A DNA stretch of 64,000 nt from Elmis aenea (taxonomy: Eukaryota > Arthropoda > Insecta > Coleoptera > Elmidae): contig OX393577.1 in the NCBI GenBank assembly GCA_947652605.1, positions 24,431,466 through 24,495,465 on the forward strand. The letters are read 5' to 3'. The notes beneath the pieces are model-generated. The model had not been told where the DNA came from and searched no databases. It was given only the letters and a program-made list of their open reading frames with translations. A program made the position numbers and the translations under genes. Shown in pieces: positions 1 through 64,000 of the stretch; within the stretch, counting starts at the first letter, position 1, and each line of letters starts with the position of its first letter.

Positions 1-871
1 TGCTGTAATTATTTAGAAAGACAAAAGAATGAGTTCAAATGGATAATTTACTAAATGTTATAAATAAAAAAGATATTAAAAAAAAACTTATATTAACTTG
101 AAATATACTTTAACATTATAGTTTGTACATACCATACAATGTCATTTTCACATTCCGTTAAATCTTACTAGCAACACATCTTCCAATAAATCTTCTTTTA
201 CATTAGTCCTTTTCGAAGTAAGAATAAATTTTACTATTATTATGTCTAAACGCAAATAAAACATACACATTGATAATATATATCCAATCAAATGTATATT
301 CTATATTGATGATCTAAAAAACAAATTAGAAATAGAGAATATCTGTACCATTAATTGTGTATGAACAATAAAGTTGTTAATACATATTCACGTAAATATA
401 TGGAGAAAAGTGAAGCTCATTTATTTCAAGTGAGATTTTTTACTGCCTCGGGAGTCTCCCCAGCACAGAAGGTAAATTCGCGTTTGTGTTTAACAAATAA
501 AATTGAAATAGTGACAAAACCGGTTAAAACCGGTTAAAACTGGTTTTGGAAAATATTTATTTTGTTTTCGTTCTTGAACGAAAAATAATAATTTCGTTTT
601 CGTTCTTAAAAAAATTTCAGTTTATTTCGTTTAACGTTTTCGTTCCGTTCTCAGTCCCTGATAGAAACACTTTATTTTATCATACAAATATAACATTGTG
701 ATATTTTGTTCTGTTTTATTTTTGTAGTATTTAAATATTTTATTTTATTCAATAAAGTATGAAATAGAATTACAATAGATTTATTTTGTGAAGATGTGCA
801 TTTGTTAAAATAATAAATGCTCTATTAAATAATTAATTTTTCAATTTGTATATGTTTTTTTTTTATTGTAG
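1..871. other. Intronic sequence with a decayed repeat end
   Basis: No exon seen. Around 515-660 CCGGTTAAAACCGGTTAAAACTGG is followed by alternating CGTTTTCGTTC runs and ends CGTTCTCAGTCCCTG, which on the other strand reads CAGGGACTGAGAACG, like a hAT terminus. The opposite end is not clear. Confidence 0.35.
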
Positions 872-1101
872 GTATCTTGGATGACTACAATAGCCGATTT
901 GTTTGTTTAGAATGTGGTCTTTCGTACAAGCGCAAAGCACATTTAAAACGTCATGTCGAAAATGAGTGTTTCAATATAGTTCCCAAGTTTGAGTGTAGCA
1001 CTTGTGGTCGACGTTTTACACAAAAAACGAATTTACGCAGACATGAGCGTTTACAAAATTGCGTTCAACAAGTGTGGAATGCGAATCAGACCATCACTTA
1101 A
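872..1101 (+). CDS. lola: lola terminal exon 1: two zinc fingers, both ending in Cys
   Basis: Alternative 3' coding exon, 76 residues counting the split first codon. The start follows TTTTTATTGTAG, and two bases (GT) complete the first codon; this phase holds for every exon below. Finger 1 has C12, C15, H28 and C33. Finger 2 has C42, C45, H58 and C64, so the usual last histidine is a cysteine spaced x5. Both fingers are therefore C2HC, unlike the usual lola C2HC plus C2H2 pair. The linker lacks the common CGKEP motif. AATAAA lies just after the TAA stop. The role as a DNA-binding end of a BTB protein is inferred from the lola family. Confidence 0.88.
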
Positions 1102-1693
1102 TAATAAAAAACGTGTACATTTTATTATGGTTACTGCAAATAAATATTTGTCTTATCAATGGTTTTTTCGATTGACTTGTCATTTTCGAATAAAAAGTGT
1201 GTAACGGAAATATTATTATTTTATTTACTTAGTCACAATCTTGCTGTAAAAGCTTAGCAGTTGTCAATAAACTTAAATATAAAAACAATTCCATGAAATT
1301 TTATGCATTGTATACGAATCTAAGATATAAATACATAATTATACTATTTCAATTCTAATTCTTGAAAAAACTAAATGAAAACTATTATTTCATCTATTAA
1401 ATTGTTAACTGTTTGAAATAATGCAATAAATTTTATTTAGGTATGGTTAATAAAACAGTGCGATATACTTAACATAAAATTGGGACACATCTGATGGAAT
1501 AAGAGAATTATACATTTGAGTTCTAATTTATATTAAGGCTTTCGTTTCTACTGCAGTGACAAAACTTTTTTTAAGTTTAGCTTTAAAAAATAAAACCTTA
1601 TAAGAACACAACAAAATTTAAAATGTGTGGATAAAAAAGTAGGTAATTTAATTCTTAATTGGCCAATTAATGTCTTTTACATTATTTTTTTAG

Positions 1694-1785
1694 GTATTCA
1701 TCAAAAAAGTACAACTTCAGCTACACTTAAAAGATTGGAAGCTATTATCGACCAATGGCTGCATAGAGTAGGAAAATGTAGTTGA
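1694..1785 (+). CDS. Possible short lola terminal exon 2 without zinc finger
   Basis: After TTATTTTTTTAG an open frame in the array's shared phase gives a 30-residue tail ending GKCS before TGA. It contains a leucine-rich, helix-like stretch (TLKRLEAIIDQWLHRV) and no metal-binding motif. If spliced it would give a BTB protein without DNA-binding fingers; finger-less lola isoforms are known in flies. I recognise no domain. A frame this short could be open by chance, but the good acceptor, matching phase and position between exons 1 and 3 favour a real exon. Confidence 0.42.
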
Positions 1786-2154
1786 AATACGTTTACTATT
1801 CTATACATATTTAGTATTCTGTCATACACAATGTTGTAACATATAAAATTTTATTTAATCTCTTTTGCTTTTTTTTTCATATTTTGTTAAACCTATTTGC
1901 AAAGAATTGGCTTTTAATTAATTAACTGTGTATACACTACTACGGTGGTATATGACCTAATGATTTATAAAAATCGTTTTAAAAATATAATTTGCTGTAA
2001 TAAAGTAACTTTAGTTTCATTTTTAATTTTAGTTATTGTTAAATACATTAAATCTGTGGTTTAATTCTTTAAAAATAACAGTAATTGAAAGCTTATGTAC
2101 ACTGTGTTATTATAGTGTCGCTCATAATGTTTGTTAATAAAGTATTGTTTTCAG

Positions 2155-2399
2155 TTGTCACCGAATTTCAAGTAGAAGATCCTAATAAACCCTACAAGTG
2201 TAATAAATGTGGAAAGGCATATAAACATCGACCAAATTTAAGTCGTCACACCAAATATGAATGTGATGGTATATCTCATTTTACATGTCCTGTTTGTAAT
2301 AAGTCATACACCCAAAATTCAACTGTTCGATATCATATTCGAACAATACATCCAGAATATTCTTTTCAATGGGAGAAACGAAAAGATTCTAATGCATAA
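2155..2399 (+). CDS. lola: lola terminal exon 3: C2HC + C2H2 zinc fingers
   Basis: 81 residues after the acceptor TATTGTTTTCAG; two bases (TT) complete the shared codon. Finger 1: C16, C19, H32, C37, with the core KCNKCGKAYKHRPNLSRH. The linker starts ECDG instead of ECGK. Finger 2: C45, C48, H61, H66. A charged tail (QWEKRKDSNA) follows. The frame stays open upstream into the intron, so the start is set by the acceptor and phase, not by a start codon. Confidence 0.93.
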
Positions 2400-3059
2400 A
2401 ATTTGCCCCAAAATTAGACTAATTTTAAAATATTTATTTCAAAGAGTTTTTTTTTTATACAAGTTTTTCATGCAAAGAAAACATCTGTCTGTTAAGACAG
2501 AAACATTAAAAATATGGGGATCATTTACATGTTAATTTTTTAAAGAGATTACCATAGTATTGTGTATTAATTACTAAGTATTTTGTAAGACGTATAATTA
2601 ACAAAAATAATGACTCTTTTATAATTTGATAAGGTGACTGGTTTCTTTTTGAATTATGATCTGTAGTTGATCTAACTGAAAATTTAGTTTAAAAATGTAT
2701 TTATTGTATTAATTTTCATTATTATCAACAACAGTTTTGTCTGGTATTTATCAAAGAATAATTTTAAAAAAATGTTCTAGTCTTATTTCCATACACTTCT
2801 TAAAGCTCATTTGTTTAAAAATGTCATTAATTATTTATTTTGTGAGATATTCTATCCTGGATACAATATTAAAATAATCAAAGGACCTTTAAGCTGTTAA
2901 AAAACTCTGGGAAATGTTATTAATCAAAGTGATACTTAGTCATTTACATATATAAGTTATAAAAAAAACTGAATAACCCTTTTCTAAACAATGTCAAATT
3001 GTGCTGATAATACAAGTTAAATGCATATTTTTTTAATACAATTGAAGAAGAAATAATAT
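2400..3059. other. Intron, nothing recognised
   Basis: AT-rich; no open frame with acceptor and finger motif on either strand. Confidence 0.5.
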
Positions 3060-3294
3060 ACCGGGTGTAACTGGGTTCTGGTACACCCCCTTTTCTCCTA
3101 TAGTTTTGTTTTAAGTTTTAAGATAAATGCATTTTCAGTCATGATATGTGTAAAAACCGGATTATTTGAACATATATACACTATTGTTTCACTTCCGGTT
3201 TTGCCGGAAATTACCCTAACTTTGTTATTTCAAATGGAACACCTTACATATTTCTACATTTTTTGAAACAGGAAGCAATTTTGGATACAATTTT
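3060..3294. repeat. Truncated half of an ACCGGGTGT foldback element
   Basis: Starts ACCGGGTGTAACTGGG and includes the CTTCCGGTTTTGCCGGAAA core and AAATGGAACACC, matching the left arm of the 6036-7297 palindrome. It is cut off where the next repeat begins at 3295. Confidence 0.7.
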
Positions 3295-5304
3295 AGGTGC
3301 GTTCGGGACGCACGCTCCTAGATTGGAGTGGATTGGACAGGATTGGAGTAAGATTGTAATCACGTGGTCTCAGAGCCTCAAAGAGTAAATCTTAGGTGCG
3401 TTCGGGACGTACGCTCTTTTTGCTTTATTTGCTCTTTTTTGCTCCACAGCGTTCAGGACGCGACTTTGGAGTAAAAAAGATCGCTCCGAAGGGCGTTCGG
3501 GACTGCATAAGTGGAGTAAATAAATCTACTCTAATTTGCACCACCTCTGAAGCTGGGGCAAGCTGAGCTCGCGAAAGAAGACATGCGCAGTACGGATTGT
3601 CTACGTTTGAATTCTTTGAATTGCCAGGTACAGCATAAGAATAAGATACAGTTAACATCCAGGCTTCGTGTTATTGTGTTGCATTAGTTAACAACAATTT
3701 CTTGTGGACAGTAATTAACTTTCGATGTAATTCCCTATTATTAAAACAAAATTTTGGGAAGTTAAATCGTTTCATATCATGACATTTTACATCAATTTTA
3801 TAACCAAATAATCTAACAAATTCGAAGCAATACAATTTGTTGCTTGTTTTACTTACAATGATGTCTGATTAGACCGGATTACAACAAAATAGTGAGATTA
3901 CCTTTATAGGTATTTGAAATATCCGCTAATTTTCTGCACTTACACGTCCCGAACGCACAAGATTTACTCTTGGAGGCTCTGAGACCACGTGATTACAATC
4001 TTACTCCAATCCACTCCAATCTGGGAGCGTGCGCACAAGAGGTGCGTTCGGGACGTGTAAGTGCAGAAAATCAGCGGATATTTCAAATATAAAGGTAACC
4101 TCACTATTTTGTTGTAGACCGGTCTAATCAGACATCATTTTAAGTAAAACAAGCAACATCACCTGTTTACAAAACCATGGCAAACTTTGATCGTAAAATT
4201 TTCACAAAATTAGCCATATCTCAGTTATTTTTTGCAACACATATATTAAACTATATATTTCGAAAAGTTAAAGAACGCTCTTTCATATAAAGTCATGGCC
4301 AACTAAGTGTTTCCATTTAAAAAATTTAAGTTTATTTAATACTCGAAATTCAAGATTGCTAAAAAATTTTAATTTTGTTTTCAAATTAAGCATTGAAATG
4401 TTAATAAAAAAACCTTCATAACATTTTGTTCTATTTTAATAAATAAAGAAGTTATAGCAGATTTTCAAAAATTATGAAATTTCATTTTTCGCCTATAGTG
4501 CCAAAATGGAAAGCAATATGAAAAATCTGATTACACAGGCGTTCTTTTCTCAAATAAACAGCCCAAGAAACCAATATCAGATTTTCGCTAACTGTTATGG
4601 CAACCAAGATACCCTGTAAAACATTCGAATGTGGTCCGCCCTCTACATGAGGTGCGTTCGGGACGCACGCTCCCAGATTGGAGTGGATTGGACAGGATTG
4701 GAGTGAAATTGTAATCACGTGGTCTCAGAGCCTCCAAGAGTAAATCTTGTGCGTTCGGGACGTGAAGGTGCAGAAAATCAGCGGATATTTCAAATATAAA
4801 GGCAACCTCACTACTTTGTTGTAGACCGGTCTTATCAGACATCATTGTACGTAAAACAAGGAACAAATTGTATTGCTTCGAATTTGTTAGATTATTTGGT
4901 TATAAAATTGATGTAAAATGTCATGATATGAAACCATTTAACTTCCCAAAATTTTGTTTTAATAATAGGGAATTACATCGAAAGTTAATTACTGTCCACA
5001 AGAAATTGTTGTTAACTAATGCAACACAATAACACAAAGCCTGGATGTTAACTGTATCTTATTCTTATGCTGTACCTGGCAATTCAAAGAATTCAAACGC
5101 ATCCGTAATGCGCATGTCTTCTTTCGCGAGCTCAGCTTGCCCCAGCTTCAGAGGTGGTGCAAATTAGAGTAGATTTATTTACTCCACTTATGCAGTCCCG
5201 AACGCCCTTCGGAGCGATCTTTTTTACTCCGAAGTCACGTCCCGAACGCTGTGGAGCAAAAAAGAGCAAATAAAGCAAAAAGAGCGTACGTCCCGAACGC
5301 ACCT
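3295..5304. repeat. Nested foldback repeat with AGGTGCGTTCGGGACG ends
   Basis: Ends AGGTGCGTTCGGGACG and CGTCCCGAACGCACCT. Arms of about 450 bp (3393-3880 against 4860-5304) are inverted copies; further copies of the terminal motif at 3393, 4035 and 4651 show that elements of one family inserted into each other. No transposase. The same family hit exon 36. Confidence 0.8.
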
Positions 5305-5700
5305 ATGGTATAGAATTGGATTATGCAACATATACAGTGATGTAAAATTACTGTAATTTAAAATAAAATAAAACATTAAATACAAATTTTAAATAAAACC
5401 ATGTAAAATAAACATAAATTTGTCATAAAATTGTAATACAGATCACAAATGCTAGTAGCACTTTAAATTATTTCAAACGGTAACCATGGCAACGTATAAA
5501 TGAAGATGTTGCACAGTTAGTTTTACTGTGTTATCACATGTTAATAAAAGTTTAGTTAAGTTTCCTATAAGGGAGAGTGGTGCAATGTTTTCAGAATTTA
5601 AGTAACCCTTAGTTATGAGTAACACTTACTAAAGCGACAGATCTAAGGAAGAGGGGTGGTGTAACCAGGCCTTAATGTACCAGAGCTTAATGCGGTCCAT
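5305..5700. repeat. Fragment of the 18139-19359 repeat family
   Basis: Shares AAACCATGTAAA, GCTAGTAGCACTT, ACGTATAAAT and AAGTTTCCTATAAGGGAGAG with 19090-19280 and ends with the related GTAACCAGGCC. Confidence 0.65.
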
Positions 5701-6035
5701 AGAAATCTTTTGCAAAAAGTGCTTCCTTTGTTTTATACAAAGCCCCCTCAGTCATTACTTGACCGATATTACTTTCGCTAATGAATTGTGACGATAGTTT
5801 GTTAATATAAGTAAGCCCATCAATATATTCATCAATGCTTAAGTTTTTACCCATAAAATAAATTTTGCTGCAAAATGAACCGGTCTAAGAGGCATTTGCT
5901 TTCTTTTTTGTAAAGAATCTTGCACTAGATCTAAATGCAATAACAATGTTGTAATTAATGGTAATTTAAAATAGTAAATTACGGTAATTAATGTAGTAAT
6001 TTACGGCGTTAAATTATGACTCACATCACTGAACA

Positions 6036-7297
6036 TACCGGGTGTAAATCATGTGTGGTACACCCCCTTTTTTTCTTTAGTTTTTATTTTAGATCAATGA
6101 AATTTTAGACATATGATATGTGCAAAAAACCGAGCTTTCTGAGCACATGCACTCATTTGTTTCACTTCTGGTTTCGCCGGAAATGATCCCAACTTTGTTA
6201 TTTTAAATGGAACACCCTGTATATTTTCACATTTTTGGAAAGAGGAAGCGATTTTGGATAAAACTGCACTATTTTGGTTAATTTTTATAACCTCAAAATT
6301 TTTTTAAAACAAAATTTAGTTTATTATTAAGGGTGCCGTGACCTGCATAAATTGATTTTTATTATGTCAATAATTGTCAAAAAAACGTTTTTGTAAATTT
6401 TAAATGACATTTAGGTTACTTTAATCGGCTTTGAAGGTTGCGGAATCGTTTTTTTTACAAAAAGTCAATTTTTTCAAATGGAACCATGCTGGTACTAGCG
6501 GTTATTGAAATGGAGCCTTTTCTAACGAATCCATCGATACCAATAACCTGTATATTTATTTAGAATCTGCTTCAAAAACTTCAAATTATTGTGAAGATTT
6601 ATTAAGAGATCCTGTTAATCGCAGTACGCTGTGCATAACTATAACAAAACAAATGATCGTTGTTTTATGTTAAACTACTATAGTCATTTAATAAAAAAGT
6701 CTAAAAATTTTGGGAATAATCTCTTAATAAATCTTCACAATAATTTGAAATTTTTGAAGTAGACTCTTAATAAAAATACAAGTTATTGGGATCCATGGAT
6801 TCGTTAGAAGATGCACCATTTAAATAACCGCTTGTACCACCATAGTTCCTTTTAAAAAAATAGACTTTTTGTCAAAAAACCGATTCCGCGACCTTCAAAG
6901 CCGATTAAAGTAACCTAAATGTCATTTAAATTTACAAAAACGTTTTTTGGACAATTGTTGACATAATAAAAATCAATTTATTCAGGTCACGGCACCTTTA
7001 TTAAAAAACTAAATTTTGTTTAAAAAAAATTTTGAGGTTATAAAAATTAACAAAAATAGTGCAGTTGTATCCAAAATCGCTTCCTCTTTCCAAAAATGTG
7101 AAAATATACAGGGTGTTCCATTTAAAATAACAAAGTTGGGATCATTTCCGGCGAAACCGGAAGTGAAATAAATGAGTGCAACGGCTCAAAAAGCCCAGTT
7201 TTTTGCACATATCATATGTCTAAAATTTCATTGATCTAAAATCAAAACTAAAGAAAAATAAGGGGGGGGGTGTACCACATTTCATTTACACCCGGTA
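6036..7297. repeat. Giant palindromic (foldback) element, 1.26 kb
   Basis: Two inverted arms of about 600 bp meet near 6640-6700. Ends TACCGGGTGTAAAT and ATTTACACCCGGTA. The arms include CGGTTTCGCCGGAAA, AAATGGAACACCCTGTATAT and GGGTGCCGTGACCTG / CAGGTCACGGCACC. No coding frame. Confidence 0.85.
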
Positions 7298-7298
7298 T

Positions 7299-7927
7299 AG
7301 TAATTTTAATGGTAAAATTTTAAAAGTTGTATAATATCTCCCCTAATTATTTTAGAAAAAAAAGTGCAATTAGGTTTTTTGAAGAGAAAAAAATTATGTC
7401 TGCCAATGTAATCAATATTAATTTTTAGTTTTCCGATAACTGAAAATTGAGAAGATTGCAAAAGCCGTTTTAAAAACATCTGTAGTGCCTTGAAATTATG
7501 CTGTGACAATAATTAATTGCTCATCCCAATGTCACTTATACTGTCACTTTGACGTGAAGTATATGAAATCATCATAGATTTTGTTATTGTAACAAGATTA
7601 TGATTTCATTCCAGTTAAAATCTTAAAATATAACTAATTGTATAAAATAATTGTTTGATAAAATATAAACAAAAATTAAGAATAAATTTCGTGTCAAAGT
7701 GACAGTATAATTGACATTAGGCTGGGCACAACATAATTCTAAAGCACTACAGATTTTTATTAAGCCGACTTTTGCAAATTTCTCAGTTATTGGAAAACTA
7801 AAAATTAATACTGGTTACGTTTGTAGACACAGAATTATTTTCTCTATAAAAACCTAAATGCATTTTTTTCCTTAAATAATTAGGGGAGATTTTGTACAAC
7901 TTTTAAAATTTTACCATTGAAATTACT
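7299..7927. repeat. Second palindromic element, abutting the first
   Basis: Arms of about 260 bp begin AGTAATTTTAATGGTAAAAT and end ATTTTACCATTGAAATTACT. Near the centre GTCACTTTGACGTGAA faces GTGTCAAAGTGACAG. No coding frame on either strand. Confidence 0.8.
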
Positions 7928-8541
7928 ATGTTGCGTGATTCAATTCTTCTACACACAAATATTTCAGGATTAGTTAACAGTAAACACCAAATATTGCTAC
8001 AATTTATAAAATTATTCACGAATAGTGCCTTTGCTAAACTACAATTACGTTGCTTTTAAAAAATGGTTTATTTACCATTGTGATTTTGTATGTAAAATGC
8101 TTTTAACAATGTACCAAACTATACTTAGTTTAGTTGTAATATAAATTTATATTTTAGTTCTAAAGTGCTACTGAAGGAGTAATGAACTTTTATGGTTGTA
8201 AGAATAATTAATAGTTTGTTGTATTATTATGAATGTTTATAAACATTTTGCAATAAAATCTTATATTGTACAAAAAAGATTTGTCTGTTTAGAATAGCCA
8301 GGGTCTGGTTTACTAATAGATAAATAACAAATGTTAAATTCAAAGTGCACCCGTATATCATGTGATAAATAAAACAGTGTTACTAATAATGTACATACAA
8401 ATGTATTTTTGTATTACCTCATAAAGTATGAAAAGAACTGCTGTAGTCAGTTTTTCAAAGGTATTTTGTAAGTTTGGTGTAGCGGGTGTATAAAACAATT
8501 TATTCAATTTTTGTTAATGTATGTATATGTTATTCTTTCAG
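7928..8541. other. Intron before exon 4, nothing recognised
   Basis: AT-rich; no motif or repeat pair seen. Confidence 0.5.
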
Positions 8542-8798
8542 CAGAAAATATGGCATATGTATGTTTGGGTTGCGGTAGATATTATAAATTAAAAGGATCT
8601 TTGGTCCGGCATCAGAAATTTGAATGTTCCAATGAAAAGCAGTTTGGTTGTGAACTTTGCTCAGAAAAATTCACCAGAAAATCGTCTCTCCGTCGACACA
8701 TGAATGTTTTACATCCAGATCGTATCATATTTTCTGAGTATCTTCGACATTACACAGGTAATTTTATTACTTTGAAAATTGGCAGAAATAGGTTTTAA
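8542..8798 (+). CDS. lola: lola terminal exon 4: zinc-finger pair with optional small 3' intron
   Basis: 85 residues after TATTCTTTCAG; a second AG three bases on (CAGCAG) would drop one residue and keep phase. Finger 1: C8, C11, H24, C29, linker ECSNEKQF. Finger 2: C37, C40, H53, H58. After the fingers the codon ACA is followed by G|GTAATT at 8757/8758, a plausible donor; an acceptor at 8830-8831 (GTGTTACAG) would remove 74 nt and replace the tail GNFITLKIGRNRF by GTKTIKP. Read-through gives the 8796-8798 stop. Which form is used cannot be told from sequence. Confidence 0.9.
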
Positions 8799-9007
8799 AA
8801 CAGTTGTTTCAAAACTTTTCATGTGTTACAGGTACAAAAACAATTAAACCATGATGATCATGATAATTTTTTTCTTTTAATGTCTGATAGGTTGGAATAA
8901 GACAATATTTACGTACACAGTTTTTACGAATAAAATTTATTGCTGTATGACTTATTGAACATCTTAAAATGTGCGCTATATAATTTTTATTATTAATTTA
9001 TTTTCAG

Positions 9008-9063
9008 TTGTTGTTAAAAGAAATGCAATGCATGTCGTTAGAGAATGCTGGTATTTATATTAG
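9008..9063 (+). CDS. Doubtful short exon, alternative tail after exon 4
   Basis: TTATTTTCAG is followed by 18 open codons in the array phase, ending HVVRECWYLY before TAG, with AATAAA about 70 nt later. It could be spliced from the internal donor at 8757/8758 of exon 4, since the phase fits, or from the shared upstream exon. There is no domain and the frame is short, so this may be chance. Confidence 0.18.
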
Positions 9064-9314
9064 TTTTATCGTTATTGTATATGAATATCTCGACTTATAA
9101 ATTAAGAGTTATTGTATTTTGTAATATTGATAATAAATGTGTTGTTTTAAACGTACTTTTTCCTTTCTCACATGTCATTTAAAAGGGGTAGCTTAATGTA
9201 CAGTGTTGGGGTTTTGTGAGTTCATACTAAAATCGGCAATTTTAGAAAAAAACAGCAGAGATGATTTTGATAGATTTTTAGCTATATTTTTTTGTTAATA
9301 ATTTTTTTTTGTAG

Positions 9315-9784
9315 GATCCCTAGTTACGACAGGAGTAAATGAGTCATACATACTTAAAGACCTTTTTAACACGCAATTATCTAATTTAGTAACAAATAAA
9401 GCTATTAATAGTAGTTTCATGACCAAAGAAAAATATGATGTGCTCAAAGATAGAATAAAAATATTAAAAAGTACATGCACTGGTAAAACTTCAAGCGATT
9501 ATCAAATACTTAAACGTTATGATGTAGCCAAAGTGGGAAATTGTGAGAAACTTGTGTATCCCATCTCTGAAGCAAACTCAAAAATTCGAATTTATGTTTG
9601 CACTGAAGAAATATTTGATATAATACATGAAACGCATCTGGCTATTGGTCATGGAGGAAGAAATAAGATGATGCAACAACTTCAGAAGACTTTCAAAAAT
9701 ATTACATTTGAGGTTGTCATGCTCTACATTAACTTATGTGAAAGATGTCAACAAAAACCGAGAGTCATAAAAAACAGAATATAA
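9315..9784 (+). CDS. Terminal exon 5: integrase-type H2C2 zinc-binding domain
   Basis: 156 residues after a strong T-rich acceptor (9305-9314), entering in the lola array phase and open to TAA. It has no C2H2 finger. Residues about 95-150 match the H2C2 integrase zinc-binding domain of Gypsy/Ginger/Maverick-type integrases and KRBA2/SCAND3-like host genes: H-L-A-I-G-H-G-G-R-N-K-M, 28 residues from the second H to the pair C-E-R-C. The N-terminal part (KEKYDVLKDRI...) resembles the linker before that domain. The DDE core is missing: the frame stops ten residues after the C-x2-C pair. Intact codons and a matching splice site suggest a captured domain rather than a transposon relic. BTB fusion is inferred. 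Confidence 0.72.
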
Positions 9785-9839
9785 AGAACTTGTTGAAGCG
9801 TAATATACCACACTATATATTTTATGTATACTAAGTTAA

Positions 9840-10461
9840 CACGTTAAGCCCGGGTGTGAGATGCAAAATTTTGGGTTAACATGAGTTATGGTAGATGCGA
9901 TTTTGAAAAATAATGTTCCTTATAGAATTTTTTTGAGTCCACTTGGACGGCGTGGCACTGTTTTGTTTATTATGCGAAAATAAAAAAAGGAACAGGGAAG
10001 AATTGTGGCTCAATGAAAATGTTCTCGTACAAAATGGCATTGTACTGTTTGTGAAAAGTATTACTGTGAAAACTGATTTTTCACTGTAAACAAAGGGGAA
10101 AAAATAATTCATAACTGCTTTTGCTCGGATTTTTTAAATGAATAACCGATTTCTTATGGTTTGGTTCACTTATTTTGTTTATTATACAAATTTTTTTTTA
10201 CAAATCTTTATTCTGTACCTTATTGTATCATTTATTTTTGAATATATAATTCTCCATTCAATGCCTTATAAAAACCAAATTATCTGAAAAATGTTTGGCC
10301 CCAAAGCATAAGTTGGTCCCCCGGATGGCTATGTATCATATTCCATGTATTTAGCATTATAGTGTGATCAAGTGAACTCAAATAGTGAGACACACCATTT
10401 CATCTCGCCACTGGCCACTTAAAGTGAGACATCACATTTATGTTACGGCGGGCTTAACTTG
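9840..10461. mobile_element. piggyBac-like element with degenerate cysteine-rich domain
   Basis: Flanked by TTAA on both sides (9836-9839, 10462-10465). Terminal inverted repeats CACGTTAAGCCCG and CGGGCTTAACTTG. Inside, at about 9952-10085, a + strand relic reads WHCTVCEKYYCEN, stop, FF, preceded in another frame by CFVYYAK: a decayed piggyBac C-terminal zinc domain with a frameshift and a stop. 622 bp, non-autonomous. Confidence 0.8.
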
Positions 10462-10744
10462 TTAATATTAGGAATTCTGTAAAAATAAATAAAATTTACT
10501 ACTACTTTCTTTTATTAAACTATTGCAAAAGAATATTAATGTACTTTTTATTTTGTTATGAATACTGTATTGTTTTTGTTTTTCTTATTCATAATAAAAA
10601 TGTTTAATAGTAACATAATATCAACGCTGTAACATTCTGCACAAAATAAAACTTTTTATTCAACTGTTTTTATATTGTATATTAACATCACTCAATTAGT
10701 TATTTAGTGATTTACATCTAAAACTCATTGCTTTTTTTTTTTAG

Positions 10745-10956
10745 GGCATGTGTGGTTACAACATTCAAAAGATAGTGGCTCATTTGTTTGTGAAAAATGC
10801 AATAAGTCATATAAAACCCAACAAACATTGCGCAGACATGTATACCATGAATGTGGTCAACAGCCCAAATTTCAATGTTTATATTGTCCAAAGAAGTTTA
10901 AGAGGAAAGATCAAGTTCAAACTCATTCGCTAATTCATAAGTTTGATGCTGTTTGA
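10745..10956 (+). CDS. lola: lola terminal exon 6: zinc-finger pair
   Basis: 70 residues; acceptor TTTTTTTTTTAG. Finger 1: C16, C19, H32, C37 (core YKTQQTLRRHVYHECG). Linker QQPKF. Finger 2: C45, C48, H61, H65 with helix KFKRKDQVQTH, shared almost exactly with exon 7 (KFKRKDQVRTH). The two are a diverged tandem duplicate 470 bp apart. Finger 1 differs more than finger 2, so recognition may differ at the first finger. AATAAA occurs about 50 nt after the stop. Confidence 0.93.
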
Positions 10957-11217
10957 ACTAAAATTGTATATTTACGGTTGTGTAATTTTTTTAATTGTGT
11001 TTATGTGCCAATAAATGCTTCTGATAAGTTTTAAATATATATTTACTAATTTAAGTACTTCATTGTCATATTTATAATATCAGGGACCTTATTAAAGAAT
11101 ATCTTTTATTTTTATCTGTACTTTTAGTCGTAATTAGATCTGTTTTGTAGTGTGCGTGTGCATGATATTAAGTTAATATTGCTATAAAATAATTTTAAAT
11201 ATATATACTGTGTTTAG

Positions 11218-11438
11218 GTGCAAGTTTAAACTATGTGACTCACGAAAGAAGAGATTTCATGTGTATGCGCTGTTGCCGAGTGTACAAAAACCAAACGTCA
11301 CTTAGTCGACATATAAACCATGAGTGTGGTAAATTGCCTAAATTTCCATGTCTTATATGTGAAAAAAAATTCAAGAGGAAAGATCAAGTTAGGACACATA
11401 TAAAGGATCAACACAAAGGCCAAACATATTATGAATAA
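11218..11438 (+). CDS. lola: lola terminal exon 7: zinc-finger pair, paralogue of exon 6
   Basis: 73 residues; acceptor CTGTGTTTAG. Finger 1: C16, C19, H32, C37, with an extra cysteine directly after C19 (MCMRCCRVYK). Linker GKLPKF. Finger 2: C45, C48, H61, H66, last histidine spaced x4 against x3 in exon 6. AATAAA at 11450 is a close polyadenylation signal, as expected for a terminal exon. Confidence 0.94.
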
Positions 11439-12201
11439 ATTTACTAGGCAATAAAATTTTCTTTTAAACTTAAATTTCTATTGTTACAATTAAATTTTTT
11501 TGGTTTAAAAGTAATGGTTTTTCTTGACACAGTCACAAAGGAACATTAGTTGAGAACCATAAGTTTGTCGCTTTTGCTACAGTATGGTAAAGAACCATTT
11601 TATAGATATATTATTAATTATAAACAGATACAGTCAAAATAATTTATTTCTGAAAAAGGAATGCTCAATTTATGTATCTAAACAAGCATCATTAACAATC
11701 ACTTAAAAAGTGAAACTTTGTATTCCGTTTATTTATTTATTTATGACAATAAAGAAATAACTCCAAAGAAATTCTTATTTCCAAATACTTTTCTTAAAGG
11801 AAGTTCACAAATATTGTGTTAGTAAGAAATTCATGAAGTGAGACAGACTATAAATTTAAAAATTAAAATTAGTTCAAATCTTTTATGTAATAATATTTAC
11901 TTCAGAAGATTGTATTTGTAATTAATTATATCAAATAATTAACAGTTAGACTTCGTTTGATTACTGGTGGGCTATGTAATAATTTATTGTATTTATTTTG
12001 TTAATAATATTAATTCATATGGACTTTTATTTACCTTTTATTAATATGACCATTATAATTCTCTGAAAAGGAAAAATACATTTTTGTAGTAAACGTAATA
12101 TTCAGCATAAAATATAAATTCAAATGAAAGTTTTTATAATTTATTATGTAAACCTCAGGCATTTTTACCCTATATTTTAGTAATAGTCTTTATCTGTATT
12201 A
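11439..12201. other. Intron, nothing recognised
   Basis: AT-rich; contains only the poly(A) region of exon 7. Confidence 0.5.
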
Positions 12202-12595
12202 TGGGTAGTTCACACGGTGACTTTTAAAGTCGTGACTTTAAAAGTCACCGTGTGAACGACCCAAATTAAAAGTCGCGACTTTAAAATAAAAATGGCCGCC
12301 CTTGTAATTGCAGCATCGAGTGTAGTAGAGCAACTAATTATTTTGAAGTTGCTATTTGTTGATAATGTTCTAAAATCGTTGGAACATCTATTGGGGACAT
12401 GATAGATTGGAAATCGATGACAAACAAATGTATATTAGGTTAGGTTAACTTAACTTATTTGTCTGTTATGTCAAAATATAAAAATATGGTAGGCTTACGT
12501 CAAATGCCGAACTGTCAAATCGAAGTCGCGACTTTAAAAAGTCGCGACTTTTTAGTTCACACGGTGACTTTAAAAGTCACCGTGTGAACTACCCA
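12202..12595. mobile_element. MITE, PIF/Harbinger-like
   Basis: 394 bp, ends TGGGTAGTTCACACGGTGAC and GTCACCGTGTGAACTACCCA, flanked by TTA on both sides. Each end also folds on itself (GACTTTTAAAGTC). The 3-bp TTA duplication suggests PIF/Harbinger; no transposase. Confidence 0.75.
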
Positions 12596-12964
12596 TTAAT
12601 TAATTTAAACTTAACGTATAACTCAATAATATTTCTTACAAATCGTTTCTCATATATTTTTAATCAATTAGTAGCATAAAAAAAATAATTAAAAATTATA
12701 GATAGGAGGCACTTAAAATTTTTGTGAAATTGTTTGAAATTGACCAACAATGAAAGTAGTCAAAAATTAATAACATCCCATATAATTTGGTGACATTATT
12801 TTCAAGCTAAATCAATTAATAAATTAACATTATTGAAAATGATTCTTTAATCAGCTTTTGTTAACCAATGTACTGTAATTGTACAATAATGTTTTTTCTC
12901 AGTAACATTATATAAAATTTCTCTATCGTTGATTATTAATTAAACTAAAATTTATATTTTGTAG

Positions 12965-13236
12965 AACATATGGATGCCGGAGAAACATCAAGAATTATTG
13001 AAAATTATAAGAAGACACACTATGACGAAAACGCTTGTGCAAAAGCAGTTAAGTACAAATGCCCAACTTGTTCAAAACAATACAATTATGTAAGTACGTT
13101 AATGAGACATATCCGCTTAGAATGTTGCAAAGAAGGAACAGAAAAATGTCCCTACTGCAACAAAGTGTTTAAACACAAACATAATATGACAACACATATA
13201 ATTAGAGTTCATTTAAAAGAAAAGGTTGATATGTAA
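12965..13236 (+). CDS. lola: lola terminal exon 8: zinc-finger pair with long leader
   Basis: 90 residues after TATATTTTGTAG. A 32-residue charged leader precedes finger 1 (C33, C36, H49, C54). The linker is atypical, ECCKEGTEKC: CGKEP is replaced and the aromatic residue before finger 2 is lost. Finger 2: C62, C65, H78, H83. It ends KEKVDM. No close paralogue in the window. Confidence 0.92.
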
Positions 13237-13353
13237 TCAATTTTATTTCAGTATTTTGTTACATTTAAAAACATTGCAGACCTAAAAATTTGATCAAATC
13301 GATTTGAGTAGATTGATGTAACGAAATGTGAGTAACAAATTTTTTTGTTTTAA

Positions 13354-15166
13354 AGCTACGTACACACGCCTAGAGTAAAGTGTCGACACAAGTGTCTAGA
13401 CTGGTCTAGGGGGTGTTCACACGTCAAGCAATTTTTGTGTTAACACCGATGTCGGGACATCGGTCACCTCAGCTCTAGCTGCACCTAGTTGCAAGGGTGT
13501 TCACATGAGTGTCGTTGTATTTGCTCCCTCTTCAGTATTTTCTCTCTGTTCAATTCATTATTGCAATGCCAGCTCGAGAAAAGTGCCATGCAGCAGCTAT
13601 TATTTTGAATAAAAAATAATACGAATTTGAACAATTATATTATAATAGAGTATGAACAAGCTAAAATTTTTAAATGTTGTATACCAAAAAATTACAACTT
13701 AATGTTTATTTAAAAAAGTTCATTATTATGTATTGCGCTAGTTCAAGTTCAAATAGAATGTTATTTTTAAAAATGATCGGACCCTACTATAAAAATGTTA
13801 AAATTTGCATTAAAAACTTAAATAGCAATAATTTATTTTATCGTAATGTTGAAATACGGTATAAATTTCATTTTTTTTTGACACTTTGTCCCTTGTTAAA
13901 ACACGCTTATCACACAATAGAGTTTAATTATACTTTATTATTTTATATTAAAGATTTGCTTTACAAGTTAACTTAAAAATGTCCCGCACTCTCTGTCTGC
14001 TGCCTTTATTCGTTTAAAATTTATCTTACCACTGTTAAAGATTTTTGTATATCTTCATTTACAAATAATTAGACTTATGTTATCACAAAGCTGAGATTGG
14101 TCTATATATTATTAAAAGAGGTTTGTACCTGAAAACACTTGCACGAAAAATCCGTGATAACAATAGGGTTCGACTTACTAGAGTACAGAAATTATATTCA
14201 TTAAGAGGAAGGGTTGGTTTGAACCTCCTTTAAATATATCTTTGTTTATTTATGGCTGAATTCAATAATGATTGAAATAAATTTTATGACTTTATTTGAA
14301 ACTGAATGATTTTTAATAAAATAAGTTTCTAAAATTTGAATTTTACAACTATACGAACTTTTGCTACACAGTGGAAATACCAAATCGTCTTAACACTGTC
14401 TAAAATAATATACGATTCGGTTTAAACAATTATTACTGGGGTTTGAACAAGCTAAAATTTTGATGTATACTAAAAATTTAAAACTTGAGATTTTACAATG
14501 TAAAGTTTTTTTAACTATTCAATTTAAAAAAAACTTTAAAGTTAATTTATTGCCCCAATTTAAATTAAAATAGAAAGTTAATTGTCAAAAACGTCGGACC
14601 CTACTATAACAATATTAAAATTGGTTTTGAAAACTTCAACCCATTTGTTAAATGACCTCGATAGTAATAAAGCAATATAAAAAACGTTCACTTCAAAATT
14701 ACAAAATACGAAAGACTATATTCACTGAAGTCGAGAAGAAACATAGGTTCACAGAAATGTTGATATAATGGTTCAAATTTTACTTCTGAAATAGCAAATG
14801 AAGCTTATTCGGTTTACATTTTATTTTAAATAAATGATTGAAAATCATATTCAATATCTTTATTAAAATAAAAATTTCACTCTACAAATAAGTACAAATT
14901 CAGTACAAATTTTCAATACAGTAGCTGTTTTTAAATTGTGACGAAGGGCGATCTACACGGACATAGGCAGTCTAGCAAGTGTAGCATAAATTTCCAAACG
15001 TTTGGATCTGGCTAGAACGAGTGTCGACACAAATATTTGAGCTATTCACACGACGCTCTAGCTAGACCAAAACTTGGCGATAGTCGATCTAGCGAGCTGT
15101 TCACACAGCGACACTCGGTCTATAGACTGAGTGTCGACACAAAAATGTCGCCGTGTGAATGTAGCT
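13354..15166. mobile_element. 1.8-kb non-coding element, PIF/Harbinger-like ends
   Basis: Ends AGCTACGTACACACG and CGTGTGAATGTAGCT, flanked by TAA. Subterminal repeats GTGTCGACACAA occur near both ends (13380 and 15132). I see no transposase frame in between. Confidence 0.65.
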
Positions 15167-15851
15167 TAAGGCATGGAGAATATTTAAGTAGCAGACTTGA
15201 ATAGAACTATTTTATTTTTGTTATAGTTATAAAACATTTATGTATGTATTTGTACTAGTGTTCTAGTAAGCATAATACTGTAGTTTAGACAAAATGTACA
15301 AGTTTAAACCAATAAAAGTCTTATATGAACTGCATATTATTGATGTCTTTATATATTTAAGAAATATGGTGCTAAACCTTTTTAGTTCCTAGTCCAAAAA
15401 CATTTTTGTGCCTTTGTATTTCCATGAATAATCTGTTTATTAATATTAAATGTAATTCAAGAAATTATTACTATTTTTATTCTCTTCACTACAATATTGC
15501 AACAAATGTATAAACTGATTAATTGTATGTTTTTAAGTCCATTTATTATTTACACCTATTTTCATCAAAAATCAAATTTGACGACACATTTCAAGAAATA
15601 TCGTTAGTCAGCAAAGAAGCCAGAACAAAATTTTTAAAATTAACTTTTGTGGTCGTTATCATTCCATCACAGGTAATAATGTGAATATAAAAAATGTTCT
15701 AGAATGTCCATCTTGAACCTATTAGAATAGTTCTTGATGCCACAATTATTAAATAGTCACGTATAATAAAAAATAATTTCATGAATTTGGATTTAGAATT
15801 AGAGGCATCAATAATATAGATGAAGGATTCTAATAATGATATTTATTACAG
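15167..15851. other. Intron before exon 9, nothing recognised
   Basis: AT-rich; no finger motif or clear inverted repeat. Confidence 0.5.
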
Positions 15852-16072
15852 ATTATATGACTATCACTTCAACTAGAGGAGACATTTCTTTGGATAAAAA
15901 AACGCCATATACTTGTATTCAGTGTCAGAGGGTGTATAAATATAGGAGAGCATTGTTACGCCACCTTCGACATGAGTGTGGTGTCGGAGGTCAATTTGAA
16001 TGTAGTATATGTTTAAAAAAATATCGCCAAAAGTCGTATATGAAGATGCACATGAAAACGCATTTCATGTAA
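15852..16072 (+). CDS. lola: lola terminal exon 9: zinc-finger pair
   Basis: 73 residues; acceptor ATATTTATTACAG, first codon completed by AT. Leader of about 19 residues, then finger 1 (C22, C25, H38, C43; core YKYRRALLRHLRHECG), glycine-rich linker VGGQF, and finger 2 (C51, C54, H67, H71; KKYRQKSYMKMHMKTH). Its sister is exon 10, 400 bp downstream, which keeps the (K/R)(K/R)YRQK helix start and the HECGV/YECGV linker type. AATAAA lies about 50 nt past the stop. Confidence 0.93.
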
Positions 16073-16475
16073 AGTTAATTATTCGTGAACACTGTGTATA
16101 TTCTTTGTTGTAGCTGAATAAATCGATGTGCTAAATCAATTGTTTATTTGATATGATTTTTTACTTTATTATATAATTTATTATTACATATTAGAGCCTT
16201 TTTTATCCTTGCAGAACCTTTAAATATTCATGTCTCGGGGAACCTCTCAAGGCCTAATAATCATAATGGCAGCTATGTAGGATTATATAGGCAGTTTTAA
16301 GCCATTTACTTTACTTACTTAAACCAATTAGATATGTACAAAGCTTTTATTTACTGGTATCTTCTTACTGCAGTGTATTCATCAATTTAATATTGCTGAG
16401 TTTAATTTCTATATGTCTTTTGCTTGCAAAAGTATATAAATGTGTAACTTGGATAATTCATAAAATTTATTTTAG

Positions 16476-16714
16476 GTGTATCATGTACAATTGATGGGGA
16501 ACAGAATATAAATGATTCAGAATATCGCAATACTGGCAAAAACTTTTGTGTCAAATGCAACAAGGAATACAAACACAAAAAAGATCTACTTCGGCACCTA
16601 AGATACGAGTGTGGAGTTGAAAGCAAATTTGCTTGTAACATTTGTAGAAAAAGATATCGACAAAAGTGGTACTTAAAATTACATCTTAAAACACATATAG
16701 AAAATATGCCTTAG
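16476..16714 (+). CDS. lola: lola terminal exon 10: zinc-finger pair, paralogue of exon 9
   Basis: 79 residues after AAATTTATTTTAG. A 24-residue leader with acidic residues precedes finger 1 (C25, C28, H41, C46; YKHKKDLLRHLRYECG). Linker VESKF; finger 2 C54, C57, H70, H74 with RYRQKWYLKLHLKTH. It ends IENMP before TAG. AATAAA overlaps 16733-16739. The frame has no early start codon, so it is easily missed by ORF callers, but phase and acceptor match the array. Confidence 0.92.
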
Positions 16715-17476
16715 AACTGTTATAAGTTATTAAATAAAATGTAAGTATATGTATTTCGATGTGAAGTGTTATAGCGGTGTCTTATAATGTTAAGTTTTGT
16801 TGTTTGTCAAATGATTTTAAATACTGTACTGTGCATGACTTTAAAACATTTTACTCAGTTCCAATTACAAAAATAAAATTTGAAAAGTTAATTATTAAAA
16901 ATAAATTTCAATTGAATACTACTGTCAAGTATTCCAATATTTTAAATAAACATAATTTCAAGTGAAGAATGAATGTTTTTGTATTTTATTACTCTGATCA
17001 AAATACTGATGTAAACTAATTTATCTGTAAATTTAGTGATAAATAAGAGACTTCTCAATATTTATTTTATGTGAACATCATCTACAGCTACACCATACAA
17101 AATATACTGATTTACTTAAAAAAATGTGGTTTTATTTTTTATTTGTAAGGGATTGTAAATTTAATTTTTCATTTTTAATCATATTATATTTAAAATTAAT
17201 TAAATATTAAAGGTATGTAGAAGTAGCAGTACCCAATTTAAAAAAAGTTTTACTCAGACTATTAAGTTTATATTAACAGATCGTTTTATTTATATGATTA
17301 TCTTTTTGATAATGTCAAAATTATTGTATTGCATCAAAATTTAATTTTAATAGCGGCATTCTTTACATTTTCCTCCAAAAATTTATAAGTTTACACTTCT
17401 TAGATGTCATATTAAAGTCTACTAAGTAGTCAATTTTGTATGTTTTTTGTTACTAACGTAATATTGTTTGAAACAG
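16715..17476. other. Intron before exon 11, nothing recognised
   Basis: No repeat ends or TTAA-flanked terminus found near exon 11, so no piggyBac remnant surrounds it. Confidence 0.5.
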
Positions 17477-17712
17477 GTCCACCATCTCTGTCAGTGTTTG
17501 GAAAAGCTATGTATAAACAAGCTAGAACAAGATGTTCCTCTGTACCACATGAACAACGCTTTCTTAATGTAGGTGAACATATGCCTATTAAAGGCAACAG
17601 TAGAAGATGCGCTCACTGCAGTACCAAAAAACAACCAAAAAGATCGCATATGATTTGCTGTAAATGTAAAGTTGCTCTGTGTCTGGAATGTTTTGGCCCA
17701 TTTCATATATAA
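17477..17712 (+). CDS. Terminal exon 11: piggyBac-type C-terminal cysteine-rich domain
   Basis: 78 residues; acceptor TTGTTTGAAACAG, array phase, open to TAA, then AATAAA at about 17730. It has no C2H2 finger. Residues about 40-77 follow the cross-brace zinc finger at the end of piggyBac transposases: an H-M-P lead-in, R-R-C-x2-C, a basic spacer, then I-C-C-K-C, x4, C, x2, C, F, x3, H. All expected Cys/His positions are present. The upstream 38 residues also resemble the stretch before that domain in piggyBac proteins (VGEHMPIKG). No DDD catalytic core is present. Intact reading frame, splice phase and a poly(A) signal suggest an exapted domain serving as an alternative lola end. The piggyBac family uses this domain to bind its terminal repeats; binding here is inference. 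Confidence 0.75.
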
Positions 17713-17899
17713 ATCTGAATATTTATGTAAATAAAATGCTTGTTGTAAAAACAGTTTTTATTTCCACAATATGATCACACAAAATAGCAAAGTGTATGTA
17801 ACCAAACCTGTCTCAGAATACAATCGAAAATTTAATACATTCAAAGTACTAGTGTGTTATATATAGTCATATACAGTTATACATACTCTTATTTTGTAG

Positions 17900-18084
17900 G
17901 GCATACGTTTCATTGCGCAACCTGTGGAAGGAGTTACAAATATGCCGGCACATTGTCAAGACATAAAAAATATGAATGTGGAAAAGAACCTGAACTTCAA
18001 TGTGTTGTAGAGGGCTGCTTTTACAAGTGTAAAAGAAAGGATAACCTGCAAGCTCATATATTGTGTCATAGGAAGCCGTCTTAA
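17900..18084 (+). CDS. lola: lola terminal exon 12: zinc-finger pair, C-x4-C second finger
   Basis: 61 residues, with almost no leader: finger 1 starts at C6 (C6, C9, H22, C27). Linker GKEPEL; finger 2 C35-VVEG-C40, H53, H57. This is the first exon in the window with the C-x4-C spacing that dominates the 3' end of the array. Acceptor TCTTATTTTGTAG. Confidence 0.94.
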
Positions 18085-18138
18085 TTCTTAACATAATAGC
18101 TTTTTTTTACCATTTATTATATACTGATGTGTGTTTAA

Positions 18139-19359
18139 GGCCTAATTGCACCACTCCATCTTAACTACTTAAGCGTACTTAAAGTCGACAAGCGAAGCTT
18201 GCTTCATTATACGGGTGTGTCAACTGTAGTTTAAACCAGTCGAGTTACTCCTAAATTTAAGCGATAGGATTCTGCCGCTTAACATGAAACTTAATCTAAA
18301 AACGTGTATGTTTACAATTGTTCTATAATGAATAATCATAAATTTCTCATAAAACTATCTACAAAAGAAATAACTTTCTCATAAAAGTATGTAAAAAATG
18401 TATATAAATTCCTCATAAAGCCATGCGCGAAAAATTAATACAAATTTCTAGTAAAACCATATAAAAAAATATAAATTTTTTAAAAATATGTACAAAATGA
18501 ATATAATTTTCTCATAAAAGTATGTAAAAAATTGATATAAATTTGTCTTAAATCCATGTACCAAGAATTAATACAAATTTCTAGTAAAACCATATAAAAA
18601 AAATATAAATTTCTTAAAAGTATGTACAAAATGAATATAATTTTCTCATAAAAGTATGTACAAAATTAATGTAAATTTGTCATAAAGCCATGTACAAAAC
18701 ATTAGATACACATTTTAAATAAAACCATGTAAACAAACAAATTTCTCATAAATTTATTTTTTCTACTACCACTAATGTAAATGACTCTTACCGCACAGTC
18801 TGCATGCATAGTAAGTGAGTCATAACGCACGGTAAGCAAAACGCACACGGCTAGAAATGTCAAAGTAGGCTTACGTCAAACACTGCCTGCATGCATATAG
18901 TAAGTGTGTTAATGGTTATAACGCACGGTAAGCAAAACGCGCACTTGGATAGAAACGTCAAAGTAGGCTTACGTCAAAATTGACGTAATTACATGTGTAT
19001 ATTAGCCAAAAAGCCGTTATAATCGTATGTATTATGTGTTAGTAGAAAAAGTAAGCTACATAACTCGAGTTATAAAGCAATTACGTAATATGCTTCTTAC
19101 AACTCTTGTTATGTAATATACTATTAACACGGATTACAAATGCTAGTAGCACTTAAAATTTCAAATGTTAACTGTGGCAACGTATAAATAAAGCGATGTT
19201 GCATAGTTTAGTTTTGCTGTGTTGCCATATGTTAAGTGAAGTTTAGTTAAGTTTCCTATAAGGGAGAGTGGTATAATACTTTCAGAATTTAAGTAACCCT
19301 TAGTTATGAGTGAAACTTACTAAAGCGACAGATTTAAGAAAGGAAGGTGCAACCAGGCC
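18139..19359. mobile_element. Non-coding element with internal satellite-like repeats
   Basis: Ends GGCCTAATTGCACC and GGTGCAACCAGGCC. Between 18330 and 18760 a unit of about 40-60 bp (AAATTTCTCATAAAAxTATGTACAAAA...) is repeated several times. Also carries two copies of TAGAAAxGTCAAAGTAGGCTTACGTCAAA. A relative lies at 5305-5700. Confidence 0.6.
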
Positions 19360-19677
19360 CAAGTTTCATTATACTCAATGTTTTATGGACTGAATAGACT
19401 AGAAATTTTAAAAAAAGGTCATTTAAAAGAATTTAGTAGTAGCTGATAAAAATTTGTTTTTTATTGTGTTAACAGAATTGTTCCAAGAGACAAACTAATA
19501 AGTATCATCTGCTTTTTTTTTTCAAGGGAGTGCCAAATAATATAATTCTTGAAGTAAAGAAATTAAAATTTAATTTTTACCGGTGATAATATTACGTTTT
19601 TGATGAAATTTGTTTTATTTCTTATTTTGTATAAATATCTTGTAAAAATCTATGCATAATGAATGATCTTAAATATA

Positions 19678-19873
19678 CACTGCCGGTTAAAATTTTGAGA
19701 CCACCTCATTTTTTGTAATTTTTTACCAATCTTGAATACGGTAAATTAGTTTTTTATTGTTTCTGGTGAAGCACATACAAGTTTTTTTTTATATTTGAAA
19801 AATAGTTTTTGTATGTATTTAAATTCATTTTTCTAGAAAACTTGAGATAGTCTCAAGGTTTTTACCGGCGGTG
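19678..19873. mobile_element. Tc1-like MITE
   Basis: 196 bp with ends CACTGCCGGTTAAAATTTTGAG and TACCGGCGGTG inside TA duplications; the CACTGCCGGT start is typical of Tc1/mariner elements. Confidence 0.65.
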
Positions 19874-20040
19874 TATATTTTCTTTATACTGTATTCAATT
19901 AACCAATATTAAAAGCGAACAAAACGCATGTTGAAAGATTGCTAGAGTACGCAGAGGACCAAATATGATGATAGTAATTTTTTTTTCGCTGATACTTTGA
20001 AGGCTGTTTGCAAAGTGATATGATTTGTGATCTGATAGTA

Positions 20041-20616
20041 CAGGGTGGGGGTAAAAAAAATATTCAATATTTCCCAAATTTATTGTCACCACATCCAAAG
20101 TATACAAAAAAGCATTTAAGAAAAGTTAGTTTTCATAATTTAATTTTTTTAAATTACACCTGAAAAATGACGTCTATTTAAACGCAAGCATTTTTCAAGC
20201 CGGGTCCTGTAGTTCGTCATCTCATCATCACATTAAGCAACATAGTCTGTTGGATTTTAGCCACTTCATCTCGAATCCGTTTTTTGAGGGCCCTGATTGC
20301 TTTCGGTGGTTCTTCCCGGTAAATTTTAATCTTCAAATAATCCCAAAAGAAGAAGTCACAAGCTGTGAGGTCCGGCGAACTGGGGGGCACGCAATAGTCC
20401 CGTTTCGAGAGATAACGTGATTTGGAAACAAGTCATTGGCAATATTTGTGCTTACTCTCGCTGTGTGGCTGGTAGCTCCATCTTGTTGAAAAAATGTCTC
20501 CTCCTAACTAAATGCTACGGTGTATAGAGCACGGCCGACAGCTTTCTAATCCCCTCTCTTCGGTACAGCGAGATTGCCGCCCTTTTCAAAATCGTCTGTT
20601 ATTCTGCCCCACCCTG
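20041..20616 (-). mobile_element. Truncated mariner-like element with transposase relic
   Basis: Ends CAGGGTGGGG and CCCCACCCTG between TA duplications. On the minus strand (about 20500 to 20220) the relic reads QDGATSHTARVS, then VPPSSPDLTACDFFFWDYLK and LKKRIRDEVAKIQQ after a frameshift, matching the C-terminal catalytic part of mariner/Tc-type transposases. 5' part missing. Confidence 0.8.
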
Positions 20617-20975
20617 TACTTTATGGAATATGGGGTTGCTAGTCATCATGGTGTTTTGTGAGTTTGTCGCTTTCAAATCTCATGTTACTCTTAGATCATG
20701 CATCACCTTTGCAGTAGGTGTATGGCTTTATTTTTTCCAACAATTTACTGCGAATGAATATTAAGAATTCCATTCATAAATTATATGTACCTGTACAAAC
20801 CTGATTTAAAAAAATATATGTTTGTATGAACATGAATCAAATTTTCAGTTTTTTATTTACTATAACTTACAATCTTGCTAGTTTCAGTTTTTGGCAAGTA
20901 TAAAATGCAAGTGTAATGGAAAAATATAAAGCACTGTAATAATTATGTAATCAAAATAATTTTATACTAAACCTA

Positions 20976-21333
20976 GATATGTGTGTCTTACATTCCATCA
21001 GATGACAACTAATGGCATCAAAACTGTCATGTATTCAACCGGTGGAACTATGATGGATCCACCAAATTTGTTTTGTATTGCATCGGTGAAAACTATTTGG
21101 TGTCATCGACGGTCATTAAATCTAGCGAATTTGAACTTGATGTATCTCATGGATTGTAGAAGGGGTAGTCAGCCATTATTGTTTACACTTTTGTGTGTTA
21201 TGATTACTGCATTTAAACTACCACAGATCTATCAGTTTTGTCTTACATTAAACCGGGATTTTGAGCCTTCATAAATTCACCTCTAAATGACATCATCCAT
21301 CCATCAGATGAATTGTTGATAAGATACACATTT
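20976..21333. repeat. Diverged copy of the GTGTGTCTTACATT repeat family
   Basis: TGTGTCTTACATTCCATCAGATG faces CATCAGATGAATTGTTGATAAGATACACA. Similar to the ends of the 50656-51752 elements. Confidence 0.45.
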
Positions 21334-21471
21334 TCATGCACTAGCTATTGATGCAATTGGCAAAAAAAGTTTTTTAATTTACATTTTTTAAACAAAGATA
21401 AAAAAAAACTATGATAAAGATTATTAAATTTAAAAAAATGGTGTCAATATGCTAATAAAATATATTTTTAG

Positions 21472-21662
21472 GTCCAAAATATCATTGCCATATTTGTGGA
21501 AAATCTTATCGACACATGCAATCTCTTTATAATCACACAAAGTTTGAATGTGGAAAGGATCCGCAGTATGGCTGTTCTTATTGTACATATAAAGCTAAAA
21601 GGAAAAGTACTTTGAGAGATCATGTAAAACGGATCCATCCAGGAAATGCAATTAATTTGTAA
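21472..21662 (+). CDS. lola: lola terminal exon 13: zinc-finger pair
   Basis: 63 residues after AATATATTTTTAG. Finger 1 C6, C9, H22, C27 (YRHMQSLYNHTKFECG); linker GKDPQY; finger 2 C35, C38, H51, H56 with YKAKRKSTLRDH. It ends GNAINL before TAA, with AATAAA about 30 nt later. The finger-1 helix resembles exons 37-39 (YRH..SL..H.KFECG), though the second finger has the short C-x2-C spacing. Confidence 0.94.
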
Positions 21663-22464
21663 CAAAAGTAATGTATCGTGTGTTAAATAAAGCAATAGTT
21701 TCTATTGACATTTTGTTTTTGTTATGGTTAAGTGTTTCTGAAAAAAATTTAAGGTGCTGATATCTTAATATCTATTTTGTTGTTGTATGTACAAGGGCGG
21801 GCTAGTCAGGTTGGTTCATGAGAAAGAGCCAAAATATCAGCCAAGGTTATTGTTGAGCTAGTGGGACACCAAGGTATAATACCAATTGAAAAGCCATACC
21901 ATGAAATAATTTTAAAAAAGGAGTTTGAGGGGGCATAATCCTTAAAAAAGGGAATAAAGATACCATCTCAAATTGTTTTCTGTAAGTATTTTGGCTGTCT
22001 AACTAAGGTATTTTGCTGAGGGAAAATTAAAGCAAAAATGCTATTTTTTTTTTTTTTTAGTTTGACTTCGAATGAAGAATCATACTTTTGTTTATTTTAT
22101 TGCTATTATTTTTATACGACTGCTTAAAGAAACATTGTTTTTATTTGTGGCTCATATACACTACAATATTAGTGCAAATATAGGTATAATATTCTTATTA
22201 GATAAAAGTTAAAAATGATTTATTTAATCTGGATGTGAGGTATTTTTTTTAAATTGTTATTGTATAAAACTTTTTTTAATGTAGAAATTACAACTAATAA
22301 AATAATTACCAGTACTGGTATAATATAATAACAACTGTAAATTATGTAAATATTGGTACAATGTAGCTTTATCATAATTGATAAATGTACAAATTGGTAC
22401 TAACCCCAATGTTCATGGCTAAATAAAAATATTTGCAATTAATATTAAATGTATTTTGTTTCAG
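21663..22464. other. Intron between exons 13 and 14, nothing recognised
   Basis: AT-rich, with a T-run at 22050-22060; no exon or repeat ends. Confidence 0.45.
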
Positions 22465-22712
22465 TGAAATATTTGCGAATACGAGGCACAAAAAAGCGAT
22501 TTAAATGTCCTGGTTGTTTCAAAGAATATTCAGTTAAATCGACGTTAGTGCGCCATGCGAAATATGAATGTGGAAAAGAGCCAATGTTTGGTTGTCCGAA
22601 ATGTTCGTACAGGGGATATCAAAAATCACATGTGATAAAACATCTTCTTGGAATACATGGTATTGTTTGGGAAGCTGAACATGACTGTGTTATTGTTTTC
22701 AAGAATCTTTAG
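22465..22712 (+). CDS. lola: lola terminal exon 14: zinc-finger pair with extended tail
   Basis: 82 residues; acceptor GTATTTTGTTTCAG. Finger 1 (CPGCFKEYSVKSTLVRHAKYEC), linker GKEPMF, finger 2 (CPKCSYRGYQKSHVIKHLLGIH). An 18-residue tail rich in hydrophobic residues follows (WEAEHDCVIVFKNL). Two AATAAA signals lie within 40 nt after the stop. It is followed by almost 5.9 kb without an exon. Confidence 0.94.
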
Positions 22713-22946
22713 TACTGAAAGAATAATAAAAGGCTTAATAAAATTTTACATTGTTGATATATTTATAGTTTATTTTATATAACTTAAAATTGGTAACGAA
22801 AGTTAATAAGTTGTTGGACTCGATATGCATTTAATAATTGTATATGTCAAATAAAGGTTGATTGAAAATCGAATCCAACCTGGTGATTTTGTTTCTTATT
22901 TTGTTTCTTGTAAGAGCTAGAGCATAGCTTTCATTTAGCTTTATTC

Positions 22947-23158
22947 TGGATAATATTATCCCAACAGATTTCAGATATCTGCAACCATTTTTATGAAAAT
23001 TGAATGAAGTATTCATTATTTGTTTGTTTTTTTTTTAAATATAAATAAGTTCTGGGTAATATTATCCCAACAGATTTCAGATATCTGCAACCATTTTTAT
23101 GAAAATTGAATGAAGTATTCATTATTTGTTTGTTTTTTTTTTAAATATAAATAAGTTC
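22947..23158. repeat. Recent tandem duplication, period 106 bp
   Basis: A block from TAATATTATCCCAACAG through AAATATAAATAAGTTC occurs twice almost without change. Confidence 0.85.
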
Positions 23159-24303
23159 CACTAAACATCACCTTTTTTATACAAATATTCTTTTGTAAAA
23201 ATGCTAAATCAGTTTTGAGACTTTTGTATCTTTCATCAGTAGCAACCCTATTATGATTTTTCTAAATAATACATAAGAACGCTGTTGATTAAGAGACGAG
23301 GGTCTCGAATCTGGCGTAACCTTTTTACAAGATATTCTTGTATGAAAAGTTATGTTATAGTTTTTATGAAAACAGTCAAGAAATCTGTTTAGATATTAAT
23401 CACCAAAAAATTTGGTAGCTTTGACAAATTAAAAGCTATGCTTTAGTTCTTCTAATGAGCCTGATCCCCATGCTGAATTCAAATTTCAATATGCCTCTAT
23501 ATAAATTGTTTAGTTTTTACATATTATATTATATTGTAGTACCGTAGAATAGGGCAACTTGGGACAGTAGGGTAACTTGGGACAAAATGATATTCTCACC
23601 TAAAAATTTTGTTTACAACTGTCAACTTTTGAGATAATCAAAGTTGCTTAGTAGAGTTTTAAGTATCATATAAGCTTAAAAAAACGAATCAGTTTTTGAA
23701 ATTACTACAAGACGGTAAGTTGTTACATCCATTTTTTTAAATTAATATAAAATGGCCGAATTAAGAACTGTTTAAAATTTCTCTTGTACTTTTGTTCTGA
23801 AAATATACGTTTAATATTAAGTCTTGAATAACTTATCTTATTTTTTTATTTAATACTACCTATGTTCAAAAATGAATGATTGTCCGTTTTGGTGAACATT
23901 TTTGTTCAAAAATGATTGTCTCGTTAGTTTTTAATTCAATTAATATATTGAATCCTGCTTTAAAAAAATTTTACAAATGAGACAATCATTTTTAAACAGA
24001 GGTAGTACAATTTTTTAAATTTTCAAATCATTATATATAATTAATCAAAATATCGTTTAGTTTAACATTTTTGTAATTTGCGAATTAAAGTTTTATTTTC
24101 TTTATTTTTGATATTTTTTTTCATGTTGGATAATTGTGAAAGATCAATTTAATATAAAAAATATAATATAACTGTCCCAAGTAGGACTTTATAGGAAACT
24201 TGAGTCAAACTACTGAAATTCATATGTGTCCCAAGTTGCCCGGTCTTAAGTATTACTTGGGACAGAAAGTTTTTTTTGTTGGTATCTTGTATATATACAT
24301 ATA

Positions 24304-26239
24304 CAGTGAGCTCGCGTTATAAGCAACCCACGATATAAGCAACTCGCGTTATAAGCAACACTCAATATAAGCAACTATCGTATCAAAGTACACGATATAA
24401 GCAACTGTCAGTGTAACAGTTAAAAATACAAATATCTAAAATACTATTGCAGATATAACAATGAAATTTTATATCTGAGCGTTATGGTATTTTTCGGATT
24501 CGATGGAAATATTAAGGTTGCAATACGACTTCCGGTTCAACCGGAAACGGACTCAAACTTTGAAATTTTAAATAGAACATCTGTATATTTTTGCATTTTT
24601 GAATTTGTCTTAAAATTTACTTTAATAAATGTAAAAGGTTATATGGGTCTAAAGTCAACAGTTTTCAAAATATTTACATTTTTACGAAAATTTTGAGTGA
24701 TATATCACTTTCAGTTTTTTTTTTTAACATTCAGGTTATTTAAAAGGGCAATAAAATATCGTGTGAAATCTAGATTAACAATAGATTTTTTAACAATCAT
24801 TTTATTTTTAGGAGATTATTAATATACAGCGTCATTCAAAACGTCTGCAACGAATGGAAAAGTTTTTTATTATATTTTTCTCAGAAAATTGTATTCTTGA
24901 TAAAAATTGGTGCATAGTCTAAAACTAATTTTAAGATTAAAAAAGTTCAATAAAAAATCATATGACGCTAGATATTAGTGATTTTTGAAATATTTTAAGA
25001 GATACAAAAAAAATTATGGACAGAGTTTTTAAAAATCCCAAAGTAAGGCTAGATTTAAATTTTGACGGTCAAATTAATTTCAATTTATATTTTTTAAGAA
25101 ATTTTAACATTTAAAAAGTCTGCAACAAATGGAAAATTTTATTTTTATCGAAAAAAGTTATTAAGAATCTAAAAACCGAACTAGGTTTCAATTCTGAGGG
25201 TTGAATTCTGATTTTTATTTTTTACGAAATTTTAACATTCAAAAAATGAAAAACCATTAAAATCTAGTGTCATATGACTTTTTATTAATTTTTTTAAATC
25301 TTAAAATTAGATTTAGACCATATACCAACTTCATTAGGAATAAAATATTCAGAAAAATCGATAATAAAAAACTTTTCCATTTGTTGCAGACTTTTTGAAT
25401 GTTAAAATTTCTTAAAAAATAAAAATTTGAATTTGACCGTCAAAATTTAAATCTAGACTTATTTTTGGATTCGACATAACTTTTTTCCTACAAATTTTTT
25501 TTTAACTCTTAAAATAAGAGCCCTTTACACTTACAAATATTTCAAAAATCGGTAAAATCTAGTCATATGATTTTTTATTGAACTTTTTTCATCTTAAAAT
25601 TAATTTTAGACCATGCACCAACTTTTATCAGGAATAAATTTTTTTGAGAAATTAATAATAAATTTTTTTTCGATTTCTTGCAGACTTTTTGAATGACGCT
25701 GTATAATAATATAATAAACTCGTAGGTTAAATTACTAAAATTTTTTGGCTTTATATAATTTACCAAAGACCATAAGTTCAATTTATGATTGTCGGTGGAA
25801 TTAGCACACGGTATAATAGTACCTAACTCGTTGCTTAGATATTTTTCTCCCGGGAATATTTTTCTTACGTGTATGAACAAGAGTTTTGTCCGGTAAACAC
25901 TTGTAAAACAAGGCCGTTTCATCCGCTCTGTATACTTGCCATGAAATCACATCATATTTTTTTATTTGAGAGATGTACAAGTACATAGATCACGACTAAG
26001 GGTACGTGGCACACGCGTATTTCGTTTGACATAGGTACGTACAGATCACCATAGCAACGCGACCACGATCGCATTGTTATGGTGTAAACTTTTATTTATA
26101 GTTTTACTACTAAAAACAAGATTTATTTATGTTAAAAATTGAATCGTTTCTATTTCAATCATATAAGCAACTTTCACGTTATAAGCAACTTTTAGATCGG
26201 AACTGGCCGCCGTTAGTTGCTTATAACGCGAGCTCACTG
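24304..26239 (-). mobile_element. pogo/Tigger-like element with transposase fragment
   Basis: Ends CAGTGAGCTCGCGTTATAAGCAAC and its complement, within TA. The terminal GCAACxCGxxxTATAA motif is repeated near the left end. On the minus strand (25990-25735) ADETALFYKCLPDKTL, GRKISKQRV and, after a frameshift, CANSTDNHKLNLW match the DDE region of Tigger/jerky transposases. Most of the gene is missing, and the 24450-24800 stretch is a fragment of the 54697-56517 family. Confidence 0.78.
24827..25701. mobile_element. Palindromic element inside the pogo-like element
   Basis: Ends CAGCGTCATTCAAAACGTCTGCAA and TTGCAGACTTTTTGAATGACGCTG, TA on both sides. The motif repeats inside (25100-25130, 25380-25400), so this is itself a nested or foldback copy. 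Confidence 0.7.
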
Positions 26240-26390
26240 TATATTTATTTTATGTATAGAATATTGCTCATTGGCACCTCACCCAATTACATAAAAAAAT
26301 TCAAAGTTTTTAATTAAAATATGAACGTGGTACACGCTTTTAAATGTTGAAACTGTCCCAAGTAGCCCCATTCTACCGGTACTGCATATT

Positions 26391-27716
26391 GTTAAAATAC
26401 TGTGTGATGGTGGCACATGTATAAACAATTGCAAGAAGACAAGAATAAAATCACATCGTTTATGTACGTATTTAACAATTAATTTGCTCATATTTACGTT
26501 ACAAGATTATATATTATTATAGTTAAATATTAATATAAATTGTATATGAGGTTAAAGTTATCTTGCAGCAAGGTTGTGGTTAGTACTTTGAAATAAATTG
26601 AAAACATTGATTTTATCCAAAAAAAATTGTGTGGCTTAAATTTGATGCCAGGAAACGAGTTTATATACATAGGTGCCTTTTTATTCAAAAATAAAAAATG
26701 ATTAAATTTAATTAACTATGCTACTGGTTCTAGGTATAGTATTTTTGATATAGTATTTTTTGTATATTAAGTATTTATTGTACTTTATGTTCCAATAATA
26801 AAAAAGTATACATTTTTGTTTAAATGATTTTTTTAAGTTAAAATAAAATGTTATTTTAAAATGTACAAGTTATATTTAGCTTCAGTTGTGTTAACATGAA
26901 ACTTAAATCATATAAAAATTCGTTAAATGCTCCATAATAATTTTTAATGTTGTATTAGTTCTTTTTTTATACACGGTTTGCTAATAAATACTTCAAGGAC
27001 GTAATATCTCAGGAACTATAAAAAATAAGAGGATGGTTTAAGAACCATATCAAATTGTAACTTGGCACACACACCTAACAGTACAATTATTGTTGTGACA
27101 TCTCCTTCCACTTCTTGATTCCGTCTCCGATTTTTAATTATAAATAGCAACATATGTTTTGTGATAGATCATTGGGAGACCAAGAAAAGCTTAATATCTA
27201 CGCTTAGGTATTCTAATGATAATTTAAGTAGAAACATTTTACTTGATTTTATATCAAGGTTGTTAAAAGTAGGCATGGAAAATGGAAATTATTACATAAT
27301 TATTAATTGCAAAAACTAAATTAAACGTTAACATAAATGTCCATAGCAATGGCGGCTCGTAAGAACTTGCAGTGAGGGGCTATAACGTTAAATGTAACAA
27401 AAATTTCACTGTGGACGGTGGGTTTAAAAAATCACATTATCAGTAAAAATCAACAGAAAAATAATTTTTATACATAAAATTATTGATGAAATTTTTATTA
27501 TAGCTATTTATATTCTTTCTGGTTTATAAGTTTTTCGGAACAACCAGTTAGCCACTTACCTATGTTTTTCGTAAATGTCACTATTAAATTTCTGCACATA
27601 ACTTTGTAATCTACCTTTAGAGGTTTGTGAAATAATCAAATCTGGAGTAGAACGTCCCAAATTTTTTAAACGATCTTTTCGCTTAGAGGTAAAAGCGAAA
27701 ATGTAATAGCTTGTAA
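26391..27716. other. Intron, nothing recognised
   Basis: AT-rich 1.3 kb with no finger exon, acceptor-linked frame or repeat pair. Confidence 0.45.
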
Positions 27717-27950
27717 ATATCTAACACAATTTAATAAAAATATTTACGACCAAACGTTGATAATATATAAAAAAACAGACTGACGGGATAATGGTCAAGG
27801 GGTCTCTAAAGAATAAAAATATTTACGACCAAACGTTGATAATATATAAAAAAACAGACTGACAGCTAATTTAAAGAGTATTCTTTAGAGATCCCTTGAC
27901 CATTATCCCGTCAGTCTGTTTTTTTATATATCTAACACAATGTTTGTTTT
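27717..27950. repeat. Local direct and inverted repeat cluster
   Basis: AATAAAAATATTTACGACCAAACG...ACAGACTGAC occurs twice head to tail (27737, 27815), and GACGGGATAATGGTCAAGGG...CTTTA recurs inverted at 27878-27925. ATCTAACACAAT borders both sides. Confidence 0.75.
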
Positions 27951-28529
27951 AAGGATGATTCATTTTAAATTACTTACATTCAAACAATTAAAGAATGTGT
28001 ATTTTAAACAAGATCTTGTTTTGTTTAAAAATTCCATGGCTTGTGTGATATAACGAAAACAAACGACATCGACCAAAATTTTTAAACTCAAATATCTGGG
28101 TTATCGTTGCTAACACACAAAATTGCTAAAGGATTTTTTTTTTTTGTAGATTTCGTTTGCTCTAAGATGGCGATAGTCAGAGTTTTATTTATAAATTACC
28201 ATGCGAGATATTTGACCAAACAACTTTTTTTTAAATGGCAGTCGTAGTAGGTGATGACTTACATTTAAAGATTATTTTTTTCTCTTTACAATGATATAAT
28301 ATTTTATATGTCTATTTTCAAAAATAAGCCAAATAACCTAAAAAAATGCAAAGTTTTAAGATAAAATCAACATTACCATGGCAAAATCAGTTTTATCTAT
28401 TAAAAATCTAAAGGTGATCGAAACAATTACCATACTCGTAGGTGTCCCCTTTATTTTTTATGGTCCCTGAGTTTTCATTGGTAGACCCTATATAAACTTA
28501 TTTTATTTATTTAATAGTAACGATGAAGC
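27951..28529. other. Intron before exon 15, nothing recognised
   Basis: No motif seen. Confidence 0.45.
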
Positions 28530-28605
28530 TGTTAGTAATAACCCAATTTTAAAGCGGTTGCTCAAAATATGTTACAAATAAAAGTTAATGAAAATATTTT
28601 TTCAG

Positions 28606-28787
28606 GCTTTGCTTGTTCTAAATGCAAAAAAGTTTATAAACAAAAACACAATCTTGGACGTCATCTGAAACATGAATGTGGGAGGAGTCCTTCAAGAAAG
28701 TGCCCCTATTGCAATTTTGCTTCATATAGAAGAAATGATTTGAGAATGCATGTGTTTACGAAACATAACATAGTAATGGAAAAATAA
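28606..28787 (+). CDS. lola: lola terminal exon 15: zinc-finger pair, tandem copy of exon 16
   Basis: 60 residues after AATATTTTTTCAG. Finger 1 CSKCKKVYKQKHNLGRHLKHEC; unusual linker GRSPSRK instead of GKEPxF; finger 2 CPYCNFASYRRNDLRMHVFTKH; tail NIVMEK. Differs from exon 16 at about eight residues, mostly in finger 1 and at the D/Y position of the second helix (RRNDLRMH against RRNYLRMH). Confidence 0.95.
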
Positions 28788-29456
28788 AATTTTGATGATA
28801 CACAGAAAATAGCTCGATAAACGAAATGGTGTTAAATTAATTTTTCTGTTAACACGTGAATTATTCAATTACTGTTCTTTTTATTTATTTTTGCAATATT
28901 TGTTAGGTTAAAAGATGTATTTATAAATAAGTAATTATATATGAACATGTGATTCAGTAAATTAAAATTTTGTTATGAATAGAGTATTTTACAACAAATA
29001 CTTTAACCCATATGTATTTGTGTTTAATATTCTTGTTAGACTTCATCATACAGTGTGACAATATCTACTGCAGTACTTGGGTAACTTTAATATTTTAAGA
29101 GTTTAAAAATCGTTTATATTAGCAAAGTTTGTCTTAGTTAAACAGATAATTGTATTTGAATACTCTACGATTATAATTTTTTTTGCAACTTATCAAAATA
29201 CTGGTTAATTTTTTAAATACTATTCAATGTCTTGTGTAATTCTGCCCAACTATGCTAAATAAATTCAAATGTTGTATTGACAATATTGCCTTCGTTAACC
29301 AATTAAAATTTTATTTACCAATTTACAGAACACATTTTTGTTGTTTTTTTGTTTTAATAAGCGTGAAAATAATTTCACTAGCGTTAGTAATAACCCAATA
29401 ATAAACTGGTTGCAAAAACTTATTACAAGTAAAAGTTACTGAAAATATTTTTTCAG

Positions 29457-29638
29457 GTTTTGCTTGTCCCAACTGCAACAAAGTTTATCGACAAAAACAC
29501 AATCTTGGACGTCATTTGAAACATGAATGTGGCAGGAGTCCTTCAAGAAAATGCCCTTATTGCAATTTTGCTGCATATAGAAGAAATTATTTAAGAATGC
29601 ATGTGTTTACTAAACATAATGTTGTAATGGAAAAATAA
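29457..29638 (+). CDS. lola: lola terminal exon 16: zinc-finger pair, tandem copy of exon 15
   Basis: 60 residues; the acceptor AATATTTTTTCAG is identical to that of exon 15. Finger 1 CPNCNKVYRQKHNLGRHLKHEC; linker GRSPSRK; finger 2 CPYCNFAAYRRNYLRMHVFTKH; tail NVVMEK. AATAAA overlaps the stop region. Introns on both sides are also duplicated, so the copy was made at DNA level together with flanks. Both copies keep all metal ligands, which argues that both are under selection. Confidence 0.95.
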
Positions 29639-30411
29639 AATTTTGAGGATACATAGAAAACAGCTTTATTTACAAAATGATATTAAATAAATGTTAGAAT
29701 CATTTAGCAATAAATGAAATACATACAAGTACAAATACATTTTTTTAAATCACGTTAATAATTTGATAACTTACGTATTTTATTTATTTTTGCAATATTT
29801 AATTGTTGGGTTGAAAGATGTATTTATAAATAATTTAATATGGACATGTGATTCAGTAAATTTTTATTTGTAAAATTTTCACTTCCATAGAGTAGTTCAC
29901 AGCGAAACTTAATCCAAATATATTTATATTTAATATTCTTATTACACTTTATTATACACCATGGTAATTATCTACTATATTTAATATTATAAGAGTTAAA
30001 AAGTCAATTAGCCAATTTTGTCATAATTAAAAAGATAATTGTGTTTGAAAAGTTCTAATTTTTTTTGCAATTTTTCCGAATCACCAGTTAATTTTTTAAA
30101 AGCCATTCAATATCTTGTGTAATTTTGCCCAGCTGTGCTAAATAAATTTAAATGTTTTAATAATAAAGTTGCCAATTAAAGGCGATAGATAATTGTCACT
30201 CTGTACTCGTTAAACAATTAAAATTTTGTTTACCACCTTACGGAACATATTTCTGCTTTATTTTAATGAGCATGAAAATAATTTCACTAGGCTAATTTAA
30301 TCATTTAAATTAATATAGGAATTTGTTATAAAAAATATTAGATAATATTAATAATAGTAACACAATTATGTAAAGAAATTTGTATCCATAATTAATGTTG
30401 AATATTTTTAG

Positions 30412-30656
30412 GAATGTTGATGCTTGGAGACCAGGTATACGTGAGTGAAAAAGTCGTTCATAAATGTGAAGTTTGTCACCGAGTATATAGATGGCGCAGG
30501 GGATTACTACAGCATAAAAAATATGAGTGTGGCAAAGCTCCTCAGTTTCCGTGCCCCATGGCAGGATGTCCATATAAATCGAAAATTAAAGGAAACCTCA
30601 AACAGCACTTTCATAAAAAGCATAAAGTGGAGGATTATAATTTAATTTTTGAATAA
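30412..30656 (+). CDS. lola: lola terminal exon 17: zinc-finger pair, C-x4-C second finger
   Basis: 81 residues after GAATATTTTTAG. Leader with MLGDQVYVSEKVVHK, finger 1 CEVCHRVYRWRRGLLQHKKYEC, linker GKAPQF, finger 2 CPMAGCPYKSKIKGNLKQHFHKKH, tail VEDYNLIFE. Paralogue of exon 18: both have the aromatic Y(R/K)W(R)RGGLLQH-type helix and the KGNLKQH helix. Confidence 0.95.
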
Positions 30657-30876
30657 ATAGTGCATAGTTGTTAGTTTATGGTATTAATATGTATGCTGTG
30701 AGTTGTGTACCTACTATTAACATTATTATGACAACAATATCAGTTATTCCGTTCTGTAAACTGATTGTAATGTGACTACAAATAAAATTGTTTACTTAAA
30801 ACGGTTTTTACCATGCAAAATTGTGAATTAATTCTTAGATTAAGATATTTTTTTATCTTTAATTTATTATCGGGGG

Positions 30877-31107
30877 TAATTACACTAGAGCTTTTTTTAT
30901 AGCCGGACAAAGTTGCGTTGCTACGAAAGTTTGGTTGCTAGGAAAATAGACGAGACAAAACTGTCTGATAAAACAACGAGTCCGTAGGACTCGTTGTTTT
31001 ATCTTTGACAGTTGTCGAGTCAAGATTTGCCTAATAGCAACTAAACTTGAGTTTAGTAAAAGCAAGTTTGTCCAGGATAAAAACAAAGCTCGAGTGTAAT
31101 TCGGTAC
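30877..31107. mobile_element. Small foldback element with central perfect hairpin
   Basis: TAATTACACTAGAGCTTT faces AAAGCTCGAGTGTAATT. The centre (30967-31003) is GATAAAACAACGAGTCC, GTA, and its exact complement. Confidence 0.65.
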
Positions 31108-31514
31108 GATAACTGCACGAATAAATTATAACCTTCAAATAATAACTGACAAAACGTCAAATCTTTTACTTAGTTACAACCAAATAAGTCGGTTGCATGG
31201 TAACAAAGTTACATGCAAAAATGCAAGTGGATATTTAGTTAGGTACCTTTTTATCCGCTGTCATAACGACAAAACATGACGTCATTATGGAGAATTTAAC
31301 ATATGAGTGTAGTTATTAAATTAACATAATTTTTAGTGTTAAATTATTAAAAACAATTGCGCAAAATATCTGTTATTCATATAAGTATTTAACATTACCT
31401 GTACAACGTTGTAATTCTAATATTTTAGTGCATGTAAAAATCAAAACCTCAACTGACTGTATCCTTTATCTTTGTCATATTTAAATAAATAAGTTTCTAA
31501 AAGTATGTTTTTAG

Positions 31515-31741
31515 GAATAATTATGGTTGGAGAACGATGCTTCAAGCAAAATGTGGTCCACACTTGCGACGGTTGCAACAGACAATACAAATGGCGTGGT
31601 GGGTTATTGCAACATAAAAAATATGAATGTGGCAAAGACCCACAGTTTTTATGCCCACACACCGGTTGCAGATACATGTCTAAGTTAAAAGGAAATCTCA
31701 AACAGCACCTGAAAAAAAGACACAGCAGAGAATCTCTTTAG
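31515..31741 (+). CDS. lola: lola terminal exon 18: zinc-finger pair, paralogue of exon 17
   Basis: 75 residues after AAGTATGTTTTTAG. Leader GIIMVGERCFKQNVVHT is alignable to exon 17 (GMLMLGDQ...). Finger 1 CDGCNRQYKWRGGLLQHKKYEC, linker GKDPQF, finger 2 CPHTGCRYMSKLKGNLKQHLKKRH. The 850-bp intron between 17 and 18 holds a small hairpin element. Confidence 0.95.
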
Positions 31742-32263
31742 ATATACGATGATGAGTATTATGTTCAAGAAAAATTGTATTATGTAGGTTTAGTAAAATG
31801 TGTGTGCCATATTTAGTATACAAAAATACTAAAACTCTGTGGAAAAATAGGTAGTTGTCGTAGAAATGTGTTAATACATTGCTTATTGTTTTATGGGCTG
31901 CGAACTGCTGAAAAATCTATTCATGGTACATTATGTTTCACCAGCTCAGTTTTTGCACCACTTTAATGTACAATACTTTGGGTTTGTGATTGGTTTATAG
32001 AATCAGTTTGGTTTAATGGTTCGTTTCAATTATAGACTTAATATGGACCGCTATGGGTATCTTTGTCAACATAAGAGATAAATATTCAGTTAAACAAAAC
32101 ATATATAAAAGACATTAATTTTACAGCAATATTCAATAATTTTGTATTCATATAATTATGCTAAATGTTTATTATTCAAGTTTTATTTCAGTGTAATTTT
32201 TAGTTCGGTTCACAGCCCAGCTTTATTTATATAACTTTTTGATTATTGATCTTGTCATTCTTA
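31742..32263. other. Intron, nothing recognised
   Basis: No motif seen. Confidence 0.45.
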
Positions 32264-32403
32264 TGGTGCCTTTCCACGTGAGAGTAAACTACTTTCGATA
32301 GCAGCGTCGCCAAGGATACAGCCAATCGCGAGTTACTCTCAGGGGCTGTATCCTTGGCGACGCTGCTATCGAGAGTAGTTTACTCTCACGTGGAAAGGCA
32401 CCA
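32264..32403. mobile_element. 140-bp near-perfect hairpin MITE
   Basis: TGGTGCCTTTCCACGTGAGAG at the left and its complement at the right, TTA on both sides. The arms are nearly identical over about 60 bp, indicating a recent insertion. The TTA duplication suggests a PIF/Harbinger-type mobiliser. Confidence 0.82.
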
Positions 32404-32924
32404 TTAGCGACATTGTTGCATTATTTTTTTGCCAATCAACTGTTTGTAAAGCAATGGATGTAAATTTAAGTTCAGGATACATAGTGCCATGATTATATTT
32501 TCTTTAGATCTTAATATATGTAAATCGAATAAAAGTATTTTCTTAAATGAAAATGATCATTTTTTGGCAGTTATCTATTATCGCTACTATTATGTTCTAC
32601 AAATTTAATGAAAATTTGGGATGACAATGAGATGAAAGTATTATAAACTTAGCACATTTTAAATAATTTTGTTAGTAAAAATGTTTTAGTTCAATTAATT
32701 TTTTCGCAACAAAAAATTATGATAAGGTCTAGAATTGGGCAAATCAACACGTCATAAAATGTTTCCATCAATTTTTGTTTACATTGATGAAAATTGTAAC
32801 GATTTTCTAGGCTGTATTTATAATGTTTCTGTAACATTGATACTTCAATTACCTACTGGTATACGGTAAATTAATTTTTAAAATCTAATTAGAAAAAAAC
32901 ATTTTACTGAATCTTAAATTTTAG

Positions 32925-33124
32925 GGATGAATCAATTGCCAAGGAGTTGGATATGTAAACAGTGTTATCGTAGTTATCGACATTCCCAATCTTTAAAAAA
33001 TCATGAAAAATTTGAATGTGGAAAAGAGCCTCAATTTCGATGTGCTTACGAAAGTTGCTCTTATATTTCTAAAAGTAAAGGAAATTTAAAGAAACATATC
33101 TTTAGAATTCATTGTAAAAATTAA
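32925..33124 (+). CDS. lola: lola terminal exon 19: zinc-finger pair
   Basis: 66 residues; acceptor CTTAAATTTTAG. Finger 1 CKQCYRSYRHSQSLKNHEKFEC, linker GKEPQF, finger 2 CAYESCSYISKSKGNLKKHIFRIH (C-x4-C), tail CKN before TAA. The second helix SKGNLKKH groups it with exons 17, 18, 32 and 40. Confidence 0.94.
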
Positions 33125-33289
33125 ATAAATATACTTTCGTACATTACAATTTTGTATGTATTTAATGCCCAATTATCAATGAAATATAGTTGTAATTATG
33201 TTGTTTTTATTATTAAATGTGCCACCTTTTAAAATTTACTTTACATATTTGATAAGGTGTTATTGATCTTATAATGTGTTTTGTTTCAG

Positions 33290-33525
33290 GTGAAATTTTG
33301 GCAAGCGTAAAACCAGGTTATACATGCAATACATGTTTACGCACTTTTTGTGCACTTCAAGTGTTTTTAAAACACAAAAAGTTTGAATGTAACAGTGAAT
33401 TATATTTTGTTTGTGCATCTGAAGGCTGCAGATACAGATCTACTTCCAAAGCAAATCTTGGGAAACATTGGATTAGGGTGCATCGTAACAATAAAATTAA
33501 GTGTTTTTTATCACAAAACATATAA
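33290..33525 (+). CDS. lola: lola terminal exon 20: zinc-finger pair, divergent first finger
   Basis: 78 residues; acceptor GTTTTGTTTCAG. Finger 1 CNTCLRTFCALQVFLKHKKFEC replaces the usual Y-K-H/Y core by FCALQVF; linker NSELYF instead of GKEPxF. Finger 2 CASEGCRYRSTSKANLGKHWIRVH is C-x4-C. The tail NNKIKCFLSQNI is hydrophobic. All ligands kept. Only 165 bp separate it from exon 19. Confidence 0.93.
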
Positions 33526-33853
33526 ACATTTAGGTTTATGTAGTATGAATAGGATTTTACCATCTGAATTTGTAACTTTAGTTTTTCACTTTATTTTAAT
33601 TTTAATAACGATGCTTATATATATAGTTTGCTACAAATTTAAGCAATGTTATGTTACTACTAATTAATCAATAAATTTTCTAATCGTTTTTAGTTTATAT
33701 TTTTACCCTATATTAAATTTTTTGTAAATGTGTTTTTTTTTTTGTATTTAATTTTCAATCTCCATTAATCATAATGTAATTTTTATGCTTTTTTAAATGT
33801 TTTTAAAGTTGCATTTAATACTATTTTATGTACCTGATGTAAATTATTTTTAG

Positions 33854-34065
33854 GTAATCCTCCTGGGAATTATTCCGTATTTTGTGGTGCTTGTGGTAAA
33901 CTGTACAAATATAAATCTTCACTAATTAATCATAAGAAATATGAATGTGGAAAGGAGCCTCAATTTCAGTGCTCGTTATGTCCATTTAAAACATATAGGA
34001 AAGGAAATTTGGAACGGCATGTTGGTACACAACATCCAAGTGGAAACATTAAATTTATTCTCTAG
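33854..34065 (+). CDS. lola: lola terminal exon 21: zinc-finger pair
   Basis: 70 residues after AAATTATTTTTAG. Leader NPPGNYSVF, finger 1 CGACGKLYKYKSSLINHKKYEC, linker GKEPQF, finger 2 CSLCPFKTYRKGNLERHVGTQH, tail PSGNIKFIL before TAG. Lacks an in-frame start codon but matches acceptor and phase. Confidence 0.94.
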
Positions 34066-35394
34066 ATTAAACACTCTGTATTTTATTAATTGTAAGTAAT
34101 ATTTTAATGTAATTTAAAATAATTGCTAGGTATTAATGTTTAACTGATTGTTAAATTTTGAGATGTTTTTGTATCAATAATTATAAGTATTGCCTCTATT
34201 TTTATTTCAATTTACTTGTAATAAAGTTATGTATATTAATGTTATAATGTGTATAATGTTATAAAAAGTTTTTTTGCTGATTTTGCTTGTTTAAAATTAT
34301 TATTGGTTTGATCTTTATTATTATGTATTATGATCCTCTTGGTTCAGAGTTTATTCACGGAGAGCGTAATGAATCTACTGCAAGTGTGAGTAGATGTGTA
34401 TATGCACATGGGTGCAAATAATATTAATAAGTAATTGTATTACGATTGAAATCCCCAAAACCCAATTTTCTATGTAGTTTACCAAGTTCATTTAAGCAAT
34501 TTCGAATGAAAACCATTTCAATATTATTAATGGTAAATTTTTAAAACAAAATCATGATAACTGCTAAAACAAATTTAAAATAGTTGCGACCAATGTTTCC
34601 TCTTAGCTGCGCAATGCGCAGCAATTTTGAAAGTCTGCGTACTGCTCAGCGGCTTCTGCGCACTCCAGACATTCTAATACTCGAAGTATTCTTCTATTTG
34701 TTTTTTCGTTTAACCACGTAAAGTTGAATCCAGATCTGGATTTACTACACAGCCTCATTGAATAAAAAGATATGATATGAATATCTTTTTATTCAATGCA
34801 CAGCCTAGAAAGCCTGTCCAAAAATCAGGAACTTTTCGACATAAATTTCCGTTATAAGTCTATCGCCATCTAGCGGAAATGTTTGGCGAACGGTTCTTAG
34901 ACTTACGTGAGATAATTCACGGAACTAGTTGCCGGCCTCAGTTGGTTTTGTTTTAAGCCTCTACAAAAATGTCGAAATGTTTAGCAAGTCAATCTAATTC
35001 TTCGTCAAATCAATCTAAAAATAAGAAAAACGAATTTAAACATGAATGGATCTTCCTGTCAGAGTTTAGTGTGCTCAGCTCTTGTATTTTTAGCTCGGCG
35101 ACAGTCTACTCTCAGAGGGAACGTTGGTTACAAGTTGCGACACAAGGAGCACACATGGAGTCTCTTTAATTTTGCAACATTTTTGATATGCTTCATTTTT
35201 CAAAGCAATATTGATTTCATGAAAAGTAAAATTTTTATCTTATTTGTATATAAATGCATATAGTTTTTTCAAAATTTACATGAAATTTATTTGTTTTTAT
35301 ATCAATATTTATTATTAATATTACTTGATTTATGTAAATATTATTATCTGTGTAATATCTATGAAAAATACATATTAACTTAAATTTTTTTTAG
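34066..35394. other. Intron with a short palindrome and unclassified repeat
   Basis: ATTGAATAAAAAGATAT with a 7-base loop and exact complement at 34758-34798. About 34600-35165 is less AT-rich than its surroundings (GCTGCGCAATGCGCAGC; CTACTCTCAGAGGGAACG) and may be an inserted repeat; its short frames match nothing I know. Confidence 0.4.
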
Positions 35395-35675
35395 CCGTTT
35401 CTTTGCAAGATAATGCGAAACAAATGTTAGAAAATGCAACTTTGAGAATAATACAGGATTTAACTGGTGCATTTTTATGTCCAAGCTGTGGAAAACCCTA
35501 CAAGCATAAAACATCAGTCTACACACATTTAAAAAATGATTGTGGAAAAGTACCCAAGTATTATTGTAAATTATGTGACTTTTCTTGCAAATATATTCAT
35601 CTATTACAAAGGCACAACACTACTATAACACATCGCAACAAAGAAATGAAGCAAAATATAAGAATGAGTCAGTGA
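35395..35675 (+). CDS. lola: lola terminal exon 22: zinc-finger pair with 27-residue leader
   Basis: 93 residues; acceptor TAAATTTTTTTTAG. A helical, acidic leader (QDNAKQMLENATLRIIQDL) precedes finger 1 CPSCGKPYKHKTSVYTHLKNDC, linker GKVPKY, finger 2 CKLCDFSCKYIHLLQRHNTTITH with H-x5-H spacing, one longer than most. Basic tail RNKEMKQNIRMSQ. AATAAA-like signals are weak after the stop. Confidence 0.93.
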
Positions 35676-36202
35676 AAAACCTAGTGGATAAGTTATTTAA
35701 TGTTAATATTATGTTAAAAATATTTTTACCATAAGAGCAAATGCATTAAAGTCAAATGCTACTGTAAGCACATAAATAGTAAATATCTCATTTAAAAAAG
35801 TCTGATGTGTTTTATTTAATGCAATGAATTATAAAGAAATATAAACCTCCTCTAGAAAAATTTGACGTACGTCATTGTTTCTTGCTTATTAATAATGTAA
35901 GTGTGGTTAGCATTATGTGTTTTTTTAGGGATTGCAAATTAGTTAAGTATTTTAAGTATTGGTAATTTGGTAAATATACATTAGCATAGCAGTTGATAGG
36001 TAATTTTCAAAACTAAAAAAATCAGTGTTTGTTTTCAGTCATTATTAGTAATGTTTTAACTTTATTTTACTTACTGTGTTTCTAATAATTACAATAAAAA
36101 TTATTATTAGGGCTGCTAAGCTATAAACTAACCTCGCTTATTTCAAACCCAAATGTTTATGTGTTTTGTTTATTTGTAACTAAATGTGTATATTGTTTTT
36201 AG
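35676..36202. other. Intron, nothing recognised
   Basis: No motif seen. Confidence 0.45.
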
Positions 36203-36402
36203 GTGATTCTGCTAAAAACGATGTATTCTCTTGCAATCAATGCCACAAATGTTACAAATATAAACGTAATCTGCTACGGCATAAGGCATACGAATGTGGG
36301 AAAGAACCGAGATTTTCTTGCATGTATTGCCAATATAAGACCAAACACCGAACCAGTCTTCGTACGCATGTATTAGGGAAACATGGTGTTGTTATACTTT
36401 AA
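36203..36402 (+). CDS. lola: lola terminal exon 23: zinc-finger pair
   Basis: 66 residues after TATATTGTTTTTAG. Finger 1 CNQCHKCYKYKRNLLRHKAYEC has an extra cysteine at the Y-preceding position; linker GKEPRF; finger 2 CMYCQYKTKHRTSLRTHVLGKH; tail GVVIL. The tail resembles exons 14 and 15 (HGIV / HNIV), suggesting common descent. Confidence 0.94.
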
Positions 36403-37245
36403 TTTTTATCTGCAAGTAAAATTATTAATTTGTTATGTGCATACGACTTAAAATAATCTCAACATTTTATTATGTTTAATTCCATCTTTTACTCTATTGA
36501 TGCTTTATGAAATATATTGTGAGGCTAAAAAAGTTAAATTATTTATTTGGCTTATAATGTCTTTATGAAACACCCAATTATTTTGTGATTTTTGGTTTAA
36601 ACTTACACAAAACATCATAATCATAATCTGAACTTAATTTTATAAAATTTTAATTTTATTCTAAGTCTTTTTTTTAAACATTTTATTCTGAAATTATACA
36701 ATCTTTCGTTTAGGTCAAAAGTTTTTATGAAAGATTCATCATTTGACACAATCAGTTATCTTTCATGATCTGTTTCGTGTTTTTCTCTTCTAGACTCAAG
36801 TAATAAGACTATCGAAGAATTTTAAATGTTAAGAGTTTGTAAAATTACAGAGAAAATGGATTTTAAAAGCTTGATTTTATAGAAAAAGTAAATTTTTTTG
36901 AAAGTCAGCAATTACAAATTAGTATTAATAATATTAATATTTTGGCTTAAGTTGAGACCAAAAATGGGATGATATATATATATTTTTTAAAAAGCCTTAT
37001 CTGTACATATTACTTTTAGTCAGTACTTAAAGACCATTTCTGTAAAGTAACAAATACCTTTGCTTTTTTTGTGATTTGTATAACAGTAGCAATAAAAATT
37101 ACAAATAAGAAGGATTTTAGTTCAGTTTTTTTAACCGATCTTTGTTATTTAGAAACCATTTTTTCTAAATAAAATTAGAAACTGAAAAAAAGTCTCTCAA
37201 ATTTGATTTAAAAAATTAATGATACACTTCTTTTTTTGTTTTTAG
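36403..37245. other. Intron, nothing recognised
   Basis: No motif seen. Confidence 0.45.
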
Positions 37246-38263
37246 GTAATCATCATCAGTGTACTAATTGCAATAAATTTTCTAAATATAGAGAAAGTCT
37301 TTTTTCTACTCATGTATGTGAAAGTTGTCATTTTTTTACTGCCTACCCTACATGAAAGTTTTATTTTCGTCTTTAGTGGCGAAAATGATGTCACTGTCAA
37401 TGTCAAAATCAAGTTGTAAAATCTATGATGTTTTTTCTCATAATAAACTAAAATTGCGTTAGTATTCTTATCAAATAATTTAATTTTAATGTAGCATTTT
37501 ATATTTTATATAAAAGCCTAAGGATGGTACAAAAATTAATATTAAACATATTTTGTTTGCAGGTTATAATTTTATTTATGTCAATGTCAGTGTGGTGGTG
37601 TCGCTATGGAAATGAAATGATTAATTAAAACTTTATACATAACTAGATGAATTACCCGGCGTTGCACGGGTGATTACAATTCTCTTTTATCAATCACAGA
37701 CTACTCGCGCCCGGCGGACGTTCCCAGATTATTAATCACCGACTACTCGCGCTCGCGGTCGGCTGACGTTCCCGGCCGTCCTTTATACGACGTTTAATCC
37801 GTTGGGTCCTAAATAGTAACTGTGCAAAATTTGGACCCGATCGGTCAACGGGCCTAGGATTCTATAGCGAACAAACAAACAAATAAACAAACAAACAAGC
37901 TCTTTTATATATATAGAAGAATAAATTGTCATTTGGTTCGTTTACATTAACTTTCGTTCTATAATACTCCTATAATTTTAATTTCGTAGAAAAAAGCATT
38001 TACGACTTGAGATGAAATCAGTTTTTTTCGTTCGTGAAATTTTCTCACTCGCCACTTTGCTGCTCGAGACAAATCTCACCTCACGAAAAAAACTGGACTT
38101 TCATCTCTTGTAAAATATACTATTAAGGCATATCAATTATGAATGTAGAAATGACCCAAAGTTTTCTTGTCATCACTGTAACTACAAATTTAAATATAAG
38201 TTGCACCTTCGTATTCACAAATTAAAAAGGCACGGTGCTTTTATCGACCACTGGAAAAAATAA
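37246..38263 (+). pseudogene. lola: Broken lola exon 24, zinc-finger pair split by an inserted element
   Basis: The 5' half (37246 to about 37313) follows a good acceptor (TTTGTTTTTAG) in array phase and encodes most of finger 1: CTNCNKFSKYRESLFSTH. The reading then runs into foreign DNA and stops at 37357. The missing half resumes at about 38129: HINYEC, RNDPKF, then a complete finger 2 (CHHCNYKFKYKLHLRIHKLKRH) and stop TAA at 38261-38263. The roughly 818-bp insert shifts frame, and a CAT occurs at both joints as a possible target duplication. Sister of exon 25. No splice pair I can see restores the frame. Confidence 0.85.
37314..38128. mobile_element. Composite insertion inside exon 24
   Basis: About 815 bp between the exon halves. 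It contains AATTACCCGGCGTTGCACGG (37652 on) and GGACCCGATCGGTCAACGG, then a CAAA-rich tail (37870-37900), a block seen widely in insect repeats. A downstream imperfect hairpin (about 38002-38112) has GAGATGAAATCAGTTTTTTTCG facing CGAAAAAAACTGGACTTTCATCTC. No transposase frame seen. Possibly two insertions. Confidence 0.6.
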
Positions 38264-38403
38264 AATAAAACTACGTTGCTAATAAACATGTTGTTTTACT
38301 ACTTTAATGTTACAGAGTAACTATTTTTTATTTGAAGTAACTTCTATAGAATTATAAAACAACATCCATTTAAAAAAAAATTAATTGAATATTTTAATTT
38401 TAG

Positions 38404-38612
38404 GCTCATCGAAAATGTACCTAGAAGATAAAAAATTCATGTGCGGGAAATGTAATAAACGTTACAAAAATAAAGAAAGTTTATTCCGTCACATTGAGTA
38501 CGAGTGTGGAGTGGAACCAAAGTTTTTTTGCTCATATTGTGACTATAAATCAAAGCATAATGCAAATGTACGCAGACATACAATTAAACAGCACAAAACA
38601 AAACTTTTGTAA
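38404..38612 (+). CDS. lola: lola terminal exon 25: zinc-finger pair
   Basis: 69 residues; acceptor ATTTTAATTTTAG. Finger 1 CGKCNKRYKNKESLFRHIEYEC, linker GVEPKF, finger 2 CSYCDYKSKHNANVRRHTIKQH, tail KTKLL. The only intact member of the 24/25 pair, 140 bp after the broken exon 24. AATAAA about 10 nt after the stop; only 121 bp separate the stop from the homeodomain exon. Confidence 0.94.
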
Positions 38613-38733
38613 ATAATTAAAATAAATATAGAATCAAATACAAAACTGATCGTTTGTTATTGTGTCACATAGCTCTTCTAATCAACTTAAAAGAAATAAA
38701 CTTTTGTACAGTCTACAGCGGTTTTTATTGCAG

Positions 38734-39117
38734 AAATCCTGCAAGGAATATTACCTTCTAATATGGATATTATTAAAACGTTAGAATCAAATATTGCATC
38801 ACCTGGATCCAGTCAGCAACATCTTTCTAGAAGGATAAGAACTACATTTGAAAAGCATCAACTTGGAATGTTAAAAACATATTTTTCTGCCAAACAACAT
38901 CCAAACTCTGAGGAAATTAAACAGCTAAGCCTAAAGACTGGCCTATCAACGAGAGTTCTGCAGGTATGGTTCTATTTTAAACTAGAAATATTGTCATACC
39001 TATGTAATTCATTTGTAGGTCTGGTTTCAAAATGCTAGAGCAAAATGGCGAAAGAGTCACTCTGATAGTGGACAAAGTGCACCTGATACAATAACAATGG
39101 GTCAATGCCAACCATAG
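38734..39117 (+). CDS. Terminal exon 26 (two exons): LIM-class homeodomain
   Basis: Acceptor GGTTTTTATTGCAG, then AA completes the shared codon, the same phase as the finger exons. Exon part 38734-38963, intron 38964-39018 (GTATGG...TTTGTAG, 55 nt), exon part 39019-39117; 109 residues in all. After a 31-residue leader, residues 32-91 form a full homeodomain: R5, F8, L16, F20, L40 and the helix-3 invariants W48, F49, N51, R53, with Q50. The helix-3 string VLQVWFQNARAKWR and YF at 19-20 match apterous/Lhx2/Lhx9 best. The intron sits between positions 46 and 47, a site used in LIM-homeobox genes, so it looks copied from genomic DNA, not retroposed. No LIM domains nearby. A tail SHSDSGQSAPDTITMGQCQP ends at TAG. 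Reading through the intron gives VWFYFK and a stop at 39036-39038. Fusion to the lola BTB part is inferred from phase and position. Confidence 0.82.
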
Positions 39118-39814
39118 CAATAAACAAAGTTATCACCAAAAAATATTTGACATAGAACAAAATGTTAAATTGCTTACTTTTAACTTTAAGATATGTATGC
39201 ATAGTTTATAGAAAAAGTATTATATTGGAAAGCAAACAAAATTTTGAAAATTTTGTCGTAGTATTTTTGTTTTTGTATTTGCTAAATGTGGAAATATTTA
39301 TTACAATTTTGAAAACAAAAGTCAGTTTTAGTTGCAAACTGTACTTAAATTAAATGCTAAAATCTCATTAACTGTTATGATTATGTTTGTAAGTTAACAT
39401 TTTAATGTGCAGTATTTATGTAATAGTTTTTTTTTCATTTTAAAAACCTACAATTTTTTATTTTACAAAAGAATTCAGATGTTACCTGATATTGTAGAAT
39501 AAAGCATAACGAATATAAATTAAGTTCTTTTTTATTATCTATTTAGAAGTAAAGAAATTATGATCTTGATTTAAATGATTTGAGAGCTAACAATCAAAAT
39601 TAGGCTGCAGAAGTTTTAACCAGTTGCTGTAGTTTAAAAATGTTCCGATTATTTGTTGTAGAAAGTGCTACGGAATATTTTTAAAAATTATTAAATGGTG
39701 TCCCTAAAAAATGACTGTTTAATCCTGCTTAACATGTCATAACTCTAAAGTGGCATGGATATACAGATGTAGTGTATTAAGACACAAATAAATATTAACT
39801 TCATTTTTTTTTAG
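39118..39814. other. 3' region of the homeodomain exon and intron
   Basis: AATAAA overlaps 39119-39124 just after the homeodomain stop and again near 39499; no other feature. Confidence 0.5.
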
Positions 39815-40116
39815 GTAAATACAGATTTGAAGCAATGGTTGCAAGAGTAACACAGGATGGAAGATACTGTTGTTCTTGTGGTTCAAAATATAAACACAAG
39901 CGTAATCTCCAACAACATCAAAGACTTGACTGTGGAAACAGAGTCGGAATGTTTGAGTGTTCATGTGGTTCAAAATATAAACATTTGCGAAATCTTCAAC
40001 AGCATCAACGATTTGACTGTGGTAGAGAACCACGTTTTGCATGTTCTTATTGCTTTTTAAAATTTCGTACCAGATGTAAGCTAAAATTACATGAAATGCG
40101 TCATTCCTGTGTGTAA
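39815..40116 (+). CDS. lola: lola terminal exon 27: three zinc fingers
   Basis: 100 residues after TTCATTTTTTTTTAG. Internal duplication of finger 1: GRYCCSCGSKYKHKRNLQQHQRLDCG and then ECSCGSKYKHLRNLQQHQRFDCG, followed by a C2H2 finger CSYCFLKFRTRCKLKLHEMRH. The C2HC fingers use a C-x1-C start (CSC; in the first copy a CCSC could still give x2), which is not standard. Repeat period is about 96 bp. Sister of exon 28, which has the single-copy state. Confidence 0.93.
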
Positions 40117-40414
40117 AAAATTATATGTAAAAAATCGGAATAAACTGTGAAATCTAAATAGCAAATTATTTAGTACACCAAATTTATATCATTAACAGGC
40201 ATTCAATTATTCTTACTATAACAATAAAATCCAAATAATTTTACCTATAGATATTATTTAGTTAGTCAATGTGACTGCTCTTGCAAATTTTAAGGTGAAA
40301 TCATTCTCTGGTTAAGTAAAATACCACATTTCGTAGGAAGTTGGGTCGATTGAGTCAATATTTAAATCCATTCCATATTTATAATATTATAAATAATAAC
40401 ATCTTCTTTTTCAG

Positions 40415-40635
40415 ATTATGATGCATTTGAAGAAGATATTAATTATGATGAAAACCAAAGATTTCATTGTCTTTGTGGTCGTAAATATAAACACCAACGA
40501 AATCTTCAACAACATCAGCGATTTGATTGTGGAAAGGAACCACGGTTTCGGTGCGACTATTGTCCTTTTAAATTTCGAACAAGATATAATCTTAAAGTGC
40601 ATTTAATGCAACATTTTAAAACCCAAAAAGAATAA
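40415..40635 (+). CDS. lola: lola terminal exon 28: zinc-finger pair with C-x1-C first finger
   Basis: 73 residues; acceptor ATCTTCTTTTTCAG. Acidic leader DAFEEDINYDENQRF, finger 1 CLCGRKYKHQRNLQQHQRFDC with only one residue between the first two cysteines, linker GKEPRF, finger 2 CDYCPFKFRTRYNLKVHLMQH, tail FKTQKE. Shared NLQQHQRFDCG and F(K)FRTR link it to exon 27. Confidence 0.93.
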
Positions 40636-41576
40636 TTAAATGAGATAAAGTTCGGTGATATTTTTTGTGCTCATTTATGCTTATTGAAGTTGATTTAGTG
40701 TAGGGATGCACAGACTGGTTAAGACCAGGGGTCACATAGGTTCTCTTGTTTTATGGGAGAGCCATAAAAAAAAAATCATGAAAGTTATGTTATGTATCGT
40801 ATATCGTGTTTATTAACCGTATCTTACAAAGGAAGAATATCAAAACTAAATAAACAAATTTTAATTTGATAGTTGCCTATGCATGTATTAGAAAAATCGT
40901 GTGAATTATTAAAATAATTCATGGTGAAGTGGGTCGAAAACAGCAGCATGCAGGCCGCGGTCTGTACATTCCTGGTTTAGTGTTCTGTTTAATTTACAAT
41001 ATGGATGACTCAAGATACTATATTATTTAATACTCTTTCATTAATTGTCATTTAATTTTTGCAAATTTGTTAAAGCTTATTTAAGTAATGACAATGACTG
41101 CAGTTTTTTTTTAAATAATGGACATTCATGTTTGCAATTGTAATTTATGAAATGTAGTGTATATATTTTTAAGTTTTGAAACTGTTTTTAATAAACATAT
41201 TTACTGTTTATAATAAATATTTAATGTAAATATTCATTGCATATAATTTTTTTTTTATAGATGTATTCTTTTATTGTTTCATTATTTCATTATTTTATTT
41301 AAAGTGTACGAAAAGCTAAAGCTATATTTTTGAAGCACATGATCTATAATATATTGCTTATCATATCAAAATATAATTTTTTTACGTTGTTTTTTTTTAA
41401 ATTCAGGTACTGTTATTTCAAAGGTCTTCACATTTTTGTTTCCAGAATCCAACGCAGTAGTTTTCGTTGTAGTTAAAATACAATCTTTAATTAATTTCGC
41501 ATGTTGCTTATTTTAGCATGACTAACTTATTTTTATTATTTTTTATGATTTTTTTACTTACCATAATTTATTTCAG
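40636..41576. other. Intron, nothing recognised
   Basis: AT-rich; 40710-40985 is mixed-composition sequence without identifiable ends. Confidence 0.4.
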
Positions 41577-41935
41577 ATGATATCGAACTTGATGATGAGG
41601 AATACATGCCTTTACATTTATCCCTACCCATAATTGTAAAAAAGAAAATAAAATCATCCACGCCAAAATCAATTTTGAAATCGGAAAATCACAATATGGA
41701 GTCACCTGGTTATGACTGTTCCAACTGTGGCCGATTTTACAAATTAAAGAGTTCTTTGCGCAACCACAAGAAATGGGAATGTGGAAAAGAACCCCAATTT
41801 AAGTGTTCTTACTGCTCTTATCAAGCCAAGCAAAAGATGCACATGTCTAGACATATGGAACGAGTCCACAAAGAAGTTGACTACGCTGCACTTTACACTC
41901 AAATGATCAAACTGGAAGCACTTGAAAAGAAATAA
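41577..41935 (+). CDS. lola: lola terminal exon 29: zinc-finger pair with long charged leader
   Basis: 119 residues, the longest finger exon here. Acceptor CATAATTTATTTCAG. A 45-residue leader has an acidic start (DDIELDDEEY) then a basic segment (VKKKIKSSTPKSILK), possibly a nuclear localisation signal. Finger 1 CSNCGRFYKLKSSLRNHKKWEC, linker GKEPQF, finger 2 CSYCSYQAKQKMHMSRHMERVH, then a helical tail (VDYAALYTQMIKLEALEKK). Confidence 0.95.
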
Positions 41936-43891
41936 CTTTTATATCTTTTAATTTGTTTTTTACTCTTTTATTACATATTAAATTTTTGTATCTCATTTAT
42001 AGTTGACTAGATTACTATATTTTCTGCTTTTTCGAATGGTTATACTTTTCTTAGTTTAGTTTTACATTATATCATTATTGCTTAATAGTTACTAAGATTT
42101 AGTTTTAATATATGTTGATAATTACTGGCAGGCTAATACGTTAGATTTTTGACTAAAAACTAATTTGTTGTTTGATCTTTGTTTGTGTTCGATTGTTTAT
42201 AAATCTGTTAAAAGCAGAATATTTTTTGGCTCTGATTTGCCATGTCCATGTCTCAAAATATATAAGTAGTTAAGCAAGCAATACATAACGATAATAATCA
42301 TACGTTAGTATTATATTTTAAGTTCCAAATAATTCTTAATTGAATTAATTAGAGTTTAATTTTTGCGTATACTTTTTATTTTATAAGTTTGAAACTCGTA
42401 TGGTATTATTAGTGTAATGACCAAATTATGTGCCTTAAAAACATTTAATAGTTCCTACACACGTCAAGACAATTTGTGACTCACTATTTTACCATATTGC
42501 TATCAGTACCATTTAAGCATGATCCTATATTAATCATTAAAAGCATGATCCTATATTATTACATTGTTAAACTTTGCTAAAACACTTATTAGTTGTTTTA
42601 CTATATTATGTTGTAAGTTTGTAGTTTTATAGAATAACATAATCTCATGATTTACAATCATTTTATTATTGTTAAGTAATGTTTTTTTTGTAGGTTCCTA
42701 CATATGTATAATTTTTCAATAAACGCTTTTTTTACTATGCAGTACTTATAGTATTAAATGATAAAAATTTTATATGAATGTTATGATGCTTAAATGGGGG
42801 CTTAGGTAGGGTAACCATTCGTCCCCGATTTTCGGGGACTGTCCCCGAAACAAGACTCAGGTTCCGGATTATTCTTGTCCCCGATTTTCATTATTTTCTT
42901 ATTCACATTTAAAATAACGAATGTATGGTATTTTCACTGTTGCCAAATTATGCAAATCTGTTAGTCTGGCAACATTGTAACCGCCTATTGGTCACGAAAA
43001 CTGGAGAACTGGGATCAACTGGGATTAGGGACTGTGATTAGGGAAGAGTTTGTGCACCTTAAATAAAGTGTCAAGTCCGATTAGGTTATGTTGTGGTTAT
43101 GTTAAGGTTAGGTTACTTAGGGTTGCCACACGTCCTTTCTTTTGGACAAATCCTCTTTTTTTGAAATGTGCAAAAATGCGTGGGTTTTAAATCCCGCTCT
43201 TTAGTTTGAATTTCGTTTATTAAAAAAAAGTTGTGGTTTGTGGTGTACGGGAAACGGGAAAATAGATTTTACGAAAGCTAGTTGAGGAACTTTTTTTTTT
43301 GGTAACACCAGCTTAGTGTCTCCGAAAGTTCAGGGTAAAAAATGGTCATCTTAGAATAAAGCCTTTTTCTTGATGTAATACAAATGTAAACAAAATAATT
43401 CCCTTAAAATGTTGAACATGATTCAAACAAAACTGCAATAAAATAGATGATTAATAGACAAACAGTGACCAATTTGGTACATGGATGAATTTTTAACCAC
43501 AAAACTTTTATATAAAATGCAATTATTTTATTTGTTTTTCAGAACTGCAATTAATAAACTATTTTATCAAAGTGTTTCGTTTAAAATGTTTCAAGAGTGA
43601 TCAAACACGACAGTTTTAACAACAAAAACTTGAATACATTTTATGATATTTTTTTGTGGTAAGACTAATATTATAACAACAACAAAAAATAGACTTTAGA
43701 AATAAGCTCTTAAGGATATTGATGTTAAATTTATTATCGTTAAAGACTTTTATCATTCTAATGTTGTATACCTATGTGTATGTATGTATAAAACCAAATT
43801 TTCAATGAATGATAATAAATAATATATTAATATAAATAATTCAGTATGCTATAATAATGTAGGACCCAAAATTAATATAAATGTTTTTTAG
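41936..43891. other. Intron with weak repeat traces
   Basis: A short self-complementary stretch (GTCCCCGATTTTCGGGGAC) at 42831-42849 and TTAGGTTATG / GTTAGGTTACTTAGGG near 43080-43120. I could not define element borders. Confidence 0.4.
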
Positions 43892-44085
43892 GACGGGTAA
43901 AACCACCTAAAATATATCTCTGTACACAATGTCTAAAAAGGTACTCTTCAAGAAAATATTTAAATCGACATGTTCGTTACGAGTGTGGAAAACAACCAAG
44001 ATTTGCCTGCCCACATTGTGCGTACCGAGCACATCAGAAAATCTTGGTACAGAACCATATATTAAAAATGCATTCGAATAAATGA
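43892..44085 (+). CDS. lola: lola terminal exon 30: zinc-finger pair
   Basis: 64 residues after ATGTTTTTTAG. Leader RVKPPKIYL, finger 1 CTQCLKRYSSRKYLNRHVRYEC, linker GKQPRF, finger 2 CPHCAYRAHQKILVQNHILKMH; the second helix is one residue longer before its first His than in sister exons. Ends SNK before TGA. Confidence 0.92.
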
Positions 44086-44267
44086 GAGCGTAAAACAAGA
44101 TTGTTTAATACACATATATGTTTTATAATGTTATTAAATAATACGGAATTGTTTATATTTGTTGTATAAATTAGTTGATTTATGTGTTTTACTAGTGTGG
44201 AAATGCTTTCAGATTTTATTATATGTAAAGGTTTGAAATTTATATTATTTGTGTTAATACATAAAAG

Positions 44268-44862
44268 CAGTGGCGGATTAAGCAAAACCGGGGCCCTAGA
44301 CAAGGTTTTAAGACCGGCCCTTACCAGTAAATTATTTTTTTTTATATACAATAGGTACCAATAAATGTTACATTTTGATAATAAAATGATTAGTAAAGAT
44401 CACTTACCTTAATATTTCCTAAAAACGACCAGTATGCAGTGATTTTAAGCGAAGAAGGAAATCTATGATCGAAAATAATCTTATATCAAATATCAGCCGA
44501 TTCTTTGACTTACTATACACCCAAACCTAACCTAACCTTTAGGTTCTTTTTCTATGGGCCAAACGCGAGAATACTCTCACTTTGCGATGCTACTTCAACA
44601 CCTCTCTTGGTGCCGAACGCACCCATTGCAGTTTCTGAGACGGGCAGCGAAAAAAGGGATGACTTAATTTGGCTGCGGAACCAACAAATCGTTTCTTTCA
44701 ATTATTTTATGTTGAATATTGATAACATAATTTAATACGGGAATAACCTTTTTTTTGTTTTCAACTACCTTACTATTTTAAATTAAAATACATTTTTACG
44801 AGCCCCAAAAATTATGGGCCCTAGGCACTTGTCTAGTTTGCCTAGTCCATAATCCGCCCCTG
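44268..44862. mobile_element. hAT non-autonomous element
   Basis: 595 bp. Ends CAGTGGCGGATTA and TAATCCGCCCCTG, with an exact 8-bp target duplication CATAAAAG at 44260-44267 and 44863-44870. Subterminal GGGCCCTAGACAAG / CTTGTCTAG. No transposase. Confidence 0.88.
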
Positions 44863-45149
44863 CATAAAAGTTGTTTTTGACTAAAAAGTTGTTATAAGTT
44901 GACTACATAATTTTGTGAAAATAAGAATAACATGTACATAATACTATTAAAATAATAAATTAATCAAACAGATATAAACAAGCTTAATTCAAAATCACTT
45001 ATCTTTATTTAAAAGGATCTCTTGCCGAAATGAAATCACAGTATCAATTTTGGTTGTATTAAGTTTATTTATATTAATAAACAAATCACTTTAATAATTC
45101 AATAATTTAAGTCAAAAATTGTTTAGTTGTCTGTGTACTTTTGCTTTAA

Positions 45150-46284
45150 CTCTTACAGGCATGGTGGTACACGTTATGTACCACCATTTTTGTTACCAAT
45201 GCTGCATGGTGGTACTGAAATTGTACCACCTAATTTAATATTTCTGCTGTTCTGCACGATCGCTTAAAAACTGTACCACCTATGCCAATATGTACTGACA
45301 TAACGTAACTTTACGCTGCAGGTCAGAACCCGATAGAAATTGCTTGCATTGATTGTCTGTCAACTCATTTTAGTTGTATTTTGGACCCCAGTAAAGTGTA
45401 CAAAAATAATTTGTTGTAATTAGTGTAATTTTAACATAAAATAATTGTGTTTATGTTAAATCTGTCTGCTTGTGGTATGGTTTACACTTGACATTGTTTT
45501 CATATTTAAAATAAGTTTTTCTTGTGTTTATTTGACAATAATTTGGTGGTACGTTATTTGTACCACTGTGAACATTCAAACAAATAATCACTATTAAAAT
45601 CATTATACAATTTAGAAGACTTGCCATTTAAATTGAAAGGATTAATTTCTTGCGAAAATTGAAGATATTCCGACTGACCAAGAATCTATAATTGGTGAAC
45701 TAGATGATACAGAGCAGGTAAATAAGGAAAGGGAAGTTAATTTAGAAATGGATAATTTAGAAACTTATTAAATTATTCTGATTAGTCAGATTCTGATAAC
45801 AATATGCCACTAAGTCATTTTACAAAAATACAAGTAATAACATTCAGGAGGCACCCAGATGGACGAATCTTTGACTAGCTGCTGTTCTGGCCAGTTTGAA
45901 TATTATGCTGGAATTACAGATATTGTTTATCAAGTTACTGATCCTACACCTTATAAAATATTTAGTTTACTGTTAACCGAAAAAAATTATTGAAAATATA
46001 GTTTTTCAAACAAATCTGTACCCACAAAGAAGTAAAAAAAAAGAATATATTACAATTTGTGATAAATCAAGCTACTCAAAATTTCGCATTACAGGCATAG
46101 TGGTACATAGGGTGTACCACCTCACCAGGAGTTGCTGAACCCGACGAGGATGCTAAAACATATATTTTTCTTTTTTATTCTGCATCCTCTTTCAAATGCA
46201 TTTAGTTTCGTTGTTAATAAATAATTTTTAATTTTGTGTGCAGCACGGGCAAAAATATGTCTGCTTTTTATGTGCCTGTAAGAG
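45150..46284 (+). mobile_element. piggyBac-like element with transposase fragments
   Basis: TTAA on both sides; ends CTCTTACAGGCA and TGCCTGTAAGAG, with subterminal GGCATxGTGGTAC repeats. On the + strand, scattered pieces read LDDTEQVN, then DPTPYKIFSLLLTE and, after a one-base shift, the IFxTNLY region, all as in the start of the piggyBac transposase domain. Stops and shifts make it dead. 1135 bp. Confidence 0.82.
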
Positions 46285-46875
46285 TTAAAGTGATATTTTA
46301 AAAGTTTTGTATTTTAATTCGTTATTAAAGGGCTTGCTTCAGAATTAATAATTTATGTAATAAGTCAATTACAAAACAAATTAATAGTTATATTTTACTA
46401 TATAATTCATATTTATCATATTTGTTTGTGAAATATTGAAAATAAAAAATGTTGATCTAATATATTTTTAGTTTGGTAACATGTTATTGAATTAAAAAAG
46501 TGTAAAATTTTGCATTGGAAGATGTTTTATGACATCCAAAACTGCGTAATTAAAAAACACATGAACTTTAACAACTTTGAAGATGGTTGTTAGTAATTCC
46601 TTATCAAGAAGTTTAATCATTACATGATGCATTAATATCACTTTACTTTTTAGTGATCTTCATGAGGTAATATCTGAAATTTTTTAAAACTGTCAGTTGA
46701 GTGATGGGTCTCTTAGGTTGAGGACCCTTGAAATGGTCAGGTATAAATACAATTAAATCTGTCACTACTGTCGTAAATTATACAATATCCTAATAATACA
46801 TTTCCTTCATTGTTATTACGTTTAGAAAAATAGTTTAAGCATCAGTATTATATTAATTGATTATTATTTTTTTAG

Positions 46876-47066
46876 GTGCCAAGACTTACACATGTATCGA
46901 TTGTGGAAAAGCATACAAATATAAAACAACATTATGTCGACATCAAAGATATGAATGTCACAAACAGCGCATGTTCAACTGTCCCCACTGCAACTATAGT
47001 GCATTTCAGAAGCACCATATCTCAATACATGTCGCTAGAATGCATAGTACCACACCACCTGATTAA
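46876..47066 (+). CDS. lola: lola terminal exon 31: zinc-finger pair
   Basis: 63 residues; acceptor TATTATTTTTTTAG. Finger 1 CIDCGKAYKYKTTLCRHQRYEC; the linker glycine is replaced by histidine (ECHKQRMF); finger 2 CPHCNYSAFQKHHISIHVARMH. Tail STTPPD. The finger-2 pattern (Y.A.QK...) resembles exons 29 and 30 just upstream. It lies 590 bp after a piggyBac-like element. Confidence 0.94.
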
Positions 47067-48372
47067 TAATTAAATTTTAGTGAATCATAATTTTTAGCCC
47101 ATACTTTTCCTCTAATTTATGTATTTCTTGTCTGGGCAATAAATTGTTTCCATAATATAAATCTCCTGAATTGTAAAAAAAATTAATCGCTAGTAATTTT
47201 TTTTTGAAATTGAGTAATAATTAATAAACAATGTTTATTTTTTTATTTATGTTGATGGTGTTACATATCACTACATCAGGAGGTGAGCAAGAGGTAATGA
47301 AATCGTAACAACTAGTGCTTAGAATAACTTGTATGGAATTGTACTTGCCATTGAATTTTCACAATTTTTTACTGTAACGTTTGTCAAAATATGAGGCTAT
47401 TATACTAAAAAATTATGTTGCTTGAAATATGTGGCTTTGGAAATTGTATGAGCTTATATATAAGCTGTAGGTATTAAAGACCTAAGGCTTCAATAATTAT
47501 TTTCTTTTCTGTCTTTGGAAAGCTTTTTATATTCTTAGACATAAAGTTGCCTAAGATCTTCTGTTGCTGTCCCCAACATGTTGTGCCTTGAATATGGTAC
47601 ACCTTGCATAGTTCGACGAAGTTGATATGACCCCAAAAAAATAATTATGGCAAATCTAATCTATTTCAGCTTGAAATATGTTTACATTTATGCAATATGA
47701 ATCATTATAAAAAATTAAATTTATTGCATTATGCACAGATATTGCAAAATTGCATTACGAATAACATCAGTCAAAGCAGTTTTAAAATTGATTTTTAAGG
47801 AGAAAAAACATTCTCATAATAATTATTAAATTCATTCACAATATACCTAAATGAATGCAATTATTCTGTCTATATTTACAATTTGCATTTGGTGAGAAAA
47901 TTGACAACCTTAAATATGTTGTCACATAAAATTCTTGTTTTTTTAGTATATGGCAATAATTAAGATAAATTTTACAAATCTATGGCGTGGAAACAATAAA
48001 CAGCTTTATTACTTTAATATGAAATCATCAACTTAGATTACTTAGATGTTTCCGCTGACTTCTACCAATTTACTCTTGGCATGTACATGATAAACAAGTT
48101 ATTACCAGCTAAATGATTGTGCAGTTTCTTGAAATGTGTACCTAAAATGAAGTAAACAGAATTGTTACATTATTTTATAGTGTTGATGCCAATTAAATTG
48201 TTCAAAAATTAAAATTTTTGTTATTTCATCAACGTAAAATGTGTCGCTTGTACAGAGGATGTATTTAATTTAGAATTGTTGGTTTCTTTAGAGGGAACAA
48301 TATTACTGTGAACTAAAACCAATTGTCAATGTATTAAATATTTATAACTAGTTGCATTTGTTGTGTTTTCAG
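47067..48372. other. Intron, right part duplicated near exon 40
   Basis: From about 47597 onward it matches the sequence before exon 40. No exon. Confidence 0.6.
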
Positions 48373-48760
48373 ATGCCAGTATTTTACTAATGAAGAAATC
48401 TGATGGTGCTCATGTATGTTCTGTGTGTCATCGGTCATATAAGCATCTTCAAACTTTACAATTGCACAAACGACACGAATGTGGACAAGAACCAAAGTAT
48501 TACTGTAAATATCCTCTCTGTAAATATAAAAGTAAATGGAAAGGCAATTTAAAAAATCATATCATTAGTCATCATAACATATCCGATAATAAAGTTTACG
48601 ATTACATGTCCTACACGGGTTAGTTCCTGGTAAATTACTTAAATTTGTCACAATGATATTTAAGTTTATTATTAAAAAATATATTTTATTTCTGCATAGT
48701 AAAATTAATGTTTCAAGCTGAATGTGGTCTTTGAATTCAACTTTTTGTATGCATATGTAT
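47597..48760. repeat. Segmental duplication, copy A (with exon 32)
   Basis: ACACCTTGCATAGTTCGACGAAG at 47600 matches 60068; similarity continues through TACCAGCTAAATGATTGTGCAG, GAGGGAACAATATTACTGTG, the exon, and GCTGAATGTGGT after it. Confidence 0.85.
48373..48623 (+). CDS. lola: lola terminal exon 32: zinc-finger pair, duplicate of exon 40
   Basis: 83 residues after TTGTTGTGTTTTCAG. Leader ASILLMKKSDGAHV, finger 1 CSVCHRSYKHLQTLQLHKRHEC, linker GQEPKY, finger 2 CKYPLCKYKSKWKGNLKNHIISHH (C-x4-C), tail ISDNKVYDYMSYTG. Differs from exon 40, 12.6 kb away, at about nine residues; the upstream intron is duplicated too. Confidence 0.95.
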
Positions 48761-49232
48761 TAATACATTTATTCTATATTTCTGTCTTTGTTAATGAAAC
48801 TTCTACGTATTCAAAACTTCTATTTCAAAATTATATACCTTTTCACTCCTTGATATTATCCTAAAAACACCCTCAATATGATCTTCATTAGTTCTCATAT
48901 CCATGTAGTTTGTTTTTTGTTCATTTATTCTGCAGTTTACTATGTTTACACTTCTTTAATTCTTCTGGTTTTTATGAAATAAAAAGTATATGTGTTTCTC
49001 TTTTTAATATTATATTACTGATGAAAAACTTAAAGAAAACTAAGTTTTTTAGTGAGGTAGCTGTGAACACTTGCCTCATATGTAACAACATGCAACACAA
49101 ATTTTTGATACAAGTTATATTTATTGAGTAAGATTTCACCATTTTAATAGTTGTACAGATTTATGTACAGTAATCATTTTTTAAATTGTTTATTTTAAAT
49201 AATCAGTGTAATAATGTAATTATTTATTTTAG
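48624..49232. other. Intron, nothing recognised beyond the duplication end
   Basis: No exon or repeat ends. Confidence 0.45.
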
Positions 49233-49417
49233 ATCTATCATCCAAACTAACGTGTCCAAACTGCAACAAATTTTACAAGAACATAAATACATTACGATAC
49301 CATGTTCGCTTTGACTGTGGAAAACAAAGAACTTTCAAATGTTCGGAGTGTTCTTACACTTGCAAAAGAAAATTTTGTTTGACAAGACATTTTCAAACAC
49401 AGCATCAACCACAATAA
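49233..49417 (+). CDS. lola: lola terminal exon 33: zinc-finger pair
   Basis: 61 residues; acceptor AATTATTTATTTTAG. Finger 1 CPNCNKFYKNINTLRYHVRFDC, linker GKQRTF, finger 2 CSECSYTCKRKFCLTRHFQTQH. Founder-type member of a local group with exons 34 (dead), 35 and 36: all share CPNC(N/H)K.YK..NTL, DCG and a C-K-R/N-R-K helix. AATAAA signals lie near 49455. Confidence 0.93.
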
Positions 49418-49593
49418 AAACAAATGTTTTATTATACTTAAGTGCAATAATATTTAATAAATATAATACAAATTACTTCTTTGTTTTTTTAACTCGAAAT
49501 AGTTTAATAAATGATTGTGGAAAACCTGTGTTAAACGTGAAATAATTGGATACATTTTAAGCTTTGTAATTATTGATTGTTACAACACATTAA

Positions 49594-50366
49594 CACGTTA
49601 AGCGCCACCATGTTAAATAAAAAGGTGTTTTTTTGGCCACCTTTTTTTTTTTTAAATTTACGTTTCTTAATTGCCCTTAAGTAATATAAAAAAATTTCAC
49701 AACAAAATAATAACATTTTAACCCGTTTTTAAACAAAAATTTATTTGTATTCATTGGGAAGAACATAGTGTTTCACCACTGTATCTTATTGAATACAAGT
49801 ATGTATATACTCGTAAAAACTTGCCGTTACTACCTACTTACTAAGAATTATAATCCAATGGTAGCAGGAAACAACTAATTAAATAATTACAGGATTAGTT
49901 AACCCCTAACGGCAAAAGTATACCAAAAATACCGTGTTCTGCAAATCAATCATATTTAGAGCTACTCAAACGCGTAGTAAGTGTAATATGTGCGAAAAAT
50001 ATTTTTGCATGCAATGCTTTTTTGAATTACATAAGGGCTCAATTATATAGTTTTATTTTTGATAATTATAAGTTGTAAATTTAATTTTTGGATGAATAAA
50101 TTTGTATCATAAAACTTTATTTTTAATTTTATTTTTATTTTTAATTTTTTTAATTTAATGTGGGTAAAAAAATCGCTGGCCACCAAGGTTTTCTGGTCCA
50201 CCGGGCCATCCTTAAACCTTTTCTGGTATAGTTATATGTAATACATGTATGTCTAAGAATACAGGCAGCCGAATATAAATGTAGGCTGTTGTATCCAAAT
50301 GGATAGAGGTGGCCCATTTGGCAAAAACGATTTGTATCCATATGGATACAAATGGCGCTTAACGTG
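49594..50366 (+). mobile_element. piggyBac-like element with cysteine-rich domain relic
   Basis: TTAA on both sides; perfect 14-bp ends CACGTTAAGCGCCA / TGGCGCTTAACGTG. At about 49931-50050 the + strand reads RSKCNMCEKYFCMQCFFELH and a stop, the last half of the piggyBac C-terminal zinc domain. Same family as 9840-10461. It sits between exons 33 and 34. Confidence 0.85.
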
Positions 50367-50433
50367 TTAAGTATTGTAATTTTTTTTTTTGTAATTTTAT
50401 TGTCATATTAATATTATTGTTATCCTGTTTCAG

Positions 50434-50577
50434 TTGTAACAAACGACTTGTCCAAATTGCAATAAACAATACAAACATGTTAAAAGCTTAGGTTCACATT
50501 TAAAACAAAATTGTGGGAAGCAAAAGTTACATTGCATATTGTGTAATTAAAAATGTGTAAGATGAACTTATAAGATA
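50434..50577 (+). pseudogene. lola: Dead lola exon 34, frameshift and stop
   Basis: A good acceptor (TTATCCTGTTTCAG) is followed by DNA clearly like exons 35/36, but in the array phase it stops after nine codons. Compared with exon 36, about 8 nt are missing near 50444. In the shifted frame finger 1 reads CPNCNKQYKHVKSLGSHLKQNCGKQ, then CILCN and a TAA inside finger 2, and no intact second helix. Two independent lesions point to loss of function. A repeat cluster begins about 80 bp downstream. Confidence 0.85.
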
Positions 50578-50655
50578 CGACATATCAAATGAAAACATAA
50601 AAGGTTACTGAAAAGTTGCTGATATGTCCAATGCAGAGTTAGTTCATTTAAGTAT

Positions 50656-51752
50656 CCGTGTGTCTTATATTGCACCAAAGTCCAATCGGTTGATGGATGT
50701 GATGGACGTCATTCACCGGTGGATTTGTGGTTGCTTGAAAACAGCGGTTGAATGTTAGACGCAAGCGGTGGAACCGTGATTGTTTCTAACCTAACTTGAC
50801 AGGTCGTCGTATAAGACAGTACTGTAAACAATAATGGCTGCTACCCATTCCACAATCCACCAGAAAACACCAGCTTCAAGTTCGGTAGATTAAATGGCTG
50901 CCGATGGCACCAAAAACTCCCCACCGGTGTAATTTCTAAACAGACGCGATGTGCCCACCACACTTCAACCGGTTGAATGTAAGACAGTTATTGACAGTTT
51001 TGGTGGCACCGGTGCCATCGCCGGTGGAATGTAAGACACACGGATACATTAACCGTGTCTTACATTGCACCAAAGTCTAACCGATTGATGGATGACGTCA
51101 TTCACCAGTGGATTTATGGTTGCTCGAAAACAGCGGTTGAAGGTAAGATGCAAGCAGTGGTTCTATTTACCAATGCGCGCATCCTTTGCAAGTAAAATGG
51201 TGCAAAGTTTTAATCTTAAACGGTTCCGGATAAAAACGCGTAAAACGAGGCCCTTGTAAAAATGGTTTTCCCTATATTAAACGCTTATGCAATCCCTGCG
51301 TTAAATGTCTATGCAAGTCGCATAGATTTAGTTGTAACAGATATAACACAACTTCTCTGCTTTTGCAGGGGTTTCGTTTTGACGTTTTTCTCCGGAACCG
51401 TTAAAGATTTTTCCAAAACCTTTGCCCCATTTTACTTACAAAAGGATGACCGAATTGGTAAATAGAGGAATTTCGATTTTATCTCTGACGGTTTCATGGT
51501 GAACGCGATCGCAAAAATTACCTTTATTTTTCAACTTTTCAGTTTTTCACCTATTTTTCCGAAGGAAATGGCCAGTGGCACGTATAACTCTGCAAAACAT
51601 TTAGTTTTGATGTTCTTGTTGCAATAAACACAGCCTTAATCAGATTCTAGCGAGAACATATCCTGACCCATCCGAGTGAGCAATCACCAATTCACCGGTG
51701 AATGACATCATCCATCAACCGGTTGGACTTTGGTGCAATGTAAGACACACGG
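50656..51752. repeat. Two adjacent elements with CCGTGTGTCTTA ends, one with a nested foldback
   Basis: Element A 50656-51043 and element B 51053-51752 share ends CCGTGTxTCTTAxATTGCACCAAAGTC and its complement. B contains a further inverted repeat, CATCCTTTGCAAGTAAAATGG (51180) facing CCATTTTACTTACAAAAGGATG (51450). No transposase. Confidence 0.7.
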
Positions 51753-52092
51753 TACTTTTCCATTTTGCAGGAACATTAAAAATCGTAATTTAAATGATTC
51801 GAGAGTTAATAATCACTATTTAGGCTATAAATAAGGTTTGTATGAAGTTTAAACCATTTGCTTTACTTTATAAATATTTCAACTTTTTTTGACAAATGTG
51901 CAAATGCTATTATAATATAATGTTTAATAAATAAAATACAAATTATTTTGTTTGTTTTAATGGAAAAGTAGCTGATACATTATTTTTGAAATCATTGTTA
52001 ACATGCAATCAGTAAATAAATCTTAAATTTTTTTGTTACCTTGTTGAAATTTGTTTATGATCATGTTAGTTAACATTGTTATTTTGTTTCAG

Positions 52093-52331
52093 ATGCAACA
52101 AACGGCAGAACCACTTGTCCAAATTGTAATAAAGTGTATAAAAATATTAATACTTTAAAAGCACACATAGGACAAGATTGTGGGACGCAAAGGGAATTAA
52201 AATGCACATTGTGTACATATAAATGCAAAAGAAAATATGTGCTTATGCAACATATAAAATTTAAACATCCAGAAGTTACTGAAAGGAGAGATGAGTCTGA
52301 TTCATTAAGCAATGTACAATTGTTTATGTAG
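52093..52331 (+). CDS. lola: lola terminal exon 35: zinc-finger pair
   Basis: 79 residues; acceptor ATTTTGTTTCAG followed by AT. Leader ATNGRTT, finger 1 CPNCNKVYKNINTLKAHIGQDC, linker GTQREL, finger 2 CTLCTYKCKRKYVLMQHIKFKH, then a polar tail PEVTERRDESDSLSNVQLFM. Closest to exons 33 and 36. Confidence 0.94.
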
Positions 52332-53402
52332 TTAGTCCTGTATTCAAGTTTTTGGTTGTACTATGGCAATTTTATATTATATTTAAGTTGTGTTTTACTT
52401 TGAAGCTTTTAAGTTTATTAAATACACTAAATTATTTTCCATTATATGACATTATCTTTTTAACAAGTTAAACTTTCTATCATTGTTAAAGGTAGTTACA
52501 TTGATTTGTTAACACATCATTTAATTATTGGAATAAACGGCAAAATATAATTTTTACTTTTGCCATACGTAGTGATGAAGAAAGTATAGTGATCGCGAAA
52601 AAAAAATTTCGCATTCCAGATTTCGATGAATATACACATTTTGAGATCCCCTGAACCCGTTTTGACTATTTTCGTGATGACGTCCACGTGTGTGTGTATG
52701 TGCCAGACGTTAAAATTGTAAATTTTTGATATTGGTTATCGATGGAGCCTTTAAAAGAATGTTACGCAGTAACTAATATACTAATATACAGGGTGTTTAA
52801 GCTGAAACGTTAATCCTAAATTACATAAAAACCGTAATAGATAAAAATATTCTGTTTATGTAGGATTTTAGTCTATATTGAGGCCTATAAAAAACCTTAA
52901 TAACATTTTTTGAAAACATTTAAAATTACGAAATTATTCAAAAAAATTTAAGTTTTGAACAATTATCTGGAAAACGGCTCCAACAAATTTTTTCAAATTT
53001 TAGTATGTTATAGAGTTTATTTGCTTAGTTGTCTCAACTCTTGAATTCCCGTGAAAAAAGTTATGATTAAATAAAAAAAGTAAAAATATGTTTTAAGAAC
53101 GCTGTGGTTGTTCATATGACAACAACAACACACGCACATGAAACGTCATTTTGACAGACTTCACTTATGTCATGTTGACAGGCGTTATTTACAAAAATGA
53201 GGTTAGGTAGAGCGCCTGGAGCGGCACTTTAAACTTTTTATACCCACTAGTACACAAGCACACATACGGAGATAAATACAATATTTTTGGCGAAAGTCAT
53301 TTGGTGGCCACACCAGTCTATTGGCAGTAAAAATAGAAATATAATAATATTAGTACAATTTTGTGGTACCTAATTTATTGTCATATTGTTACTTTGTTTC
53401 AG
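52332..53402. other. Intron with unclassified repeat fragments
   Basis: 52565-52780 (GTAGTGATGAAGAAAGTATAGTG...CCCCTGAACCCGTTTTGAC...CCACGTGTGTGTGTATG) and 52788 onward (TACAGGGTGTTTAAGC) look like inserted repeats; partner ends not found. Confidence 0.4.
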
Positions 53403-53632
53403 ATGTAATAAACTGCAAAAGGACTTGTCCAAATTGTCATAAACAATACAAAAATGGTAATACGTTACAAGTGCATATGAGTCGAGATTGTGGAAACCAA
53501 AAGGAATATAAATGTGCATTGTGTACTTTTAAGTGCAATAGAAAATATAGTCTCAAGAGACATTTAAAAAATAGACATAATAGTCGCGTTCGAGACGCTG
53601 CTCCCAGAGCAGAGCGGAGTGGAGCGGCGTAG
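53403..53632 (+). CDS. lola: lola terminal exon 36: zinc-finger pair with transposon-derived tail
   Basis: 76 residues; acceptor TTACTTTGTTTCAG. Leader VINCKRT, finger 1 CPNCHKQYKNGNTLQVHMSRDC, linker GNQKEY, finger 2 CALCTFKCNRKYSLKRHLKNRH. After NRHN the sequence enters a repeat (GTCGCGTTCGAGACGC...), so the last 16 residues (SRVRDAAPRAERSGAA) and the stop come from that element. The native stop and poly(A) signal have been displaced; fingers are intact. Confidence 0.9.
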
Positions 53633-54589
53633 AGTAAGAGCGTAGTCATGTAAAGGGTAAATCTCAAGCGTTCGGGACGTGAAAGTGTTGATTTTTCAAA
53701 TGTAAACAAAGTAACCACTATTTTGTTGTATACCGGTCTAACCATGGGCCACCTTTAAAAATGTTTACCACAGATCAAACAATAACAGATTGCGGTGCTT
53801 CAAATTCAACATTATTTGAGCTTATTTGATTATAAAATTGATTTAGAATGTTACAATATAAAACCATTTATTTATCTTCTCAAAATTGTTTGTAGTAATA
53901 AAAATAGTCAATGAAAAAAACACTTAGAGGAACACAGAGTTTTTCAAGCTGAATGGACGGATAAATACTGATTTTTTCAAAGTGACAAAAGTTATATGTA
54001 TTATTTATAACCAAAGTGTAGCAATGCCGAAAAAATACAATTTGATACTGCTCTTTGAATCACAACTACAAACACAATAGTACATGGAACTTTTCTAACC
54101 AATATAGATTATTTCAAAAGCACAACTAACATATTGCCTTCTTTGCCAGTAATACTGAGAAAAAACAATATATTTTTTTAAACTTAAAGGTGAGATTACG
54201 TTTTTTAAATCCTTTGCAGTGTCACATGCCGTAGTAATTTGTGTCTCCTGAAAAAATTTGAGAGAAAATGCAGCTGCCTCATTTGTTCGGAAACACTTAT
54301 GTTTACGAACATTTTTTTTTTTCGTAAATGAAACTTAATGTCACTTCATAGAAAACGTTCTTTAGATTGTTGATGAAATTTAGCAATTAAATGAAACGAG
54401 CATAAAACCTGATATAATCATTTTATCAACAGTTCAGGCTTGGTGCAAACGGATAAGCTTTATTTACTCCAATCTTAGTCCCGAACGCCCTTTGGAGCTG
54501 CACTTTTTGCTACCACTGTCGCGTCCCGAACGCTGTGGAGTAGAAAAGAGCAAAAGGAGTGAAAAGATCGACCGTCCCGAACGCACCTA
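53581..54589. mobile_element. Repeat insertion forming the end of exon 36
   Basis: Left end AGTCGCGTTCGAGACGC, right end CCGTCCCGAACGCACCT; same family as 3295-5304 (GCGTTCGGGACGTGAAAGTG, TACCGGTCTAACCATG). The first 52 bp are translated as the exon 36 tail. Confidence 0.75.
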
Positions 54590-54696
54590 ATATATACGAA
54601 AAAAAGAGGTTGATCCAATAGCCAGTGTACAGGTTGTTTATATATATATCAACAAATAGTTAGTTGTGTATTAATTTTTCTGTGTGTTGCATAATA

Positions 54697-56517
54697 CAGG
54701 GATGCGCAAAAGTATGGAAACAGACAAATATCTAGAACACTATTGCAGATATAACAATGAAATTTTGTATCTGAGCGTTATGGTATTTTTCGGATTCGAT
54801 GAAAATATTAAGGTAGCAATACTACTTCCGGTTCAACCGGAAACGGACTCAAACTTTGATATTTTAAATAGAACACCCTATATATTTTGACATTTTTGGA
54901 TTCCTCTTAAAATTTACTTTAAAAAATGTATAAGGTTATGTGGGTCTAAAGTCAACCGTTTTCGTAAAATTTACATTTTTGTGAAAATTTTGAGCGATAC
55001 AGCACTTTCAATTTTTTCTAACATTAAAGTTATTTAAAAAGGCAGTAGAATTTCGTTTGAGAATTAGATTAACAATTGATTATTTAACACTTTGCGCTAG
55101 CTACACTTTCAAAATATTATACAGGGTGTTTTTTACACTAGGTCAAACTTGTGAAACTTTAAACATTGATAACTCATTTTTCTTAAATACAACACCCTGT
55201 ATATTTTTACACATTCTTGTAGAAAATTTGATTGTCTTTCAAAAACATTAACAATGTTTTATACCTAAAACTGATATTTTTCGAGTTATCGCGATTTTAT
55301 TGTAAATTATTCCGGCAACGTAATATTTTCGAGTAGGCTATGAAGGTTGACAGCGGTAATTTTGAAACAATTGAAAGATAATAACAAGAAAATTGTAATA
55401 TTATCTTTTCCTTTTGAATTTTCGAAATTTTTTGTAATGTAGATGTAATTTTACCCATCTTACGTTTATATCGAGATTTCTTATCAGGACCACAATATTT
55501 TTCATATAATTGATTTTGATCGTTTGCAAAAAACCTATTGATAATGTATTGGGTACGCGAAAAGAACGCTGATTAAACAAAAGTCACTGACCAATCTTAT
55601 CTTTAAATTAAAAAAAAAAACGGTTTGGGTTGAAACCGTTTCCGGTTCAACCGAAAATCATACTGTTAAAACACAAAAAATTAGTTTATACGATTTAGTA
55701 ATTGTCCCATCACACTAGTCCAATGAATAAATGCATAATTTTAAGAAACCTCGATTTAAACGTAAAAATGGTAGAATTACATCTACATTTTTAGAATGTC
55801 GAAAATAAGTGAGGAAAAGGTAATATTATAACTTCCTTGTATTTATCTTTCAATTGTCTCAAAAATACCTTCATAGCCTACTCGAAAATATTACGTTGCC
55901 GGAATAATTTACAATAAAATCGCGATAACTCGAAAAATATCAGTTTTAGGTATAAAACATTGTTAATGTTTTTGAAAGACAATCAAATTTTCTACAAGAA
56001 TGTGTAAAAATATACAGGATGTTGTATTTAAGAAAAATGAGTTATCAATGTTTAAAGTTACACAAGTTTGACCTAGTGTAAAAAACACCCTGTATAATAT
56101 TTTGAAAGTGTAGCTAGCGCAAAGTGTTAAATAATCAATTGTTAATCTAATTCTTAAACGAAATTCTACTGCCTTTTTAAATAACTTTAATGTTAGAAAA
56201 AATTGAAAGTGCTGTATCGCTCAAAATTTTCACAAAAATGTAAATTTTACGAAAACGGTTGACTTTAGACCCACATAACCTTATACATTTTTTAAAGTAA
56301 ATTTTAAGAGGAATCCAAAAATGTCAAAATATACAGGGTGTTCTATTTAAAATATCAAAGTTTGAGTCCGTTTCCGGTTGAACCGGAAGTCGTATTGCTA
56401 CCTTAATATTTTCATCGAATCCGAAAAATACCATAACGCTCAGATTCAAAATTTCATTGTTATATCTGCAATAGTGTTCTAGATATTTTTCTGTTTCCAT
56501 ACTTTTGCGCATCCCTG
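54697..56517. repeat. Giant palindromic (foldback) element, 1.8 kb
   Basis: Ends CAGGGATGCGCAAAAGTATGG and its complement, TA on both sides; arms of about 880 bp meet near 55600. Arms carry CTTCCGGTTCAACCGGAAAC and AATAGAACACCCTATATATTTT, the same core layout as 6036-7297 but a different outer end. A second TACAGGGTGTTTT motif lies within each arm. Confidence 0.85.
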
Positions 56518-56796
56518 TATAGCACTGTACCATATGTTTATGACAAACTAAATGTCTTAACTTTAGTTACGTTTGACTTGTTTTGGGTGTATTTATCTTT
56601 ATAAATGACACCGATATATTCATATATAAAACCAAGTTCATTGTAATTACATGAATTTTACAGTTGAATATAAATAACTATAGGCATAATTATTTTGAAC
56701 ATTTTACTGTTATAATACTTCATAGACATGTTAGAATTGCTATAAAACGAGTGCAATAAAAAGCTAATCAAAAAGTACCTAAGGCAGTTTACAAAG

Positions 56797-58020
56797 TACA
56801 AATTGAAGGGGCTATTGCTAAAAGGGTACAAGTGCATTTTGACTAGTATCGAGTAATAGAGTTGTAAAGTTAATTGCTTTCTAAGAATTCACCGTTGTGG
56901 TTGGAATATTTTAAATATATGTAAGATGTGCAAAAATAACGTACTTTCTAATTGCTGAACAGAAATTTTGATCAACTAAGTAACTTTTGAAATTTAATGT
57001 ACTTATACCTTTTTTGCACAAATCATTTATTGTACTTGAAAAGATTAAACAAGAAAATGCAATGTTTCAGAAAAAAACGACATTTTATTACAAAAATAAT
57101 TAGGTATTCATAGTCTGAAGCTACGTCATATACAATATTATCAGAATCATATTCCTCATTGACGTCATTTTGTTTTTCTGCTTTGTCTTTTTGTTTATTT
57201 TGTGGGTGTTCGTGAGCCATATTTATGTTATATGAATGGTGCACTGGCGGTATGAAATTAAGGAGAGTTTGAAGATTGGTCCATTTGGCGAATTTAATTT
57301 TGACTGGATTTTTACATGGTTTTGTAAAAGTGCTATTTATGGATAAAGATAAACGTCCATGCTCGGAAGATTTGCAGGCACACTTCAAGAATGGAAAGGA
57401 GCTTTCCGAAGTTGGTTTAAACTGGAAAGAAAACGCTTCCCTTTCATATAGAAAATGAACAATTTCTCTGAATTTTACAGCGGTTCCAGTGGTGTCTTTC
57501 TTCGGATCTTTCATCATTTTATTAAGTTCCGCCAAAAAGTAAAAATTTTCTTTGGTCATTTCATGAACCTTAAATTTTTTTGACGAACTCCTAATAACCT
57601 GCCTCCAGTGGTCAGGAATAAATACTTGAGGATTTTGCCTCTTTTTTTTCTATAATCAAGTCCTCATTAGTGTAGGAGGGCCTGTGGTGTAAGCTGCTGA
57701 AGTATTTAAAGATACGGTACCATAAAACCGCATAATATCTTGCCACAAACTTAAGCAAACGTTAAGAAATAACTAACTCGTCTTTAGTGCAAAATAGGTA
57801 CAAGTGATTTTATACCCTTTTTGCAGAAAACGTTATGAACTTTTAATTTCGTAGATTATAATATTTACCTCATTGATGGCACTAGTAAGCCTAAAATGCA
57901 CTAACTTGAATCTTTTTTGCACTAATAGAGTGCAGCTTTAACTTTAGATGTATGTACTTATATCAAAATGTAAAAAAAATCACTTATACCCTTTTTGCAC
58001 CAACCCCTTCAATTGTAAAA
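56797..58020 (-). mobile_element. DNA element with partial coding region
   Basis: Ends ACAAATTGAAGGGG and CCCCTTCAATTGT. The subterminal motif TTATACCCTTTTTGCA recurs at 57004, 57810 and 57985. It encloses the minus-strand frame described separately. Confidence 0.65.
57023..57637 (-). CDS. Transposon-related protein fragment, unidentified superfamily
   Basis: On the minus strand a frame of about 200 residues runs from QVFIPDHWRQVIRSSSKKFK through MTKENFYFLAELNKM to LLNFIPPVHHSYN and an acidic stretch (EEYDSDNIVYD). The block with KFREIVHF and IPPVHH resembles a module I associate with insect transposon proteins, but I cannot name the superfamily. The upstream end meets a stop, and the last 25 residues look random. 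No catalytic motif seen, so probably a relic. Confidence 0.45.
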   Translation of the reverse strand, partial: QNPQVFIPDHWRQVIRSSSKKFKVHEMTKENFYFLAELNKMMKDPKKDTTGTAVKFREIVHFLYEREAFSFQFKPTSESSFPFLKCACKSSEHGRLSLSINSTFTKPCKNPVKIKFAKWTNLQTLLNFIPPVHHSYNINMAHEHPQNKQKDKAEKQNDVNEEYDSDNIVYDVASDYEYLIIFVIKCRFFLKHCIFLFNLFKYNK

Positions 58021-58199
58021 CTATGTTCGAAGTTTTAAAACTGTTCGCGTGTTTAAAGAAAATTGGTGTAAATAAAATTTCCAATAATCCAAATTAATAC
58101 TTTTATTCTAGTAATGAGGTATTAAAAGGTAGTAACTTAAACGAAAAGTCTCTGGCATTTTTTTTGCGAAATATTGGTTTTAACACTTATATTTTTTAG

Positions 58200-58390
58200 G
58201 GCTATATTGCTGTACACGTTGCAACAAAAGGTATCGTCATCAACAATCATTATACGGTCATCAAAAATTTGAGTGTGGAAAGAAACCAACATTTTTATGC
58301 CCTTATACCAACTGCACCTATAAAGCAAAAAGGAAAGCTAATCTTCAAGCGCACTTACGGAACATTCATACCATTAGGACTAAAAACTAA
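58200..58390 (+). CDS. lola: lola terminal exon 37: zinc-finger pair, C-x4-C second finger
   Basis: 63 residues; acceptor TTATATTTTTTAG. Finger 1 starts almost at once (CTRCNKRYRHQQSLYGHQKFEC), linker GKKPTF, finger 2 CPYTNCTYKAKRKANLQAHLRNIH, tail TIRTKN. First member of the compact 3' cluster 37-44. AATAAA about 35 nt after the stop. Confidence 0.95.
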
Positions 58391-58598
58391 TGATTAGCAA
58401 AATGTACTCAAAATATTTTTTTTAATAAAGACAACTAATTTTATTAACATTGAATAATATTGAATTTATTTAAAACATTCCGCGAACACGCTTTCTTTGT
58501 AAATAATAATCATTTTGATGCAATATTAAAAACTGCACATAGTGAGTTAATCATTTCCATAACTTTAATTACTATAAATTAACACCTTTAATTTCCAG

Positions 58599-58801
58599 GT
58601 AAATTCAAATGTCCTACATGTAGCAGAAAATATCGACATATTCCATCTTTACAGCGGCATATAAAGTTCGAATGTGGAAAAGAACCTTCATTTGTTTGTC
58701 CAGTAAAAGACTGTATTTATAAAGCAAAGAGAAAAGATTGTATAAAAGTTCATATAATTTCACGTCACAAAGATGTGGATTTTACTAACTACATGTATTA
58801 G
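58599..58801 (+). CDS. lola: lola terminal exon 38: zinc-finger pair
   Basis: 67 residues; acceptor TTTAATTTCCAG. Finger 1 CPTCSRKYRHIPSLQRHIKFEC, linker GKEPSF, finger 2 CPVKDCIYKAKRKDCIKVHIISRH, tail VDFTNYMY before TAG. Nearest relatives are exons 37 and 39 (YKAKRK(D/A) helix). It lies only 208 bp after exon 37. Confidence 0.95.
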
Positions 58802-59513
58802 TATTAAACAAAAGAAACCTGTAATATTATCTATTGTTTAACAAAATAGTATTTTATTAATGTGTATTATTTATTTTTGTTTATTAATTTTACAGGTTGT
58901 CGATAGTAATTTTATAAATTAGATTTTTAATATAATATATAGGTCGGCAACCCTTGGCTAACGTGCCAATGGGTGGTACGACAATAATGTCAGTGGCACA
59001 CAGAAAAATTTCTTAAACTCCATTTTTGGTCTGGGGTAGCAAAATTTAATTTTATTGGGACCCAAAATGTCTAAATAATAAACTGAATCAAATCCTATGC
59101 AAATGGCAATGTAGTTGGCGGCACTCCGGCACTGAAAAGAAAAATTGACACGTTAAAAATTTTGCTGACTCGTATAGTACATAATTTTTTGATCAATTGT
59201 TTGATTATTTAAGTGATTCGTTATTACTATAACAAGCCTAATTAAAAATTTAGAGACCACTGTTGTATAGTATGTCAATATTAATTATATATATATATAT
59301 ATATATTTTTGGAAAAGTGTATTTTCATTTTAAATTTTCTTTTTCTACTTATCTTGAATGTGCAGTATTAGTGCCGTATGATGTAGTAATATGAAGCTTA
59401 ATTACTCAACCAATCAATAAATAAGTTATGGTAATGTTTGTTTGCAATTGCTAAGTTTATATCTGCTATTTTTAGAAGTTATGTATCTCAAATTATTCAT
59501 AGTTTTTTTTTAG
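58802..59513. other. Intron with a short AT microsatellite
   Basis: (TA)n at 59285-59306. 58940-59280 may be repeat-derived (GGTCGGCAACCCTTGG), but no partner end was found. Confidence 0.4.
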
Positions 59514-59731
59514 GTAGATTCATTTGTGAACTTTGCAAAAAAGTATATCGCCATGGTCCATCTTTGCACAGACATAAAAAATTTGAATGTGGAAAAGAGC
59601 CGTCGTTTATTTGCCCCATAGAGCATTGCTCCTACAGGGCAAAAAGAAAAGATTGTCTTAAATTACATGTGTATACACGTCATACAGAGTCTGAAGCTGC
59701 TCAATTTGAATTGATTTCTTTTGACGTTTAA
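59514..59731 (+). CDS. lola: lola terminal exon 39: zinc-finger pair
   Basis: 72 residues after TAGTTTTTTTTTAG. Finger 1 CELCKKVYRHGPSLHRHKKFEC, linker GKEPSF, finger 2 CPIEHCSYRAKRKDCLKLHVYTRH, acidic tail ESEAAQFELISFDV. Shares the AKRKDC(I/L)K helix with exon 38, so these are a duplicated pair. Confidence 0.95.
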
Positions 59732-60065
59732 ATGAATATAATTTTACATAATATTCATGTTAATATCAAATGTTCTTGTGAAACCAAAAAGCTTTAAGCT
59801 TACATGTAACTGTAAAATTTTAATGTAATTAATTTAGTCTTTTATTAATAATAATGAGTTTTTCCACAGAAAAACATTTTATAAACGTAATTTTTTGGGT
59901 ATGTAATTATTTGTTGCTAATATATTTCACTATGTGTAATATGTGTTTCATTGTTATATAAGAAGAAAGAAAAACGATAATTTAATCTGCCAGACTTTTT
60001 TTACAAAGTCGTAAATGTTTAGTTGATTTACGCAATTTTATGTTTATTAAAAGTTTTTAAAATAT

Positions 60066-61375
60066 GGGACACCTTGCATAGTTCGAGGAAGTTGATGTGA
60101 TCCCAAAAACAATATTTATGGCATATTTAATATGTCAGTTTGAAATTCCTTTAAAATGATGCAATAGCAATAATTAAAAGTATTAAATTCATTTTGCACA
60201 GCTACTGCAAAATTGTTAAACGAAAACCATCTGTCAAAGCATTTTTAAAATATCTTTTTATAGACAAATATATTTATGGCATATTTAATATATGTCAGTT
60301 TGAAATACGTTTAAAATTATGCAGTAGCAATAATTAAAAGTATTACCTGTGGTATTACATTTATTACATTTTGCACAGCAACTGCAAAATTGTAAAACGA
60401 AAACCATCTGTGAAAGCATTTTTTAAAAATCTTTTTATAGACAAATATATGCTTAAAATTATTAAATTCATTCTCCATTAACGTGTATTGATGCAATAGC
60501 AACATTTTTATTCACAATTTGCATTTTAAGCTGAAAAAATTGATGACGAGTAGGTTACGTTGCATAAAATTCTTGTTTGTTTAGTATAGCGCAATAATTA
60601 AGCGAAATTTTACAAATTCATTGCGTGAAAACGATTAAACACAAGAATATTTGTATACAATAATCAAAATTAATCAGGCGTTCTGTAACATAAAAATGAA
60701 ACCATCAATTTTGATGTTTCTGCAGACTTCTACCGATTTACTACTGGTACGTTACATGATAAACATGTTAATACCAGCTAAATGATTGTGCAGTTTGTTG
60801 AAATGTACTTAAAATGAAGTAAATAGAATGTTTTTCCACTTAATAGTGATTACGCTAGTTACATTGGTGAAAAATTAAAGCTTTTCTTATTTTTATCAAT
60901 GTCGTTAATACAGAGGTGTAGTTAATTTACAATTGTTGGGTTTCTTTAGAGGGAACAATATTACTGTGAACTAAAGCTAATTGTCAATGTATTAAATATT
61001 TATAACTAGTTGCATTTGTTGTGTTTTCAGATGGCAGTATTTTACTAATGAAGAAATCTGATGGTGCTCATGTATGTTCTGTGTGTCAGCGTTCATATAA
61101 GCATCTTTACACTTTACAATTGCACAAACGACACGAATGTGGACAAGAACCAAAGTATTACTGTAAATATGCTCTCTGTAAATATAAAAGTAAATGGAAA
61201 GGCAATTTAAAAAATCATATCATTATTCATCATAAGATATCTGGCATTAAAGTTTACGATTACATGTCATATACTGGGTAACTGCTGATAAATACAGATA
61301 ATTTGTTTCTGCATAGTAAAATTAATGTGTTATCAAGCTGAATGTGGTATCTCAATTCTGATTGTTATACGCATA
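60066..61375. repeat. Segmental duplication, copy B (with exon 40)
   Basis: Counterpart of copy A. It contains an extra internal tandem duplication at about 60116-60450, where the ATGGCATATTTAATAT...CTTTTTATAGACAAATAT unit occurs twice. Confidence 0.85.
61031..61281 (+). CDS. lola: lola terminal exon 40: zinc-finger pair, duplicate of exon 32
   Basis: 83 residues; acceptor TTGTTGTGTTTTCAG, identical to exon 32. Finger 1 CSVCQRSYKHLYTLQLHKRHEC, linker GQEPKY, finger 2 CKYALCKYKSKWKGNLKNHIIIHH, tail ISGIKVYDYMSYTG. All ligands kept. Changes fall at helix positions Q-to-Y in finger 1 and S-to-I in finger 2. Confidence 0.95.
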
Positions 61376-61637
61376 TGTATACAAATATTATTTATGTTTG
61401 TTTTTGCAATAAATAATGAGAAAGACTGTTAGAACTACCAGTGTTTATTTTTTAGTTATTGAATAGATCAGGTCATGTGTTGAAAACTGGTCACCTAATT
61501 TAATTTTTGATTATGTGTGTAGGATAATGGAATTCATCAGTATTTAAATAAAATTATCACTTTAATAACTGCGAGTTTTAATTATTTACTTTCTTTTTGT
61601 TGTCTTATATAAACTAATTCTAAATAAATTATTTTAG

Positions 61638-61876
61638 TGGAGGAAGAACCAAAGCATGTTTGTGGTCAGTGCTTTCGAATATACAAACATCAACCATCAC
61701 TGAGAAGACATATAAGGTTTGAATGCGGCAAAGAACCTCAATTCGCATGTAACGTTGCTGGTTGCAAGTTTAAATCGAAGAATAAACCAAATTTAAAACA
61801 GCACTTATTATGTATCCACAACATACGAGGTGACATGTTGGATGTCTATTTGCCTACAAGAAAAACGTTTATTTAA
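61638..61876 (+). CDS. lola: lola terminal exon 41: zinc-finger pair
   Basis: 79 residues; acceptor ATAAATTATTTTAG, then TG completes the codon. Leader EEEPKHV, finger 1 CGQCFRIYKHQPSLRRHIRFEC, linker GKEPQF, finger 2 CNVAGCKFKSKNKPNLKQHLLCIH, tail NIRGDMLDVYLPTRKTFI. Confidence 0.95.
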
Positions 61877-62097
61877 TAAAACTGTTTGAATTTTATGTAT
61901 TCATTAAAATTGTAAAAAGTGTATTTGTACTATTTGTCTCGTAATATAACTTTTCCGAGCAGGAGAACAAATTTGAGTTACTACTTTCCTATAGCTAAGC
62001 AATGTTTTGTTGTATGGTTTGTTAACATCATATTTTTTTATTGGTATTATTTTACTAAAATGTTATTCTTACTTAAAAAATTGTTTTTCATTTTTAG

Positions 62098-62303
62098 GTT
62101 TCTCCTCTTACCACATGCAAAATCAGTTTGAATGTACCAATTGCTATAGAACATACAAACATCGACCATCCCTTTGGAATCACATGAAATTTGAATGTGG
62201 AAAATTACCTCAGTTCAAGTGTCATGTTGGTGGTTGCACTTATATAGGAAAAAGAAAAACACACTTAAAGTTTCATTTGAAAACTCATACTCGACTCAAA
62301 TAA
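62098..62303 (+). CDS. lola: lola terminal exon 42: zinc-finger pair
   Basis: 68 residues after TTTTTCATTTTTAG. Finger 1 CTNCYRTYKHRPSLWNHMKFEC, linker GKLPQF, finger 2 CHVGGCTYIGKRKTHLKFHLKTH, tail TRLK. The SLWNH helix is shared with exons 43 and 44. The frame is open upstream into the intron; the acceptor defines the start. Confidence 0.95.
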
Positions 62304-62609
62304 ATATTAGTAAGTGTTATATAAAGTTGGAGTGTTACAATTGTAAAATAATCTTAAATAAAAATATTTGTGAACTTTTATAAATTAACATTTTCATAAT
62401 AATTCTCTATTTGACACTCACCAAATTTGGATCTGATATGAAATCCATGTTATATGTACTGGCAAAAACTATAAAACTGAATTATGGTATTAATTTTAAA
62501 TTTTTAAATAGAAATTGGTAATTTTTGCTTACAACATTTATATTACACTAAATACTAGAAAAAATACTTCGCGAACAATATCATTACTAACTTCTTTGAT
62601 ATTTTGCAG

Positions 62610-62809
62610 ATATTACATCTAAACCATTCCAATGTAGTCGATGTTCAAAATCATACAAACATCACGCTTCACTCTGGAATCATGTGAACTTCGAGTGTGG
62701 AAAAATACCACAATTTAAGTGTGATTTTGACGGATGTAATTATATAGCTCGACGAAAAAGTCATTTAAAAATACACCAGAATAGACATCAGCGTCAATGT
62801 TTACTCTGA
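62610..62809 (+). CDS. lola: lola terminal exon 43: zinc-finger pair
   Basis: 66 residues; acceptor TTTGATATTTTGCAG. Finger 1 CSRCSKSYKHHASLWNHVNFEC, linker GKIPQF, finger 2 CDFDGCNYIARRKSHLKIHQNRH, tail QRQCLL before TGA. Sister of exons 42 and 44. Confidence 0.94.
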
Positions 62810-63415
62810 CATCCAACTTAAATTTGTTTTATGTATTGTGTATTAAGACAAGTCCATCTAACTTAATTTTAAATTGGACGTTGCCTCTATGTATTTTTAA
62901 CCATCAACAACTTTTTTACTCTGGAAGATAAGTACCTATGTAAACTTTAATTGTGTTTTTTTTTTACATAAATAGAAATAATTTTTTTTTTAAATTTTAA
63001 TTTCAAATTTAGGTACTAGTGTTCTTTGAATAAAAGTTCAATGACGCTTTTTAACAAAGATTAAAATTTTAATAACTTCTAATGCCATTTTATGAAGTTT
63101 CTTGTGCCAATTAATAATATACAAACCTGTTTAAAATTTTATATGTTAAATTATAAACTATTTATCTGCCTTTTATAATTCCACAGCTTAACATTGTTGC
63201 CATCAAATGAATTTTTATTTACTGATAAAACGGCGTGAATCCATAGGAAGTAATACAAATTTTTAATTGCATTTATGTTATTGTAAATATATCCAGCAGC
63301 AACAATTAAACATCATACCTATAACCATCTATCAGAAAAATAATACTAACACTGTAATAAAATCGTATCAGTTAAGATTATGTATATTAAAGTAACCCTG
63401 CGATTATATTTATAG
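62810..63415. other. Intron between exons 43 and 44, nothing recognised
   Basis: No motif seen. Confidence 0.45.
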
Positions 63416-63630
63416 GTATAAAAACGGAGTTCGGAACATCACATCCAACCAAAGGTTTTGATTGTCCTGGATGTTCAAAATCTTATAAACACCGAACTTC
63501 ACTCTGGAATCATATCAGATATGAATGTGGAGACAAAATACCTGAATTTAAGTGTACATATAAAGGTTGTGATTACAGAGCAAGGAGAAAATGTTATTTG
63601 AAGATACATTATCACAAACACAGACAATAA
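63416..63630 (+). CDS. lola: lola terminal exon 44: zinc-finger pair with longer linker
   Basis: 71 residues; acceptor ATTATATTTATAG. Leader KTEFGTSHPTKGFD, finger 1 CPGCSKSYKHRTSLWNHIRYEC, linker GDKIPEF (one residue longer than CGKxPxF), finger 2 CTYKGCDYRARRKCYLKIHYHKH, ending RQ before TAA. Last exon visible; the array may go on beyond the window. Confidence 0.94.
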
Positions 63631-64000
63631 TTTATAATAAAAATTCCATATCACTGTGTTCTTGTACCTAATAATTATGCAGCTGATAATATTACATTGA
63701 AGACTGTTAATAGATAGGATTATAATCCACGCCTGTGTGCAGTTCTCCACTCACCTATTTTTATGTAACCACCATTGTTCACTGTAATCTTTAAGTGCAT
63801 GAGCAAAATTGTAATAGAATGTAGACTGAGCATTTTGGGTGGTTTGAATTTTGTAAATAACTTTTAAACAATCCAGTATTAAAACCAGCTAACATTCCTT
63901 TAAACAAAAATATGTTAATATTTATGTAAATAGTAGGTTTATAATAATATATATAAATATATTAGCAGCAAATGAAAAATAATGTGGTATAGTAAACAGC
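63631..64000. other. Sequence after exon 44, nothing recognised
   Basis: No further exon before the window end; poly(A)-type AATAAA overlaps the exon 44 stop region. Confidence 0.45.

Follow-up and report, generated by a model that had tools for sequence, protein, structure and literature searches.

The window, by which we mean the whole 64-kb stretch of DNA that was analysed, probably contains at positions 38734–39117 (+ strand) an exon pair captured from an apterous/Lhx9-type gene, which on the evidence of the sequence would serve as an alternative 3′ end of lola and give rise to a BTB-homeodomain isoform, a reading to which we assign a probability of roughly 0.7. The coordinates in the preliminary description were exact to the base. 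Exon A (38734–38963, + strand) follows a phase-1 acceptor (TTTATTGCAG, ending at 38733), and encodes an apterous-type linker of ~31 aa and residues 1–46 of the homeodomain. It is separated by a GT-AG intron of 55 nt (38964–39018, + strand, phase 0), located at homeodomain position 46/47, from exon B (39019–39117, + strand), which carries the recognition helix from V47 onwards (VWFQNARAKWR), a short tail and the stop codon TAG (39115–39117). The AATAAA polyadenylation signal (39119–39124, + strand) lies 1 base past this stop, so that the previously claimed combination of an own stop and an AATAAA is indeed present. Exons A and B together encode 109 aa, with a tail of ~20 aa past the homeodomain.

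Pfam assigned residues 33–89 of the 109-aa product to the Homeodomain family (PF00046, E = 2.3e-20), with Homeobox_KN falling below the Pfam cut-off. The best solved structure was that of Lhx9 (2dmq, 71 bits), followed by the non-LIM structures of an engrailed chain (54 bits), the alpha-fetoprotein enhancer-binding protein (51 bits) and aristaless (48 bits), and then by other LIM-homeodomain structures (Isl1 40, Lhx4 38 and LMX1A 35 bits). The residues W48, F49, Q50, N51 and R53 are all present, and the product has a homeodomain of the Lhx2/9 class; the earlier recognition of a full apterous/Lhx2/9-like homeodomain with intact helix-3 residues thus agrees with Lhx9 being the top structure and with the presence of W48, F49, N51 and R53. 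A phylogeny against LIM-homeodomains had been proposed as a check, and a tree was built (126 rows, using 129 of 242 columns), but the homeodomain row was found on an extreme end branch without a supported position, and naming the apterous paralogue that served as source was dropped for this reason. The closest single sequences among 125 relatives were P0001 and P0003 (both 38/60), two short related proteins which share the motif KQLSLKTGL with the homeodomain ending, either by common ancestry or by convergence. Viral contigs scanned with the protein P0002 and with the homeodomain protein contained no relatives, nor did the scanned bacterial and archaeal genome contigs, and Rfam returned nothing at the gathering threshold.

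The homeodomain exons are located within an array of C2H2 zinc finger exons, of which 37 were catalogued in the window, all on the + strand, each with an open frame when a G is set before the acceptor and each with its own stop codon, with a median spacing of 1307 bp between array endings. This catalogue was made from 39 plus-strand rows after removal of 38114–38263 (decayed) and 25839–25988 (without a true finger), as well as of one row on the minus strand that was antisense to an exon; it represents at least 37 finger exons, since at least one further finger frame (33256–33525) was left out, and two of the catalogued acceptors score very low and may be misplaced. An AATAAA or ATTAAA was located within 60 nt of the stop in 24/37 finger exons, against a background of 24% at 5000 randomly chosen positions. 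The finger exon at 41577–41935 (+ strand) was used for gene identification, and gave 30 protein matches, with 23 containing a BTB domain (PF00651) and 22 named longitudinals lacking; the ten best of the matches with this name are presumably beetle proteins. Since this exon matches annotated longitudinals lacking isoforms with a BTB domain, the finger array around the homeodomain is, by protein similarity, identified as lola. The BTB exon of lola itself was not found in the 64-kb window by tblastn with a Drosophila sequence as query. The homeodomain exons are positioned between two lola endings of the same strand and splice phase, an upstream C2H2-pair ending (38404–38612, + strand, phase-1 acceptor) and a downstream ending whose sequence pattern shows three finger units (39815–40116, + strand, phase-1 acceptor), the latter without a match to any Pfam family at 1e-3. 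By its position in the array, its phase-1 G-codon acceptor and its own stop and polyadenylation signal the homeodomain ending resembles the lola endings, and it lacks their usual content of a C2H2 finger pair. It is best called an atypical ending outside the finger series, because Pfam gives a homeodomain and not a C2H2 finger pair.

The preliminary description also proposed that the homeodomain exon shares its splice phase with the lola finger exons, and this was borne out, as the chosen acceptors of the finger exons were phase 1 in 37/37 cases, a count obtained with preference for a phase-1 acceptor where several were possible. With a phase-blind rule, taking the most pyrimidine-rich [CT]AG, 35/37 finger exons were phase 1 and 34 kept the same acceptor, and this rule also selected 38734 for the homeodomain. 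The 38734 acceptor ranks within the top 2.6% of all AGs using a matrix derived from the 37 finger acceptors, and when each of these was left out in turn, 10 scored lower and 27 higher than 38734. In 11 listed beetle lola isoforms the common part ends with ...AHRDSQ, and the next residue is A in 8, G in 2 and V in 1 of these isoforms, all of them encoded by GNN codons; hence the shared lola exon ends in the first base of a codon, G. The junction codon of the homeodomain ending would read G+AA (E), while those of the 37 finger exons encode G (22), D (9), E (3), V (2) and A (1). A phase match is expected by chance in about 1 in 3 cases, and phase 1 may have arrived with the apterous exon. A scan for non-finger exons with a looser pyrimidine cut-off indicated further acceptors near the homeodomain at 38712, 38719, 38813 and 38817. 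Use of 38719 would lengthen the ending by five in-frame codons; both 38719 and 38712 are weak according to the finger-exon model (top 27% and 20% of AGs, respectively) and were rejected. The same looser scan also gave non-finger frames of ≥70 codons on the minus strand as well as in phases differing from that of lola, and an open frame behind an acceptor is therefore no evidence by itself.

Several other elements of the window touch on the history of the array. The decayed lola half-exon at 38114–38263 (+ strand, NILLRHINYECRNDPKFSCHHC...) has a partial first finger and no acceptor was found for it, which suggests that endings die in the lola array. Based on their translations, three pairs of look-alike endings (28606–28787 and 29457–29638, 48373–48623 and 61031–61281, and 52093–52331 and 53403–53632) have the appearance of local copies, and the three-finger ending at 39815–40116 looks internally duplicated, with a related ending adjoining at 40415–40635. 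Transposon-like frames are present inside the array at 17416–17712 (+ strand) and 57023–57649 (− strand), both without a Pfam match, with the former resembling a piggyBac end. A second non-finger frame (9315–9784, + strand, ~156 aa) matches Pfam Integrase_H2C2 (7.8e-06), has its own stop, and starts right behind a T-rich acceptor in the lola phase that belongs to the top 0.7% of AGs; there was no solved-structure match better than E 0.5. This frame may represent a zinc-binding ending captured from a transposon, or may simply be a transposon fragment, and in the first case would be another recruitment of a foreign domain by the lola array.

The similarity to apterous extends beyond the homeodomain. 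A protein search with the homeodomain gave 173 matches (sizes of ~330–1048 aa), and all of the best 120 of these 173 carry LIM domains (PF00412). The five best full-length matches were insect LIM-homeodomain proteins (four Lhx9 or Lhx9-like, one hypothetical), with 49–54% identity over 78–90% of the query. The alignment with apterous/Lhx9 starts at the first codon of exon A and spans the linker ahead of the homeodomain, which reads EILQGILPSNMDII...SPGSSQQ here versus EILHRGDLSSSMESL...SPG in apterous. The linker alone had a median score of 34.5 against the best 120 of the 173 proteins, a value reached by 0.6% of 2000 shuffles. The linker motif, starting at E (59 proteins) or D (5 proteins), was present in 64 of these 120 listed proteins and in none of 24,000 shuffles, although in a few of these the residues directly preceding the motif are unrelated and the register may be wrong. 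In the apterous protein P0012 of the moth Diatraea, an insertion of 27 aa falls precisely between ...ASTAL and EILHRG, which indicates an exon junction at this position in an apterous gene; as read from the protein, this junction is compatible with phase 0 or 1. That the homology starts at an exon junction fits the duplication of an exon pair, at the level of the sequences compared. The intron at position 46/47 of the homeodomain is presumably located at the place of the apterous intron, and its retention disfavours an RNA-made copy. The capture by DNA duplication put forward in the preliminary description is supported by this retained intron together with the linker homology starting at the exon junction. 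LIM domains were said to be lacking, and none was detected in the window by tblastn with nine Lhx9-like proteins, so that the two LIM domains expected N-terminal to the homeodomain of such a gene were not seen in this search.

The homeodomain has diverged considerably, with 35/60 positions identical to the commonest sequence among 125 relatives, compared to ≥49/60 for the full-length relatives among the best 120 of the 173 matches. None of the 25 changes is located in positions 43–57 (hypergeometric probability 6e-5, for a block that was picked after seeing the changes), and the longest unchanged run had p = 0.0015 by permutation. Of these changes, 17 are conservative (positive BLOSUM62 score). 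In 5000 neutral simulations to the same identity, none spared positions 43–57, none had as many conservative changes, and 0.1% reached the observed mean BLOSUM score, while 7% had no stop over the 60 homeodomain codons, making the open frame on its own weak evidence. Judged by this pattern of substitutions, the homeodomain has diverged under protein-level constraint on DNA binding, as the unchanged block 43–57 and the mostly conservative changes point to past selection on the protein. This signature of selection may predate the move into lola.

The divergence is also an argument for a dead copy, in which an apterous exon pair in the array, perhaps once used, is now unexpressed: a homeodomain at 35/60 contrasts with a near-invariant family, array endings do die, as illustrated by the decayed half-exon upstream, and neutral evolution would leave the frame free of stops with a probability of 0.07. 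We consider this explanation improbable, since the 109 codons are open, the donor and acceptors are intact and AATAAA directly follows the stop, with the recognition helix wholly spared and the substitutions conservative. Alternatively, the exon pair could belong to a separate small gene nested in lola, with its own promoter just upstream of 38734 and encoding a short homeodomain protein without a lola part, whose translation could start, for instance, at the ATG at 38763, which is in frame in exon A ahead of the homeodomain. Predicted proteins of a related type consisting only of a homeodomain do exist (five, of 61–123 aa), so that homeodomain proteins lacking LIM domains may be present elsewhere, although two of these lack the start of the homeodomain and the predictions may be incomplete. 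Such a gene is unlikely here, as only 121 bp separate the stop of the preceding finger exon (38612) from the acceptor, the residues ahead of the ATG align with apterous as well, and a good acceptor in the lola phase is placed exactly at the start of the apterous homology.

The same exon pair would also make a natural 3′ terminus for an apterous-type gene, and its acceptor would equally suit a LIM-linker exon of its own. On this reading, lola would be interleaved with a divergent LIM-homeobox paralogue that lies on the same strand, has its LIM exons beyond the window and terminates in these two exons. This is very improbable, because tblastn with nine Lhx9-like proteins detected no LIM exon either in the 38.7 kb upstream or elsewhere in the window, and because 20 of the 37 lola endings in the catalogue are located upstream of the homeodomain, all of them carrying a stop of their own. 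A misassembly that placed an apterous fragment within lola is more improbable again and can hardly be sustained, given that the local base composition does not depart from the range seen elsewhere in the window, that finger exons lie close by on either side, and that the homeodomain is unlike any of the 125 relatives (38/60 at best).

Comparison with known systems supports the description of the array as lola and sets the homeodomain apart. Like lola generally, the array has a single orientation, phase-1 ends, own stops and often an early polyadenylation signal, and its spacing of 1307 bp is close to the 1400 bp in Nasonia, where according to PMC5000498 more than 180 alternates, spaced ~1400 bp apart and each with one or two 3′ exons, are joined to a single hub exon. 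The same study reported no lola expansion of comparable size in groups other than Hymenoptera. Nevertheless, these 64 kb contain no fewer than 37 lola endings, which reach both edges of the window, and one of these endings has beetle isoforms as its closest matches among the proteins named lola. Known lola ends contain C2H2 or C2HC fingers or no finger, as given in the available parts of PMC1947980 and PMC11426971, where a homeodomain end is not mentioned, unlike the situation described here. Joining in trans is also possible for the lola ends of Drosophila (PMC4667647). Insect BTB factors including mod(mdg4) combine a BTB start with varied C-terminal domains such as FLYWCH and the Pipsqueak HTH (PMC11426971 and PMC4667647), and the predicted protein is like these in having a BTB start with another DNA-binding domain, but unlike them in that this is a homeodomain, which is not among the domains given in the available parts of these two sources; the stem "homeo" has no occurrence in the main text of PMC11426971. 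The TTK-type BTB domains, including that of Lola, form hexamers and bind each other, as described in PMC11426971.

The homeodomain ending shares with Apterous and Lhx2/9 the homeodomain class, the linker motif and residues 43–57, and differs from them in that LIM domains were not found in the window, 25/60 positions are changed, the tail is ~20 aa and the exons are located among lola ends. The BTB-homeodomain isoform is predicted from phase and position only. No BTB domain was present among the best 120 of the 173 protein matches of the homeodomain, no BTB-homeodomain protein was described in the titles and abstract openings surveyed, and a literature search for that combination yielded no open-access paper; the claim of a new architecture therefore stands within these searches and is limited to them. 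No annotated lola gene with the same exon appears among the best 120 of the 173 matches, although an old exon might have shown up in such genes.

In the proposed mechanism, the linker-homeodomain exon and the next exon, with the intervening intron, would have entered the lola array as a DNA copy from an apterous/Lhx9-type LIM-homeobox gene. The shared lola exon, ending in the first base of a codon, G, would be spliced to 38734, with the lola part and the homeodomain end joined either in cis or in trans, and the product would consist of the Lola BTB domain, the common part and the 109 aa with an Apterous-type homeodomain, without LIM domains. Sites with a TAAT core are those bound by such homeodomains, and this protein should bind these via the unchanged residues V47, Q50, N51 and A54. 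The recruitment of Chip/LDB1 by Apterous needs the LIM domains, and without these Chip/LDB1 would go unrecruited. The BTB domain would link the protein to other BTB proteins of the Lola/TTK type, and the isoform would either direct Lola complexes towards Apterous-type targets or act at these as a competitor of Apterous. More tentatively, and at somewhat less than even odds, lola in this insect lineage may encode a working BTB-homeodomain factor by which, independently of Chip/LDB, Lola complexes reach Apterous/LIM-homeodomain sites, and the lola array may be generally able to recruit foreign domains.

If the capture is real, it would be a case of natural exon shuffling between two major developmental transcription factor families, with the exon boundaries still readable, and would extend the set of DNA-binding domains used by insect BTB factors by the homeodomain. 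It would also provide a LIM-less rival of Apterous under the control of lola. Any phase-1 exon with its own stop landing in the array could at once be an ending, and the question of how arrays of alternative 3′ ends gain new domains would become testable.
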